Of a DNA stretch of 64,000 nt, positions 1 through 64,000 are shown piece by piece. The stretch is from Phorcus lineatus (lineage: Eukaryota > Mollusca > Gastropoda > Trochida > Trochidae). Position numbers and translations under genes: made by a program. The notes under the pieces were generated by a model, which had not been told where the DNA came from, made no database searches, and saw only the letters and a list, made by a program, of their open reading frames with translations. The stretch lies in NCBI GenBank assembly GCA_921293015.1, contig OV121081.1, positions 46,339,877 through 46,403,876 of the forward strand, written 5' to 3'. Numbering within the stretch: the first letter of the stretch is position 1; every line of letters starts with the position of its first letter.

Positions 1-472
1 ATATGTACACTTATATTGCGCTAAATTCTACGCAGTGAACATGCTCATAACGCCACAGGACATTTGAGTCACAAGTTGAGCCTATACATATAATAATATC
101 TATTTACAACGAAAACACTTCTTGAAGAGATGCGTCTTTAAGGTTTTTTTTTAAAACAGTCCAAATCTGCTGAGGACTTGATGTTTTCTGGAAGATTGTT
201 CAACCAACAAGCTGCAGAGTGCTGAAAAGAGCAGAACCCTAAAGATTTGAGTTTCCATGTTTGTATGGAAGGAATTAAGATTTTGAGTTGAAGATCGTAG
301 TGGTCAGGAAGGTTCACATATTTCTAGGAGATCAGTGTCATGAGCAACCAGCCGTAAGCGATACACTGATGTAGCAGAATGTAGGCTATTTCAAAGGGAC
401 ACACGCGCCTGTGTTTACCATTTCTTATAAATTTCTAAGTAGTACTGGGTGCTTGTAGACCACTTCCGGCAG

Positions 473-3400
473 TTCGCTGGTTGGACAGAAACAGCAATGA
501 AGTGACAGAGACTGGCGGTCGTATGAAGATAGAAGACTATGGTCGGAGACTCGTTATTACCAACACTACGGAGAATGACGAAGGAGAATACACGTGCATT
601 GGTATCAACACCCTCGGAGAAAAGAGCGAATCTATGTACTTGAACATCACATGTGAGTTGTTCCAAAACATTGGGAGTTTTTTTGGTCACATTTTTTTGC
701 CACCCTTCTTCATCAGCATATTTGTATCCTCGTTGTTTAGACACATATCCTTATATCCTTCAGACCTGAATGCTATTAATTTTTTTCTAAATAATAAATT
801 GTAAGTTTTAGGAGAAAGCAGTAAAGAAGCGACTATTGTTTGTCATCTAAAGGGGAAATGTTATCTTCCATTAACGTTTTTTTTATTGTTTTTGTTTAAA
901 ATCAGTTATATTATGTTACTATCTGTAATTATTTTCATAGTTGGTTTTAGGAAAAACCGTAGTATATATAATACGTCGTGTCAACTACAGGGGGAATTAT
1001 TGTTCTTTAATTTTTTTTATTTCGAATTTATTACTTTTCTCCTTAATCGACACTCCAATTATCCCTTTGAAGATGACCGCTGTACGACACGGGATCGCAT
1101 TATATCGAATTGTTACATACCCTAGACCTCAAACATAGATATTAATAAACTACCGATAACATAAACAGAGGGTGAGATAGGGTTGAGTCTTCTGTATGAC
1201 CGGTAACGGTTATGCTGGTTTCCTGACTCAGAAATGCTAACTTCAAAAGAATCGCAGTTTCAGTTACCGGTCTCAGGGCAGACCTCACCCTGTCAAACCT
1301 TGTTGAAATATGATACAGAATGGTTGCCAATGTATATGCTTAATCGTATCTACATTTAGGGTCAAACGCGTTTGATAGCAGTAGCGTTAACACTGAGTAA
1401 ATGGAAAAACTAACATATGTCCACAAAGCTAAGAAAAGGGAAAAGCTATTCATAGCTTATATCGTCCCCATCGTTTAAATGAAGCATTTTGACAAAAAAA
1501 AACCGTTATTCTATAAGAACTTATTTTGGCATAATAAGAAACAAGTTCTTTTTATTTCATGACGACCCCTTGCTGAAAATAATAGTTTATAAAATATACT
1601 ATAGTAAAAATGCTCTATTTATGAAGCTCGTCCAATCTGGGTACAACCCCCAAAGTCGCAGACAGTGATAGAAAGAAATGACGTCACTTTCACATGCATA
1701 GCACGTGCTGCAAGTGGAGAGAATCCTCCTGCCGATCCAGTATGGTTCATAAACGGGGACCGCCTTCAAGAAAGTGAGTTAGTTACACGGCCTTAGTTGA
1801 GGTATGGCCTTATTCTGCTCAAAGATTTGGGATTTTTTTTTATTTTCAAGTATTCACATTACATGTAGTTTCCTTTATATATTATGCATCCTGTAACAAT
1901 CTTTTCATATTGAATTAATTATCTCTCTATATACTATAATCTATCGTGAACTTTTTATATATTTCATTAGTAAAATTCATACATTAACAATCTCCATCAA
2001 AGTTGTGCATAAAAGTAGATATTTGAAAGATGTGTTAATTTAGCAAAAGAATATTGAAACTTAAAACGATCTTACAATCTAATTAAATTAGATCCTATTC
2101 TATAGATCCTATAGATCGGATTTCGGCTGAATTATGACCTTATTTTAATAAGAGTGTCTTATTGCATCGTTTTGATCTTATTGAAGTTCGGTTTTACATT
2201 CTTTCTGATCATACCATAATGTGTCCCTTTTCACAATCAGACAAAATACATTGCAGTGGTTTTTTTTTTTGGCCTTCGGAGAACATTTTAAAGGGTTAAA
2301 CCAACATACCTTCTCTGGCCAAAGGCCATGTTTAAGACGATCGATTTGGTAATTACTAAAGATTTTGTTTGTTTTATATCTTCATGTAGTGTTCAACCTG
2401 AAAGAAGTACTTTGATATTAATTGCATCTTTGTTTATTCAATGCCAATAGTTTTATCAAGTCATTGAAAATCGGCTTTAACATCATGGGAGCGTAGCGAG
2501 TGTTATTGAAGCTATGTTTACTTAGACTGACAGAAAGCAATAAGATAATCTTGATAGCCAGGAATGAAACTGCACATAGCTTAACATGCTTGATTGCGAT
2601 AGGCCTACTGTTATTTCTTGAATTTCAAATGGATGAATGTATTTTCACCAGATGACACAAGACTGGTCAGTCCCACAACCTTGTACCTTATATCTGTACT
2701 ACGGGATTATGATTTGATGAATGTCCAGTGTTTGGTGGAAAATGAAATTGGGACGATCTTTCAAGACGCGTTTCTAAACATCTTGTGTAAGTATGAAGCC
2801 CTCATAAAATATTTAAAGGTTGCATATAATGCGTCGGTTTGAATAGGCCCTATTAAGGATACTGTATTCAAACGTATGCGATTATGCAGGAGCATCTTCC
2901 AACGCATGGTCTATACATGCGCCTTAATTTGTCTAAATAACCTTTTGGTGATCCTTCAATGTTTAAAATATAATCCGTAATGTGCCTTCGGCAAAAGTTG
3001 TAAAAAGTTGATTTATCATAAAATGAAGCACGCGTAAAATAGATAGTATTTTCACAGTGCCGATCCAGTTCACGGCCAAGCCACCAATGGTGATTCGTGT
3101 AGAGAAAGGCGACCTAATAAACCTCACAGTGGATGCCTACACCGACCCAAGCCAGAAACTAAGCTACCAATGGAGTTTCAAGGGGTCAGATGTCCAGCTG
3201 CCTCGCCCTGGTCACTTCCTTAGTCACGACTCCCGGACACTGGTCATCAACACGACCCTGCTCTCTGATGACCAACTGGATGCTATAATGGGCAAATACA
3301 AATGCCTTGTCAGTCATACCTACGAAAGAAAGTGGGTTCAGGTTCTAGTCAGGAAACGTAGGTGGAGTTTGTTTTTATTGAAGCCTCTTATTTCATTTTT

Positions 3401-5932
3401 CGAAGAGGATTGGCCACGTAAATTAGCCATCTATTTAAATTTAGATCAACACTTTTTTGTATAACGTCATATTAACATAACCTTTTTTGAATGCAATTAT
3501 CATACGACGGTTTACATAGAAAGAGGCACAAGAAGAGTTAATAAAATTAATTGAGAGAGATAAGAATGTGTGAAACTTTGCAGATACTTGAAATTGCTTC
3601 ATTGTTACATGAACTTCGACTCCATTGATCATATTTGTTTCCTTTGTAATTAATTTCTGGTACTGTTTATTGGATTATATGAAATGTATTTTATTACTTT
3701 TTGTTAAGTTCACCCCACCTACATGAGCGTTAGTGTTTACAGTAGCTTTCCCACATATACTGCGATACTGATTCCCTATTTGTAAACTCATTATGGATCT
3801 TTCTTTTAATTACGGATATGGATAAAAGTATGGCATTTGAGTCCTTCAACCTCATCGTTTAAGTCTTCTATACACAGACCTCCTACAATACCCTGGTACA
3901 ATACCCTGATAATGCTACATCCCTCATATAATTAACGTTTACCATTCAATGAAATAACTCTCATCTAGCAATAGCGGCACCAACCGGATAACAGGACGAT
4001 GAGTTCGAGATCTTTTATTCAATTTCCTTGCATAAGGACATTAAATTAGCTAATAACCAGCCTTCAGCAATACAAGGCATATAAACCCTGAAAGATATCA
4101 GGGTATCATAGGAGCACTATTGATAGGCCAACTAATAAGCTGATTTAGTTGGATTGAGTCATTCATGTCTAATTACCAAAATTCTTCGACCTCGATTTAT
4201 ACGAATACGATCACTGATGCTACAAAGCGAACGTCACTTTGCAGCTCAAATAAACACGAACATCAAGATTACCCAACAACCAGACGCTATCATTATGATC
4301 GACCACGACGACGTTGTCAACATGACAGTGACAGCAATAACAGATCCGAGTCTTCAATTGCGGTTGCTATGGAAACAAAACGGCGTGAACCTGCACTCTA
4401 ACCAACGTCCAGAGTTTTCCTTTAGCGAGGACCTAACCACATTGACCATTAACACGACCTCCTTGACCGATGAGGGGATGACCAATGTCCCCGGTGTCTT
4501 TGTCTGCACGATCAACAACTCTTTCGAAGAGGTCAAGGTTGAGGTCACTGTCAAACTCGTGGACGCACCTGTCACTGAAGGTATGTCCACTTCTCTGGAA
4601 AATACGAACCTTTACAACCATGTTTATCAAATTTTACAATTTTGCAATTGATTCAATACCAAATTATTCATATATGTGTGCTCCTTAAGTGTATGCTAAT
4701 CAATGTTCTCACGCTACGGTTTCTGGCAATCGATCGGAAATTGAAATAAGATTCCATTGTACCAATACTTGTTCTTTATCAAGAAAAGGCTTTTCATACT
4801 ATTTTGTTCTTTATAAAGAAGAGGCTTTTCTAACAATTGTGTTCTTTATCAAGTAAAGGATTTTATTAAATTGTGCCATAGTGTCTGAATACTGCTGATG
4901 ACTAGAATGAACTCCTATTCCAAGTACGTTGAATGGCTTCTATGAACATACCTTTTATGTTTAGGGGCGGTAGTAGTGAAAGCCTCTAGCGATTTCTGGG
5001 TCATCGCCGTCGTTCTCGGTATCCTTATCCTTGTGGGCGCTGTTCTTCTCGTCGTCTTCGTTCTCAGACATCGTTACCCCAAGCGAGTTTATCTCCGTGA
5101 GTTTTTTCTTCATATTTGATTCATGACACAGGTTTTAATCTGAGGCCCGTGCTTTTAAAGGCTTCTGTAGTTATTTCTTCCCACATAACATTTGTTTCAA
5201 GTGTTTCCGGTTTCATAAAGAAGGCAGAAGTATCTCGAATATGTAAGAAGATTTTAGATTGGACAGAAAAAAAACCTATGAAATAACGGTGGGATTGGGG
5301 CTTTCAAAGAGTATTTCACTTATATCGTGGCTGCTAGTATTATTGCTGGGAGAAAGCCCGCAGCATCCATGTGGCTATGCATTGCGGTGAAACCTGCGAG
5401 CACCGGCTGGAACTAACGAACCCCTGGCGGGATTCGAACCAAGAATAACAGTTTCAAGGTCTCATAGCTAAGTGATTATGACTGATCCTTGAAAAGTCGT
5501 CCACTTTTAACAGAGGTTAGACGAGAAGATAGAACTGAGTAGCCTCTTTAGAGAACGTAGTATAGTATCTACCATTGTAAAAGGAATTGTGTTAACATAT
5601 AAGCTTGACAGCATGTTCAGTTATCCTAATTTATTTTTCATGAAGAAAAAGAAATTTTGAACTCAACCACTAGATATCTATTAAATCATCTCGGCCTGGT
5701 TTACGTGTCTTGGATTATTTTGTTGTGTATCATGGAAAATAATCATGGATTAATAAATGTGAAGTTTTTCAAATCATCGATTAAATCTTGTATTTTTAAC
5801 GATAAACTGATGACTTTGTTTTCAAGCATTTAATAAAGATTTCTGTTTTCTGTTGCAGTTGAGAAAAAGGAATTAAAAAGCAAGCTGAACCCAGAAAAGG
5901 ATGTTGAAGACGACCACTTTCAAACGATGTAG
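473..5932 (+). CDS. Immunoglobulin-superfamily cell adhesion receptor, L1/neuroglian-like (5' end missing)
   Basis: Seven exons join in phase: 473-652, 1627-1773, 2652-2786, 3058-3357, 4245-4580, 4965-5096 and 5859-5932 (TAG at 5930). Every internal border is phase 1, as is usual for Ig-domain exons. Exon 1 ends an Ig fold (DEGEYTC then GINTLGEKSE). Exon 2 opens a new one (FTCIARAASG, then PVWFINGD) and exon 3 closes it with its second cysteine (VQCLVENEIG). Exons 4 and 5 each encode an Ig-like unit with a shared TDPS..L...W core, so they look like tandem duplicates; exon 5 has a second cysteine (FVCTINNS). NxS/T sites such as NLT, NTT and NMT suggest an extracellular, glycosylated region. 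Exon 6 encodes one hydrophobic helix (FWVIAVVLGILILVGAVLLV) followed by RHRYPKR, a stop-transfer pattern. The tail is 23 residues and acidic. L1-family members normally carry fibronectin-III repeats between Ig and membrane; none is seen here. The acceptors of exons 1 and 2 are the weakest. Confidence 0.78.
1165..1295. repeat. Imperfect inverted repeat in the Ig-gene intron
   Basis: A GACCGGTAAC stretch near 1198 is mirrored by GTTACCGGTC near 1262. Outside these, GAGGGTGAG and CTCACCCT are also complementary. The layout fits a small fold-back element lying in the intron between the first two visible Ig exons. Confidence 0.35.
5286..5450 (-). repeat. tRNA-derived SINE, family A, partial copy
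   Basis: The copy shares its body (CTTTCAAAGAGTATTTCACT, ATTATTGC, GGGAGAAAGCCCGC, GCATTGCGGTGAAACC) with copies at 49319, 51381, 51911 and 56629. It keeps a reverse-complement B box (GGGATTCGAACC) near 5430 but has lost the A-box part of the head. It lies in the intron before the last exon of the Ig gene, in the opposite orientation to the gene. Confidence 0.65.
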
Positions 5933-6246
5933 ATACATATATAGGCCTTTAAACATGTAGATTAGATAGAATAGGAGTTCCCGTTCTATTGTAATCAACT
6001 CAATAATTAAATTTATGTAGGAAAGTAAAAGGAAAGTTATATTACCTAGATATTTGAAATAGATTTATGTACTTTTGGATTTACATCTAAGTAAATTACT
6101 CCAAAGATGTCTGTAGGTTAGCGATCATTGTGAACGTATGTATTACATCCGCATGTTTATATATATATATATATATAAAGTTCACAATCTTGAAATTGAT
6201 GTTCAGCTCCAAGGTATTAGATATAGAAAAATATGAAGTTAGAAGT

Positions 6247-6346
6247 AAAAACAATCCATTTTAATGGCTAGCGCTTTCAGCTCAACGAGCCTCTTCAGGC
6301 CATACATGTATGCTGAAAGCGCTAGCCATTAAAATGGATTGTTTTT
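6247..6346. repeat. Perfect 35-bp palindrome with 30-bp loop
   Basis: The left arm 6247-6281 and the right arm 6312-6346 are exact reverse complements over 35 bases. The loop is 6282-6311. Read on the minus strand, the loop and right part contain CTGAAGA, a short GGCTC/GAGC hairpin and GAAA in that order, which is the spacing of a hammerhead ribozyme core. It lies about 300 bp downstream of the Ig-gene stop. Confidence 0.9.
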
Positions 6347-6861
6347 CATTTCTACATCGATGCTTGTGAAAATTTCATTGCATGGTCACTTTAGTCAATG
6401 TTCAATGCGCTAAGTCTTTTTTTCAAAACAAAAACGTGTTGATTTGACATATTCGAACTTGAAAACTGACGATAAGTAACTTCCCCATTGATTAAAGAAC
6501 AATGAAATTATTTACATGTATACACCTCTAGGGGAAAAAATAAACACTGGCTGATTCAATGACTGACGTGAAATATGATTTAAAGGAATTTGATTTATGA
6601 GATCCCTTTCTGTATAGGACTATTTGTCCAAGGTAAAACAAACGCCGCGTCTGAAATTAAAACAAAACCTTTTCATAACGTGCCGTGTTATTTAAATTAC
6701 AACCGTCAGAATACGCTTTATTATCAAAGTTGATCGAAATTCTATCGCTGTAATAAAAAATATTTTGCTAGTGATGGATATCGACAGCTAGGCGCACAAA
6801 CTAGACATTCGGTATGTTGTTTAACCCCAAACCGTATGAAAGCCATAAAACGTTATCTCAT

Positions 6862-7696
6862 TAAAGAGCCACTCCGTGATTTTATTAGCATATTATACCT
6901 TTGATACAAACCTAAATGTCATATGTGGTGATATAAAATCAACACAGCTTAACTGTTCATGTCCAAAAGATATATAAATGACAAATACTGGTTTTCCATG
7001 AAAATCTAAAAACAGCCTTATAAATGCACAGAGGTGTAGATATCACGTCCAATATATAGAGGATATTATACGAGTGTCCATGACATACTATGTTTACGAC
7101 CCGAGTGCTTAATATTAGTATTTCCCGAGCGAGAGCGAGGGATATACTGATATTAAGGCACGAGTGTCGTAAACATAGTATGTCATGGACACGAATATGA
7201 TATTCTGTTTATTACCGAAGTCGAGAAATCAAAGAAACTAATCAAAATCAACATCCAAGCGTAGGCATAGGCGCATTTGGAACAACGTCATAGGCGAACT
7301 GTGACGTCAAAGCATTGTTTTTTACGTGACGTCACAATGAAAAAGTGATATGTTGCCCTAGGGCATCGTATGAAAAATATGAACCCCGATATGATTGCCC
7401 TCGTAGGTAATACACATGGATATTAGTGGAACCTAACAAACACTATCAACTCCTAACTGCCCTCCTGGCTTTTTTTTAGATAAGTCTCCAAAATTACGTT
7501 TGACTATTTGATGCGCGCCACTGTCCGGTTTTCGGTCATAATTGCGACGATCTACCTTCATATTGTCACTGTAAAAAAACAATAAGCTTTAAAATGTGTC
7601 TTTTTGGTAACAGTCGATACTTCGCGATCAAATGACACCACTGATTAAGTTTGGCATATGTGACTCCAACAACTCACGGAGTGGCTCTTTAACTGA
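6862..7696. mobile_element. TTAA-flanked miniature inverted-repeat element, interrupted by a nested insertion
   Basis: The ends are mutual inverted repeats (TTAAAGAGCCACTCCGTGA on the left, TCACGGAGTGGCTCTTTAA on the right) and both include TTAA. TTAA is the target site used by piggyBac-type transposases. A second copy in reverse orientation lies at 36866-37340 and matches along its whole length. By comparison with it, about 350 bp at roughly 7066-7415 is a later insertion. No transposase reading frame is present, so the element is non-autonomous. Confidence 0.8.
7066..7415. mobile_element. Fold-back element nested inside the TTAA element
   Basis: Arms 7074-7126 and 7140-7192 are near-perfect inverted repeats of about 53 bp. 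They close on a GAGCGAGAGCGAG-type apex. The remaining 220 bp carry paired TGACGTCA-like motifs. In the sister element at 36866 the corresponding site is uninterrupted (CCAATATA joined to ATGGATA), which places the insertion borders near 7066 and 7415. The apex style recurs at 8690, 8780, 9050 and 24720. Confidence 0.75.
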
Positions 7697-8473
7697 ACGA
7701 GACGCCGAAAATGTATATGAGGCGTTTTGGTTCATTCCGTTATGGTACTGCCTTTATAAAGGAACTTTAAGAATACATGAATCCCTACAGCATTCATTTA
7801 TAGAAAAATTGCCAAAGATCAAGATTTGTTTGAGTTTTCACATTCGTTTTCCAAATTTGTAAATAAAAAACCCCAACCTGTATGAAAAGGCAATGTAAAA
7901 TATTTCTATTAGCTTGTAAAATCACTTCGCCTGTAACTAGGCTTGTCAGGGTAATTGTTGCTTCGCTTGAATCTGATCTATCTTTTATATCAGTTACTAG
8001 GCGCGTTTAATTGATGTTTCTAAACTTAATTGATCTAAAAAAAACTTCAGATAACCTACGTTTTAAATGTCACCATGATTACAGTAATGTTCATACATGG
8101 ACAAGTATATTGTATTCACGTAGAAGGTTAATATATCTATAGGAAGAAAATACTTTACATACTAACTCCATAGTTATATACAGATATTCATTTTTCATAC
8201 GCACTCTTACACCACTAGGGATGGTTATTTCTATTGTTCTGAGGAGTCATTGTTTCCTAATAACCAACCTTAACCCCGGGTATTTTTAAGTGCCCAGGGA
8301 GTTATCTATGACATAACTCCCGAGTATGCCATTTGACGTCTCCAATTAGGGGATATTAACACCTTTAATGAATGTTATGTCAAATGTTCTGACTGAAATC
8401 ACCTTGTACCTGCTCGACTGACGTGACAGTCAAAATTTCGAAGTTTTACAAATAAGAGTAGAAAGGAAGAGTT

Positions 8474-8541
8474 GAAGCGCGGTTCGAACGCGAATCTTCG
8501 GAACAGCGAGCAGCGATCTTATCCATTCAACCACGGAGACT
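8474..8541 (-). repeat. tRNA-like sequence (SINE head or tRNA pseudogene)
   Basis: Read on the minus strand it starts GTCTCCGTGG, has an A-box-like TGGTTGAATGGAT and a B box GTTCGAACC at tRNA-like spacing. The acceptor arms do not pair and the anticodon stem is not convincing. It is therefore not called a functional tRNA gene. Confidence 0.5.
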
Positions 8542-8639
8542 GCGATGGTGATAAGGGTGCATTTTGTCTTGTCATCTTCCTTCATGTTGGGTTTTTAAAT
8601 ACTATATATACAGTAATAGTAAAAGATGTGAAAACGTTA

Positions 8640-8850
8640 TTTTACGATGGGAAAATATTTATTTCGTGTTTTCCACGTGGTGTAATCTCTGTCAGATACC
8701 TTACGTCCTCGGCTTCGCCTTGGACTTGGTATCTTCCCTGGAAAATTATACATCGATAATTTTCAAATATTGTCTCTCGGCTTAGCCTCGAGCCAATATT
8801 TGAAAATTCCCTCCGTGATAATGTTGTATTTAAAGCAAAATATGAAAACG
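8640..8850. repeat. Cluster of fold-back hairpins
   Basis: Two hairpins are visible. One pairs GATACC near 8694 with GGTATC near 8733 around a CTCGGCTTCGCC apex. The other has 15-bp arms at 8758-8772 and 8794-8808 (AATTTTCAAATATTG and its complement) around an apex CTCGGCTTAGCCTCGAG. A further short hairpin, GGGAGTTATCTATGACATAACTCCC, lies near 8300. Their apexes resemble those of the elements at 7066 and 9011. Confidence 0.6.
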
Positions 8851-9010
8851 ATGTGCTAATAGTTTTATCAGATGCCATACGAAAGGTTATGTCTAAATAC
8901 CCTAGGGAGGTTATGTGGAACGTTTTAATTTAAAACTATTTAAATTGATCCTAATTGTTAGAAAATGTTATCATACCTATCAATAAACAAACCCACGTGG
9001 TGTAAGACGT

Positions 9011-9098
9011 TTAGACACCCCATCACGGGAGTTATGGATTAAACCTCTCGACTTCGTCTCGAGGTTATAATCCATAACTCCCTTGACGGGGTGTCTAA
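9011..9098. repeat. Fold-back hairpin, 37-bp arms
   Basis: The left arm 9011-9047 (TTAGACACCCCATCACGGGA and onward) pairs with the right arm 9061-9098 with few mismatches. The loop is TCGACTTCGTCT. Arm length and apex place it in the same structural class as the other hairpins in the 7-9 kb stretch. Confidence 0.8.
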
Positions 9099-9469
9099 CC
9101 TTAACATACTGTCTGTGGTATACACGTGCCTAGGTGTTCAACATGCAAACCTGGTTTAGCCATGAAAGACAGGCGTTTTCTGCATCAAGATCCATTTCAT
9201 TTTGTATGCGGATTGGTATAGTGATTAGCTTGTATATGTCAAATGATATGATTGTTTTTATCTCTTTTAGCAAGATTTCTATATATGGTTTTAATGATAA
9301 AGAAACCCTTTTACAGTATTAAAAACGTGCTATGATAAACAACTAATAAAAAAGACCAAGTTAGAAAATGTTGCGAGTTAATTAAAAAGACAGGTATTTA
9401 TTGACAAAAATGTCTCTTTTGATACCGAGATTTTGATTACATTTTCTAAACGTTTCAAGAAGCTGTATA

Positions 9470-9830
9470 TAGCATGTATCCATGCACTGCATGCTCGATG
9501 CGCTTGGCGACGTTTTGCACCTGGTCAACGAATACACAACCTTCCCTGACCTGAGGAGAACACATCGAGTCGCATGTCAAGGCGCTTAGGGTTCAAAAGA
9601 AGACCACCATCGTATCATACCAATCCTCAGGTACTGTTGAGGACAAGAAACGTTTCTAACGAAGTCAATTATCCAGGATGACACCACAAGTCTTTTAAGA
9701 TATGTTTCAGTGTGGGGCAGGAAATCCACCCTTTAAACGCTCAGTTTATCCAGCAATGGTCAGCAATGGAGCGAGTTACACAACAATCCAGCGGTCCGCG
9801 CTTTTTGTTGCTGAACTCCTATGAAAGCGG
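9470..9830 (-). mobile_element. Old SINE, family B, diverged copy
   Basis: On the minus strand, blocks such as GTTCAGCAACA, CCTGCCC.ACACTGA, ACTTGTGGTGTC, CAGTACCTGA and GCGCCTTGACATGC appear in the same order as in the better-preserved copy at 60325-60715. The blocks are separated by heavy divergence. There is no sustained reading frame. No gene was found in the surrounding 9100-10450. Confidence 0.6.
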
Positions 9831-10449
9831 TCAATTGAACATTGCACAGGAACGTGTGCCGCATGTTTAAATGTACCAATATTTGTGCTTGTTTGACTTC
9901 TAAAATACAACTCAAGGCATTAAATCCAAAATGTGTCACAAATGATTAAAACTGTTATCCCATACTAGTAATGTTTATCATCAAAGCTCATACCATAACA
10001 ATATTTTCAGATACTTGTCACTTTTGCATTTTATGTTTTTATGTTGTTTACCAAATAAAAGTTTTATCTCCATGTTCTTTGCTTCCTGAACTAAGATACT
10101 GAGTATAAGTTAACCTCGCCTGTTCTAATCAAAGCACGGCATCATCATTGAGTTCAGTGGCAGGCAGGAGGGTTATACAATAATTCAGACAAGTTTCATA
10201 AAATCATTTGATACACTTGCGAATGTAAGGACTTCTTTATTACCGAGTCTGTTCCATCTCAATCACACAGAAATATTCAGAAAACGATCTGTTTCCCTTC
10301 CCTTAGCAGGGTCACCATCATGAACAATCTTTTTTTGGCACCACATGCAGACCTGCTGTAACTCGCACTGACACGATGGTTGCAATAGTGATATGTGAAC
10401 ATGTGCTCGTACCGAAATATGTCATCACTTATGATTAACCATATTAGTA

Positions 10450-10625
10450 ATAATGCCTATAGGCCTACTACCCTTTCTATGGTGGTAGGGTAAGCATATA
10501 TGTATGGGTAGTTGCCTATTAACCTACTAGTCAGTGGGCTTCTACCCTCGCCACATATAGTTGTAGGGTAATATGTTTAGAGGCACTTGTGTCTTTCTAG
10601 TGCTATTTCTAAGCAATACATATCC
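10450..10625. mobile_element. Diverged CACAGGGAC-type miniature element
   Basis: The right end (GTCTTTCTAGTGCTATTTCT followed by AAGCAATACATATCCCT) matches the right end of the compact element at 48580-48720 with substitutions. GTAGGGTA motifs recur inside both. The left terminus is not clear. Confidence 0.5.
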
Positions 10626-10663
10626 CTATAAAAAATATATTCATACTGTTTTAATATAAACAT

Positions 10664-10669
10664 TTTATT
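10664..10669 (-). terminator. Candidate PSMF1 polyadenylation signal
   Basis: AATAAA on the minus strand lies about 1.39 kb downstream of the PSMF1 stop, at the end of an AT-rich, gene-free stretch. It is the first canonical hexamer I found in this direction. An earlier variant such as ATTAAA could be used instead. Confidence 0.4.
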
Positions 10670-11805
10670 ATTCTCAAACAAGAATAAAAGTTAATGATAT
10701 TAACAAGAATTTTACAAAACAGTAACATTTTTAACAACAGTGCCAATACAATTGTGATAAGAATCAGATATAAAGCATTCTGATGATAAAGTGTTAAATG
10801 TTTTTAAAATGAAATTTGAATTGTGTTTTTATATTTTGTCGAAAGAAAATTCAAGGAAATTATCTTTAATTAATCAGAAAAATAACTGTTTAATTTTTTA
10901 TAACAGTACTTGTACACTTTAAAGTGGTTTCAAGAGAACAACTTTAATCTTAAATTTACACGATTCATAACATTAAAACAGGTTAACCATTATTAGACTA
11001 ATCATAAGTCACAATAGAACAATCAAATCAAAATTCCATACCTACACGATAAAAGCAGTATTAACATTCAATAAACATTATTTTACAATCTATTGGACTG
11101 GCATAATCATTTCCTACGCCAGTCATAACTTTAAAGTGAAATAATTCATTCATCCACTTTTCTAATAAATGAACATCAAAAAGACCTAATTCCTCATCCA
11201 GGAACTATGATAAGTAGCCTATAAGCTTCATATGATGATCAACAGTTTAATGGCATAAATCTGTGAACTTTTTATCTGAGTTTCATATTCATTTCCCTAA
11301 TTTACCATGAAAATTGTTTTTTTAGCTCCCTTTACACAATCTCTACAACAGTGCGATTTCTGTTGTAAAAATCAAAATTCACAAAATGTTTTTAAATGGT
11401 CAGAAAACACCATTTAGCCATGATAATTTCAGATCTAGTCTTAATGTCAAGATCAAGTGATGAATTTTCAGTAGGCGTGACAGTTTCTCTGCACACAAAT
11501 ACATTCACAACTTCAATGAACCATTGAAAAGTAAGTTCAAATTTCTTATTCAACATCAATTATTATAAAAGCAATGACAGGACTGGAAAAAAGTTGTTAC
11601 ATATCCAGGGTTTTAATTTGCCAGTCTTTACATAACAAGTTTGTCCACAGTATAAATGCTTACATCCTCCCACGCATGGCTTTAAATTTAAACCTTGCTA
11701 CCATCCAGTCAATATTCATGTTTTCAGTACAGCGCCCTCTTCAAATGTTGCAATTCTTATGTGATTTCTCATTGGACTATTCCAGTATTTAGTAGCAGCC
11801 TAGCC

Positions 11806-11908
11806 CTAATTTCACAAAGCCCCCTTAGTGCTGAGGGCACCCTTAACCCATAGTTACAACATTGAGTTAATATCACCTTAGACTAAGCGAACTCTGTGCA
11901 AATGGACC
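11806..11908. repeat. Palindromic CTTAG/CTAAG miniature element in the PSMF1 3' UTR
   Basis: The sequence AGCCCTAATTTCACAAAG followed by CCCTTAGTGCTGAGGG, then CACCTTAGACTAAG, matches the reverse complement of the copy at 15244-15354 almost end to end. It lies 150 bp downstream of the PSMF1 stop, so it is probably transcribed in the 3' UTR. Confidence 0.65.
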
Positions 11909-12054
11909 CTGGACATGTCATTGGCGCTGGTGTGAGTATAGGACATGCGAGAAAAGATGGAATGCTTAATGCCTTTAAGTTTTTGAAAGGTATAACAGAT
12001 GATAAGCCAACAGGACTGTGATTTCTGACAGGAAGCAGGCTCTGAAGTTCAATG

Positions 12055-15000
12055 TCACATGAACATGTCATCGTAACCTGGTGGCGGTAGATGGTCGGGA
12101 TCTGGGCTGATGGAAGAAAAAAACAAACAATTTGACATTTTGACATTGTTGCTTTTTTGAGTTATGTTTATGTCCAAAAGTAGCTAGAAATTTCATCAGA
12201 ATATCTTGTCCTTGACATTCTTGAAATAAGCCTCAGATAATTGTGAACGAATGAACATCACAGTTGGAGTGTTTTGGCAGTGTTTGAACAAATAAATGGT
12301 ACACAATAAACAATTTGTGATTGTAAATGTTTACAGTTCATCTAATGATAATGAACTTTTTTTTATATCTTTCTGGCATTTTTTGTTGGAAGTGACAAGT
12401 TTGACGGGACACATAATGTTTTTTTTTCGACTACAACTTTGGAGGGAGAGCATTTTACATCAGTAATACAGCTTGGAAGATCATCTTCGCATCAAACCCA
12501 ACAAACAGGCACATTTTAAAAACACACCTTTATTTAGGATAAATGCAAGACAATTATCTTTTTCAAATGATACAGAGATTACACAAATAAGAAGACACAA
12601 CATTATCTGTGAACAGTTAAAGTTTTTAACTAAACCACATCTTTCAAACTAGTAAAACAAAGTTGCTTACCCGGGTCTTCCAGGAGGTCCAAATGGATCA
12701 AACCTGGCCCCAGGTGGCACTGCTCCCCTTCATTAAAACAACACAGAGAATTTTTCATCAATTCTTGAGATTAAAAATACCATGTCCTAAAGACGTTTTT
12801 AAGGTAAACAAAAAGATCCCACAATAACGAAAATAAAAATTCCCAAGTGCCTGAAAGTAACATGCTAAGGTTAGTTACACAAATATATTTTCCTACTATT
12901 AATTGACTGAAAGTTGTTCACACTAAAATGGCTGCCGGCAGTTTTCGCTTGTTACTTGATACTTTCTATGACTACTGACCATGTTGAATAATGAAATGAT
13001 TCACCCTCTGAAGATAATGCATTTGGCATCAACATTATAAAGAGAAAATTTTAAGACATAAAATGACCAAAAGATTTGCTACTGCCCCTTTATTTCAAAT
13101 CATATCGCTGAACTGCCAACACTATGATATCAACCTGTTTTCAATGATAACTCACAAACGGCCATGAGAATGTTATGAAGACAAAATTCTACGTCCCTTT
13201 AATATATATACTACTTATATGACCTATATAACACTATCAACTAAAATTTGTCTTTGTATCTAAAAAATAATTTTCTAGAATTTGTTTGCACCAGGGGAGA
13301 GTGCGATTGTCAAGTTTTCATAAATCATAAGCATTTAGATAGTATTTTCTTCCCTGATATAACCAGTACCTTTTGATAACATAATATCATTTATAAAGTT
13401 TGACATAAGTGACTCAAACAACATATTCTTTGTCACTTAAACATGTCATTGTGAAACCTTTTCTTCTTAAATTATTATTTTATTTAGATTAATCACCTTT
13501 GCAGCATAACACTGTAATATGGAATGGCCAAAGAATTTCAAGTCTTAGACCTTAAAGCTGGAGTAATGTAAGAAAATGTTGTTTGTAAGATGAACATCAC
13601 AGAAAGACGTGTCCTTGATAATCTTTAGGAACTACCAATGTCCCTATACCTTTAACATTATCTTCTCAAGTTAATGGATATTTCATCTTTCGTTTTTAAT
13701 ACCATGTTTATCTCACTTCAATCAAATCATGACACTATTGACTGACTTGTGTAGGTAGTGATTTCTACTTGATGATATTTGATTTCCAATAGATGGATTA
13801 CATCAACCTACTGATAAGATTAAAACTTACGGAGGTAACCTTCCAGGTAGACCTGCGTTAGGGTCAGGTCCAAAACCTTGACCTCCGGACCGTCTTGGGT
13901 CCATCAACATTCCTCCCATTCCCCCTGCTAGAGGGTCAAGGTCACCACGCCCAACGGCAAAGGGATCACTTGTTGGCATCCTGATTTCACCAAATGTTGA
14001 AAAGATAATATTGTTATAACACACAAATACTAAAAAAGATCTCTATATTACAATGAAAGCTCTCATCAATGCAAATGATGCTATTCACATTAGCCACACA
14101 AAAAGATTAAGTTAAAATGTTTGTATTTATACATAACCTTAATACATGATCCCCATTTATATCAATGACCATGTTCACATGAGAAAAAAAGGTATCTATC
14201 AATTATAGAATACAGTAATTCGTCAGATGTACTCAGAGGTTATTTCTAATTGACGGGTAATAATTTTTAATTTAAAAACAAATTCAAGTTGAACACTGTA
14301 TGTATACACAGTGAAAGAATATCACATGTCATTATAGATATTGTTTAAATGATGAGGCACCCATAAAATATTAGCAGGATCCACAGAGTATTCATACAGT
14401 AATAAAATCTCATTGAAAACAGTGAGAACCTTTCACTTGTATCTTGCTACAATTCTGATCCAAGTACTGCTCTATGGGGTTCCTGTCTGGGGGATTTTCA
14501 CCTTTCAAACAATTAGTGACACTCTATATATAAAATGGCACTGATGGCTCCCTAGTCTCATTGCTGATTGGCTGAAATGCAGAGGTCACCTGGGACATAT
14601 TGAGCAATACTCTGAGAAGAAATGCAACAATTTACGAGTGACAGGTTCGGTCACATTTCAGGCAAATTATTATTGACGATTTCCATATAGGATGAAAAAT
14701 TAATATTCGGAATGACTTACCATTCAGGGGGAGGAGGTTGCCTGCGACTTGGAACCCGAAGTGGATCCTCTTCATACAGTGGTTGTCTCCCTTGTGTTGA
14801 CCTTGAACTTGAGGCTGTAGATGCCTGCTTTGAACCCTTATCAAATTCTTTCAACAAATCTGATTTTATTCGGGTTTCAAGTTCTGATAAATTCTTAAAA
14901 GCGCTGCAAAAGAAAAGAACATTATATATTTCTGAATTTTTTAATTTTTTTTCTAGTCACTAGCTGTATCTATCAAAAAATTTTGGGATGAGAAAAAAGC

Positions 15001-18000
15001 ATACCAAATTTGAACACCCCCTCAAGATATTACTTGTGCCAGTCTACATAACTGGCTAAGTTAAGCCTTCTGCATTTTGTTAAGTTTTAATATAATAATA
15101 TGTAAGAATTTATATAGCACTTGTTTCCAGTTTGGTAAACTGCTCAAAAGCGCTTCAGGCAATGAACTGTCCTGGGAATAGTCTAAAAATAGCAGTCTTT
15201 AAACAAGACTTAGTGTGTTTTCAATAGGGATTTGAAAGTGCCTGGGCCCAGTTCCACAGAGCTCCCTTAGACTAAGCTAGGTGATCGTAACGTAATGTAA
15301 GAACTATGAGTTAAGAGTGTTCTTAGCACTAAGGGTGTGTTTTGACATTAGGGCCAGCTCTTCAGTGTAATGAAGCTTAACTTGATGGAGGTTACTACTT
15401 ACTGCTAATAAGAGTGCTGCATTCAAGCATGGAATTTTTGTCAATGTAGCATGGGGCAAGTAAGTCATGAAGACTAGAACAAGTTAGCCCATGAAGGGAA
15501 AGAAAATAATAATCCCACTACTTGTGATTGAATGACATGAAAGGACTTATATTATAAAGTCTTTTCTAACACATTATGAACATTTCAACCTTTGCAACAT
15601 CTTTTCACGTAAAAAGAATGGACACAAACCTATCAAACTCTGTGATATTGTCAGTGGTGTAGTTGGAAACCCGAACATTCACACTTGTGACCTTCTCATC
15701 TCGGGTTCTCTGAAAAAAATTTATCACTTGCGCATGAACTCGGTGAGGTGAGGTGAGGTGATTTTGGGATTAACAGCGCTTTCAAGACTATTTCACTTAT
15801 TTCAACTTAAAATTTTAGGTGTAATTACACCAACACTAAAAGAGTTATCTGTCATCCTGTATATAGGAACAGATTAATGGGGCAGAAACATTTTTTGAAA
15901 GAGTTTTTTTCCCCAAATATACATTAGTCTCATTATCCTCATCGGGTTAAAACATCTCATAAGTCAACCTGATCATCCATAGTGGTAGAGGATATAGTCA
16001 AGTGTCAAACACAAACAACTGGTGGCCATTATTGTGTGAACACCTTTCATTTATTATAGGCGGGTTTATATTGCTTAGCTTAACTGATCACATTGCGATT
16101 GTTTCAAAACTGCCTCTTCTGAAAAAAACCCCATTGTCTTGCAATGGGAACATTTTTTTTCATTTTTGTCAGATCACTTTATTCAATTAAAAAGCGTGCT
16201 ACTGCCGCTTTAAGAAATCTGTTCTATGCTCACCATGAAATGGACAAGAAGATTATTATCAATTTTGACCACTTTAAGAATGAAGTCCTCCTGTGATGCT
16301 GTGTTTTGGTACCTCAGCACATACAGATTACAGTCCTCATTCCAACCGCGGGGTAGAAGCTCAGTCTTCTTCTTCGCTCCACTCTGGGTCAGTATTCAGG
16401 AAATAATTATAAAAAATTAAATATTCAGGAATTAGTCATGAAACACGGAGCAATGGGCGATGTAGCTCATCAGGTTGTAAAATTTCTTAGCATTAGGCTG
16501 GTGCCTTATTATCATGATCGTACTTCGATGAAATGTATGTAAACATTTCAGCTTTCTAAGAGAAAAAGATGAAAATTAGAATCTAAAAGCTTTATTTAAC
16601 TTTTGTTGATGAAAGATGAAAATAGGTTTTAGGGTGTTGTCCCTTATACCCGTATTTAGCACAATAGTAGAGGTGTCTGTTCCCAAGATTTGCGATTTCT
16701 TGAGTCACTTGAGAAGTTGAAAAAACTAAAAGTTTATGGGCTGACAGACATGCGCCATAATGTTTTGTAATAAGGTGATATATTGGCTGCAGGATAAATA
16801 TTTTGATAGGTTATGATTTCAAGTAAACAATATGTGCAAGTTACATGTATTCCAAAAAATTGAGCTTTGCAGTTCTGGAGGTGTTAATATAAAAGTTTTG
16901 CCAGACTACATTTTCTGGGCGCACATCGAATCTGTCCATTCTGTACCATCTCTTTGAATTCCTGGTAGACAATCTTCTTCAGCCCTTGGATGTTTGTCGA
17001 CTATGTTTTTTAACCATTGGATCCCTGTATACAACCTTTAAGGTTAGTTTGTCTAGCGTAAAGGCAGGTCATGTGATTTAATTTCTATAGTGCCTGCTAA
17101 AGGATATAGCTAGTACTCCCTAAAAGTTTACAAATGCTGGACGACGCTAACCACTTGCAGATGATTCATGCCATATCAGACCTTAAAGTCACTGAGATTG
17201 CCCAAGAGATTCAAGTGCATTTGTGATTGCATTTCATATGTAAAATTATGAAATTTATCAAAACAAATTTAAGCAATTTCAGGAAACAATCAAATTTGCG
17301 AAAAATATTTGACAAACAAGAGAGAATAGTGTCAAATTCACAGGGACATGTATCGTATATTACCGTAAATTGTAATAATAATAATGTATAATGATATTAA
17401 AAATTGTATCTCTTCTATATAAATACTAAAGGGATGTAACGTCCTAGGACCCCTCATCAAATTCCGGGACGAAATCAACTTGGAAATTCAAAATAGATTA
17501 ATACATACATACATACATACATACTCTTCTGTAGTGAAGTTACGAAAAGTTAATGTTTAGCCAATCAGCGAGCCGCTCGTATTCTGTGCTATCCTTCCGA
17601 TATTAAGGTTAAACATGGCTGACCCGAGGGATCGAAACCACATTTAATGCAGTAAAAGCTCGCTTACAAGGTATGGATCACATATATTTCATTTGAAAAG
17701 TCATTTTACGAAATCGGAATACATAGGGATTGCGATATGGTCCCGGAATTTGACGAGGGGTCCTAGGACGTTACATCCCTTTAGTATTCATATAGAAGAG
17801 ATACAATTTTTTATTTCATTATACATTATCATTATTATAATTTTCGGCGATACACGTCCCTGTGGTTAGATTTGAATAACTAATTCATTATTCATATACT
17901 GTAAAATCATGATATTTCGCCGGGGTTTAATTTTCGCGCTTTTCGCGCAAAGCTATAATGCGCGAATAATAAAACATCGCGAAATATTATAGTTATGAAC

Positions 18001-20965
18001 GTGAAGATAACCAATAACAGACAAATAATTTGGTTGACACATTTTATTACTCACAGGAATGTATGGTTCGTTCATTAATGACGAGTCACTAATTATATAG
18101 AGCTCTCACAAGTGTGTACGCCGATATGCACGTTGTTTGTTGTGCAAACACAGTCATCACAATAATCCGGCCGGGCGGAATCCACTCTTGATCGCCAATA
18201 TGCGTGTCCTGATGTTTTGATTGCGGTACGCTTGAGTTTCGATTCGGTGCGTAGTGCGGTACAGGACCCTCGATTCGGTAGGTTCGGTATGAAATTTCTT
18301 AGAACGAGATCTCGAGAAGTCACATCATTCGAACACTATTGTTTGTAGTTAAAGATCAAACTAAACCGTTCCAAATGTTTACTTCCGGGAAAATTTGGCG
18401 ACAGGTATTGGTACCACTTCAAAACTTGAATACGTTTAATGACAATAAATACAAATATTTTGAATAAATATTATTGTTCTTATAAGATAATTACTACTAG
18501 TTTCACTGTAATCTTTGCTGCAAGGTGCATGTAGTTTTGCTCACTAAATTTTTGCTACTGCTACGTCGATGTGCGCGAAAATTAAACCCCGCGAATCAAT
18601 CATTTTTTATGTTTGCGCGAAAATAACGCCCCTCGAAAATAAATGATTTTACAGTATTTTCTTAATTAGCAGTGGTAAAATTTGAGATCTTAGTTAAAGG
18701 GGAACAACAACCCTAGCCTTTCAGACCTAATTGACAAGCAGTTACGTAATTGCCATAGCCGGGAAAGAGGTCACATGACACGGACTGGGCGCCGGCCAAG
18801 CGGTCATTGTGACAGGGGAATCCCCTTTATTACATGCGATCGTTGATTGGCTTATATATATTCGTTCCTGACACGATGCCTGAATTCCAAATTCCAAATT
18901 GATTTTATTTTTTTTACCACTTTAGAACTTTTGTTAACTTAATTTGGGTTTCTATGACATATTCTAAATCTTATTCCCCCATTCATTGCAAATAACTAAG
19001 GCATAAGCCCCACGTCGGCGACATAACACAATGGTGGAAGCAGACGTTAAACTTCAACCCAACAACACGATGCCTGCAGTCCAAAATGGAAAATGGCTAT
19101 AGCTTCTCTACTATCACATGTCGCTGTGAGAACACCTGCAATCGGTCGACTATAGGGGGAGCATGTCCTTGCCGTACAGCCGTTGGCCTTTTGTCGATGA
19201 TTATTGAAAATATTTGGCATTTAAGTGATGAAAATGCAATTATTTCGAAATATATCAATTCTTTAATTTCAGTAAGCTGCCTTAAGCCCACATACAATTA
19301 TAAACAAATAAAACAGAATTAGAGAGGAAGTGAATTGACAATGTTTATTCCAGCTCGTCAACTGAAAACATGGGAGTAGAGCGAGATTACAGTGACTGTT
19401 TAGACCAGACTTTCCAAGTACTATATAACTTCCTTGAAGTGTTATAAACAACGTATGTGATTGATCTCTTACATAATATCCTTATTATCATTTCCTGTTC
19501 CGAGGACAGCTGTGCTTTATTGCTTTATGCCTGACTGGTTGGCTGATAAATTAGATAACATCATTGTGGATTTCAGCTTTACCGTTCATGCATTGTATAA
19601 TGTCTGAGAGACTACGTGGAATAAGATATATCTATAACAAAATGTAGATTATGCGGTTTTGCTTATGTTCAAGATTAATCCAACTATATTTTATATTTTT
19701 CACTATCTTTTAAATGTCAAAAGCATGTGTTCATCTACTGTGAATAATTGGCGAAAAAAATTCTCTGTAAGACTGGTAAATACATGTACGTTAACAATTA
19801 CTGCCAGGTTTGTATACATCATTTTTCAAGTCATTCTTATTCTTATCCATTCGTAATTAGAAATCCCATATCGGAACTATCGGGACGCATGATGTACGAG
19901 GTGAACCCCTTGTCGATGACTTTGAAATAATGAAAATATTAAATCAATTTTCGATTGTATCATCATGATATTATACCTGAAAATTTTACTGATAAATAGT
20001 CAACTCAAATGCGAGACATACTAAACCGGACCCCAAAAAACCAGTTTAAAACACCCTATCATCAAGGTAACCCTTTTAGTTAAACTTTATAACTAGTGAC
20101 CAGTATATCCTTCATGTTTTCCCTTTTTATAACTATCAGTGATATTTTAAAATTATGGCAAACGTGTCTTAAATTTCTGAAAAATGATTGTGTCTTCTTG
20201 AAAAATGTCAACTTGGTGTTCAATTATGCTCTTAAAAAGTTGGATAACTATATGTGAATTGTATCAATATTAAAAGTGCATTGATTTTACAGTTGTTTAA
20301 TCCAGGTTCAATTTACTGCCAAATATAAAAAACAACCCTCAAACCCCTATCTGCCATAGATAAGAAATTTCAAATAGTTAGGAATTGAGTAATAGTGACG
20401 AAAATTCAAAATATATCCACAGAAGTCAAAACCTAACTTTTAAAAATATCGACATAAATATTGTGAACTTTGTAGTGTCCAAGCTTACAAGTTAAATGTA
20501 AACAACTGCATAATACCAGAGCACCAGAATTGTTTATCTAATTTTGTAAAAGTTGAGGGAAATAAAAACTAAAAAAGATTTCCCTTTCACGACATTCTCA
20601 CACGCGTATCCGGTTGGGTAATTCGCGCGTGTAAGGAAACCGCGCGCGTAGGATGCAGCGCAGAAAAAACACCGCTGAGTAGAGAGCACGCTGATTGAGT
20701 TTTACGACTCTCGCGGGGCCTCGCTAATAAAACACTGGAAGTTAAAAATTAAAGTTGTTGACCCCCTTTAACTATTACATTCAAGACACTTTAGAAATTG
20801 AGCTCAACTTTCAGTTTCAGTTGAGCAGCTCACCTCGCCAACTCCAGTGCATTTGAAACCGCTCGACACAATATTCCAATGGAGAACGCACATGACAGCA
20901 TCTTCCGCACATTTTAACTGTTGGACAACACTTTCATACAGAAGTTCTAAACCTGGTTGTGACAT
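12055..20965 (-). CDS. PSMF1: Proteasome inhibitor PI31 subunit
   Basis: Seven exons join with consistent phase on the minus strand: 20965-20834, 16383-16234, 15709-15630, 14903-14721, 13980-13831, 12727-12671 and 12106-12055, giving 267 residues, near the usual 270. The N-terminal FP domain is shown by GLELLYESVVQQLKCAEDAV with VLHWN and GVGE, then ELLPRGWN and LYVLRYQ. The C-terminal half is the proline- and glycine-rich tail typical of PI31: PLYEEDPLRVP, VGRGDLDPL, GGMGGMLMDPRRSG, PPGARFDPFGPPGRP and the end PDPDHLPPPGYDDMFM. The final HLPPPGYDDMF block is the conserved proteasome-binding tail. PI31 binds and modulates the 20S proteasome and, through its FP domain, the Fbxo7 ubiquitin-ligase adaptor. 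The start ATG at 20963-20965 is chosen because the family begins just before GLE; an upstream in-frame ATG at 21022 is possible but unlikely. Neighbour TRMT11 is transcribed divergently. Confidence 0.95.
12844..13092. mobile_element. Miniature element, AAGTGGCAGTAGC-end family
   Basis: The interior AAAATGGCTGCCGGCAGTT and the following CCCTCTGAAGAT match the element at 63261-63491 in the same orientation and spacing. The right end GCTACTGCCCCTTT matches its terminal inverted repeat. A related right end also occurs alone at 16193-16212. It lies in a PSMF1 intron. Confidence 0.6.
15095..15175 (-). repeat. 3'-end fragment of a retroposed repeat
   Basis: AATTTATATAGCACTTGTTT followed by ACTGCTCAAAAGCGCTT is the kind of sequence found, reverse-complemented, at the 3' ends of LINEs and SINEs in marine invertebrates. 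The rest of the element is absent. It lies in a PSMF1 intron. Confidence 0.35.
15244..15354. repeat. Palindromic CTTAG/CTAAG miniature element
   Basis: It begins GGGCCCAGTTCCACAGAG and ends CACTAAGGGTGTGTTTTGAC before ATTAGGGCC, so the termini are rough inverted repeats. It is homologous to 11806-11908 in reverse orientation. Related fragments lie at 46893, 53368 and 63935. It lies in a PSMF1 intron. Confidence 0.65.
15744..15802 (-). repeat. SINE family A, short 3' fragment
   Basis: GGTGAGGTGAGGTGAGGTGA is followed by a GCGCTTTCAAGACTATTTCA match. Only the tail end of the SINE is kept. The GGTGA copies look like the simple-repeat tail, read in reverse. Confidence 0.55.
17339..17864. mobile_element. 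Miniature element with about 135-bp terminal inverted repeats (CACAGGGAC ends)
   Basis: The left terminus CACAGGGACATGTATCG is mirrored by CGATACACGTCCCTGTG at the right end. Complementarity continues inward through AATACTAAAGGGATGTAACG and TCCTAGGACCCCTC to about 135 bp per side. A tract of (ACAT)n lies inside at 17502-17524. No transposase frame is visible. A compact relative with the same ends is at 48580-48720. It lies in PSMF1 intron 1. Confidence 0.85.
17897..18656. mobile_element. Miniature element with TACTGTAAAAT ends and GCGCGAAAAT motifs
   Basis: The left end TACTGTAAAATCAT with GGGGTTTAATTTTCGCGC is mirrored at the right by GCGCGAAAATTAAACCCC and ATGATTTTACAGTA. The right side contains extra GCGCGAAAATAACGCCCC. 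A central 550 bp shows no transposase domain. It sits directly beside the preceding element in PSMF1 intron 1. Confidence 0.75.
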
Positions 20966-21309
20966 CTTGATATAATCAATGGCAAAAACATGGAAACTAC
21001 AGCAAGTTTCCTCAAATGTCACCTCTCCGACAGATGCAGAAAGTAAACTTCCGGTGAGGAGTAGTAAAAACTGTGATTCATAATAATGGAATGAAGAATA
21101 TCATTTGATTTCAAAGTATCCTTTAATTCATCATATGATACCTACTTTGTAATTTTTAAATAATATAACAACATATTTTTTTGATTCACATATGGTTCTA
21201 AAAGGGGAAACTTTTTTAAAGCATCATATCTTCTTTCGTTTTAGGACATATTAGTGTTCCTAAATTTAAACACTTAGCGCTTTCTACCTCGTTATTGAAG
21301 AGTTCAAAG
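20966..21309. promoter_or_regulatory. Shared bidirectional promoter of PSMF1 and TRMT11
   Basis: The two start codons face away from each other across 344 bp. An ETS-family (GABPA-like) motif ACTTCCGGT lies at about 21047-21055, a site often found in bidirectional housekeeping promoters. No TATA box is convincing on either side. The transcription start sites are not visible from sequence alone. Confidence 0.6.
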
Positions 21310-24300
21310 ATGGCTGCGCCCATCGCAAAACGTGCAGTTGTCAAAACTGCAGTGGAATATTCTCGCAAATATCTTGTCCACTTTGCGAGTGAACATATTG
21401 ACTTTAAATTGCCTGTTTGTTGAATTACATTATTATGTTAATTTTTTTCGGTGGTTGAGAAATTGGTGTAGATCATGATTAATAGATCTTCGTATTGCTT
21501 AACTTTACTGTAACTGTAGTTCAGATAATCTGAATTTCGGTTCGTGTGAGATGATTGCGCATTGTTTAGAGTCTGAAGCCTATTTAATTGAGAAGGGTTT
21601 TGCCTCCTAAATCAATAAAAACAAAAATATCCAACATCAATACACATGGATAATATAGATAAACCCTTTGACTACAGTACCGAAACAGTGTTTTGTTTTA
21701 GAAAATTTACCGAAATTGCGTACTTTGCAAAAAGCTCTTCTTAAAGTTATATCTTGAAGTTCAGTAATATAAGCCTCAGGGAAGAATATTGATTTAACAC
21801 TTGAATAATGACATAGGTAATCTGAAGATGTTCTTTGAGAATGCCAAGTTTGTGAAAATATATCTTTCAATCGCTGCTTAAGAACAAAGGTGGAAAACTT
21901 ATCATTTCCAACATCATGCGATAACCATACATGTGAAAAACCAGACATAAAAAGAATATTTCTAATATCAGACACCCAAGAAGTGTCTGATCTTTTCAAC
22001 ATATTATAACAATGTAAAGGTAGTCTCGCAGAATTCATGCGAATAATCTTTATCCAGTACTTTACAGCTCTAAGTTGAGATGAACAAATAAATTTGTGCG
22101 GCCTGTTTCTCCTAAAACAGCCTTATTAGAAGCATATTTACCAATGCCTAAGAAACGTTTGAAATATGCGGTATGGACATTTTCTATAGATTCATTATAT
22201 TTTACACCCCAAATCTCAGATCCATAAAGAAGGATTGGTGCGATTTTTCTGTAAAAAATCTTACAAACCACTGGAAAGGTTATAAACTTATTTTCTTTCA
22301 AAACATTATATACTGGAATAAGGGCTTTAGATGCTTGCAAAGCCAGCTGATTACAAGCTACTGACCAAGACAATCAAGAAGACACAGTCAATCCTAGATA
22401 TTTATAATATGTCACAACATCAATATTCTTATCACAATGTGTCCATTTTTCAAACTTATTCAAAATACCACCTTTCCTGAAAACAATAACTCCTGACTTC
22501 TTAAGATTTACTTCAAGGCCCCATTTCACACAATATAATTGAAGAACATTTAACTGTTTCTGAAGACCACTAACTGAAAATGACAGTAAGGCAAAGTCAT
22601 CAGCAAAAAATAGCAACATAATATCAACAATATCTTGGGAGACAAACACTCCGTAATCCCATTCTTTATACATTTCTGTTACAAGTTCATTTATAAAGAA
22701 AATAGAACAGGACTGAGCACACAGCCCTGACTAACACCTAATGAAGTTTTGAAACATTCAGTGACTCCACTCGTCCGAATACAGGCTTTAACTGAAGAAT
22801 ACATGTTTTGTAAAAGTAATGACAATTTACCAGTTAGCCCTTTCTTGATAAATAAATACATCATCTTCTTTCTATCTACATAATCAAACGCCTTTCGGAA
22901 ATCAATAAAGGCACAGTAGAATCTCCCTTTAGGCTTACTTAGATACTTTGTACAAAGAGCTTGTAAAATAAATATATTATCTGCTGGTGAATAGCCAGGT
23001 CGAAATCCAGCCTGGGATTCTGATAACAATTCGTTTACATCCAGCATTGCTATCCCCTGCCCAAGGTGGCATCTGTCATTGTGAAATGAGGGGTTTCAAT
23101 GCCTCTAAATAAAAGGGAAAAGGAAGAAATGACAGCAGTTGGATATAATAGCCAAAGGGTTTATCTTTTCATCTGTGTGTCCATTGAATTTAGATGTTTA
23201 GATTTTATTGATATAGATTTTAAAACTGAATTAATCAAATTAATTGGGAAGCTGCTGCAGCTAAAATAGGCCTTGGATCCTAGGCGTCAAAGTTGTTACA
23301 TCTCTAGATTCCAGTTGAAATGTTTTCGTTAACCCTGTAGTTGAATAGAGAACAAGTTATATGGATTTACAACTTCTTTATTTCAGGATTGCGACGTTTC
23401 GGTGTAGATGCTAACACCGTTATCAAGCAAGTGATAACAGTGTTAGCATCTACACCGAAACATCGCAATCCTGAAATAAAGAAGTTGTAAATCCATATAA
23501 CTTGTTCTCTATTCATCTCACCAACTTCTAAATGCCTCTCAAAGAAGTCAACCCTGTAGTTGTCTGAAATATCTTTTGTAATCATTCTAACCCTGACAAG
23601 AATTGTTTTATGTAATATTGTTTCTATATTTGACAACTTTTGGAAAGGACATGTGATAAACCAATTGCCATAGAATAATCAGATTGAGTTTTTGCAATAT
23701 ATTGATAAATGTTTGATGTAAATTTCTGTCAGATAATAAGTTAACTATTATTTATTATTACTTTTTCATTATGAAGGTGGAACATGTGTCTCCGATACAA
23801 TTAGCTTCACAAAAACATTCCCCTTTAATATCCAAGTCCTGTTGTAAATAAAAAGTTGTACTGGTCCGTAAATAAGTTTTTATCATCTCAATCAAAAATT
23901 TTGTTTGCCATCCTAATTTATGGAGATTGAAATTGAAATGTTGCCACCATCTTTGGTGAGTTTTGACGTAAAACAGCAAGTTTGATAAAATAATTCATTG
24001 CAAATATTATGTACATCTCAGAAAATGTATCAACAAATTCTTGTCATAGGTATACCCTTAAAAGGTCTAAAAATTAGTCTTCAGGCATCTAGGATTTTAG
24101 GAAAAAGGGAAAAAATCTCACGACTACATTACCAACCTAACTAGTCTATGACAATCTTCATTATGAATAAGACTATATGACCAAGATCTAACGTTTAGAA
24201 GTTGGTACATTGAATGAAAGGATTTAACAGTGCTCAAGAATTAAATTCAACCTTTAGTTCAGAAAAATAATTGCAGATATTTGATTCTCGTTTATGAAGA

Positions 24301-27300
24301 ATAATTCTTCTTTTTCTTCACAACTCTAGGAGCTGAAATCAATTGCATCAATTCTTGGAATATCATTCACCGTCAATGAAGAAAAATATGAGAAAAAGGT
24401 ATGTTTCATGCTGATGAATATATAAACTTCTATGACTTATCCTGGTTTATTGCCCATGTAAGATACCGCAATGTAATATTTATATGACGATATTAAACTA
24501 GTGTAATACCACTGCACTTATGATGTCACAATATTGTGTGGTTGTGACGTCACAATGTTAGCACCGCTGTCACAATTGCAGCCAAGTTGCGGGAATGTTT
24601 CGTTCATTTTGGCAATCATGCTTGATTACCGAGGTCAAATAATGAACAGAATACTAAACTTCCTTCCTTTCAATACTATTTCTATTAAACTCTTTAATGA
24701 TTTAGTATCAAACTCACTTTTGCTCGTTTTATACTTAATCATTAACTCGTTTAAGAAAGATAGTAATAAATCGAGGGTTGTTTAGTATCCTCTATATCAA
24801 TTACGGTAATTTAATCTGTCATTAGGTCTACCATGATACATTTTGTTGATGTTGATTCTCATATTTTTGTACACAAGATTAGGCCAATTACAATGTATCA
24901 TATCAAATTGCCAAAACCTGAGTTATCATGATATTTTCATCTTATGAAGTTTCTTTATCATCACGCCTATAAACATAATTTAGTAAACAAATCTGTATTT
25001 ACAAAGCTATTATAAAAAACTAGGTGCATTACATAAGTGATGCACAATTTACAATTTGGGTTGTTTGAATTAATGCTGCATAAATTTTGTTTCAGAATCC
25101 ATTTCTGGTTGTTGACATTCCTTCAGAGGAGCATGCTAAAAAGTTGATGACTAGAACAGTTTTAGTTAAGTATGGGATTAATTTATTTATGTTGAATCCT
25201 TAATAATTCTCACATACATTTCTTTTACAAAAAGATGATCACAACTTTCTGTAGGCTGTAGGCATTTCTTATATGAATACATCATAAAACTGTTAAACTG
25301 TTATGAAATGAAATCCCCTTGTAATTATTTCTTTTCAGTTTGCTCCTACCATTGTAATTTATTTTAAAATCAATTAATTTCAGGGAAGGTAGAATATTTT
25401 TCTTTTCATTTAAGATTTCTTTTTTTCTTTAGATCTCTTTATGAATTATGGGGTCAAGGCTCAAACAGAAAAGAACTTTTCGAGAACCTTGGAAAATATC
25501 CTGTTGAACTAAGCGTAAGTAACACCTGAATGAAAACTCAAAATGTAGTTGTCTCCCTTTCTCTGTTAACATAACTTCATAAATATGAGATATATTCAGA
25601 CAAACATGAGATATATTAAACATTAACCCCCATTGAATTAGAATATGTTTTGTTCAACATCCAAAACAACTATCATTGGCAAAATGTTATGCATCTGTTT
25701 TTTAGACTGTTTGAAAATAAGGCCATTTCTTTTCTTTTAATGTTAAATTTTTTTTACAGAATCAATTTTTAAAAGAAGACTCTACATTCAAAATAAATGT
25801 GGAAACTTTCAACAAAAAAATCACACTTAAGGAGAAAGTTGAAAGAATCGAGGTAATTTGATACCATTACCTTTATGATGATTTTTTTCATAATTGTAAG
25901 GACATTATCAATTAGTTTCTGATTAATAATATGTAAGACTTCTAAGATTTTGTTCATTTAAAAAACTATTCCATTTTGTTTCATTTTTACCAACTCATTG
26001 AATGCTAATTAATCCTAACAGATTCTTTTAGTTACAGTGACTGATTAGACTTGAAACATTTAAAAAATGAAAACATGTATACATACATATACATATACCC
26101 TCATAATACCCTTTGTTTTTCTAATACATGATATTATATGGAACTTGTAAAATTATTGATTTAGCTCAAGATCCTGAATAAAGATTTGACTGGTGACTTT
26201 CATTCTATCTACAAGCAAGGTATATGCCGTCTTTTAATCACCTTTGATTTGTAAGTAAGTATTACTGAATCATCTGTTCTCAAGGACATTCCCCTGGACT
26301 GTTTAGACCTGAAAGGGCGAGTGAACCTGAAGTCTCCTGAACATGTGTTCAGTCTTCTCGAGTACTTTGGTCCAGAAGGATCGCCTACCGCTGAAGAGCC
26401 ATATGAGCTATACTTTGGGAGATGGGTGGGTAGACTTAAAGTCTCACTACATTCTCTTGTTATGTATAGTGATACAAATTCCTTCCATCCTTCCATCCCT
26501 CCATCCTTCTGTCCGTCTGAAGACTGTTTTTTCCAGACCGATTGCAGAAAAACTATTTATGCGATTCTTTTCAAATTTTGCAAATGTTTTCTATTCTATT
26601 AGGAAGGGTGCGGTACCATGTTTCAAACAATTTCGGGAATTTTTACATATTTTACAAATTTCTATGTTTTGTACTTAGTCATTTTTAAAGGTCAGAATTT
26701 GTATGATCGATAACAAAAAGAATGTTTATCCTATTCTTTTCAAATTACACATGTCTTGTAGCTTATTAGGAGGGGTGCAGTGCGCAATTTCAAGCAATTT
26801 CTGTGTTTTGAACTAAGTAATTTTCTAAGCTCAAAATCTGAGCTAGGAGATTGACAAAGTCAAAAAATCAATCATTGAATAAGAATCATAATCTTGTATT
26901 GTTGACTTGTCCTTGTTGACTAATTATTTTTATCTTGAATTGACAGATCGCTAACGGGCAGAGGGATAAAATCCATGAGTATCATTTGCAGAATCGTCAT
27001 TTCATAGGTGAGTTCATTCAAAAGTGTAGAGTAAAAATGTTGCAAAAAGTTGCAGAGTAGATACAAATTCTCAATGTCTGTAATGAATAACATGTTTCCA
27101 TGGCAACTGTTTCAGGGAACACAAGTATGGATGCTTGTCTATCACTCATCATGGCTAACATGGGCTTGGTTAAGGAGAACTCATTTGTGTTTGACCCGTT
27201 TGTTGGTACAGGTAAGCTCGCTGAATTCTTTTCCTAGCCTCATGGCAGAAAAAGAGAGTACTCTTAATTATTTGAATTCTTGATAAAGTGATATCTCATG

Positions 27301-30300
27301 AGTCCTTGTGGAAAAGCTTTGGGTACAGTCTCCATTTGGAGACTATATACAGACACAAGTTGATCATGATGACCTTGACCTTAAACCGCTTTTCAAACTC
27401 TTGTTAACACCATGTTTTCATTGACATCACGATGTACATTTTATTATTAATAAGAATATTACACGACTCTCCACCACGTAGAGTCGAACTCAATGTAAAA
27501 TCGTGGTAACTTCTGCGAAAAAAAAAATGTTAACATTGACATTTGGTTTGTTTACTTCAGACACATGAAGCCTAACGCTACTGTTTCTGTGCAATCCATT
27601 TTTGTTGTTGTTGAGGTTGTTATGACTTCCTTCTGTGAGTGATGCACCAAGTTTATATGGAGTACAGACTACTTGTTTTGTTATCATGGTTCTTCACGGC
27701 TTCGTCTGTCTGATGTATACAAACCAAATTGTTTTTAAGTAAGCAACACAATTGCAAATTTCAATGACAAAAACCTATTGCCTCATATTTCCTTATTTAA
27801 ATTTGCTATCAAATCAATTTGAGTAATAAAAATTAGAGATACGTATAATTCGCACAGTAGGGAGTAAGAATAATAACTGTAAACCTTCAGTGAAGCTTTA
27901 AAAGATGCATTTGTTTCTGGAGTCAACTGAGAATTAACAGTGTTCCTTTCAAACAGAGTTACTATTCCTTCCATTATGACCATTATTTTTCTGCCAATAT
28001 GCCATGTTTTCTTACATCCAATTTGAACTGTTTTCTTTGACTTTGGATGACTTTCCTTCCATTAGGTTCTGAAAATCAAGAGACCAGGAAATATTTAGTC
28101 ATGTATATCCTATTAGAACTATTCTCTAATCCTTGAGTCATCAATCTGTATTGCAGGCAGCTTGTTGGTGGCATCAGCCCATTTTGGTGGTTACGTGATG
28201 GGAACAGATCTGGATTATCTCCTCCTGCATGCTAAAGGTCAGAGCTTCGCTGAAATATTTGAAATATGTTATTATGCTAGACAATTGAATAGCAATTTCA
28301 AGTAATTGGTCTTTAAAGTTAATTTTGATCGTAAAGGTTAAGCCTGTATATTTTTTTCTTCAAATCCTAAGAAGAATTAGTTACATGCTGTAAGACAGAC
28401 ATTATTTCAATCAATCACATATCACAGGTAAACCTAGTCGACACAACCAGACCAAGCGTGCACCTGATGAAAGTATACGAGCCAACCTAGCCCAGTACGG
28501 GTTCGAGAAGGCCTACATAGACGCAGTAGTTGCAGATGCCTCTAAACACGACATGTGGAGACATCAGGGCATGTTTGATGCTATCATAACCGACCGTGAG
28601 TGTGCATGGAGTAATAATAATGATAATTATAATGATGACTTATTCATCTTCATTGTCCATGGTCCAGTCCCTACAATAACCATGCAGAACCAAATGAAAT
28701 ATATAGACACTCTTGATATTTACTACCAAGTCAAGAATACTGCACTTTACGTGGCATTAGTGTTTATGATATGATATAATGCTATACACTACCATCCCTC
28801 ACGCCAAACAAACAAACCTTAAAAGATTGTCAACAGGGATCCAAAGGTTATCGATCTTAAAATGGTTGACTGTTGAGGGGAAACCCCAAATTTATTTTCA
28901 ATAGGCGACACTCAAACCCAACCATCCCTCCTCTCTTTCAAAATTCCTTGATCTGCCACTATATAGTCTACAAATATGTAAGGGTTTAAGTAGGCCCTTT
29001 AACAGGAATCTAAGGACTAAAAAGATAATACTCTTGACGTGTGCCCCAAAAATGCAGTCTAGCTAGAAATCTTAAATCAAGAGGTGTCAAATACAATAAT
29101 TTAATTTTAAAAAAGATATTGAAGATGTATATTTATTTTCTCAGCTCCCTATGGAATCAGAGAACCCGCCAAGAAGATTGCTAACAATGATATGGATATA
29201 ACAGATGATGTGTGAGTATTCATTTATTTTATTTTATCTTATTTTTCTTCTTTGTGTATTCAAAACCCGCTGTAATAATTTTGAGTAATAAAATATTTTT
29301 TAAAAAAAAGAAAAGAAAAAAAAAAAATGACGTGTACATATGAGTGTGAAAGTCTTACTATTGTTACACTATATAGCTGGCAGTGATAGACGATTAGTTT
29401 GTTATTAATATCTTTTTATTAATACATTGTTACCAAGGTTACCATTGGTGCTATGAGGTCAAACAATATCTTTTAAGGAATGAGACAATTGTTGTGATTG
29501 GGGAAGTGAATGAGGGAATATCTGAGATTGGTGGTGTGAATAAGATAATATTTGTGATTGGTGAAGTGTATGAAGAAGACCTGTGATTGATGAAAGGAAT
29601 TGTGATTGTAAATGATTGTATGTAATAATATCTGTGATTGGTTGAATAAGTGAGACAATATCCCTGCTTAGTTGAATTTATGAGGAACTATCTGTGATTT
29701 GTGAAGAAAATTTGAGACAATATCTGTGATTGGTTGATTGAGTGAGACTATTTGCATTTTGTGAAGTGTAAGGGACATAATTTTCTTTTAATTGGTCCGT
29801 GACAGCATCGGTGATTTGTAGTAAGTCTTATGGGCCAGGGGCTTAAACCACTTGCACATTCTCTTTGATTGGTAGAGATAATGGATGGGATTGATAGAAT
29901 AAATTAGATAAGTTTTAAGTGGTTGAGGGAATGAGATGTGTTTCTGATTGTCAAGCATACAAGACTAGTTTTACAGAATGTTAGAGTGCATATATGAATA
30001 ATTATTTCTGATTGACGAAGTAAATAAGGCTGTTTTTGATTGGTTGAGAAAATATCTTTTGATGGTGTGTTGCAGGAAAGAGTCTCACATTCCACAGCGA
30101 GTGCAGTACGAACTTTCAGATATCTTTAAAGATCTTCTCAACTTCTCCGCCAAATTTCTTCGTCTCCACGGTCGACTTGTGTTTTGGTTCCCTGTTATAA
30201 GAACAGAGTGAGTATGGGATAGTTTAAAGGAGGATAAATATGTCAACATTACTTAATTAATCATATTTATTTTGATCTCAAAGTGATAATAAGAACTTTT

Positions 30301-31285
30301 TGATAAAGTCTTATGTAATGATGCTCTAAGATTTAATCAAGCAAGAAAACTTTTATGATTTTTTCAAGAAATTTTATCTACAAAATACTTATCTCAATGA
30401 AATAAAATTGGAAAATGTTATTCATTACGAGTGACAGATAACATCACTGCATTGACATGATCATACAAAGCGCTGACATCACGATCTTTCACTATCCTAC
30501 TTTTGCAAATGCTTCCTGGTGCTGACCTATCTGCGACCTTTCACATTCCTTACTTTCCTCCAATTATAGGCTGGCTTAGAAAATTAATGATGCCTACATT
30601 TTCATAGCCTCATTGCTGATTGGCTGGGGTGAAAGATAACTTGACATGACCCCAATAGAACATTATTTGAATAAAAATTACGGTATGAGGTTGTTAGGTT
30701 GTAACTGCTTTAAATGAGATTGCCTTTATTACCAGATATTCTGATTCCAATGTGCCTCGACATCCCTGCTTTGAGTTGGTGGCCAACTCAGAACAACCCC
30801 TAGCCACGCGGATAGGCCGAAGACTCATTACGTTGGAGAAAGTGCGAGAGTTTGAGGTTTGTGACAATTTCTTACCGGTTTTGAAAAAAAGTAAATCTTT
30901 AAGGAAATGTGACAGCTTGACTTTTTTTTTGCATTTGCTGTAATACCTTGATATAGCTTTTTAAAAGTTATCTTTTTCTCTATGATAATGCTAATTTGAT
31001 TATAACACATTGTTCGAAAGATAATCATACGTTTTTGTAAAGGAACATTTCTTAAAACTGACCATGCCATTTTCCAACATTGTGATGATTTTTGACATAT
31101 TTATTAGACAGTTATTTAATGTGTCCTTGCAGACTGTAGATGGGGAATCTGCCGCTACCTATGATGTGGATCATTTCGGAGACTCGTCATTCAGAGACAG
31201 ATACTTTAAAAACGCTAGAGAAACATCCCCGAAAAGGATAAGTCCAAAAAGAAGTCCAAAAAGTCAGAAGGATCCGTCAAGCTGA
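21310..31285 (+). CDS. TRMT11: tRNA (guanine(10)-N2)-methyltransferase catalytic subunit
   Basis: Fourteen exons join in phase: 21310-21414, 24330-24398, 25096-25169, 25433-25514, 25760-25852, 26285-26425, 26947-27007, 27116-27211, 28157-28237, 28428-28595, 29145-29211, 30076-30207, 30736-30856 and 31133-31285, giving 480 residues (human about 463). The N-terminal THUMP-containing half shows YLVHFASEHIDFKLPELKSI, SLYELWG, and FNKKITLKEKVERI. The Rossmann methyltransferase half shows YFGRWIANGQRDKI, NTSMDACLSLIMAN, motif I FDPFVGTGSLLVASAHFG, GTDLDY, and the catalytic motif IV DPPYGIRE. DPPYG is assembled across a splice (GAC C at 28595 with CT CCC TAT at 29145). RRLITLEKVREFE near the end is family-typical. 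With the TRMT112 partner the enzyme makes m2G at position 10 of tRNAs in the cytoplasm. The lysine/serine-rich end ISPKRSPKSQKDPSS is not typical of the human protein (see findings). Confidence 0.96.
21610..23060 (-). mobile_element. 5'-truncated non-LTR retrotransposon (LINE) with broken reverse transcriptase
   Basis: On the minus strand, fragments 23047-22691, 22673-22374, 22373-22062 and 22038-21637 read in order as the C-terminal two thirds of a LINE reverse transcriptase. Motifs seen are SQAGFRPG, FIDFRKAFDYVD (palm motif A), GVSQGCVLSP (motif B), FADDFALLS (motif C), KKSGVIVFRKGG and YKYLGL. Stops and frame changes separate the fragments, so the copy is dead. The endonuclease half is absent. 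It is of the Jockey/CR1-like broad class; finer placement is not possible by eye. It lies in TRMT11 intron 1, antisense to the gene. Confidence 0.85.
23344..23513. repeat. Near-perfect 82-bp palindrome
   Basis: Arms 23344-23425 and 23432-23513 are inverted repeats with about two mismatches and a 6-bp loop. The arm contains TTCAGGATTGCGACGTTTCG and GTGTAGATGCTAACACCG. A diverged copy lies at 38211-38335. Outward from the centre each arm reads GATAAC, a GGTGT...ACACC hairpin, then GAAACGTCG, then AATAAAGAAG. It sits just upstream, on the LINE's own strand, of the truncated LINE in TRMT11 intron 1. Confidence 0.92.
24640..24790. repeat. Diverged fold-back element
   Basis: TTTCTATTAAACTCTTTAAT near 24680 is imperfectly mirrored near 24735-24765 around a CACTTTTGCTCG apex. 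The flank ATTACCGAGGTC with GAACAGAATAC resembles, inverted, the flank of the nested element at 7195-7215. A TGTGACGTCACAATG block lies at 24542. It is in TRMT11 intron 2. Confidence 0.45.
29463..30060. repeat. Degenerate minisatellite in a TRMT11 intron
   Basis: A unit of roughly 30-45 bp with consensus ATGAGACAATATCTGTGATT then GGTGAAGTGA repeats at least ten times with substitutions and indels. GTGATTGG recurs most faithfully. It fills much of the intron between exons 11 and 12 and stops just before the acceptor at 30075. Confidence 0.75.
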
Positions 31286-31625
31286 GACAATCTGAGATCA
31301 TGTCAAAGATTTCACAGAAAACTCCAAGAAGTATTACCCAACAAAAGTCGAGAGTCAGAGGAAAACCATCAGAGAAGATGTTAATGACTAAAAAATAATA
31401 GTAAGAGCAAACCCCTAAAAACATCACCCAACAGAAGGAAAAATAGTCATGGAAAAAACGTCTCTTTCTGAGATAATGCAAAAGAATTTAGAGTAAATTT
31501 CCAAAGACATCTAACAAAAAAATGTCAAGAAAGTTAGAGAAAAACAACACTGAGATGGTGTAACAGATTTTAGAATAAACACCTAAAGATATCACCGAAC
31601 AAAAATCCAAAAAGTCAGGGGAGTG
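31225..31625 (+). repeat. Degenerate 82-95-bp tandem repeat crossing the TRMT11 stop codon
   Basis: Units start near 31225, 31320, 31409, 31497 and 31579. Each opens with a variant of ACATCCCCGAAAAGGATA or ACCTAAAGATATCACCGAAC, continues with an AAAAAGTCAG block, and later has a TGAGATAATGTCAAAGATTT block. The first unit is inside the coding exon and the others are in the 3' UTR. Confidence 0.7.
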
Positions 31626-32116
31626 TGAGAGGCTGTTGGATTCCTGAGAGCTCTAAGGGAATCTAAGTGTCAAGGTTTCCTTGTGAACTATTATACAGTG
31701 GGCATTCAGTGACATGGTGTCTTTCAAAATTTTGTCCTGTGTTTTTAAAGCCTGACGGCTTTGTCTCATTGAAGAGATCTCTCAAAGCTGATAGGGGATT
31801 TGACAGTGTCTGTAAAACAGAAAGAAGCAGCACAAGACTTTGACTTGAATCACAATGTAGATGCACAAATGTAAAAAGTTTTTCATTGGTATCAAAATTA
31901 GGGCTCAGAAATATTTAAAGAATCAGATATGTGAGGGGTACTTTCTTCATCTGCTTCTACATCTTTGTTTTTATGTGATTCAAATTAACATTTGTACATG
32001 ATATTTGAGGTATATAACATAAGAGATAAACCAATTTTGACAGAAAAGAAAAACGGGTTTTAATCACATAGCATACATTTCATTGTTGGAGCCAGAAATT
32101 TCTGAAGCGGGAGATA

Positions 32117-32256
32117 ACTTCACAGGGGCGTAGGAACAGGGGGGGCTTTTTTTTTTTTTTCGACAAGTATCCTTTTTTTTTTTTTTTTTTTTTTTTTGGC
32201 TACAAAATTTCAATTCAAGCCCCCCCACTTTCAGATTCGCTCCTACACCCCTGCTT
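32117..32256. repeat. Inverted repeat with poly-G and poly-T interior
   Basis: GGGGCGTAGGAACAGGGGGGG on one side is mirrored by CCCCCCCACTTTCAGATTCG and CTCCTACACCCCTG on the other. Between them are long T runs around TCGACAAGTATCC. The form is that of a small fold-back element. It lies in the inferred TRMT11 3' UTR. Confidence 0.6.
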
Positions 32257-32545
32257 CAGGAGGCCATGCTGTAACCAATCAATCTGTCATGATGAGTTGG
32301 ATAATGTTCGATCGATAGATTACAACATATTTATTCTGAATTCTAATTGGTTGCAAAACATGATTTTAAAAATATTTGAGTCTGGTGAAAGGGTCAGAGA
32401 AAGTGATGTATTCTGTCAAATTGGTAAAAGTTCATTTCAAATACACTGACTTGCTAGGACTAAATAAATTATTATAGGATTTTAGCCTTGTTTTGCTTAT
32501 GTGATTCAAGTATGATTTTATGAATGTGTGATGTTTTTACAGAAA

Positions 32546-32551
32546 AATAAA
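32546..32551 (+). terminator. Candidate TRMT11 polyadenylation signal
   Basis: AATAAA occurs about 1.26 kb after the stop, within an AT-rich stretch. Usage is inferred only from position and hexamer. From here to 34967 I see no coding exon, only AT-rich sequence, short inverted repeats and the CRE-like sites at 34136. Confidence 0.45.
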
Positions 32552-34135
32552 ACATACTTCCACAATTTTTATGAGATTTTTTGTGTCTATCAATTGACAA
32601 AACTATTTTTTTTTGTTAGACATTTTGTTTGTGTGAAGTCAAAAGAAAAAGTTCATCTAATGTGGGTGTCTTCAAGCTTCATCATACTAGCATGAGTCTT
32701 CACTTGGAATGAAATGGTTCTATACCAGTTTAAGTCTCAATATCAAACAATAATAACACTTTTGTGTGGTCAATTTGATGAGTAGTTTTAATTTTTGTCA
32801 TGGTGACAAATATTTAGCTTTAAATTTAGATTAAAAGGTCAGCCAGAGTACCATTTTTAATAAGTGTAGCATTTTATTCTGAAAAAAATGTTATCATGCT
32901 CATCGAAACATCAACACAAAAGCTTTTATAATCTGGAAAAGAGTAAATGACCCCCCCTGCATATTCAGTATTCAATCATCATAGAGATTACTGTATAAAC
33001 AATAGACTTATTGAATGTTATAAATAGAGATGTTCCTTATCTTAATTTTTTGAGTATGTATAGTTACTGTTCAATATTATTTTATCTGAATTGGCATTCT
33101 GATCAAAACATCTAGGGTTAAGACCACTACCTTGCTGTTAAGTAGGAAACATAAGAGACATAACACCACAGTTAATTGGGTAAAACTAAGGACTGAATTC
33201 GTTTTTGAAGGTAGAATCGCGAATTATATTCCACCTCATGGTTACATGAGAAGAAATGATGAGTTTACTCTGTAGAGATAGAATGCATATTCTGCTCATT
33301 TAGAAAATCTGACTCGAGGACAACCGTTCTGTTTTAGAATGTATTGTCAATAATGACATTAAAATATAGAAAAAATATAAATAATTATGTCATTTTGATT
33401 GATTATTTGATGACCATTCAGGATTATATGATTCTTTATAAGCATCCAGAATTATCAGACACATATTTATCAGTTTTCAAACGAGGCTTTTATTTTAAGA
33501 TTTATCCGTTTAAAAATCCCAGATTTTCCATCATAGAAAATTCAGAATTTGGTTGGAAGATATTTGCTCTAACATGCAGTGTTCTCTCTTCCCCAGCGTC
33601 CGATGATAATGTAATTAATTACAACTCAAAATTGTCCATTTTAGAATTAGGAATTATATATAATCTCCATTTCATTTCACGATGAGGAGTAAAAAATTGT
33701 TTTTAAAAAATCATTAAATAAGTTACACTTTATATATAATATACGTTGTCCCGCAAGTCTTAACTTGCACCAGCCTTCATCATTAGCTTATCAAAGTCTT
33801 GCTGCTGAGCGCCAACATCTTTGGTTTGAGTGCGATCTCCATCGACAATAAACAACCTTCACTTAGGACTTTCAAGCCTAGCTGCAGCTTCAATGCTAAA
33901 TTATCCGTTGACTTGCCCGAGTTTTGCCTAGCGGGAGCAGGTGGATGTCGGAGGCGGGTGTTGTTTTCTCAAAAAGTTGAAATTTCTCTTATATTGTGTG
34001 GTTCAATTCAAAACCATAAAATCCGCTCATACATTTAAAACAAAACATGTTTCTCATTGTTCTTTTATAAATGTATTGCAACCCTCAAGACTGCGCGTTA
34101 TGTTATTAAAGCCTCGAACGCCTATCTTGAGATAG

Positions 34136-34159
34136 ACGTCACGTGATCGCATGACGTCA
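34136..34159. promoter_or_regulatory. Paired CRE/E-box-like sites upstream of the ballast-domain gene
   Basis: GACGTCACGTGA, which overlaps a CACGTG E-box, is followed eight bases later by a perfect palindromic TGACGTCA. Such sites bind CREB/ATF and bHLH factors. They lie 0.8 kb before the first coding exon recognised for the P2X7-like gene, so they could belong to its promoter or to an unseen 5' exon. Confidence 0.4.
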
Positions 34160-34659
34160 CAATTAATACCGTCGCTTGGCAGCGAGTATCTCTGTCTCTC
34201 GGGAAGTTCCTTCAGCGCGATGTTTAAGATACATAGACGGACAATTGATGTTGAATAGAAGGTTTGTGAATCTTCTCGAGCAAATGTCATTATCTTCATT
34301 ATTATGTTTCTGTAAAACCCTAATTACGAGGCTGCTTAAATATTATATTTGTCCTTAATTACCCGTTTTGAAGCACGCAACGATGTAAACCTTCCATAAT
34401 TTATTTTTGGATTTGAAGTTATATTATTCTAATGAAGCCATATATTTTCACTTTGTTATGTATGTAACTAAGAATTTTAGAAGTTTCTATGTGTGTGTAA
34501 AGTGTTTGAAATTTATAGCCATATTCAGTTTACAGGTCTCCACCTCATGATTATTTCAAAGACAACTTAGTATTTGCTTCGCACAATTAATAGTGGATCT
34601 TATCTCAAAAATAGGGTTTATTTCTAAAAGAATATAAAATGGCAATCCGAGACACATTC

Positions 34660-34745
34660 ACTCCCCACAGAGGCAGCTTCGTCATTAATTCCTATACGAA
34701 TAGGAATTATGACAGAGCTATCTTTGTTGTGAGAAATTGCTTGAA
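34660..34745. repeat. Short fold-back element, copy 1
   Basis: CATTCACTCCCCACAGAGG, AGCTTCGTCATTAATTCCTA and ATAGGAATT with GACAGAGCT fold back on themselves. A related hairpin at 35715-35812 shares the AGAGG.AGCT.CGTC core and flanking TTCACT/ATTC blocks. Confidence 0.5.
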
Positions 34746-34967
34746 ACATTGATTTTAACAAAACAAATTTCTCGAAGGTTTCAGGCTTTAAATATTGTAG
34801 TAATTATCGTTTAATTTTGACTGTCAACTTATTACCAATTTATACTGCATAAGCTTATTTATTCAAATAGCTCAAAGTAATTAATCACTGCATATATCAG
34901 ATTTGAAACTGGTGGTCCTGTAGATAGGAAGAAGAAACAACACTCCTCTTTGGTTTTGTTTTCCCAG

Positions 34968-37900
34968 ATGACGATTATAGACGAAGAGAAGAAAGAGAGT
35001 ATAAAGACTGGCGTCATAAATCCGGTATGTAAGATCAAATCTAACACCAAGCTAATAAAATGATTTTGAATGTGTTTGAAAACATTCTATATCCCTATCA
35101 TTGACATTTATTTATCATTGAGCAACCGTGATCTATGTATTCACTCTTCTTAGTTGAGTTTCAAATACTGGTATATTCAAACTTCTTAAAGGGATGCACT
35201 CGATCCCGTTATTCTTAACGTTTTATTTGGTGTTAATAAATTTTAAAATAAAAATATCAATTCAAGACGTCTCACATATGCAAACGCAAATGCAATATGA
35301 TACAGGTTTTCAATGAAAATCGAGAATTATCCTACATATGCAGAAGCCGAAACCACCAATCGGATTAAAATAAAATAACTGATTCGTTTCCTATTCATCT
35401 ATTGGGTTGTCACTTTCACTTATTTATCTCATTGATGAGTGACAAGCGATAACCTAACACAAGACTATCATGCGAAGAGAGATAGCACAGGGGAATAATT
35501 ACGCGACTCTGATCGAAAACCGGACGGTAACGCATGTCAGTTAGTCAATAAGTTTTTGGACCTTATCTTTAGAAGAAACAAGATTTGAGTGAATGGTGTA
35601 TGGCTGGTTATATGAAAAGTATCCGTGTAAATTATACGTGGAATTTCGGCTACAGCTGAAAATTAATAAAGGTCGTGTTTTGTGGCATTTTTGGGGATGA
35701 ACATTTGAGATGTTTTGAATGAATCATTGTCTCCCAAAAGAGGTAGCTCCGTCGTAACTTCTTATACAAATTTATAATGGAGCTACGTCTGTTGGGAGAG
35801 AATGTGAATGAATATCATCATAATTGTTTTTTGTGTGACATGTGTGAAAGCAAAAGAAGACCCCCGACGATCACAAGTTTAACATATACTTTTCAGCAAC
35901 ATTAAATACTTCTGAATAAAGTGACTCCATTGATAGCGTTCCGCAAATGTGACGCAAACAACAACTGGAATGTAAATGGGATCCGAAATGGATTTTGTTT
36001 GGAATGAATAGAAAGTACTCATCAAGTATACGACAAATATTTACATGTAGTTTGACCAATCAGAAGGGGGTTGTGTTTGGAGGTTCTCATAGGTAAATGT
36101 TTTAATGAACGCTAATTACGTTGGATTCATAAGCAACCTCAATAACTTCGTCACTAAATCTTGTTTCAGGTTCAACGAACTCGTGTTGGTAAAAAGGGCA
36201 AAGGTAAGAATCCAAGATTTGACGAAATAAGTTGAAAAACATGTCTGGTTAACTTATTGACCAAAGTTACGAATAATTATGTAAGTAACATTAGATGCGG
36301 CTATGCGATCCGTCTGATACAACATTTTTTAGACATCAAGCAACGCCAGAATGAATTGAATCAAAACTTATTTCTTTTACATAAGCCTTTATGTGTTGGT
36401 AACCATGTCGCCTCACTTTATTAAAGGTATACTCTTTGCTTTATGACGTCTGATTTAGTTTTTATACGACACCTATTCTCGTCGACATGTACCCGTCGAC
36501 TAATTTCATGTCTCACCGAGATGTAGATGAAAAATCTTAAGGAAAGTCATACGTATTTCTTTTGATGGCTACATTTGATTTGACTTTGCCAACTTATGAT
36601 GTGATTGATTCAACTAATGTTATTAATTTATTATATTTTTATCCTGAATCGTATCACTATAAATACCAAATTGCCAAATATTAGCCATTTATTGACTGCA
36701 AGCCTTTCAAACATTATTAACTCTATTCTGTCATATGTCTGCTTATGATAAGTTTCCCAAATTACGTTTGTCTAATTGGGGTGCATCGGTCGTGAAGACT
36801 TTCGACTTATTGCGTATATATGGTGACTTTATCGAGGCGATAAGCATTTAAACAATTCTTGAAGAACCGCTCCGTGATTTGTTGGAGTCATATATGCCAA
36901 ACTTAATCTATGGTGTCATTTGATCGCGAAGTATCTACTGTTACCAAAAAGACACATTTTCAAGCTTGTTTTTTTTTTACAGAGATAATATGAAGGTAGA
37001 ACGTCGCAATTATGATCGAAAACCGGACAGTGGCGCGCGTCAAATAGTCAAACGTAACTTTGGAAACTTTTCTAAAACAGCCAGGAGGGCAGTTAGGAGC
37101 TGATAGGGTTTGTTAGGTTATATAACTAGTATCCATTTATATTGGACGTTATATATCTACACCTCTGTGCATTTATAAGGCTGTTTTTAGATTTTAATGA
37201 AAAACCAGTATTTGTCATATATATGTCTTTTGGATATGAAAAGTAAAGATGTTTTGATTTTATATCACCACATATGACATTTAGGTTCGTATCAAAGGTT
37301 AATAATATGTTTTGAAAATCACGGAGTGGCTCTTTAACAGCATAAGTCCGTTCGCCTTGATACCGGTAATAGCGATTGGTAGGGTGGCTCCAAGAACTCG
37401 CGGTGTCCCTTCAGATCAAAATCATGAAGAGTACAGCAGCAGTAACAGCACCTTAAAGCTTGAATAAACCGAACTATATGGTATCGACTAAATGGTTACA
37501 AGAACAATAACGACAATATGAAAACAGAGAAAGAACGTTCTGCAACGTGTAATATCAAACAATGTAAATTTCAGACGAGAATGATTCCGACAACCGGGAA
37601 TCTACAGAACCGGGAATAGAGGGAGACTTGAACTCGGACTCTGCGGAACTGCGTCAACATGCCTCGGACAGATTCAACACCGAGAGCTTTGAGAAGAAGG
37701 AAGAAGAAAGTCTCAACCTAGGGAAGTGTCATGGCGGCGAGCAGACGACAAAACACAAGAACACAAGCGTTTTCACTGACGTTTCTTTAACGGGGAGCAG
37801 ACACGTTCAGTCGTACCTAGTAGATTGCCATTCCGGGGAAGCTGAGAGGATTGAACTTTCTGAGCTCAAACCTGGGACATCTTACACAAAGGAGAGAAAG

Positions 37901-40624
37901 AAGTGTTTGTCCGACAGCAAATGCTTGGTGGAGTCAGAATATGAGGCGCGGAAAGGCGGAAAGCATATTTGTAAGCGAGGGATTCATCATGCGACGAATT
38001 TAGGCATCACGAAGCTGGGTGAAGACATATGCTACGATACTGACGACGAGGCAGAGACCACGCGCAGAGAACCGAGTTAGTGTATTTACTTATGATTAGT
38101 AAAACGTCCTTCAATACCTATACTTACTCTAAAACAAATAATCTAAGATTTATATCCAATATTTAAGAAAAACATATAAAACTAAACAAATGAGGATTAC
38201 TTCATTTCATCTTCTTTATTGCAAGACTGCCACGTTTTGGTGTAAATGCTAACACCGTTATCAAGCAATTGAGGTAACCGCGTCATAAACATGTTGGCAT
38301 TTCTACCGAAACGTCGCACTCTTGCAATAAAGAAATTAAAAATCAATATACCGCTTCCACATGCATCTAGACACCTTCTTAATGGCTCTCATTGAAGATC
38401 GTATAATACTGCTTGATATCATACTTATGTACTTTTGATGTGGTCTTGAGTTTGTTATAAGATTTGAATGTCCATCAACTTGTAAGAAAGTCGTTTACCT
38501 GCATATTAACAATGGACTTTGGACGTCGTGAGGCTACAGTGGGTCAAAATACAACAGATAACCAAGATGATCTGACTACCACAAAGTATTGGAGTCTGTT
38601 ATTTCATTGTCCCTTTTCAAAATAATGATTTACATAATTGCCTGTTATATTTCAGATAAGTTTAAAGTCGCTGAGCAACCTCAACCCGTTGCTGGTGAAA
38701 GGTTCAATATTCAGACGGGACAAACATTCCTAACCAACAGAAGACCAAAGCTGGACAAGTTACCACCATCGGGTCTTCCACCCCTTCGAAACAAGAGAGG
38801 TCTTCAGAAACTCCGAGACGATCAGTTAGCTCGTCACTCTGAGCTTCGCCGAAAGAGGCTTATCTGCAATCAGGAAGTCCGTGACCGTCAAGTCGATCAC
38901 AGAGAAGTGAATGCTTCATGAAGGAAAATGAAACTCAACATTTCAGATCACTAAAAATGTGAGAAAATATTACTCAAAATTAAAAAAAAAAGTTTTTGAA
39001 TGCCTCAGTATTTAGTTTATTCATCTATGATGTGCTTTGCAAATACAAATATTCCTTGAAGACTTTGGAGACTTGAATGAGTTTACCACGATAATAGGGT
39101 TACCACGATAACAGGGTCACTAGCCATACCCTTTATCAAGTCATATATGTGCTGATTCATAAATTATAGGCATACATTTGAAAAATGTATTAGTTCATTC
39201 CAATTATTATGACTTTGTATACGAAACATTACTATCACATAATGTAGAATATCAAAATATTTCATATTCGTAAATAGTTATTTTTATTATAAATATTCAC
39301 TTCTTGCTTTGCTCTGGTATTCCGTTTGACATAAACTTTTTTATTATTATTTTTTTTTCATTTTAGTTTGTGAGGAACCAAGAAGGAAACTATAGGCAGA
39401 GAAAGGTTTGTTTTTTCATGATACATGGTTATATTAATGTAATGTTATATCTTATATATTGCCCTATATATTTGATTTGGACAATAACATATAGCATATT
39501 GGCATATTTAAAAAGCATCTTCAACAGAATTAACCTAAATGAAGTTAAGATATATGTTTTCGTTAATAGTGACTATATCTAAAATTATGATCCTGTTTGC
39601 AGAGGTTTCTACCGCTGGATGTACCAGAGATTCCCACCAAAGTCCGCAAACAATCGAAAATACCAATTCCTTCTACCGCCTCCAAAATCAAGCCAGCGTC
39701 TTCAAAACTACCTGCACCTGCAAGATCTAAAGTCAAGTCTGCATCTGCATCAGCCAAGAAATCGGCCAAGACATCTTCCAAGCCTGCATCGGCCAAGACA
39801 TCTGCCAAGCCTACATCTACCACCTCGGAACTAACACCTGAAAGCTTGTTGAAAGTCCAGGTAACCTATTATCAGTTTTAATTTCTCACATCTGTGAGTA
39901 GTAAGTTGCTTTCAATTGTTATATGTGTAAGTTTTAGGAATTAATTATCATGTACACATGTTATTGTATATGATATTTCTCAACAAAGACGAGTGTCAAA
40001 TCAATTATCCCAGCTCATAATCAATTGTGACATCGAATTGATTAATGCAAACCTTGGTCAGTACATTACCATTACCAACATCTGATTCTTGAATTTTTTG
40101 TATTTATTTTGATATTACAATTGCAGAAGTACATTGACGGTTTGGACGAGGTAGCGAAAAGGGAGCTACTGACTAAGATGATCTTGCGGGATGACACAGC
40201 ACTTCAGACAGCAGTATCAGCCTTTGATGATCCGGATCCCCAGCCCCCTGCAGACCAAGCTCCAGTTAGGTGGTGTCATTGTGGGAATTGCAAGCCAATG
40301 CCCACAGAAGCCGAGAACAGGTGTTGTGTAAAGAGGGGAGGACAGTGTGTTACAACTAAAGAAAAGTTCAATCGTGTTGTTATGGATGAAGATGTTCTCG
40401 ACGCAGCCGGAGCCTACAGGAACGATTTATATGCCTACGACCATGTGAGAAATAATCGTATGTTTCGACACACAGCATACAGACAATTCATCCTGATGAC
40501 ATACGGTGTTTTGCGTGCTGGACAAAGGAAAGTTGTCCCTTCATGCGTGGTTTTAGCAATCAGACAACGTTACCCCTCTACAGATGGACAATACACAGGC
40601 TTTCGTTCAGCGCCTCTTATTTAA
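34968..40624 (+). CDS. P2X7-type cysteine-rich ballast-domain protein without a channel
   Basis: Seven exons join in phase: 34968-35024, 36170-36203, 37575-38075, 38656-38906, 39367-39405, 39603-39860 and 40127-40624, giving 545 residues. The first 380 residues are polar and probably disordered. They include an acidic stretch (DICYDTDDEAETTRREP) and an Ala/Ser/Lys-rich stretch with repeats of the type KxSAKTSxKPxSAKT. The final exon carries a helical lead-in (DEVAKRELLTKMILRDDTAL). It then has the module seen at the C-terminus of vertebrate P2X7 receptors: WCHCGNC, CC, GGQCVTT, a histidine-tyrosine HTAYRQF block, PSCV, and the terminal RQRYPSTDGQYTGFRS. In P2X7 this cytoplasmic domain binds zinc and a guanine nucleotide. 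No P2X transmembrane or ectodomain exon is visible, so it should be an intracellular protein. The start ATG immediately follows an acceptor-like AG, so an additional 5' exon may exist. Two donors (GTTAGT, GTGAAT) are weak but needed for frame. Confidence 0.83.
35715..35812. repeat. Short fold-back element, copy 2
   Basis: TCTCCCAAAAGAGGTAGCTC pairs with GGAGCTACGTCTGTTGGGAG around a loop near 35765. It resembles 34660-34745. It lies in the first intron of the ballast-domain gene. Confidence 0.55.
36866..37340. mobile_element. Uninterrupted copy of the TTAA-flanked miniature element (reverse orientation)
   Basis: From CCGCTCCGTGATTT on the left to TCACGGAGTGGCTCTTTAAC on the right, the sequence matches the reverse complement of the element at 6862-7696, minus its 350-bp nested insertion. 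The right end keeps TTAA and the left end has decayed. It sits in the intron before the 501-bp exon of the ballast-domain gene. Confidence 0.8.
38211..38335. repeat. Diverged copy of the 82-bp palindrome
   Basis: CTTCTTTATTGCAAGACTGC with CACGTTTTGGTGTAAATGCT is mirrored by GCATTTCTACCGAAACGTCG and ACTCTTGCAATAAAGAA. The arms are about 50 bp with several mismatches and a 20-bp loop. It lies in an intron of the ballast-domain gene and is homologous to 23344-23513. Confidence 0.8.
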
Positions 40625-40949
40625 TTTGTTATGTTCAAACAAAGAGTAGCCAAAAATAGATGTGATCCATCAAATATAATTGAATCCAGTACATGGATAT
40701 TTTATCATGCACAACAAATGTGATAAAATGGTATTCTAGAAGTTGGTAGTACAGTGAAGACAAGACATTTTATGGAGTGTCAACTTTTTTATTTATTCGT
40801 ATGTATATAAGAATAGAATCTTCATTTGTATATATGTATTAATCTTCATATGTATATAAGAATAGATTATTCAAAGGACTTGCATATTCTTACAAAGTTA
40901 ATGATTTTTTCTGTGTACGTATATATATTTATTCACATCTCCTATGTGT

Positions 40950-40986
40950 AATAAAACCACAACATCTAAATATATCAATAAATAAA
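40950..40986 (+). terminator. Polyadenylation signals of the ballast-domain gene, overlapping the convergent gene's 3' UTR
   Basis: AATAAA occurs at 40950-40955 and twice more at 40977-40986, about 330-360 bp after the stop. On the opposite strand AATAAA at 40933-40928 can serve the convergent gene, whose stop is at 40988. If both are used, the two transcripts end within a few tens of bases of each other and overlap antisense. Confidence 0.55.
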
Positions 40987-40987
40987 G

Positions 40988-43225
40988 CTAGCATACACTG
41001 TCCTGAGCTAGATTTACAGGTCCTGTTGAATTCTTCACTAATTCTACAATAGAATGTACAAAGGCTATACATTTCTTTGAAGATATTGCATCCAGGTAAT
41101 CCTCGCCGCTGTCAAGACCAGGCATAGGCTCGTTGTCATCCATGTCGGGCAGTGACATATTAAGGAAGTCATCTTGGCTGCTGATGCTGTCGATGCTCTC
41201 CCCAAGGGTGGCACTGTAAATATGATAATAAATTCACCATTTTGAATTCAATAGGTATTATTAATATTATTACAGTCTTATTACTATAGGGTGGGGATTG
41301 CATAATCTGTGATAAGAGTTATCAAAATTAATATGCATTCAACAAAGAATGTATTCTAAAAAGTTTAACTTCCTTACAGAAATTGTTTCAGGGAAAAGGG
41401 GAAAATTACAAACATGAGTCTCCTCCATGCCATTCCCCCCAAAAAAATCAGCTTTCCTATGCCCATATTTGAGCAAATAGTCATTACCGGTATTTGATGG
41501 TATTTGGTAAAATCCTTATTCAGTGTGACATTTTAATGTTTATTCTTATGTGCTCAGAGAACAGCATAAATCACATACCTGGTCAAATTGACAGCATCAT
41601 TCAACTCTTCCAAGGGTGAAGCTAGGTTGTGGTCAGAGAGATCTTCAAACTGTCTGTTGTAAAGGAAAATATATTTCTATATTAATCATATGCTCATAAA
41701 AAAAAAAATTAATTCATATAATCATGTGTGAGAAATTTTTAATGAAAAATTTCTTGATGTGGGATAAGTATATCCACATGCAGAATCTATGTGAATTCAT
41801 GTGAACAATACAATTGACAATAGGAATATTTCCAGATTTGTAACATAAACATACTCATTGCATGATGTAGGAACATCGTCAGTTTGCATGTCACTGGTAG
41901 GAGAACTCGGCATAGATATCAATGACAGATCTGAAAATTAGAAATCATTAGGTGATCATTAGGTAATATAATCATGTATGGCCATATATAGATTCATAAA
42001 AAATTAATTTCTGTCAAGGGCATAGAAACAGAATTTCTGTAATAAACATCTCCATGTTCATACTTTCTGTAAGGACCATAAACTAAATCATAAATTGGGA
42101 GGTAATTCAGAGGTAATTACTGAGATCTGTTGAAAATAATAAACTGAACAAAAGCAACAAAGCTCTGATAGTATCAATGAACGCTCTGACATCTAAACAA
42201 AACTCTGGTGTTGTGAACAAGGCCGAAGGCCCTGACATCATCAAACAATGCTTATATGACATAATTGATGGGAGTGAAATATATCCTCAGCAAATCTCAG
42301 ATATTCATAACTGTTTAAAATTAATGTTATTGATATATGCTTGATATCAGGAAAGACCTCTCTAGCATCTATATTGTATTTTATACCTTTGAAAATGTCA
42401 ATACCCACCAGCAACATTTCATATGATATCCAAATCTCGGTTTTTCTGAGGTGTGCTCACTGTTGGGAGCTTGAGACATTCTTGTTGGGGGGTTCTGTCC
42501 CACGGATCCCCCAGCATCTCAGGTGCTGGCAGGTCTGTTTTGGAACTGCAAATTACAACAATAATTGAATCAGTTAGTATACATATATGGACTATAAGGA
42601 AAAGGACATGAAAGACATTCAGTTTCATCAATATTATCAAAGTTGGAGATGATAAGCTCTAAAATGCTAAACAATATATGCCAGCATTAAAATTGAATTC
42701 TTACAATAATACTTGAATTATATTTATTTATTCGTTTCAATTAGTATTACTTATGGCTGAAATAAAATTATGATATATATGAACTTCAAATGTGTATTTC
42801 CTTACTATGCAGTAATAATTTTGGTTGAACCTATCTTTTCAATGCCCATCAAATTTTGACAACTACTGTACAGTACAGTTCCCTTCATTTTTTTCAAAAA
42901 CAGTCACTCCTTTATGAAATCATGGAATTGACATGTTGATAAAAGCAATTTCATCCAGAGAAATAACCATGTTTATATTAGCCTATCATGTGAACAACAG
43001 TAAAAACAGTTGTACTTACTTGCAGTCACATGTCAACTCATGGTTGTCAAGCAAATGCTTTGCCAGTTCAAAGTCCGTAAATTTCAGTGCCGATTTCAGG
43101 TCTTTCCATTTTTGAGCAAGGTCTCCCAAATAAATCCGCTTGGCATTTCTCTCTTGTTGTCGTCTCGCAGGCGAATTTCCATCGTACTTTCGCGGTCGCC
43201 CTCGACTTCGCACAACTTCACTCAT
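40988..43225 (-). CDS. Unrecognised protein with AT-hook-like N-terminus and acidic C-terminus
   Basis: Exon 1, 43225-43020, encodes MSEVVRSRGRPRKYDG, then a basic stretch with RNAKRIYLGDLAQKWKDLKS and AKHLLDNHELTCDC. RGRPRK is an AT-hook core. The WxxLKxxL...FAKxLLD pattern resembles N-terminal regions of uncharacterised metazoan DNA-binding proteins (recollection, low certainty). A candidate exon 2 runs 42545-42461 (PEMLGDPWDRTPQQE). Exons 41930-41855, 41653-41579 and 41213-40988 join each other in perfect phase and encode an acidic, serine-rich segment ending LAQDSVC and TAG. The junction from exon 2 to 41930 does not keep frame with any donor I can find. Either a small exon is missed, or exon 2 belongs to another transcript. 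The combination suggests a nuclear regulator, by inference only. It is divergent from the next gene and convergent with the ballast-domain gene. Confidence 0.5.
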
Positions 43226-43810
43226 AGTAAAACTCTTCTTTTTTAAGAAAGATATCTAAGTTACTTCACATAAAGTTTTTAATGTACGGAAAACTGCAGC
43301 ACTGTGAGTAATTTGGAGTGCGATAGTCTGGACGAATCTTTGTTTATATTGGGAAGCCGGAGCGAAGCCACTTTTCTCCTCAGTGTCATATTGATTGAGC
43401 TTAGCCATTTGAGATGTCATAATTAGTTATGCAAACATTATTTACATTATTAATCCCCAACAATCAAAACATCCAAGTAACTACAAGGTTACTACAACGC
43501 AGATCAATCATGCAGCGGACAACAATCTAATGGCCGCCATGATCGCAATAGAGTTAAGCCCCTTGGTAGTGCTGGTCAGTGGCTTCGATTGTTTTCGCTA
43601 TTTTTTTCAGTTTGAAGGACGGATTACAACTAATTACCAAACATGAAAAAGTTGTAAACACAGAAAATAGAAAACAAATCGAATATATAAAAAAGTTACG
43701 TGTCGCGTGCAAAAGGGAATTCCCTCCCGAATATTTGTGGAACAGAAAATACCCGGTCGAACTGGCCGTTTAAGAACAAATATAGACATGCGCAATCGAA
43801 ATCTGGGAGC
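43226..43810. promoter_or_regulatory. Likely bidirectional promoter between two small genes
   Basis: The start codons at 43225 (-) and 43811 (+) diverge. GGCCGCCAT at 43532-43540 is the reverse of the YY1 core ATGGCGGC, a motif common at promoters. No TATA box is evident. The 5' UTRs must lie in this interval unless upstream exons were missed. Confidence 0.45.
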
Positions 43811-45651
43811 ATGTACCAGCCAATGACAGCAGATGTTTGGGGGCGGGCTGAGAAGAGACGTGGCCGAAACTATCAACTGCCAGACAAGCTGGATATCGGT
43901 ACACAGGAGGATGGCTCAAAACTTGACAGAGATCTCTCCAGGATAAATGCATGTAGAGGTAAAGGGACGTTTTAGAAATTCAATTAGATAAAACACGACC
44001 CTTTTCATATTCAACGACCCAAACGTAATCTAATATTTAGTTTTGGAATTTATTTCTACAAATTGGTGAAGTCCAAAAGAAAGTTAAGGAAAAGAACAAA
44101 ACAATTAGTCCTTCTATAGAAAAATGGCAACCTGGTTCCTGGGCTTCGTTCCGCTTGCGCTTCATTCATGACTGAACATTGGATACCAAACTTCAATCTT
44201 CACTTTATTCTGATTGCTTTGCACGAATTCGAAAAGCATGCTATTTTATCCGCGAGTCCCCTACAATGCCTTGATATTCATAAATACAAATACTTTTATC
44301 GCTTAAGATTATTCATGGCTGTTTAAAGCTGGATGTATTAAGACAATTGACCTTGAAGCCAGGTTTTCAAACTCAACTTTTCCTTCATCCGGGTATTGCC
44401 ACTTTTGCTCGAGTTGAAGTCATTTTATGCGATGTTTCAAATTTAGCGATAAGAAGCATTACTCATGATTTATGTCAGACTCATGCAGTAGCTTTGCAGA
44501 AACAAATGCTGCTGAAGCCGTATGAAAAAGTGACAGTTAAGAAATGGATTATTGTTTGTATTTACCCCCGGCTTTAAGAAACCGTTGCGATAATTGCATG
44601 CCTCATGCCCATGTATTGGTTAATTTCAGCTGCATCTCCGAGGTCAATGTGCACAGTGTCCCCACAGGTTGGCTCAGAACGCGACCCCCTGGAGGGTCTA
44701 GATGATCTGCTTGCTGATATAGAGAGAAGCTTTGGGGAGAGGGGACATGCTGGTATGAATTAGACAGTCTTGGCAATAATTTTTGGTATCGCGTTTGTTT
44801 CAATGTTTTTTGTGAGCTAGCTTTTAGATCATCAGACCTGGGAAGTCAGATAGGCTTATGAGATGGCCCGTTGTCCATCATTCGTAAACTTTACAGATTT
44901 ATTACTTATCCTCCAAAACTGCTGCACCCGAAATGCTGACATTTTAATGGTGATGTAGATAATTCGAATTTTTACATTTGGGACTGCCTCCTCAAATATG
45001 AGTAACAGAAGTCAGAAAGTGGAGGTAGGATTTTGATGAGGAATGATATTTGTGCAGATTTAAAGCATGTTTTTAGTCGTTTTTAAATATAAACAGTGCT
45101 TACAAAGAGTATTTCTACAAGATATACAAGAGCAAAATTTAAAAGCGTGTAAATGAATAAAATCATATGGTTATTCCCAAACTTATATATTTTTAAAGAA
45201 AGTGTTTCGATATAAGCCGATATGTTTTTATCGACTTTCTTCCAATTTTAAGACACCCTCTCTAATGCGCTGACACTTGACAATTTTGGTGATGTATATC
45301 ACATTAGGAACTAACTTATGTTAGTCTTGAACATCAACAATACATATGCCGATGAGCTACAAAGCTCAAGGCTCTATTTTTAGAGCAGAGTATGTCATTC
45401 TGTTCTTCTTCTTCAATTGTCTTTTGTTTTTTTAAACGATACCATTTTGTTGATTAAATTCAGAATCTAACCCAGAAGCTCCCGACGATTCATTTTGGAA
45501 CATCATTGCTCCTGACAGCGATGAGAGTCAAGGTTTGGGGGCAAAGAAGCAGCGTAAAGCAGGAAGGAGGGGTCGCACGAAGCAAGAAGAGCTGCAGAAA
45601 GATGTTGATATCATGGACAAGTTATTGGACGAGTTGGCACGCCCATTTTAG
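43811..45651 (+). CDS. Unrecognised small acidic protein (152 residues)
   Basis: Three exons join in phase: 43811-43958, 44630-44752 and 45464-45651 (TAG 45649). The start is the first in-frame ATG (MYQPMTADVWGRAEKRRGRN) after a stop at 43688. Exon 2 encodes GLDDLLADIERSFGERGHAG, and exon 3 encodes DDSFWNIIAPDSDES, a basic patch KKQRKAGRRGRTK that could be a nuclear signal, and a helical end QKDVDIMDKLLDELARPF. Strict phase agreement over three exons and good donors and acceptors argue for a real gene. There is no signal peptide or membrane segment. I do not recognise the family, and no function is proposed. Confidence 0.62.
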
Positions 45652-48579
45652 CTGTGATCTGGATAAAGAAATTACAAAGACCACGTTCTGTTCATTTTTA
45701 TTTTGTAAATAATTCATAAGGTGTGAGAAGTTAAAGTGACACTTAAAGATCGGGTGAAATGCCCTATGGTCCATTTCGGAATTCGTTAAAAGGGATTACA
45801 ATTTGACGTGGACTCAACTTTGAATTTCTGAAATCGGCCGCTATACAACATAATTACGGCTTTGTAATTTAATTGCCTAATTACGACCGGCGAGCAGAAC
45901 CTGAAAGGCCCTGTGGTCACTGAAGCGTGAATCTTTCGTGACGTGCTAGTTGGCATATCATCATTCGCTCGTTATGTAAAACAACACTAGCCGATAGTAA
46001 ATCTCGCAGTTAAACCGTCGGTTATACCTACTAAACGTTATCCAAACAACTCAAACCTTAAAGGAATCTATTGTTTAATTAATTGTCTGGAAATTTCTAT
46101 TTTTGCAAGCGCAAGACCCTGATTAAATACTATGCTGTGTGCCCTTTCCCACGGAATGTTTTTAAAAGTCACGACCCTGCGCCATGTTGTCTTAGTCATA
46201 AGATTGCGCTAACGCGTGAGATCCCGGAAGTATTTCTTACATAAACTGTGCTCACTTATTGGACATTATATTGAGGGATGCACCGGCATCCTTATTCTCA
46301 TAAAAATATAACCTTTATTAAGTTTTAACGCATAATGTCCTACAGGGATTCAGAAAGTGAGATATCATTATCTATCGAATGTGTCTCATCATGTTCAGAA
46401 TCGCTAATTTCAATTGACGGGTCCGATACTTTTCCTTACTTATATAAGCCAAATGACAGTTAGAGTGGCACAGAAACAGAAGAGACGACAAGCAATCAAA
46501 ACGGAGACAGATTGAACAACATCGACCGGAATTTCTTTTGGCATTTTCAATTTAATTTTTAGGCTTTTACAACAAAACTAAGAATTTACTATTAATGCAA
46601 AATTGCATTAGACTGATTATTTTAAAAAAAGAATTCCCCAGTATATTTATATATTTTTTGAGTAAACAGAAAATGAAATTGAATGTATTATTGACCATGG
46701 ATTATTTGAAAATGATATCCATATTTTTATGTATTGTGGCGTTCACACAATTTTCTAAATGTAATGTAGGCATGTAGTGTATGATGAATGAGACATTATT
46801 GTTGATATCGTCGTAAGAATAGCTAAGTGGAAGTCAAATCCTATCACATTTGTAGGTCATACATCATAAATGTACATCCAAAGATAATTTCCTGGGTCCC
46901 GTTGCACAAAACTCTTAGTTAGCCGTCACTAAGGTTAACCTTAAAGTTAAGATGTTCATCAATTACGACGTCTGCCAAATGTTGTCACAACAATCAAATT
47001 GGTTTAACAAGTTTGTTTGTCATTTATGACACACAGGTGGCCGTTATGTAATCCTATTGCATTCAATTTCAATTCTTGATTTAATGGTCTCTAATTATAC
47101 CTTTTGAATTTTAACGCCTTGGACCCGCCAAGCGGAATATATGTCCTGTCATAATGGCGTAACACTTGGCATTCGACTGGTACTTAGTTTATTGTCACGG
47201 CGTCCAGTCATTTTGAACCAATGAACTTGTAGAATATATATTCAACCAATAAATTAAGAGAAGGAGAATTGGCTCACGCACTTCTACGGACGATGACACA
47301 CATTTTAAAAAGTACATCGTGAATAACGGGAACCAACATTCTTTAGGATTATGTACATAGGATGTTTCTAACGCTTGCGCCAGGTATGTTTTCATGTCAT
47401 TTATTGTTAAATTCAAAGAGAGAGATATTGCAACACGGTGTGAGATGTTATACTAGATAAGAATATGATATGTGTTAGTTAAATACAAACGAATCATCTA
47501 ATAACTACTAAGTTGTCATGAAAGTGAAGTGAAACAAAATTATTTTTTCTATAGTCCTTAAAAAAGTTTCTACATTGTCTCCCGTTTATTACAAAAACCT
47601 TATTTTTTTCGAGACAATTTATAACTTCATATCGATAAATACATGTTGTAACACTACGTGATCTCCCATTGTAATTGGATCTCTCACCGACCAAGTTCTT
47701 CACCTTTTTGATATAAACCCACCAAAGAAAACCGCGTCCAAGGATTGTCACAGTCCAATTAAGATGGATTTGACGACTGAGAGGGAAAGTTGATATCATG
47801 AAGCCATTATATATCGTATTTTGGAATTCTTTCGGTCATGCTATTGCCTCTATTTTGCTGTTGAATTTGCTTAAAAATACAGAGAAAGTCAAAGGGCTGG
47901 ACTTTCAGCTGCCCACTAGCACGTCACACACTGGGCGTGGCTTCGAGTCATGCTTCGGTGATTTTGTGTAAGCGTTCGCCAGTCTCATTAGGCGGCTATC
48001 CAAAACAGGGTTTTAAAAGGTCTCCTAGTAGTCGAATTAAAGCGTATATTTTCTCATTTTTTTGGCTCTATTGATTCATATAAGTGAAGCGAATACAGAT
48101 ACTTATTTGTAATAATCAAATTCATGCGTTACTTCTCCTCTTTAACCTTTTAAACGAGTGTGAAAAAGGAAACCTATATTGTAAATTGCCTCTAGTCGTG
48201 CTTCATCAGTGAAAAGAAGTATTAAACCTGTTTATTGGCTGAAGTACACTAATTAAAGGCCGTAGACGAATCTAGGATTCCGTTTGCGGCCACAAGAGGG
48301 AATCTAAGATGGCCAACTCTGTCTTACTTTCTTTAATTGTAATATAGTCTTGCGCTTGTGATTTACGCATTTAGAAATGTGACCTCGGTGGGAAAACAAA
48401 TTATCTTCTCCATTGTATTAAAAGGTAATAGGCCTACCAACAGAACGATATTGTAGGACGAAGGGACATTCCGATTTGTAGTGTAAAGGTATGAAGGCAC
48501 AAACCGAACCGTTTATCGTGACTTCCGCTAGCCAATCTTGGTACTGTATGAAGACAGGGCGGATTGGTTTTACGATTAA

Positions 48580-48720
48580 GTTCACAGGGACGTGTATCTC
48601 TTAGTAATATCGTTAAAGAGACAAATGTGCCGATTTACCCTACCGTAAAGTAATAGGGTAGGGTCTATAGGATATATGTCTTTCTAACGCTATTTCTAAG
48701 CGATACACGTCCCTGTGAAC
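48580..48720. mobile_element. Compact 141-bp miniature element, CACAGGGAC family
   Basis: The termini GTTCACAGGGACGTGTATC and GATACACGTCCCTGTGAAC are perfect 19-bp inverted repeats. The interior has ACCCTACC...GGGTAGGGT. The termini are shared with 17339-17864 and the right half with 10450-10625. Confidence 0.85.
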
Positions 48721-49318
48721 TACCACGAATGTGACTGCATCTTCTGCACATGTTAAAGATTGTTAGATATTTTTAATTGAAAACAACTTATTGTAATATA
48801 TACTGAACTACAAAAGAAACGCGAATCAGGACGGTGTAGGAGACACTAAGTTTTAGTTACGTCAACAATTGTCTGCCCCTTTTTCTTTTAAGGGTCATTT
48901 TGAAACAAAGATATTTACATTTTGCCAACCACATCCCAATGTAATTCAGAAGTTGGAAGATTTCGTGTTTGTTTTGGCCTTCAATATATTTCACATTAGT
49001 CCCTTTCATCAATAACTATCAATGACATCTACTATTAGCACTCGGTATACTTCGTTCAGTCTAAGAGAGGATTAGTGTCTGAAATTCAAATTTCAGAGGA
49101 AAAGAAACTAATACGAATCTAAAAACTTTAAAAACAACAAATACTGTATCTGTATTTTCTTTTTGTATTTAGTTTTCCATTTTTTCACTTACTTGTTTTG
49201 ACTTGTTTTGGGTTGATTTAATAAGCATTGTAAGAATGAGATCAATGCACTAAGGGCGCCTAGTGGCAGCATAACTCGCACACTGTGAAGAGAGTTTAAA
49301 TAGTGACAACCAATAACC

Positions 49319-49625
49319 GAGGTGAGGTGATACGATTTGTACTTTAATGTCGCTTTCAAGAGTATTTCACTTATATCACGGCTGCTAGTATTATTGCAGA
49401 GAGAAAGCTAGCGTCTGCCTTGTGGGCATGCATCAAACTTGCGAGTATCGGCTTGGTTTAGCAAATCATGGTTGGTACTATGCAGAATTTCAGTGAAGCA
49501 TTGCCCCCAAACATTAATCCCTGTAGAACAGTTCTCTACAGCAAACAAAGTTGGCGGGATTCGAACCAAGGATTCTTTGATCCAAACGAGGAATGCGCTT
49601 ACCACTGCGCTAATCCGCCCCCAGT
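49319..49625 (-). mobile_element. tRNA-derived SINE, family A, fullest copy
   Basis: On the minus strand the head at about 49621-49552 reads as a tRNA-like unit. It has GGGGGCGGATTAGCG, an A box TAGCGCAGTGG, AAGCGCATTCCTCG, and a B box GGTTCGAATCC followed by CGCC. The body continues through TTTGGGGGCAATGCTTCACT and CTTTCTCTCTGCAATAATAC to a tail of CACCTCACCTCGG. Six shorter copies lie in the window, all in this orientation. Confidence 0.85.
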
Positions 49626-51380
49626 GAACGAGGTAAAACAAGGATGCTTTGAGCCAGCGTAATTACATATTGATGTTATAAAATGAATGAGTGGGTGGAT
49701 GGACGAAATAATGATGATTATCATGTTAGGTTAATTTGTAGAGTTAAGACCATCTTACTTTAGCGGGATTTGTTGAAGTGGGCCAAGTTGCGCAGCACTC
49801 TCTAAAACTACACTTAAACTATCACATAATGGTGCCATTACCACCAATGAATGGCACCAATGGCGCTGTTCGAAAGAAGGCCGACATAATACGATGGGCG
49901 GATCTATACTTCTATCTGACCCGCCTACATCACCAAGCATCACGTCTCCACCCTCCCGCGTCTAGCGTACAGCACTAGATTCCCGTACTGGCACTCACAG
50001 GAGCAAGTCTATTTGGATTACGTGACTCCACATACACTCAACAAGCAAGGAAACAAGTGAGTGTTTCATGTTTTACCGCAAATATTTATAATGTTTTAAT
50101 GATATGCAGGAATGAGAAGAAATGTGCATGAATCGGAGAATTTCCCTATTGAATCATTTCACCAAATATAATTTGATATTTTTCTATAATGATAGCAAGT
50201 TCGAAAGTTCTGAGCATTGTCATGACCAGGATGGTGTAGGATGTAGAAAGCACTTTTCAAAATACAATCTATTTATATAAATGCTTTAAGTGATAATTGT
50301 CGGATCAAACTAAGCAAGATCCATTTAAACTGAAGCAAATGGTTGCAACTCAAAATGTGAGACTTTTGATAACATTGTTTGGAGAGAAAGACTTACGACG
50401 TCGAAGAGATTTTGCCAGTTTATACATGTACATAATTATTAGGTATTTCTTGTGTTTTTTTTTTCAATAATTGATGAGGAATTGTGAAAATTGCATCAAT
50501 AAATAACTTTGTATTGATTTCTGTTTTGTCAGATTCCTATGTCAGTGCTAAACAATTTCCTTGAAAAAGACATTTGAATAATAAGACAGTAATATCTGTC
50601 GTAACGTCGGTTATTCAGAATAAAGACGTTGTTTATCTATAAATTTGACATCATTCATCACTTCATTTACTAAAATGCCATTCAATGATGTCAACATTAA
50701 TTACTAAAACCATATAAATTAGTAATATGTTTTAAAAAAAATCACTATCTCCAGTCTTTAAAATCGTAATTCTATTTCTATCCCATGGGATATAACAATG
50801 CCGAATACTTAATATGACCGACGATTTCATGTAAATGTCACCTCTAAGTAACAGTGTAGACGTCCAAATATTCAGAGGTTATATAATTAGGGGAAATAGT
50901 TCGTTAAATTATCGCACTAGTTGAATAGTTATATGCATGTTCTTCACTCGGGAATAATGTTCAGATTCCCAATGGCGACGCTAAAGCGCATTTAATGTGA
51001 TAATTGCTGATGAAATTGATAAAAATTGGCCTAATGTCACTCTACTTAGGGAAACCTCGTGTGAATATGATGGTCATTATGTAACGTATGAGTGTTATGA
51101 CATGGCAGTTAGACTTAGCAAATTATAAGTTTATTCAGGGATGTGTGTTATGTTGAGAATGTAACCCATGTATCTTCTGTGAGGTTATATATCAACACGA
51201 GTTGATGAACGTTAAAAATATCGACGACTATTGATTTATTTGATACAGGAGACATGGATGTCAAGATTCTATTGATTATCCAAAGTCGTTTATTACATGA
51301 AATTACGCATGTAATCTCTGATCAAAACACTGCCACAAGCCTTCCAATACGGAATGACATAACATTAAGACGTAAGTTAA

Positions 51381-51520
51381 GTGAGGTGAGTTGGTGTTTA
51401 ACGCCGCTTTCAAGATTATTTCACTTATATCGCGGCTGCTAGTATTATTGCAGGGAGAAAGCTCGCAACACCATTGTGGCTATGCATTGCGGGGAAACCT
51501 GCGAGCATCGGCTGGAACTA
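51381..51520 (-). repeat. SINE family A, body fragment
   Basis: GTGAGGTGAGTTGGTGTTTA with ACGCCGCTTTCAAGATTATT, GGGAGAAAGCTCGC and GCGAGCATCGGCTGGAACTA match the family A body. The tRNA-like head is missing. Confidence 0.75.
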
Positions 51521-51910
51521 GGGACGTAAGTTAAGAACGACAGTTCTAAATAGTAAAAATAGTATAACCTAATACATAAAACTGTTGATGTACATTTAGA
51601 TAGGTTGTTACAATAAATACGTACACATTGAACTTAAACAGTTGACCGAAATTCTACACGGCATGATTTATTTTCACGGCATACGTTTGTTTTTTTTTAG
51701 AAATCGCTCCTCTGACCATTGTAAAGGGCTATTCGTTTTTCAGTTGTCTCACTCTTAGAAGTAGACAAAAAATGTTCATCCTCATAATTCTCAGTATATA
51801 AGATGATTTAAGATAGGTTTACCAAGCCATTCCACACATAATGTGTCAAATGTTACGCTGTCATGTGATTTTCATCCCTTGTAAGCCGTGTTACAGGTGG
51901 CGATTTCTTT

Positions 51911-52130
51911 GGGGGGGGGGGGGGTGTTACCTTTCAAGAGTATTTCACTTATATCACGAGTGCTAGGCTTATTACAGGGAGAAAGCCCGCAACATCATTG
52001 TGGTTTTGCATGGCATGGGTACTGCGCTTAAATTCAGTGTAGCATTGCACCCAAACCTCCCTGCGTGTAGAACATTCTCTATTGCAGAAAAAGTTGCCAA
52101 ACCCCTGTCGTCGACCAAAAAAGGTTCAAG
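51911..52130 (-). repeat. SINE family A, diverged copy with G-run
   Basis: TTTCAAGAGTATTTCACTTA, GGGAGAAAGCCCGC and AAATTCAGTGTAGCATTGCA match family A. The tail side is replaced by a run of about 14 G residues. Part of the head region near 52090-52130 is degraded. Confidence 0.65.
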
Positions 52131-52836
52131 TCATTTCAACCCCTGTAAGCCGTGGTAATCTCTTGGTTTGCTTAGTTGTTGGAATTAAAGTAAGCTTTGC
52201 AATAAACGACGTTCGTTTTAGCATGCAATGCGATCATATTTATTACGACAGAAATTCAATCTGAGATACAAGATAGGATAGAACTGCAGACGGCATCTGT
52301 AATGCATATCTTCACTGTCAGTCTTTGCATGAAGCAATGAATTAGATCTACCTGTAACAGAGGTTTGAAGGGAAGAACTATCTTAGTAGCCTATGTGGTG
52401 GGGAAAAAGAATTTGTAATGGCAGTGCTTGGCACTTAGATAAATTATTGCTCCTCAGGCAGACTTCGCTGTGTTTTGTGTTACAATGGGCACTAAATTAA
52501 TCAGTCTCCATGTATGATGAACCAATGTGATTAAGGTCTCAAATGTATGAAACATATTTCAACGGACGGAACAAAATGTTTGTGACATAAGTTGAAACAG
52601 TCATCAAAACGTCTGATCAATCACCGAGCTTAAAAGGGTATTTTTAACCCCTCGTCTATTAGTGACTTCAGGAAATTTGAAAATATACGTAAGGGATTAG
52701 AATTACCAGAGAGCCAATAAGAATTTATTTCCTTCTTTAATATTTTATAATTTTTATAAATCACAAATGATTTCTTCCAGTATAGATAAAGCAACTTACA
52801 GTTAAAAAAACAACCAAACATAGTCTTGGTTTCATG

Positions 52837-52842
52837 TTTATT
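52837..52842 (-). terminator. Polyadenylation signal of the ZP-domain gene
   Basis: AATAAA on the minus strand lies about 32 bp after the inferred TGA stop at 52874. Its closeness supports the terminal-exon assignment. Confidence 0.6.
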
Positions 52843-52873
52843 TACAAACACCATATTCCTGCTACAACAGCAG

Positions 52874-55800
52874 TCACTGATCTGTCTTCCGATGCAAGTC
52901 TTCACGAAGATGAAACACGGCAGTCTCAATATGGACGTAAAACTCGGGCTCCGATTGTATGTCTGGAGAGAAAGAGAGAAATGGGGTGTCACTTCTGATA
53001 CATACTATCAAGCCCAGTGCGACAGCTTGTATTATGACACTAATTCCATCTCCCAATGGGCCTGTAATCAATAGACAACCCTGCATGATCTATCAGATGC
53101 TCTCTGTGGCCTTAAATCAGAATCATCGCGTTGTCAGAATGAGGGATTGAAGTGAATGCTTTATACTTAAAGCATGTAATGGAGAGTGTAAGTGTCCAAT
53201 GTAAAACGTTCTACATATTTCTATTTTTAATTGTGAAAATAAAATGTGGGTAGTGTAAGTATTTACTGTCAAACGGCCCCATTATGTTTCGCTGTGTGGA
53301 TTTGAAAATAGATCATATATACAGCATAGATATAGGATGCCATGATGTATTATTTCTGGTAATGTCCAGGGCCGAGATTTTCAAAGCTCTCTTAGTGTTA
53401 AGATAATTATATTCGTAAGCAAATGGGTTTTTTTTATTTTGCTTTTTTTCAGGTATACATAGAGGGTGACATACATATATAAAAACATGTTATTCCATAT
53501 ACATACAGTTTGTTACAATAAATACATTGTTCATTGTATAGGAGAGTTTTAGCCGTCTATTCAAAATTTCTAAATAAAATATGCAAAATAGACTACAATT
53601 TCAGGTAATACGATTGCTGGTCTTGATTAATGTAGATATATTTTGTAATATCATAATATTATATTATTTGCCTTTTGATATATGCGATATTTGGAATAAA
53701 CCCCTTCTTACTTCAATAGTATATGATATTCTTAACTAATATGATCACAGCATTAACGGCGTAATTATTTTTTCCTTTAAGCAAATGTTAATGTATGGTA
53801 CTTCCAACTACCTGAGCACTTCAAGAGCTTTAAAGATCTACCCCAAGGTGTGGTTTACGTTTTGTATACGTGCTGGTGGTAACAGATAGTTCACAACCAG
53901 ATATTAACCAATGTCGAATGCCTTTCTTACGTGTTACATGTATTGTATTTCCACCGATATATTAAACATCACGCGATGCCATCATGAGGTGTGATTATAC
54001 TACATATGAGATATTATGTTGTCGGGGAACCTTCAGTGAGAGGCCAGTTGTCAATGAGGCTTGTTATTAAAGACGCGATGTGTTCAAATGAAGTTTCATA
54101 GGGAAGCCAAACTAAAAGATTTGCAATTTATGTCCAAAATCTTTACCCTTTCAACTTTTCAATAAAACACACAATTTAATTTGGACAGAGTTATTGATAA
54201 GCGTCGCTTGATCAATATTTCAGCCATTAACGGCATCCATTTATTGGTCAGTGTTAATTTTGAACAATGTTCAAATATTTCACATAATCTTATCGATGCG
54301 AGTTTCGGTATCGTGGGCGGCGAATTTTATGCCACAAAGCCAAAACAACAGTTTGTGCAGGGAGAGTGGGTATTTAATTACAATTTCAGAAATAATCCAT
54401 GATTACATCTAAGTGTGTGAATCTAAAGCCATTGATACGATGAAAGTTTCGGAAAAGTTAGAAGATATTGTTTATGCGGATCAAATGATAAAGAATTAAG
54501 AAAATATCAAACCATTCTAATGAGAAAGCTATGAACATTTATGCATTTATCGAATATTTGATGGTTCCAATTGAAAGGCATAGTATTTCAAAATCGTTGG
54601 CGAAAGAGATAGTTTTTGCTTTCCGTTCTAATGATTCCATGAACGACTTTCAACGCAATCAAGATTTTGTCGGCTTAGAGGCAGTGCTTAACATTCAATC
54701 TTCCTATGAGAGAGACTATATTAAGGTATAGTTCAAATCAACCATTGGGTATTAATTAACTATATCAACCAAGCGTACGCAAGTGTAAATTTAACCTAAT
54801 ATGAGAATGATAAGAACGGACAAGGGGTAATTGGGTCTAAACTCTTCGTATCATAATCATTACAAAGATCCACCAATTATTTACTTCACTGCGTAAGAAG
54901 ATATAGCCAGGAATATTATTTAATGCCAGGGTTAATGCAACATAAGACGTTATCCATTGTACCATCTGATTCAGCATTACCATGATTTAAGCATGGATGC
55001 AGCAAGCATTGCTAATGTAGTGTCAATGCAATGAGCTTCCCTGAAGCTTTATACATAATCGTTTCTGTCAGTAATACAACCCCATAATTTTACTGGGAAC
55101 GTGTCGGGTGAGGCGATTTGGGGTTTAGCGCCACTTTCAAGATTATTCTTGAGGCCCCAAAGATTAAGACGGTGTTGATTACGAAACTGGAATTGTTGCA
55201 AATCTGGTATCTACATGAGATTCTTTAAAGCGATACTACCCCCAAAAGTAATTGGGAAGGCGTTGGAGAAGGTTTTAAAATAGCCCACATGATAACAACA
55301 AACGGTTACAAAAACGACACCATTCTCACCTTCCGAGTCCACATCTCGCCTATCTCTCTCATTCGCACATGAACTCTGAAACATACAAGGAACTGTTACC
55401 AATAGGTGAAACATATTTAAAGGATATATATTTCATTTAATGATTGATATGTAATCAGTTTGTCAATGAAAAACCCGACATGTCTTTACAAAATTAACAA
55501 ATTCGTTCTTATTTTTGTCAAGTAAATATGCACAAGTGTAAATATCATTTTGCCCAACTGCACAGCAAGGTATAATTTGTCTCAGTCTCAATCAAGCCTT
55601 GCTGCATTTCGTCATTTTTTCTTTGCCAGCTTTCCAGGCACTGCATCTAAACTTGGCGTAAAGCTGCAAGGCTTAAAATGGCCAGTGATAGACACTGGCA
55701 TGGGTTTTGCCTTTCCAGAGTTGATAGCTTTTATTTAGCGATGAATGCGAGCTTCAGTTTTTCATCGTTAGTGACGTGAAGGAGAATGCGTAAATACGAT

Positions 55801-58800
55801 ATGTGTCCTGTAAGTAGCTCGTATCACGGACAAAAACGATAAAAATAAATTTTTTAATGCTTTATTTTACTTTTAGTATCTTTCAACCTACAGGAACGTG
55901 GTTTTGTTATATTTCAATATCAGAATCCCGTTTTACCTCTTATTTTAGTCCCATCAACAACGTCCAAATCAACAATAAATATATAACAATGTATGCAAAT
56001 GAAAGATTCAAGATATTTTAGCCTAAAAGATGAATTGGAATGACTTCTGAAAGTTGATACACACAAACACGCGATTCACCTATCAAAGCTTCTTCCCAGT
56101 TCATACTTTCCAAAACAGCTTATTTGCAAAACACTACTTATGTTAAGACGACTTTACCATAAGGACTTTTCTTATCTTGTTGTTTTCACTTTTTCCAGTG
56201 ATCAAAAGATACGCACTAATTACTGAAAGCTCTCGCAAGTGTTAATTATGTAGTTATATGGCATATCATAGAAAATGAAAGCATGAATGTCTGGAAACAT
56301 TGATTTTGAAAGCTAAAATCTGTGTGTCCTTCATAACAAACCCAACCAAAATCTGAAACATGCAATCCAAATGTTCAATTATTGATTCTGACGTCAGACC
56401 GTATGTAAATAAATATGTTTAAATGACATTCAAGCAAAGCATACCATTCATTGTACAAGAGGTCTAAAGGGAAAGACAATTATAGTTTTATGTCAGATTT
56501 CATATATATCATACCCACTGTGTCAGGGTGTCGACTCTTTAAAGAACATATAATCCAGATGTGTACAAATATCTGCTGAGCCTTAACCAATGAGTCCTTT
56601 AAAAGCTATGAACACTCTTCAAACATTGGTGAGGTGAGGTGATGTGGGGTTTAACGCCGCTTTCAAGATTATTTCACTTATATCACGGCAGCTGGTATTA
56701 TTGCAGGGAGAAAGCCCGCAACGCCAATGTGGCTATGCATTGCGGTGAAACCTGCGAGCATCGGCTGGAACCAGCGAACCATGAGAAGTACTGCGCTGAA
56801 ATTCAGTGTAGCATTGCACCCAAACCTTACTGCGTGTAGAACAGTTCTCTACTGCAGACATCTTCAAACATTGGACAAATAGAACATAGTGAGACCGACT
56901 ACCTATGGGACACCCCATGTAGGTTTAGCTTACCGCGTCCTCACTGCCGGAAATAACATGATTTTAATTTGTAATTATAGAAGTACTACATTCTGTAATT
57001 TGACATATGCTTGTGTTTATCCCCTTCTTTTGCTGTTTATTACAAATTATTCTCACCTTTATAAGATATATGACTCAGTTGCCCGAGTGTGTAAAAACCT
57101 TTTAATCTGTTCGTGTTTACTATGGAAGTGCAACTCAATACAATAGATGCGTCAGATACATTTGCGATGAAAGGTGATGATTTAGAATTGGACACAAATA
57201 ACGTCGTACAATCTAGTAAAGCAAACTGTAAAAGATATCATGGTTCGTGGCAATCTTTTCTGCTTTTGTTAAGGAAGTGTAATCTTGATTGTAAAAATAT
57301 AAAAAGGACCATTAGACGAAAGTCAAGGAAATCGAACTTTTGATAAGCAGTCGAACGCACAATATTACGCTCATGACATTTTTAGCTAAAACGATTTGTA
57401 GTTCATGGCGTACATTATGTATCAAGGGAATTAGTACAAAAAACGAGAGTATTGATATTTGTGGAAATATCATATACTTGGTAAGAAAATGCTTTATTGT
57501 CCGTGAGGAATTTATATAATACATTTACAAGACCATTAGACTTCTAAGGACTGATTGAAATTCACTGCTTATAAAGACTCGGTTTGACATTAATCTAAGA
57601 GAATGCCTATAAATCAGTTTCATTTTGATAACCTTAAAGGCACTAGTGCACGCTTTTACGGTTTAAATTGGCTATTTTAACGTTTAAGAGGACTTATGCA
57701 TTCACATAACCTTTCTATCGATGCAATGAAATAGTTAAAATTCTTTACAATTGGCCTGCAGTCAACAATGAAAAAAATTAGACAGCCGCTGTTGGCTTGG
57801 ACATATAAAAAATCAAAGTTTAGCTGTGCACAAAACGGATATCTCAAAGACAGTTAAACGCGGCTGAATGTTATGTGCAGCTATTGAATTTACCTAAACT
57901 CTGAACTGAGACCAAAGAATGAATTATGTTTCATGAAAGCAATGTTGTAAATAAACCGATTTAATAACACAGCATTAGCATTGCTATTAGATTGACCAAA
58001 GCGGCTGCCGTTTCCGCTTTTTTGGTTATGAGCAAAATCTTAATATTTCCGATATCGTAGTTCACGCGGATTTATTGTAGCGTAACATTAAATACTTCCG
58101 GTCTTTAAAAATCAACTTTACTACCTGAATACGTAAATATTCGTTAAATAACTTACGAGGTAGATTACTTGAGTGAGGATCTTGAATAATATCGAGAGAT
58201 ATGCAGAATCTGTGCATTCGTTGTGTTAACGAAATATTGGTGTGCACTAGTGCGTTTAACCTTTACATCAAGTACTTAGAGTTTTCGGAAACTTTCCGTT
58301 GCATAAAAAAGTTACGTGTTTATGTGGCTGTTGGTACTAAATGCAAGATACGCTTCACTTTGCCATTTGTTTGGAAAGACCTCAGTACCCTTTCATGGTT
58401 GGGGGAGGGGTCGACTAAAATTCAACATACTATAGAGCCTGAATCGAAGACATGCTCCCAAAGGGTGCAGTGGTACACTTGAAGTTCATACTCAAGAAAA
58501 GGGGGCATATGAAGTAAAATTCCCCTTCAAATGTTTAGAAGTTAAAACATGTAAAACCTCAATTTGCAATTTTGCTTTGAAAAGACCCACCCCTTCATAG
58601 TTGAGCTAAACACACTTAACATCCTAGGGAACATGAATCGTTAGACATGACCCTTAACAGTCGGTGGTACACTGAGCGAAATTACATGCTAGACAGTCCG
58701 AGGAATATAAAAAGTTTAGGTGGTATAACAACTAAACCTTCACTTTACCGTTTGGGTTCGGCTAGACTTACCCCGTCACAGTTTGTTGTACACAGGGTGA

Positions 58801-61800
58801 AGTTACACTCAAAGCTGAAATACTCGTCATCTGCTATATGGAAGGCTGGGAAGTAGGGGCTCACAGTGATGAAGCCTGATATGTTGAACCCCATGTCCTT
58901 CTTAAACACTACCCCGTCACCACACCTTCATAAAGATACAATTTTAAAATAACGAACATAGACCAAACATTCCTAAATCAAATGTAACAATGTAACATAA
59001 ATTTATAATTCCGTTATAATTATGCATGTTTTTTTCGGGAGAAAGTTTTCCTCTGTTCAGTATCAAATAACAAACGGAATTTGATAAGAAACTTGATATT
59101 TTACTAGATATATAGTAAATATTATGGACGGAGTAGTATTTGTTTCATGTAAAAACTGGTTAAATAGCCCCCCAGGATAACTAATTGGATGTAATAACAT
59201 ATATTGGAGTAGGCCGTAAGAAAATACATTAAGGAAAATGTGAAAGTTATCAGGTGACATTAATCAGTCATTAATCAGAAGGTAAAACATAATACCATTA
59301 TTAAAGTATTTCTATACTGACCTACGTGCGTGTCAAAAGTCCGCTGTAATCGCACGTTTTTTGAGTTTGACATCTCGTATTCTTATCTACTGTTAACTAC
59401 ATTTTAGGATCTACTCAGATTTTTTTGTAATTAAATGGTCCTTTTGGTTTTTAATTGATTTAATGAACGATATCAAAACTATCGCAACAAAACAATTCAA
59501 AATTCAAAACAATGAATTCTATATGAAAAATGTATGACTGGAGTGATCTTTCTAAAACAAGATGGCGGACCCAATATCGATAGGTTAGGTTTTTTAAGGG
59601 GAATGTCCATGATTTACCAACGTCACTTCTTAATGAATTCAGGAACCCTTGCTACTGTTGCGTGATCTTACTTTTGCAATTTTTTCTAATAACATTTAAA
59701 AAACCATTGCACCACTGGCATACGCATAAATACCCTTGATTAGAAGGATTTTACCACAGTCGTGTCTGTAAGAAGGTTATTACCTACCCTCCCCTGATGA
59801 TCGCAAACTTCATGCCAGTGACATTGGCAACAACGTTACAGGCTATTGGCCGGATACCTACTTCGCCTGACCCACCTGCAAGTAGACAACAGGGATAAAT
59901 GAACACTGAACATTATAATAAATAACTAAGTATTAATGTCTCGGATGGTATTGTAATGGAAACTTCAAAATCTGGTGTAACCATAGTGACTTAAAGGCAC
60001 AATCGCACTCTTTTCGAAGTAAATATTTACTCAACAAAAAGTAAAGCACCACCCAAATATTCAAGACCAATGCCTCATAAGGATCGTTTTTCTAACAAGA
60101 TACTATTTGTGCTAATAGTAATTCAAATAGTCTCACTTAACTAGAATTTCATCCCCAAATGCCAATTATGAAAACGGCCTTTTGAATGTCCTAAAGTCGT
60201 TTACATCTGCAGTTTAGCTGTAGAAGATTTTTGGGTTTCCGGTAAAACAATCACGAACGGAACCTATGTATATTGACACCATACCGAACCGATAATCACT
60301 AAATGACATTTTTCAGCAACAGGCAGTTTGCGTCGCCTGGAACTTCTCTCGTGGTGGTGGCACGTGGTCCTGTGCGTAGCTCAGTTGACCGCTATCAGTG
60401 AAGTTCAGCAACATCTGGCGTGGCTCGCCGGATGGGTGGGTTACCCGATCATTGATGTATTTATTGAGAGTTCAAGGGTTATTCCCTGCCCTACACTGAG
60501 CCACGAGTTGAAAAACTTGTGGTGTCTCCTTAGGCAAGAGACTTTATTCAAAATGGGCTTCTGTTCACCCAGCAGTACTAATTGGGTACCTGGTGTAGAT
60601 TGTTTTGGAGGTGACCGGCAGCTTGGGTTAGACCACGGTAATAATGCAGGGAGCGCCTTGAGCATGCATTCGGTGTGGACATGTGCGCTTTATAAATACC
60701 ATGATTATTAATTATCATTAAACCAAAGTAAATAAACTTTGGTGGAACAAATCAATATTTTGTTAATATTTCCCAATAATGTGCCCTACTAAAAACATGT
60801 ACATCTAAATTGAGAACGTGAGAAACCTTACCATCTGTAGTAGCTCTTAGTTGAACCCATCGACCTATGTCAATTTGCTGCCCAGTTATGTCGCCCCCGA
60901 GGACGTCCGTGATCTGCATGGTCAGTGAGGAGTTGCTGCCCAGCGTCCCTACAAGCTGCTGGACCTCGGGAGGGGCGATAAGTCTGTAAAATGGGAAGCA
61001 CGCAGAACGTTTCCATTCATACATTCATTCATTCAATTCAATCATTGAACATTTGTGTAGTGACTATATCGAGTTACCGATCCTTGAAAACCGCTTTCCT
61101 TTTCCTTATCCATTTGTTGTCACGTTTAATTGACAGCCTTTACAACATAACACATTTAGGAGTATACAACTATTAAGGCCACTAGGCGCCCGAAGTTTAT
61201 CAACTATGCTCACTCTTACAGATACCCTTGAAGTTGATCAAGATTGCAGTCACCTTACATATGTGCATTACGTTGCAATTGATAGAAATGGTTGGAATCC
61301 TTCAGAATCTTTGTTTTTCTCAAAAACTATTGTTTCTCATACCGTAGTTACACTTACATTTCTAGTAATAATGTCCTCTGTAATGACATAGTACAATAAC
61401 ATCATGTAAAATGTAAATCTAAATGTCAAAATTGTTAAATATTGGGCTCACTTCGGTCTTAAACGGAAAATAGAATATTAAAAAGTATATGGTGATTGAT
61501 ATTGCCTGGCTGAAAAGGGTTAAGACTGTTTTGTCTTTTAAGGTGAAATCTCTTGTCTTGTTATGGTTTTGGGTATGTGCGGACAAATCAACTGATCGAA
61601 AACATTTCCACTTTTGTACAAATGTATCGACAATCAGATAATTAGTTGTGGTCATCGGATATTAATCTGGTCTGAAAGCTTGATTTCTATCTTAGGGTAA
61701 AACATTTGTAGAGTTTCAGTTTTATGTTAGGAGTGTCAGTGTTAGGGAGCTTATTATTCAAAGGTTTCGCTGCTCTTATAGCATGATGGTAGCATAGGGT

Positions 61801-63802
61801 AATAAAGAGGACCGCCTTATTATACCATATACTAAAAACTAATTAACTTTGTTTGGAATGCCCTTTCTATAAAAAAATGAGTAAATATATTCTTCCTGAA
61901 TGTTTCAAAACATATCCTTTTGAATTAAAGCTAGCCAAGTATTTGCATCTAAGAATATTTTTGTCATCTGCCTCGCAAAAAACCTACTTCTTACTACGAA
62001 AAAGGGATAAATGTCTACTAATTGTTGTTTCTACTCACAACTAACTAGCTGGCGGTATTGGTAATATATCACGGTGCTCGCTTATATGCAATAACTAAAA
62101 TGTGGTATGGTCTTATGTATGATAAGCATGAAGCCCTTTTACTGAATAAACTCCCTCTCCCTTAGTGAACGCTGTTGACATTTCAGACCATTCGTGTTTC
62201 CATGAAATAGCAGCTTTTGAATTTATTATTGTCATGGTAAATGACAAAACAATTTGATAAAACTAATTTCTGGTTTTAGGACCTGAATCCATTGTGTGCT
62301 GATATTGAAGGTCATGTGATGGTACTTTCCAGGTAACAGGTGTATATGCTTTAGGTCGACATTCCAATTAGCAAAAGAGACTTCAACATAAGATAAAACT
62401 CTGGAGATTATCTTAACGAGATAACGCAAAGCTTTTCCTACATTGCTTAGATTAAGTGACATGACAAACTACTCAACTATCCAGTCATTAGTGTAATGAG
62501 AAGAGAATGTACAAGCGCAATAACACTCTTATCATGGGAATATTTCGTATGAGAATAACTAATGTGGACGAGAAACTATAGCGAGGAATGCATATATGTA
62601 GGCCTATCATTGATTGATATAGGTATAAGAAACACTGAGTAAGAGCTAAAATCTACTCAATGTTTGTAGAAATTTAACTACAGAACTCTCTCGCTGCAAT
62701 CACGACAGCCTTGATTTTCTGTTGGTATTTGCCAATTGAACGAATTGAGAATGGCAATGCCGTAATAGACCCAGCCATGCCTGATATGCTTGAGTTCCAT
62801 GCCTGACATGTTAAAGTACGATAAAACGGTTTTCAAATACAAAAACGAATAAAACAATATACATAAAACAATGAGCCATAAACTTTTCCCGCATGCCCTC
62901 ACTCTACAATTTAAACTGACAAGCATGTTTTAAATCAGCGCTAATTGCGACCGGCGCGTGTTTTTGCTTGCAGGAGAAGTTGCAATGTCCGATTTTACGT
63001 AATGATCTATTTCGGGTCTTGGGATTTTTCAAGGGACATCACGTTCCGTTAGGTAAATAAATACGTCACGCACAATAAAAATAATAGTTACCAGTCGCCA
63101 GATTTTTCACCAGATTTTTAAGGGACAAAATCACGTTCCTTTAGGTAAACGAAGAAGTCACGCACAATAACAATAACAGTTACCAGTTGCTAGACAATAC
63201 TTTTTTTTATAAGAAGTAGGAGTTCTGAAAACGAAAATAACACCTTATCTCATGTTATTAAAGTGGCAGTAGCATGTTATACATAATGTAATATCACGAA
63301 AACGAATATAAACGTTATCACACAAAAATGGCTGCCGGCAGTTCTCCATTATACTTGATATTTTTTACGACTACGCATGAAGTATATAAGGATATGTTAA
63401 ACCCTCTGAAGATTAAACATTAGTTCATGCCAAATGTGTCTTGTGGAAATGTGAAGAAAGAAATTTTTCAAAAAACGTGCTACTGTCACTTGTCCTTATT
63501 AAAATGGCCGCCTTCACTACACTTCATAAATTTCTCTAAGGTTATGGATAATCGGGTTGAGTTATGAGTTGTTTTAAATTATACATTTGCATAGAGGGGC
63601 TGGTTTTTAAAAAAACCCTGCAACTGTCCCTTTAATATTAAACTCACGGGTTTTTAATGATATGTTGATTTGACTCCTGTGACTTGAGGGGGTCGTATGT
63701 ACAGGACACGGTGTACTCCTGGTCATCCATGGACAACAACCTTCCAGCCTCACCGAACGACATGGCAATCTTAATCACGTATGTCTCAGAGTTGGTTCGT
63801 TT
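52874..63802 (-). CDS. Zona pellucida (ZP) domain transmembrane protein, 3' part
   Basis: Six exons join in phase on the minus strand: 63802-63648, 60983-60832, 59875-59788, 58925-58772, 55375-55330 and 53061-52874, encoding the last 260 residues. Earlier exons lie beyond the right edge. Exon 1 ends the ZP-N half (YTVSCTYDPL). Exon 2 has LTMQITDVLGGDI and IGRWVQLRATTDG. Exon 3 has VGIRPIACNVVAN and MKFAIIRGG, completing to GGCGDG across the splice into exon 4, which has GFITVSPYFPAF and YFSFECNFTLCTTNCDG. Regular cysteines and the V.LR...C...GC..D.....F.C....C order are the ZP-C signature. Exon 5 carries ERDRRD, a furin-type RxxR cleavage site, as is usual after ZP domains. Exon 6 gives a membrane helix (GISVIIQAVALGLIVCI) and a short tail ending HRKTDQ. 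ZP proteins are cleaved, then polymerise into extracellular matrices at apical surfaces or egg coats. The specific role here is unknown. Confidence 0.87.
53368..53410. repeat. CTTAG-type miniature element fragment
   Basis: AGGGCCGAGATTTTCAAAGC followed by TCTCTTAGTGTTAAG resembles one end of the elements at 11806 and 15244. Similar single ends lie at 46893-46960 (GGTCCCGTTGCACAAAACTC) and 63935-64000. Confidence 0.4.
55106..55153 (-). repeat. SINE family A, short 3' fragment
   Basis: GTCGGGTGAGGCGATTTGGG and TTTAGCGCCACTTTCAAGAT match the tail-proximal part of the family only. Confidence 0.55.
56629..56860 (-). repeat. SINE family A, long body copy
   Basis: The copy runs from GGTGAGGTGAGGTGATGTGG through GGGAGAAAGCCCGC, GCGAGCATCGGCTGGAACCA and AGTGTAGCATTGCACCCAAA to AACAGTTCTCTACTGCAG. 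The tRNA-like head is missing. It lies in the last long intron of the ZP gene. Confidence 0.75.
58349..58700 (-). pseudogene. Decayed duplicates of a ZP exon border
   Basis: Two stretches next to ZP exon 4 repeat its 3' border region with many substitutions. GTGCAGTGGTACACTTGAAG near 58465 and AACAGTCGGTGGTACACTGA near 58655 align with TCACAGTTTGTTGTACACAG at 58776-58795. Flanking CTTCACTTTGCC.TTTG and AGAC.T.CCCC blocks are also repeated. They do not retain an open exon, so they are read as remnants of tandem duplication. Confidence 0.5.
60325..60715 (+). mobile_element. SINE, family B, well-preserved copy
   Basis: A head-like CGTAGCTCAGTTG is followed by GTTCAGCAACATCTGGCGTG, CCCTGCCCTACACTGAGC, CACCCAGCAGTACTAATTGG, GTACCTGG and GGAGCGCCTTGAGCATGC. 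It ends in GCGCTTTATAAATACCATGA and an AT-rich tail. An open frame of 127 codons across it is accidental. The older copy at 9470-9830 shares the same block order. It lies in the ZP-gene intron next to exon 60983-60832. Confidence 0.75.
63031..63207. repeat. Two-copy tandem duplication, about 89-bp unit
   Basis: Units 63031-63119 and 63120-63207 share AAGGGACA, ATCACGTTCC.TTAGGTAAA, GTCACGCACAATAA.AATAA and AGTTACCAGT. Divergence is roughly 10-15 percent by eye. Confidence 0.75.
63261..63491. mobile_element. Miniature element, AAGTGGCAGTAGC-end family
   Basis: The left end AAGTGGCAGTAGCATG is mirrored by CGTGCTACTGTCACTT at the right end. The interior includes AAAATGGCTGCCGGCAGTT, shared with 12844-13092. 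It lies in the ZP-gene intron just before exon 63802-63648 in window order. Confidence 0.75.
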
Positions 63803-64000
63803 CTGGGAACAGAATTTGAGTAAGCAATTATTAATAGGGATATTTCAATGACAACAGGTCAGTAATGCTTGGCTTAATCATAGCTTGAAATTCATGACCA
63901 ACTACACACATATTTTGAAAAATGATTTCGCTATCAGGGGCTCCTTTTACAAAGCAACCGTAAGTTAAGTCAACCTTAACTCCTATTCTTCAACTTTACA

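Follow-up and report, generated by a model that had tools for sequence, protein, structure and literature searches.

A P2X7-type ballast exon of the gastropod Phorcus lineatus very probably belongs to a defective copy of a two-gene Kolobok transposon

The P2X7-like exon found in a 64,000-nucleotide stretch of the genome of Phorcus lineatus (hereafter the window, meaning this whole stretch) is, with a probability of about 0.92, the last exon of KolX in a two-gene DNA transposon of the Kolobok (Kol0) type, and the copy in the window is defective. The proposed placement in Kol0 is based on the ballast-bearing partner gene KolX. Both this kind of system and its link with P2X7 are already in print. 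As set out in the available parts of Kojima and Bao 2022 (PMC9587614), Kol0 Kolobok transposons encode a second protein, KolX, which has the ballast fold; seven conserved cysteines surround two zinc ions, and P2X7 is proposed to stem from a P2X4-like gene that became fused to KolX. That paper was the only one returned by a literature search for "KolX". Kolobok and P2X7 are both mentioned, as far as the accessible text goes, in it and in PMC9319628, the latter with one mention of each term. The same parts of PMC9587614 hold no statement on the present Phorcus lineatus family or on the N-terminal cysteine-rich exon of KolX. New here are a family that appears to have burst very recently, a two-gene anatomy that recurs in several families within a single genome, an N-terminal cysteine exon that is conserved, and copies in numbers that greatly exceed the fewer than 10 per species of a 2020 report (see below). 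Features of the window copy are collected in Table 1.

Table 1. Coordinates of the KolX-bearing element copy and of its parts in the window.
Feature	Position	Strand	Remarks
Defective KolX-bearing Kolobok-type element copy	38904..43769	+	Left end missing; ~3.45 kb of the middle lost compared with L031; right end intact
KolX exon 2, FVRNQEGNYRQRK	39367..39405	+	Predicted from splice signals: acceptor AG 39365-39366, donor GT from 39406
KolX exon 3, basic Lys/Ser/Ala/Pro-rich linker	39603..39860	+	Predicted from splice signals; open frame 39591-39881
KolX exon 4, ballast (P2RX7_C), seven zinc-type Cys	40127..40624	+	Acceptor AG 40125-40126, stop TAA 40622-40624; PF20478 121.6 bits; PDB P2X7 E 2e-20
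Transposase exon remnant, cut at ~41016 by the internal loss	40997..41209	-	Match at C1:46380873-46381085, covering residues 1-72 of the transposase piece with 94% identity
Predicted first coding exon of the convergent transposase gene, MSEVVRSRGRPRKYDG..., AT-hook-like	43020..43225	-	Open frame; AT_hook 15.1 bits, below the cut-off of 17.4
Right terminal inverted repeat, ACGGCCAGTTCGA (minus-strand reading)	43757..43769	-	Same letters at the ends of other loci
TTAA target site, right end	43770..43773	.	TTAA flanks both sides of complete copies elsewhere

In a Pfam profile search, the exon at window 40127-40624 was identified as PF20478 (P2RX7_C), with 121.6 bits (cut-off 23.5; positions 68-192), and it matched solved P2X7 chains (PDB 6u9v and others) with an E value of 2e-20. 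The strength of these matches is far beyond chance: the exon encodes the P2X7 ballast module, as the original prediction had proposed for this last exon of its gene model. Seven zinc-type cysteines (C205, C207, C210, C221, C222, C229 and C295, in the numbering of the 320-residue translation) were invariant in all six sequences aligned. In an alignment of ten sequences, some of which are short or divergent, a single one of these cysteines (C74 there) was invariant, five were listed as nearly invariant, and the last was replaced in some rows. The five GDP contacts of Rump et al. were counted by eye on the alignment with the P2X7 chains, and three are kept (R546, H547 and R578). H547 is absent from invertebrates according to the available text of these authors (PMC7016195), but is kept here. 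Domain, zinc cysteines and these three positions are thus common to P2X7 and the exon, whereas the two other GDP-pocket positions differ, R574 being changed to V and K583 to S. In the earlier suggestion of a separate zinc and nucleotide sensor, the part on zinc agrees with the seven conserved cysteines, and the part on nucleotides is weak. The structure predicted for the exon from ten sequences was a weak model (mean pLDDT 66.9, pTM 0.49), so nothing was drawn from it. A search of NCBIfam with the ballast and the transposase gave one match far below the cut-off and otherwise none, and a protein search, with length limits that exclude full-length P2X7, returned nine proteins.

A further difference from the receptor is that no P2X channel is joined to the ballast; in full copies the ballast is preceded by an N-terminal part rich in cysteine and by a basic linker. 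P2X exons were looked for upstream and none was found. The six P2X matches all fell at C15:33224454-33252096, the only P2X locus detected and one located on another contig, and none of the 150 scored ballast matches lay within a megabase. The claim of a ballast domain without its ion channel was therefore right. That the domain exists outside P2X7 is also correct, as Rump et al. 2020 (PMC7016195) had shown before; they report, in the available text, ballast proteins across animals with one or few (<10) genes per species. Their zinc-coordinating cysteine domain (ZCD) proteins and NANOR are, like KolX, short proteins of animals that carry the ballast C-terminally, and "transpos" has no occurrence in the main text as available.

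The numbers obtained here are of another order, with at least 142 merged loci against fewer than 10 genes per species. They derive from at least 150 matches to PF20478 in the 958-Mb genome (the best 150 of 228 candidates were scored), a count that is a lower bound and that includes fragments and stop-containing matches, spread over many contigs. As many as 73 of the 150 share the score of the window copy, 120.6 bits. This bears directly on the gene model of the original prediction, a free-standing host gene at 34968-40624 that would encode a soluble ballast protein. Exons 39367-39405, 39603-39860 and 40127-40624 are indeed open and spliceable, and ballast-only proteins are reported from oyster, limpet and other animals (PMC7016195, available text). 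However, the ballast exon is present at least 73 times at the same score, the unit that carries it has a sharp boundary at 38904 and transposon ends, and the cysteine-rich first exon, missing here, has 84 full-length matches at 100% identity elsewhere (among 122 matches of a search in which 150 of 156 candidates were scored). We regard such a host gene as highly improbable; what had been read as one is most likely a KolX-type gene of a Kolobok-type transposon, at one of the at least 142 ballast loci.

One part of the earlier exon model is confirmed and another is removed. In a DNA search with window 38000-38960 (best 40 of 435 candidates), the matches at other places were either confined to 38904-38960, with 100% identity, or fell in a short repeat, and among these 40 no place other than the window itself matched 38000-38903 over its full length. 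Since the unit starts at 38904, the low-complexity exons predicted before this point lie outside the KolX gene, while the polar exon 39603-39860, with its splice signals, belongs to it. Open frames 37568-38077 and 38571-38918, in which a host gene was looked for, had no Pfam match. The short repeat, at window ~38205-38400, has inverted symmetry, is found at 69-89% identity elsewhere in the genome, and is also present near window 23367.

On the element side of this limit, 38904-41022 was matched at 100% over all 2119 bases by 12 of the 18 regions fetched, the other six matches being shorter or of lower identity. Compared with locus L009, the window copy is without the left 1.3 kb, including the left end and KolX exon 1; the frame of exon 2 runs on from L009 exon 1 and into exon 3. 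Compared with locus L031, positions 2599-6053 of the latter (~3.45 kb) are gone, with a 7-base overlap at window 41016-41022, and the lost region takes away the greater part of the transposase gene's catalytic portion. As parts of both genes are lost, the window copy should yield neither a full KolX nor a transposase.

The truncated KolX of the window may also have been captured by the adjacent sequence. The upstream frame 38571-38921 would then be spliced at GAA|GTGAAT (38907) to KolX exon 2, giving a host-ballast fusion. This frame does cross the 38904 junction on the same strand, and both splice sites are of phase 0, but the donor is weak, the upstream frames are those without a Pfam match, and the copy may be too young for selection to have acted. 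We consider a capture of this kind very unlikely. We give a slimmer chance still to the idea that the fusion event from which P2X7 is proposed to have originated would have recently recurred in nature in the window, with a 5'-truncated KolX, spliceable in frame (38571-38906 to 39367), forming a new host-ballast fusion.

The age of the family can be approached from the similarity of its copies. When 17 loci (L010-L026) were compared with L009, 4 mismatches were counted over 62,606 aligned bases, in pieces longer than 800 bases and with gaps left uncounted. Nearly identical copies at unrelated sites point to a very recent burst of the element, as judged from these alignments. Its terminal inverted repeats, ACGGCCAGTTCGA, are 13 bp long and perfect, and adjoin TTAA at unrelated sites. 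Left ends were seen in 17 of the 18 fetched regions (L012 had none), and TTAA precedes the repeat in 16 of 18 ends, the exceptions being the end in L014 and one of the pair in L022. Both ends were visible in 9 of the 12 loci fetched by their right end, with TTAA on both sides in all 9; these are all short copies without KolX, and three of them share one flank, leaving seven independent sites. TTAA is also found at both ends of multi-kb ballast-bearing copies (L015/L042 and L016/L038). At least 40 places matched the right end at 100% (40 of 232 candidates scored), and at least 40 the left end (40 of 221). Many internally deleted forms below 1 kb were recognised by pairing end coordinates by eye, and the longest form, of ~9.7 kb, was deduced from the overlap of copies and is unassembled. 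The shared block starts at ~L009:5349, and almost every locus read has a left-end flank of its own. Copies are also found in arrays: L021, L022 and L023 each hold more than one, and L044-L046 have one flank in common. In L021 and L023, the ends of neighbouring copies share a single TTAA.

Could the copies represent a host gene family recently expanded by segmental duplication? The presence of some of them in arrays (L044-L046, L021, L022 and L023) is what such duplication would give. Nevertheless, left flanks differ at nearly all of the loci read, 16 of 18 left ends stop at TTAA, and, arrays excepted, no flank homology was found beyond TTAA in the loci read. Moreover, the copies lie on many contigs and have a linked transposase gene, and short, internally deleted ones keep both ends. 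Segmental duplication is extremely improbable on these grounds, and we retain a transposon as the carrier of the ballast exon.

With a 4-bp TTAA target the termini of the element read AC...GT, and with a 2-bp TA target AA...TT, the letters being identical either way. Kolobok termini are given as 5'-RR...YY-3' by Kojima and Bao (PMC9587614, available text), a form that the TA reading has and the TTAA reading lacks. Compared with Kol0 Kolobok elements as described in the accessible literature, the present family has the same ballast-fold second gene beside a DDD/E transposase, the same TTAA targets and the seven cysteines; it differs by its AC...GT ends under a TTAA target and by its almost identical copies. 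TTAA is also the target of piggyBac, and a piggyBac-type element with a KolX-like gene might have been involved. However, the KolX-like proteins of such elements are reported, in the text available, without most of the seven cysteines, all of which are present here. Moreover, Kolobok residues are found in the partner transposase, and some of its relatives carry PF20700 or THAP. The chance of a piggyBac origin is minute.

The transposase gene lies on the strand opposite to KolX, the two being convergent. With a transposase piece as query, 55 places corresponding to 53 loci were found. A convergent ballast match lay within 8 kb in 44 of these loci, the other orientation was found in 0, and 9 had no ballast match; by chance, such a pairing has a probability of ~0.0024 per locus. 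A second query was the transposase of locus L032, an open frame of 612 residues from the same genome and from a family different from that of the window's element. It found at least 69 loci (72 of 220 candidates scored), 29 paired with a ballast within 8 kb and 40 unpaired, many of the latter being short, decayed and with stops, and the ballast loci listed being a lower bound. Taken together, the two queries gave 56 paired loci out of 101. Paired loci exist at 62%, 44-46% and ~30% identity to the transposase piece of the window family, not every such locus being paired. This persistence of pairing in divergent loci means that the association of transposase and ballast is old within this genome.

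Catalytic residues were looked for in an alignment of the L032 transposase with 14 relatives, picked from the 120 listed of 175 homologues found. D288, D362, E512, D385xxH388, H444 and H449 were invariant over the 15 sequences of this L032-family alignment, and C460 and H462 were kept in 90% or more. By their order, rather than by a profile, H444, H449, C460 and H462 would correspond to the Kolobok H2CH motif. The Kolobok features found are thus the TTAA target duplication and, in the L032 family, a DDD/E transposase with DxxH between the second D and E and H2CH between DxxH and E; the Kol0 feature is the ballast-fold second protein KolX, recognised by PF20478 in the partner gene. For the window's own family, the transposase is known from pieces only, the residues above being those of the L032 family: L031 has the regions of the first D and the last E while its second-D/DxxH segment is absent, and other copies match to residue 379, a stretch that spans the second D but is interrupted by stops. 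Several homologues have PF20700 (Mutator-like transposase; P0005, P0019 and P0021) or THAP (P0029, P0062, P0077 and P0112). Pfam gave nothing significant for the L032 transposase, in which no THAP was found, or for P0012. Xenopus Kolobok transposases share the DDE and H2CH features, in the available text of PMC6004289, and differ by a THAP domain; as it is there said to be "usually" present, THAP was not treated as defining. The terms P2X and purino are absent from the main text of that paper as available. The lungfish Protopterus annectens has ballast proteins, one of them named "P2X purinoceptor 7-like", and a related transposase (P0004, P0125 and P0012), so that genes annotated under this name in vertebrates may likewise belong to transposons.

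The KolX protein of full copies starts with MASCQCNNTCSRSGKRGSCPCK..., followed by the basic linker and then by the ballast. Eight cysteines of its N-terminal domain were invariant in the four sequences aligned. This exon had no Pfam match, and presumably resembles the CXC domains of EZH2 or tesmin. Its best PDB match, to caspase-2, had an E value of 0.09 and was taken as chance. Between two element families, the ballast core (115 codons) had a dN of 0.15, and the NG86 method gave no dS, which was taken as saturation. This combination suggests that the KolX protein is under selection while the elements move.

Other DNA transposons have second proteins, which offer an analogy for an accessory role. 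In the mechanism that we propose for this element, in which KolX and the DDD/E transposase are encoded convergently on opposite strands, the transposase, judging from its family, would move the element by cut-and-paste, and KolX would help either the transposase or the element ends. More tentatively, KolX may be a nuclear accessory protein of transposition, whose N-terminal cysteine domain and basic linker would contact DNA and whose zinc-filled ballast would provide a rigid scaffold on which proteins make contact. The recently active family offers a system in which the job of KolX can be tested.

Lone P2X7 tails are found in this invertebrate genome because they are carried as transposon cargo. 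As ballast domains ride on transposons, mobile copies can distort any count, tree or synteny analysis of "ballast genes". P2X7 is a receptor of inflammation, and the published view that its tail has a KolX origin is here supported by one more genome, in which the burst is so recent that ends and target sites can still be seen.

Two other regions of the window gave Pfam matches. On the plus strand, 3027-3464 and 4139-4651 encode Ig-type domains (I-set at 33.5 bits, above the cut-off, and Ig_3 at 23.3 bits, below it), and are probably exons of a host gene. On the minus strand, 22691-23095 encodes part of a reverse transcriptase (RVT_1, 46.3 bits) and comes from a fragmentary retroelement.
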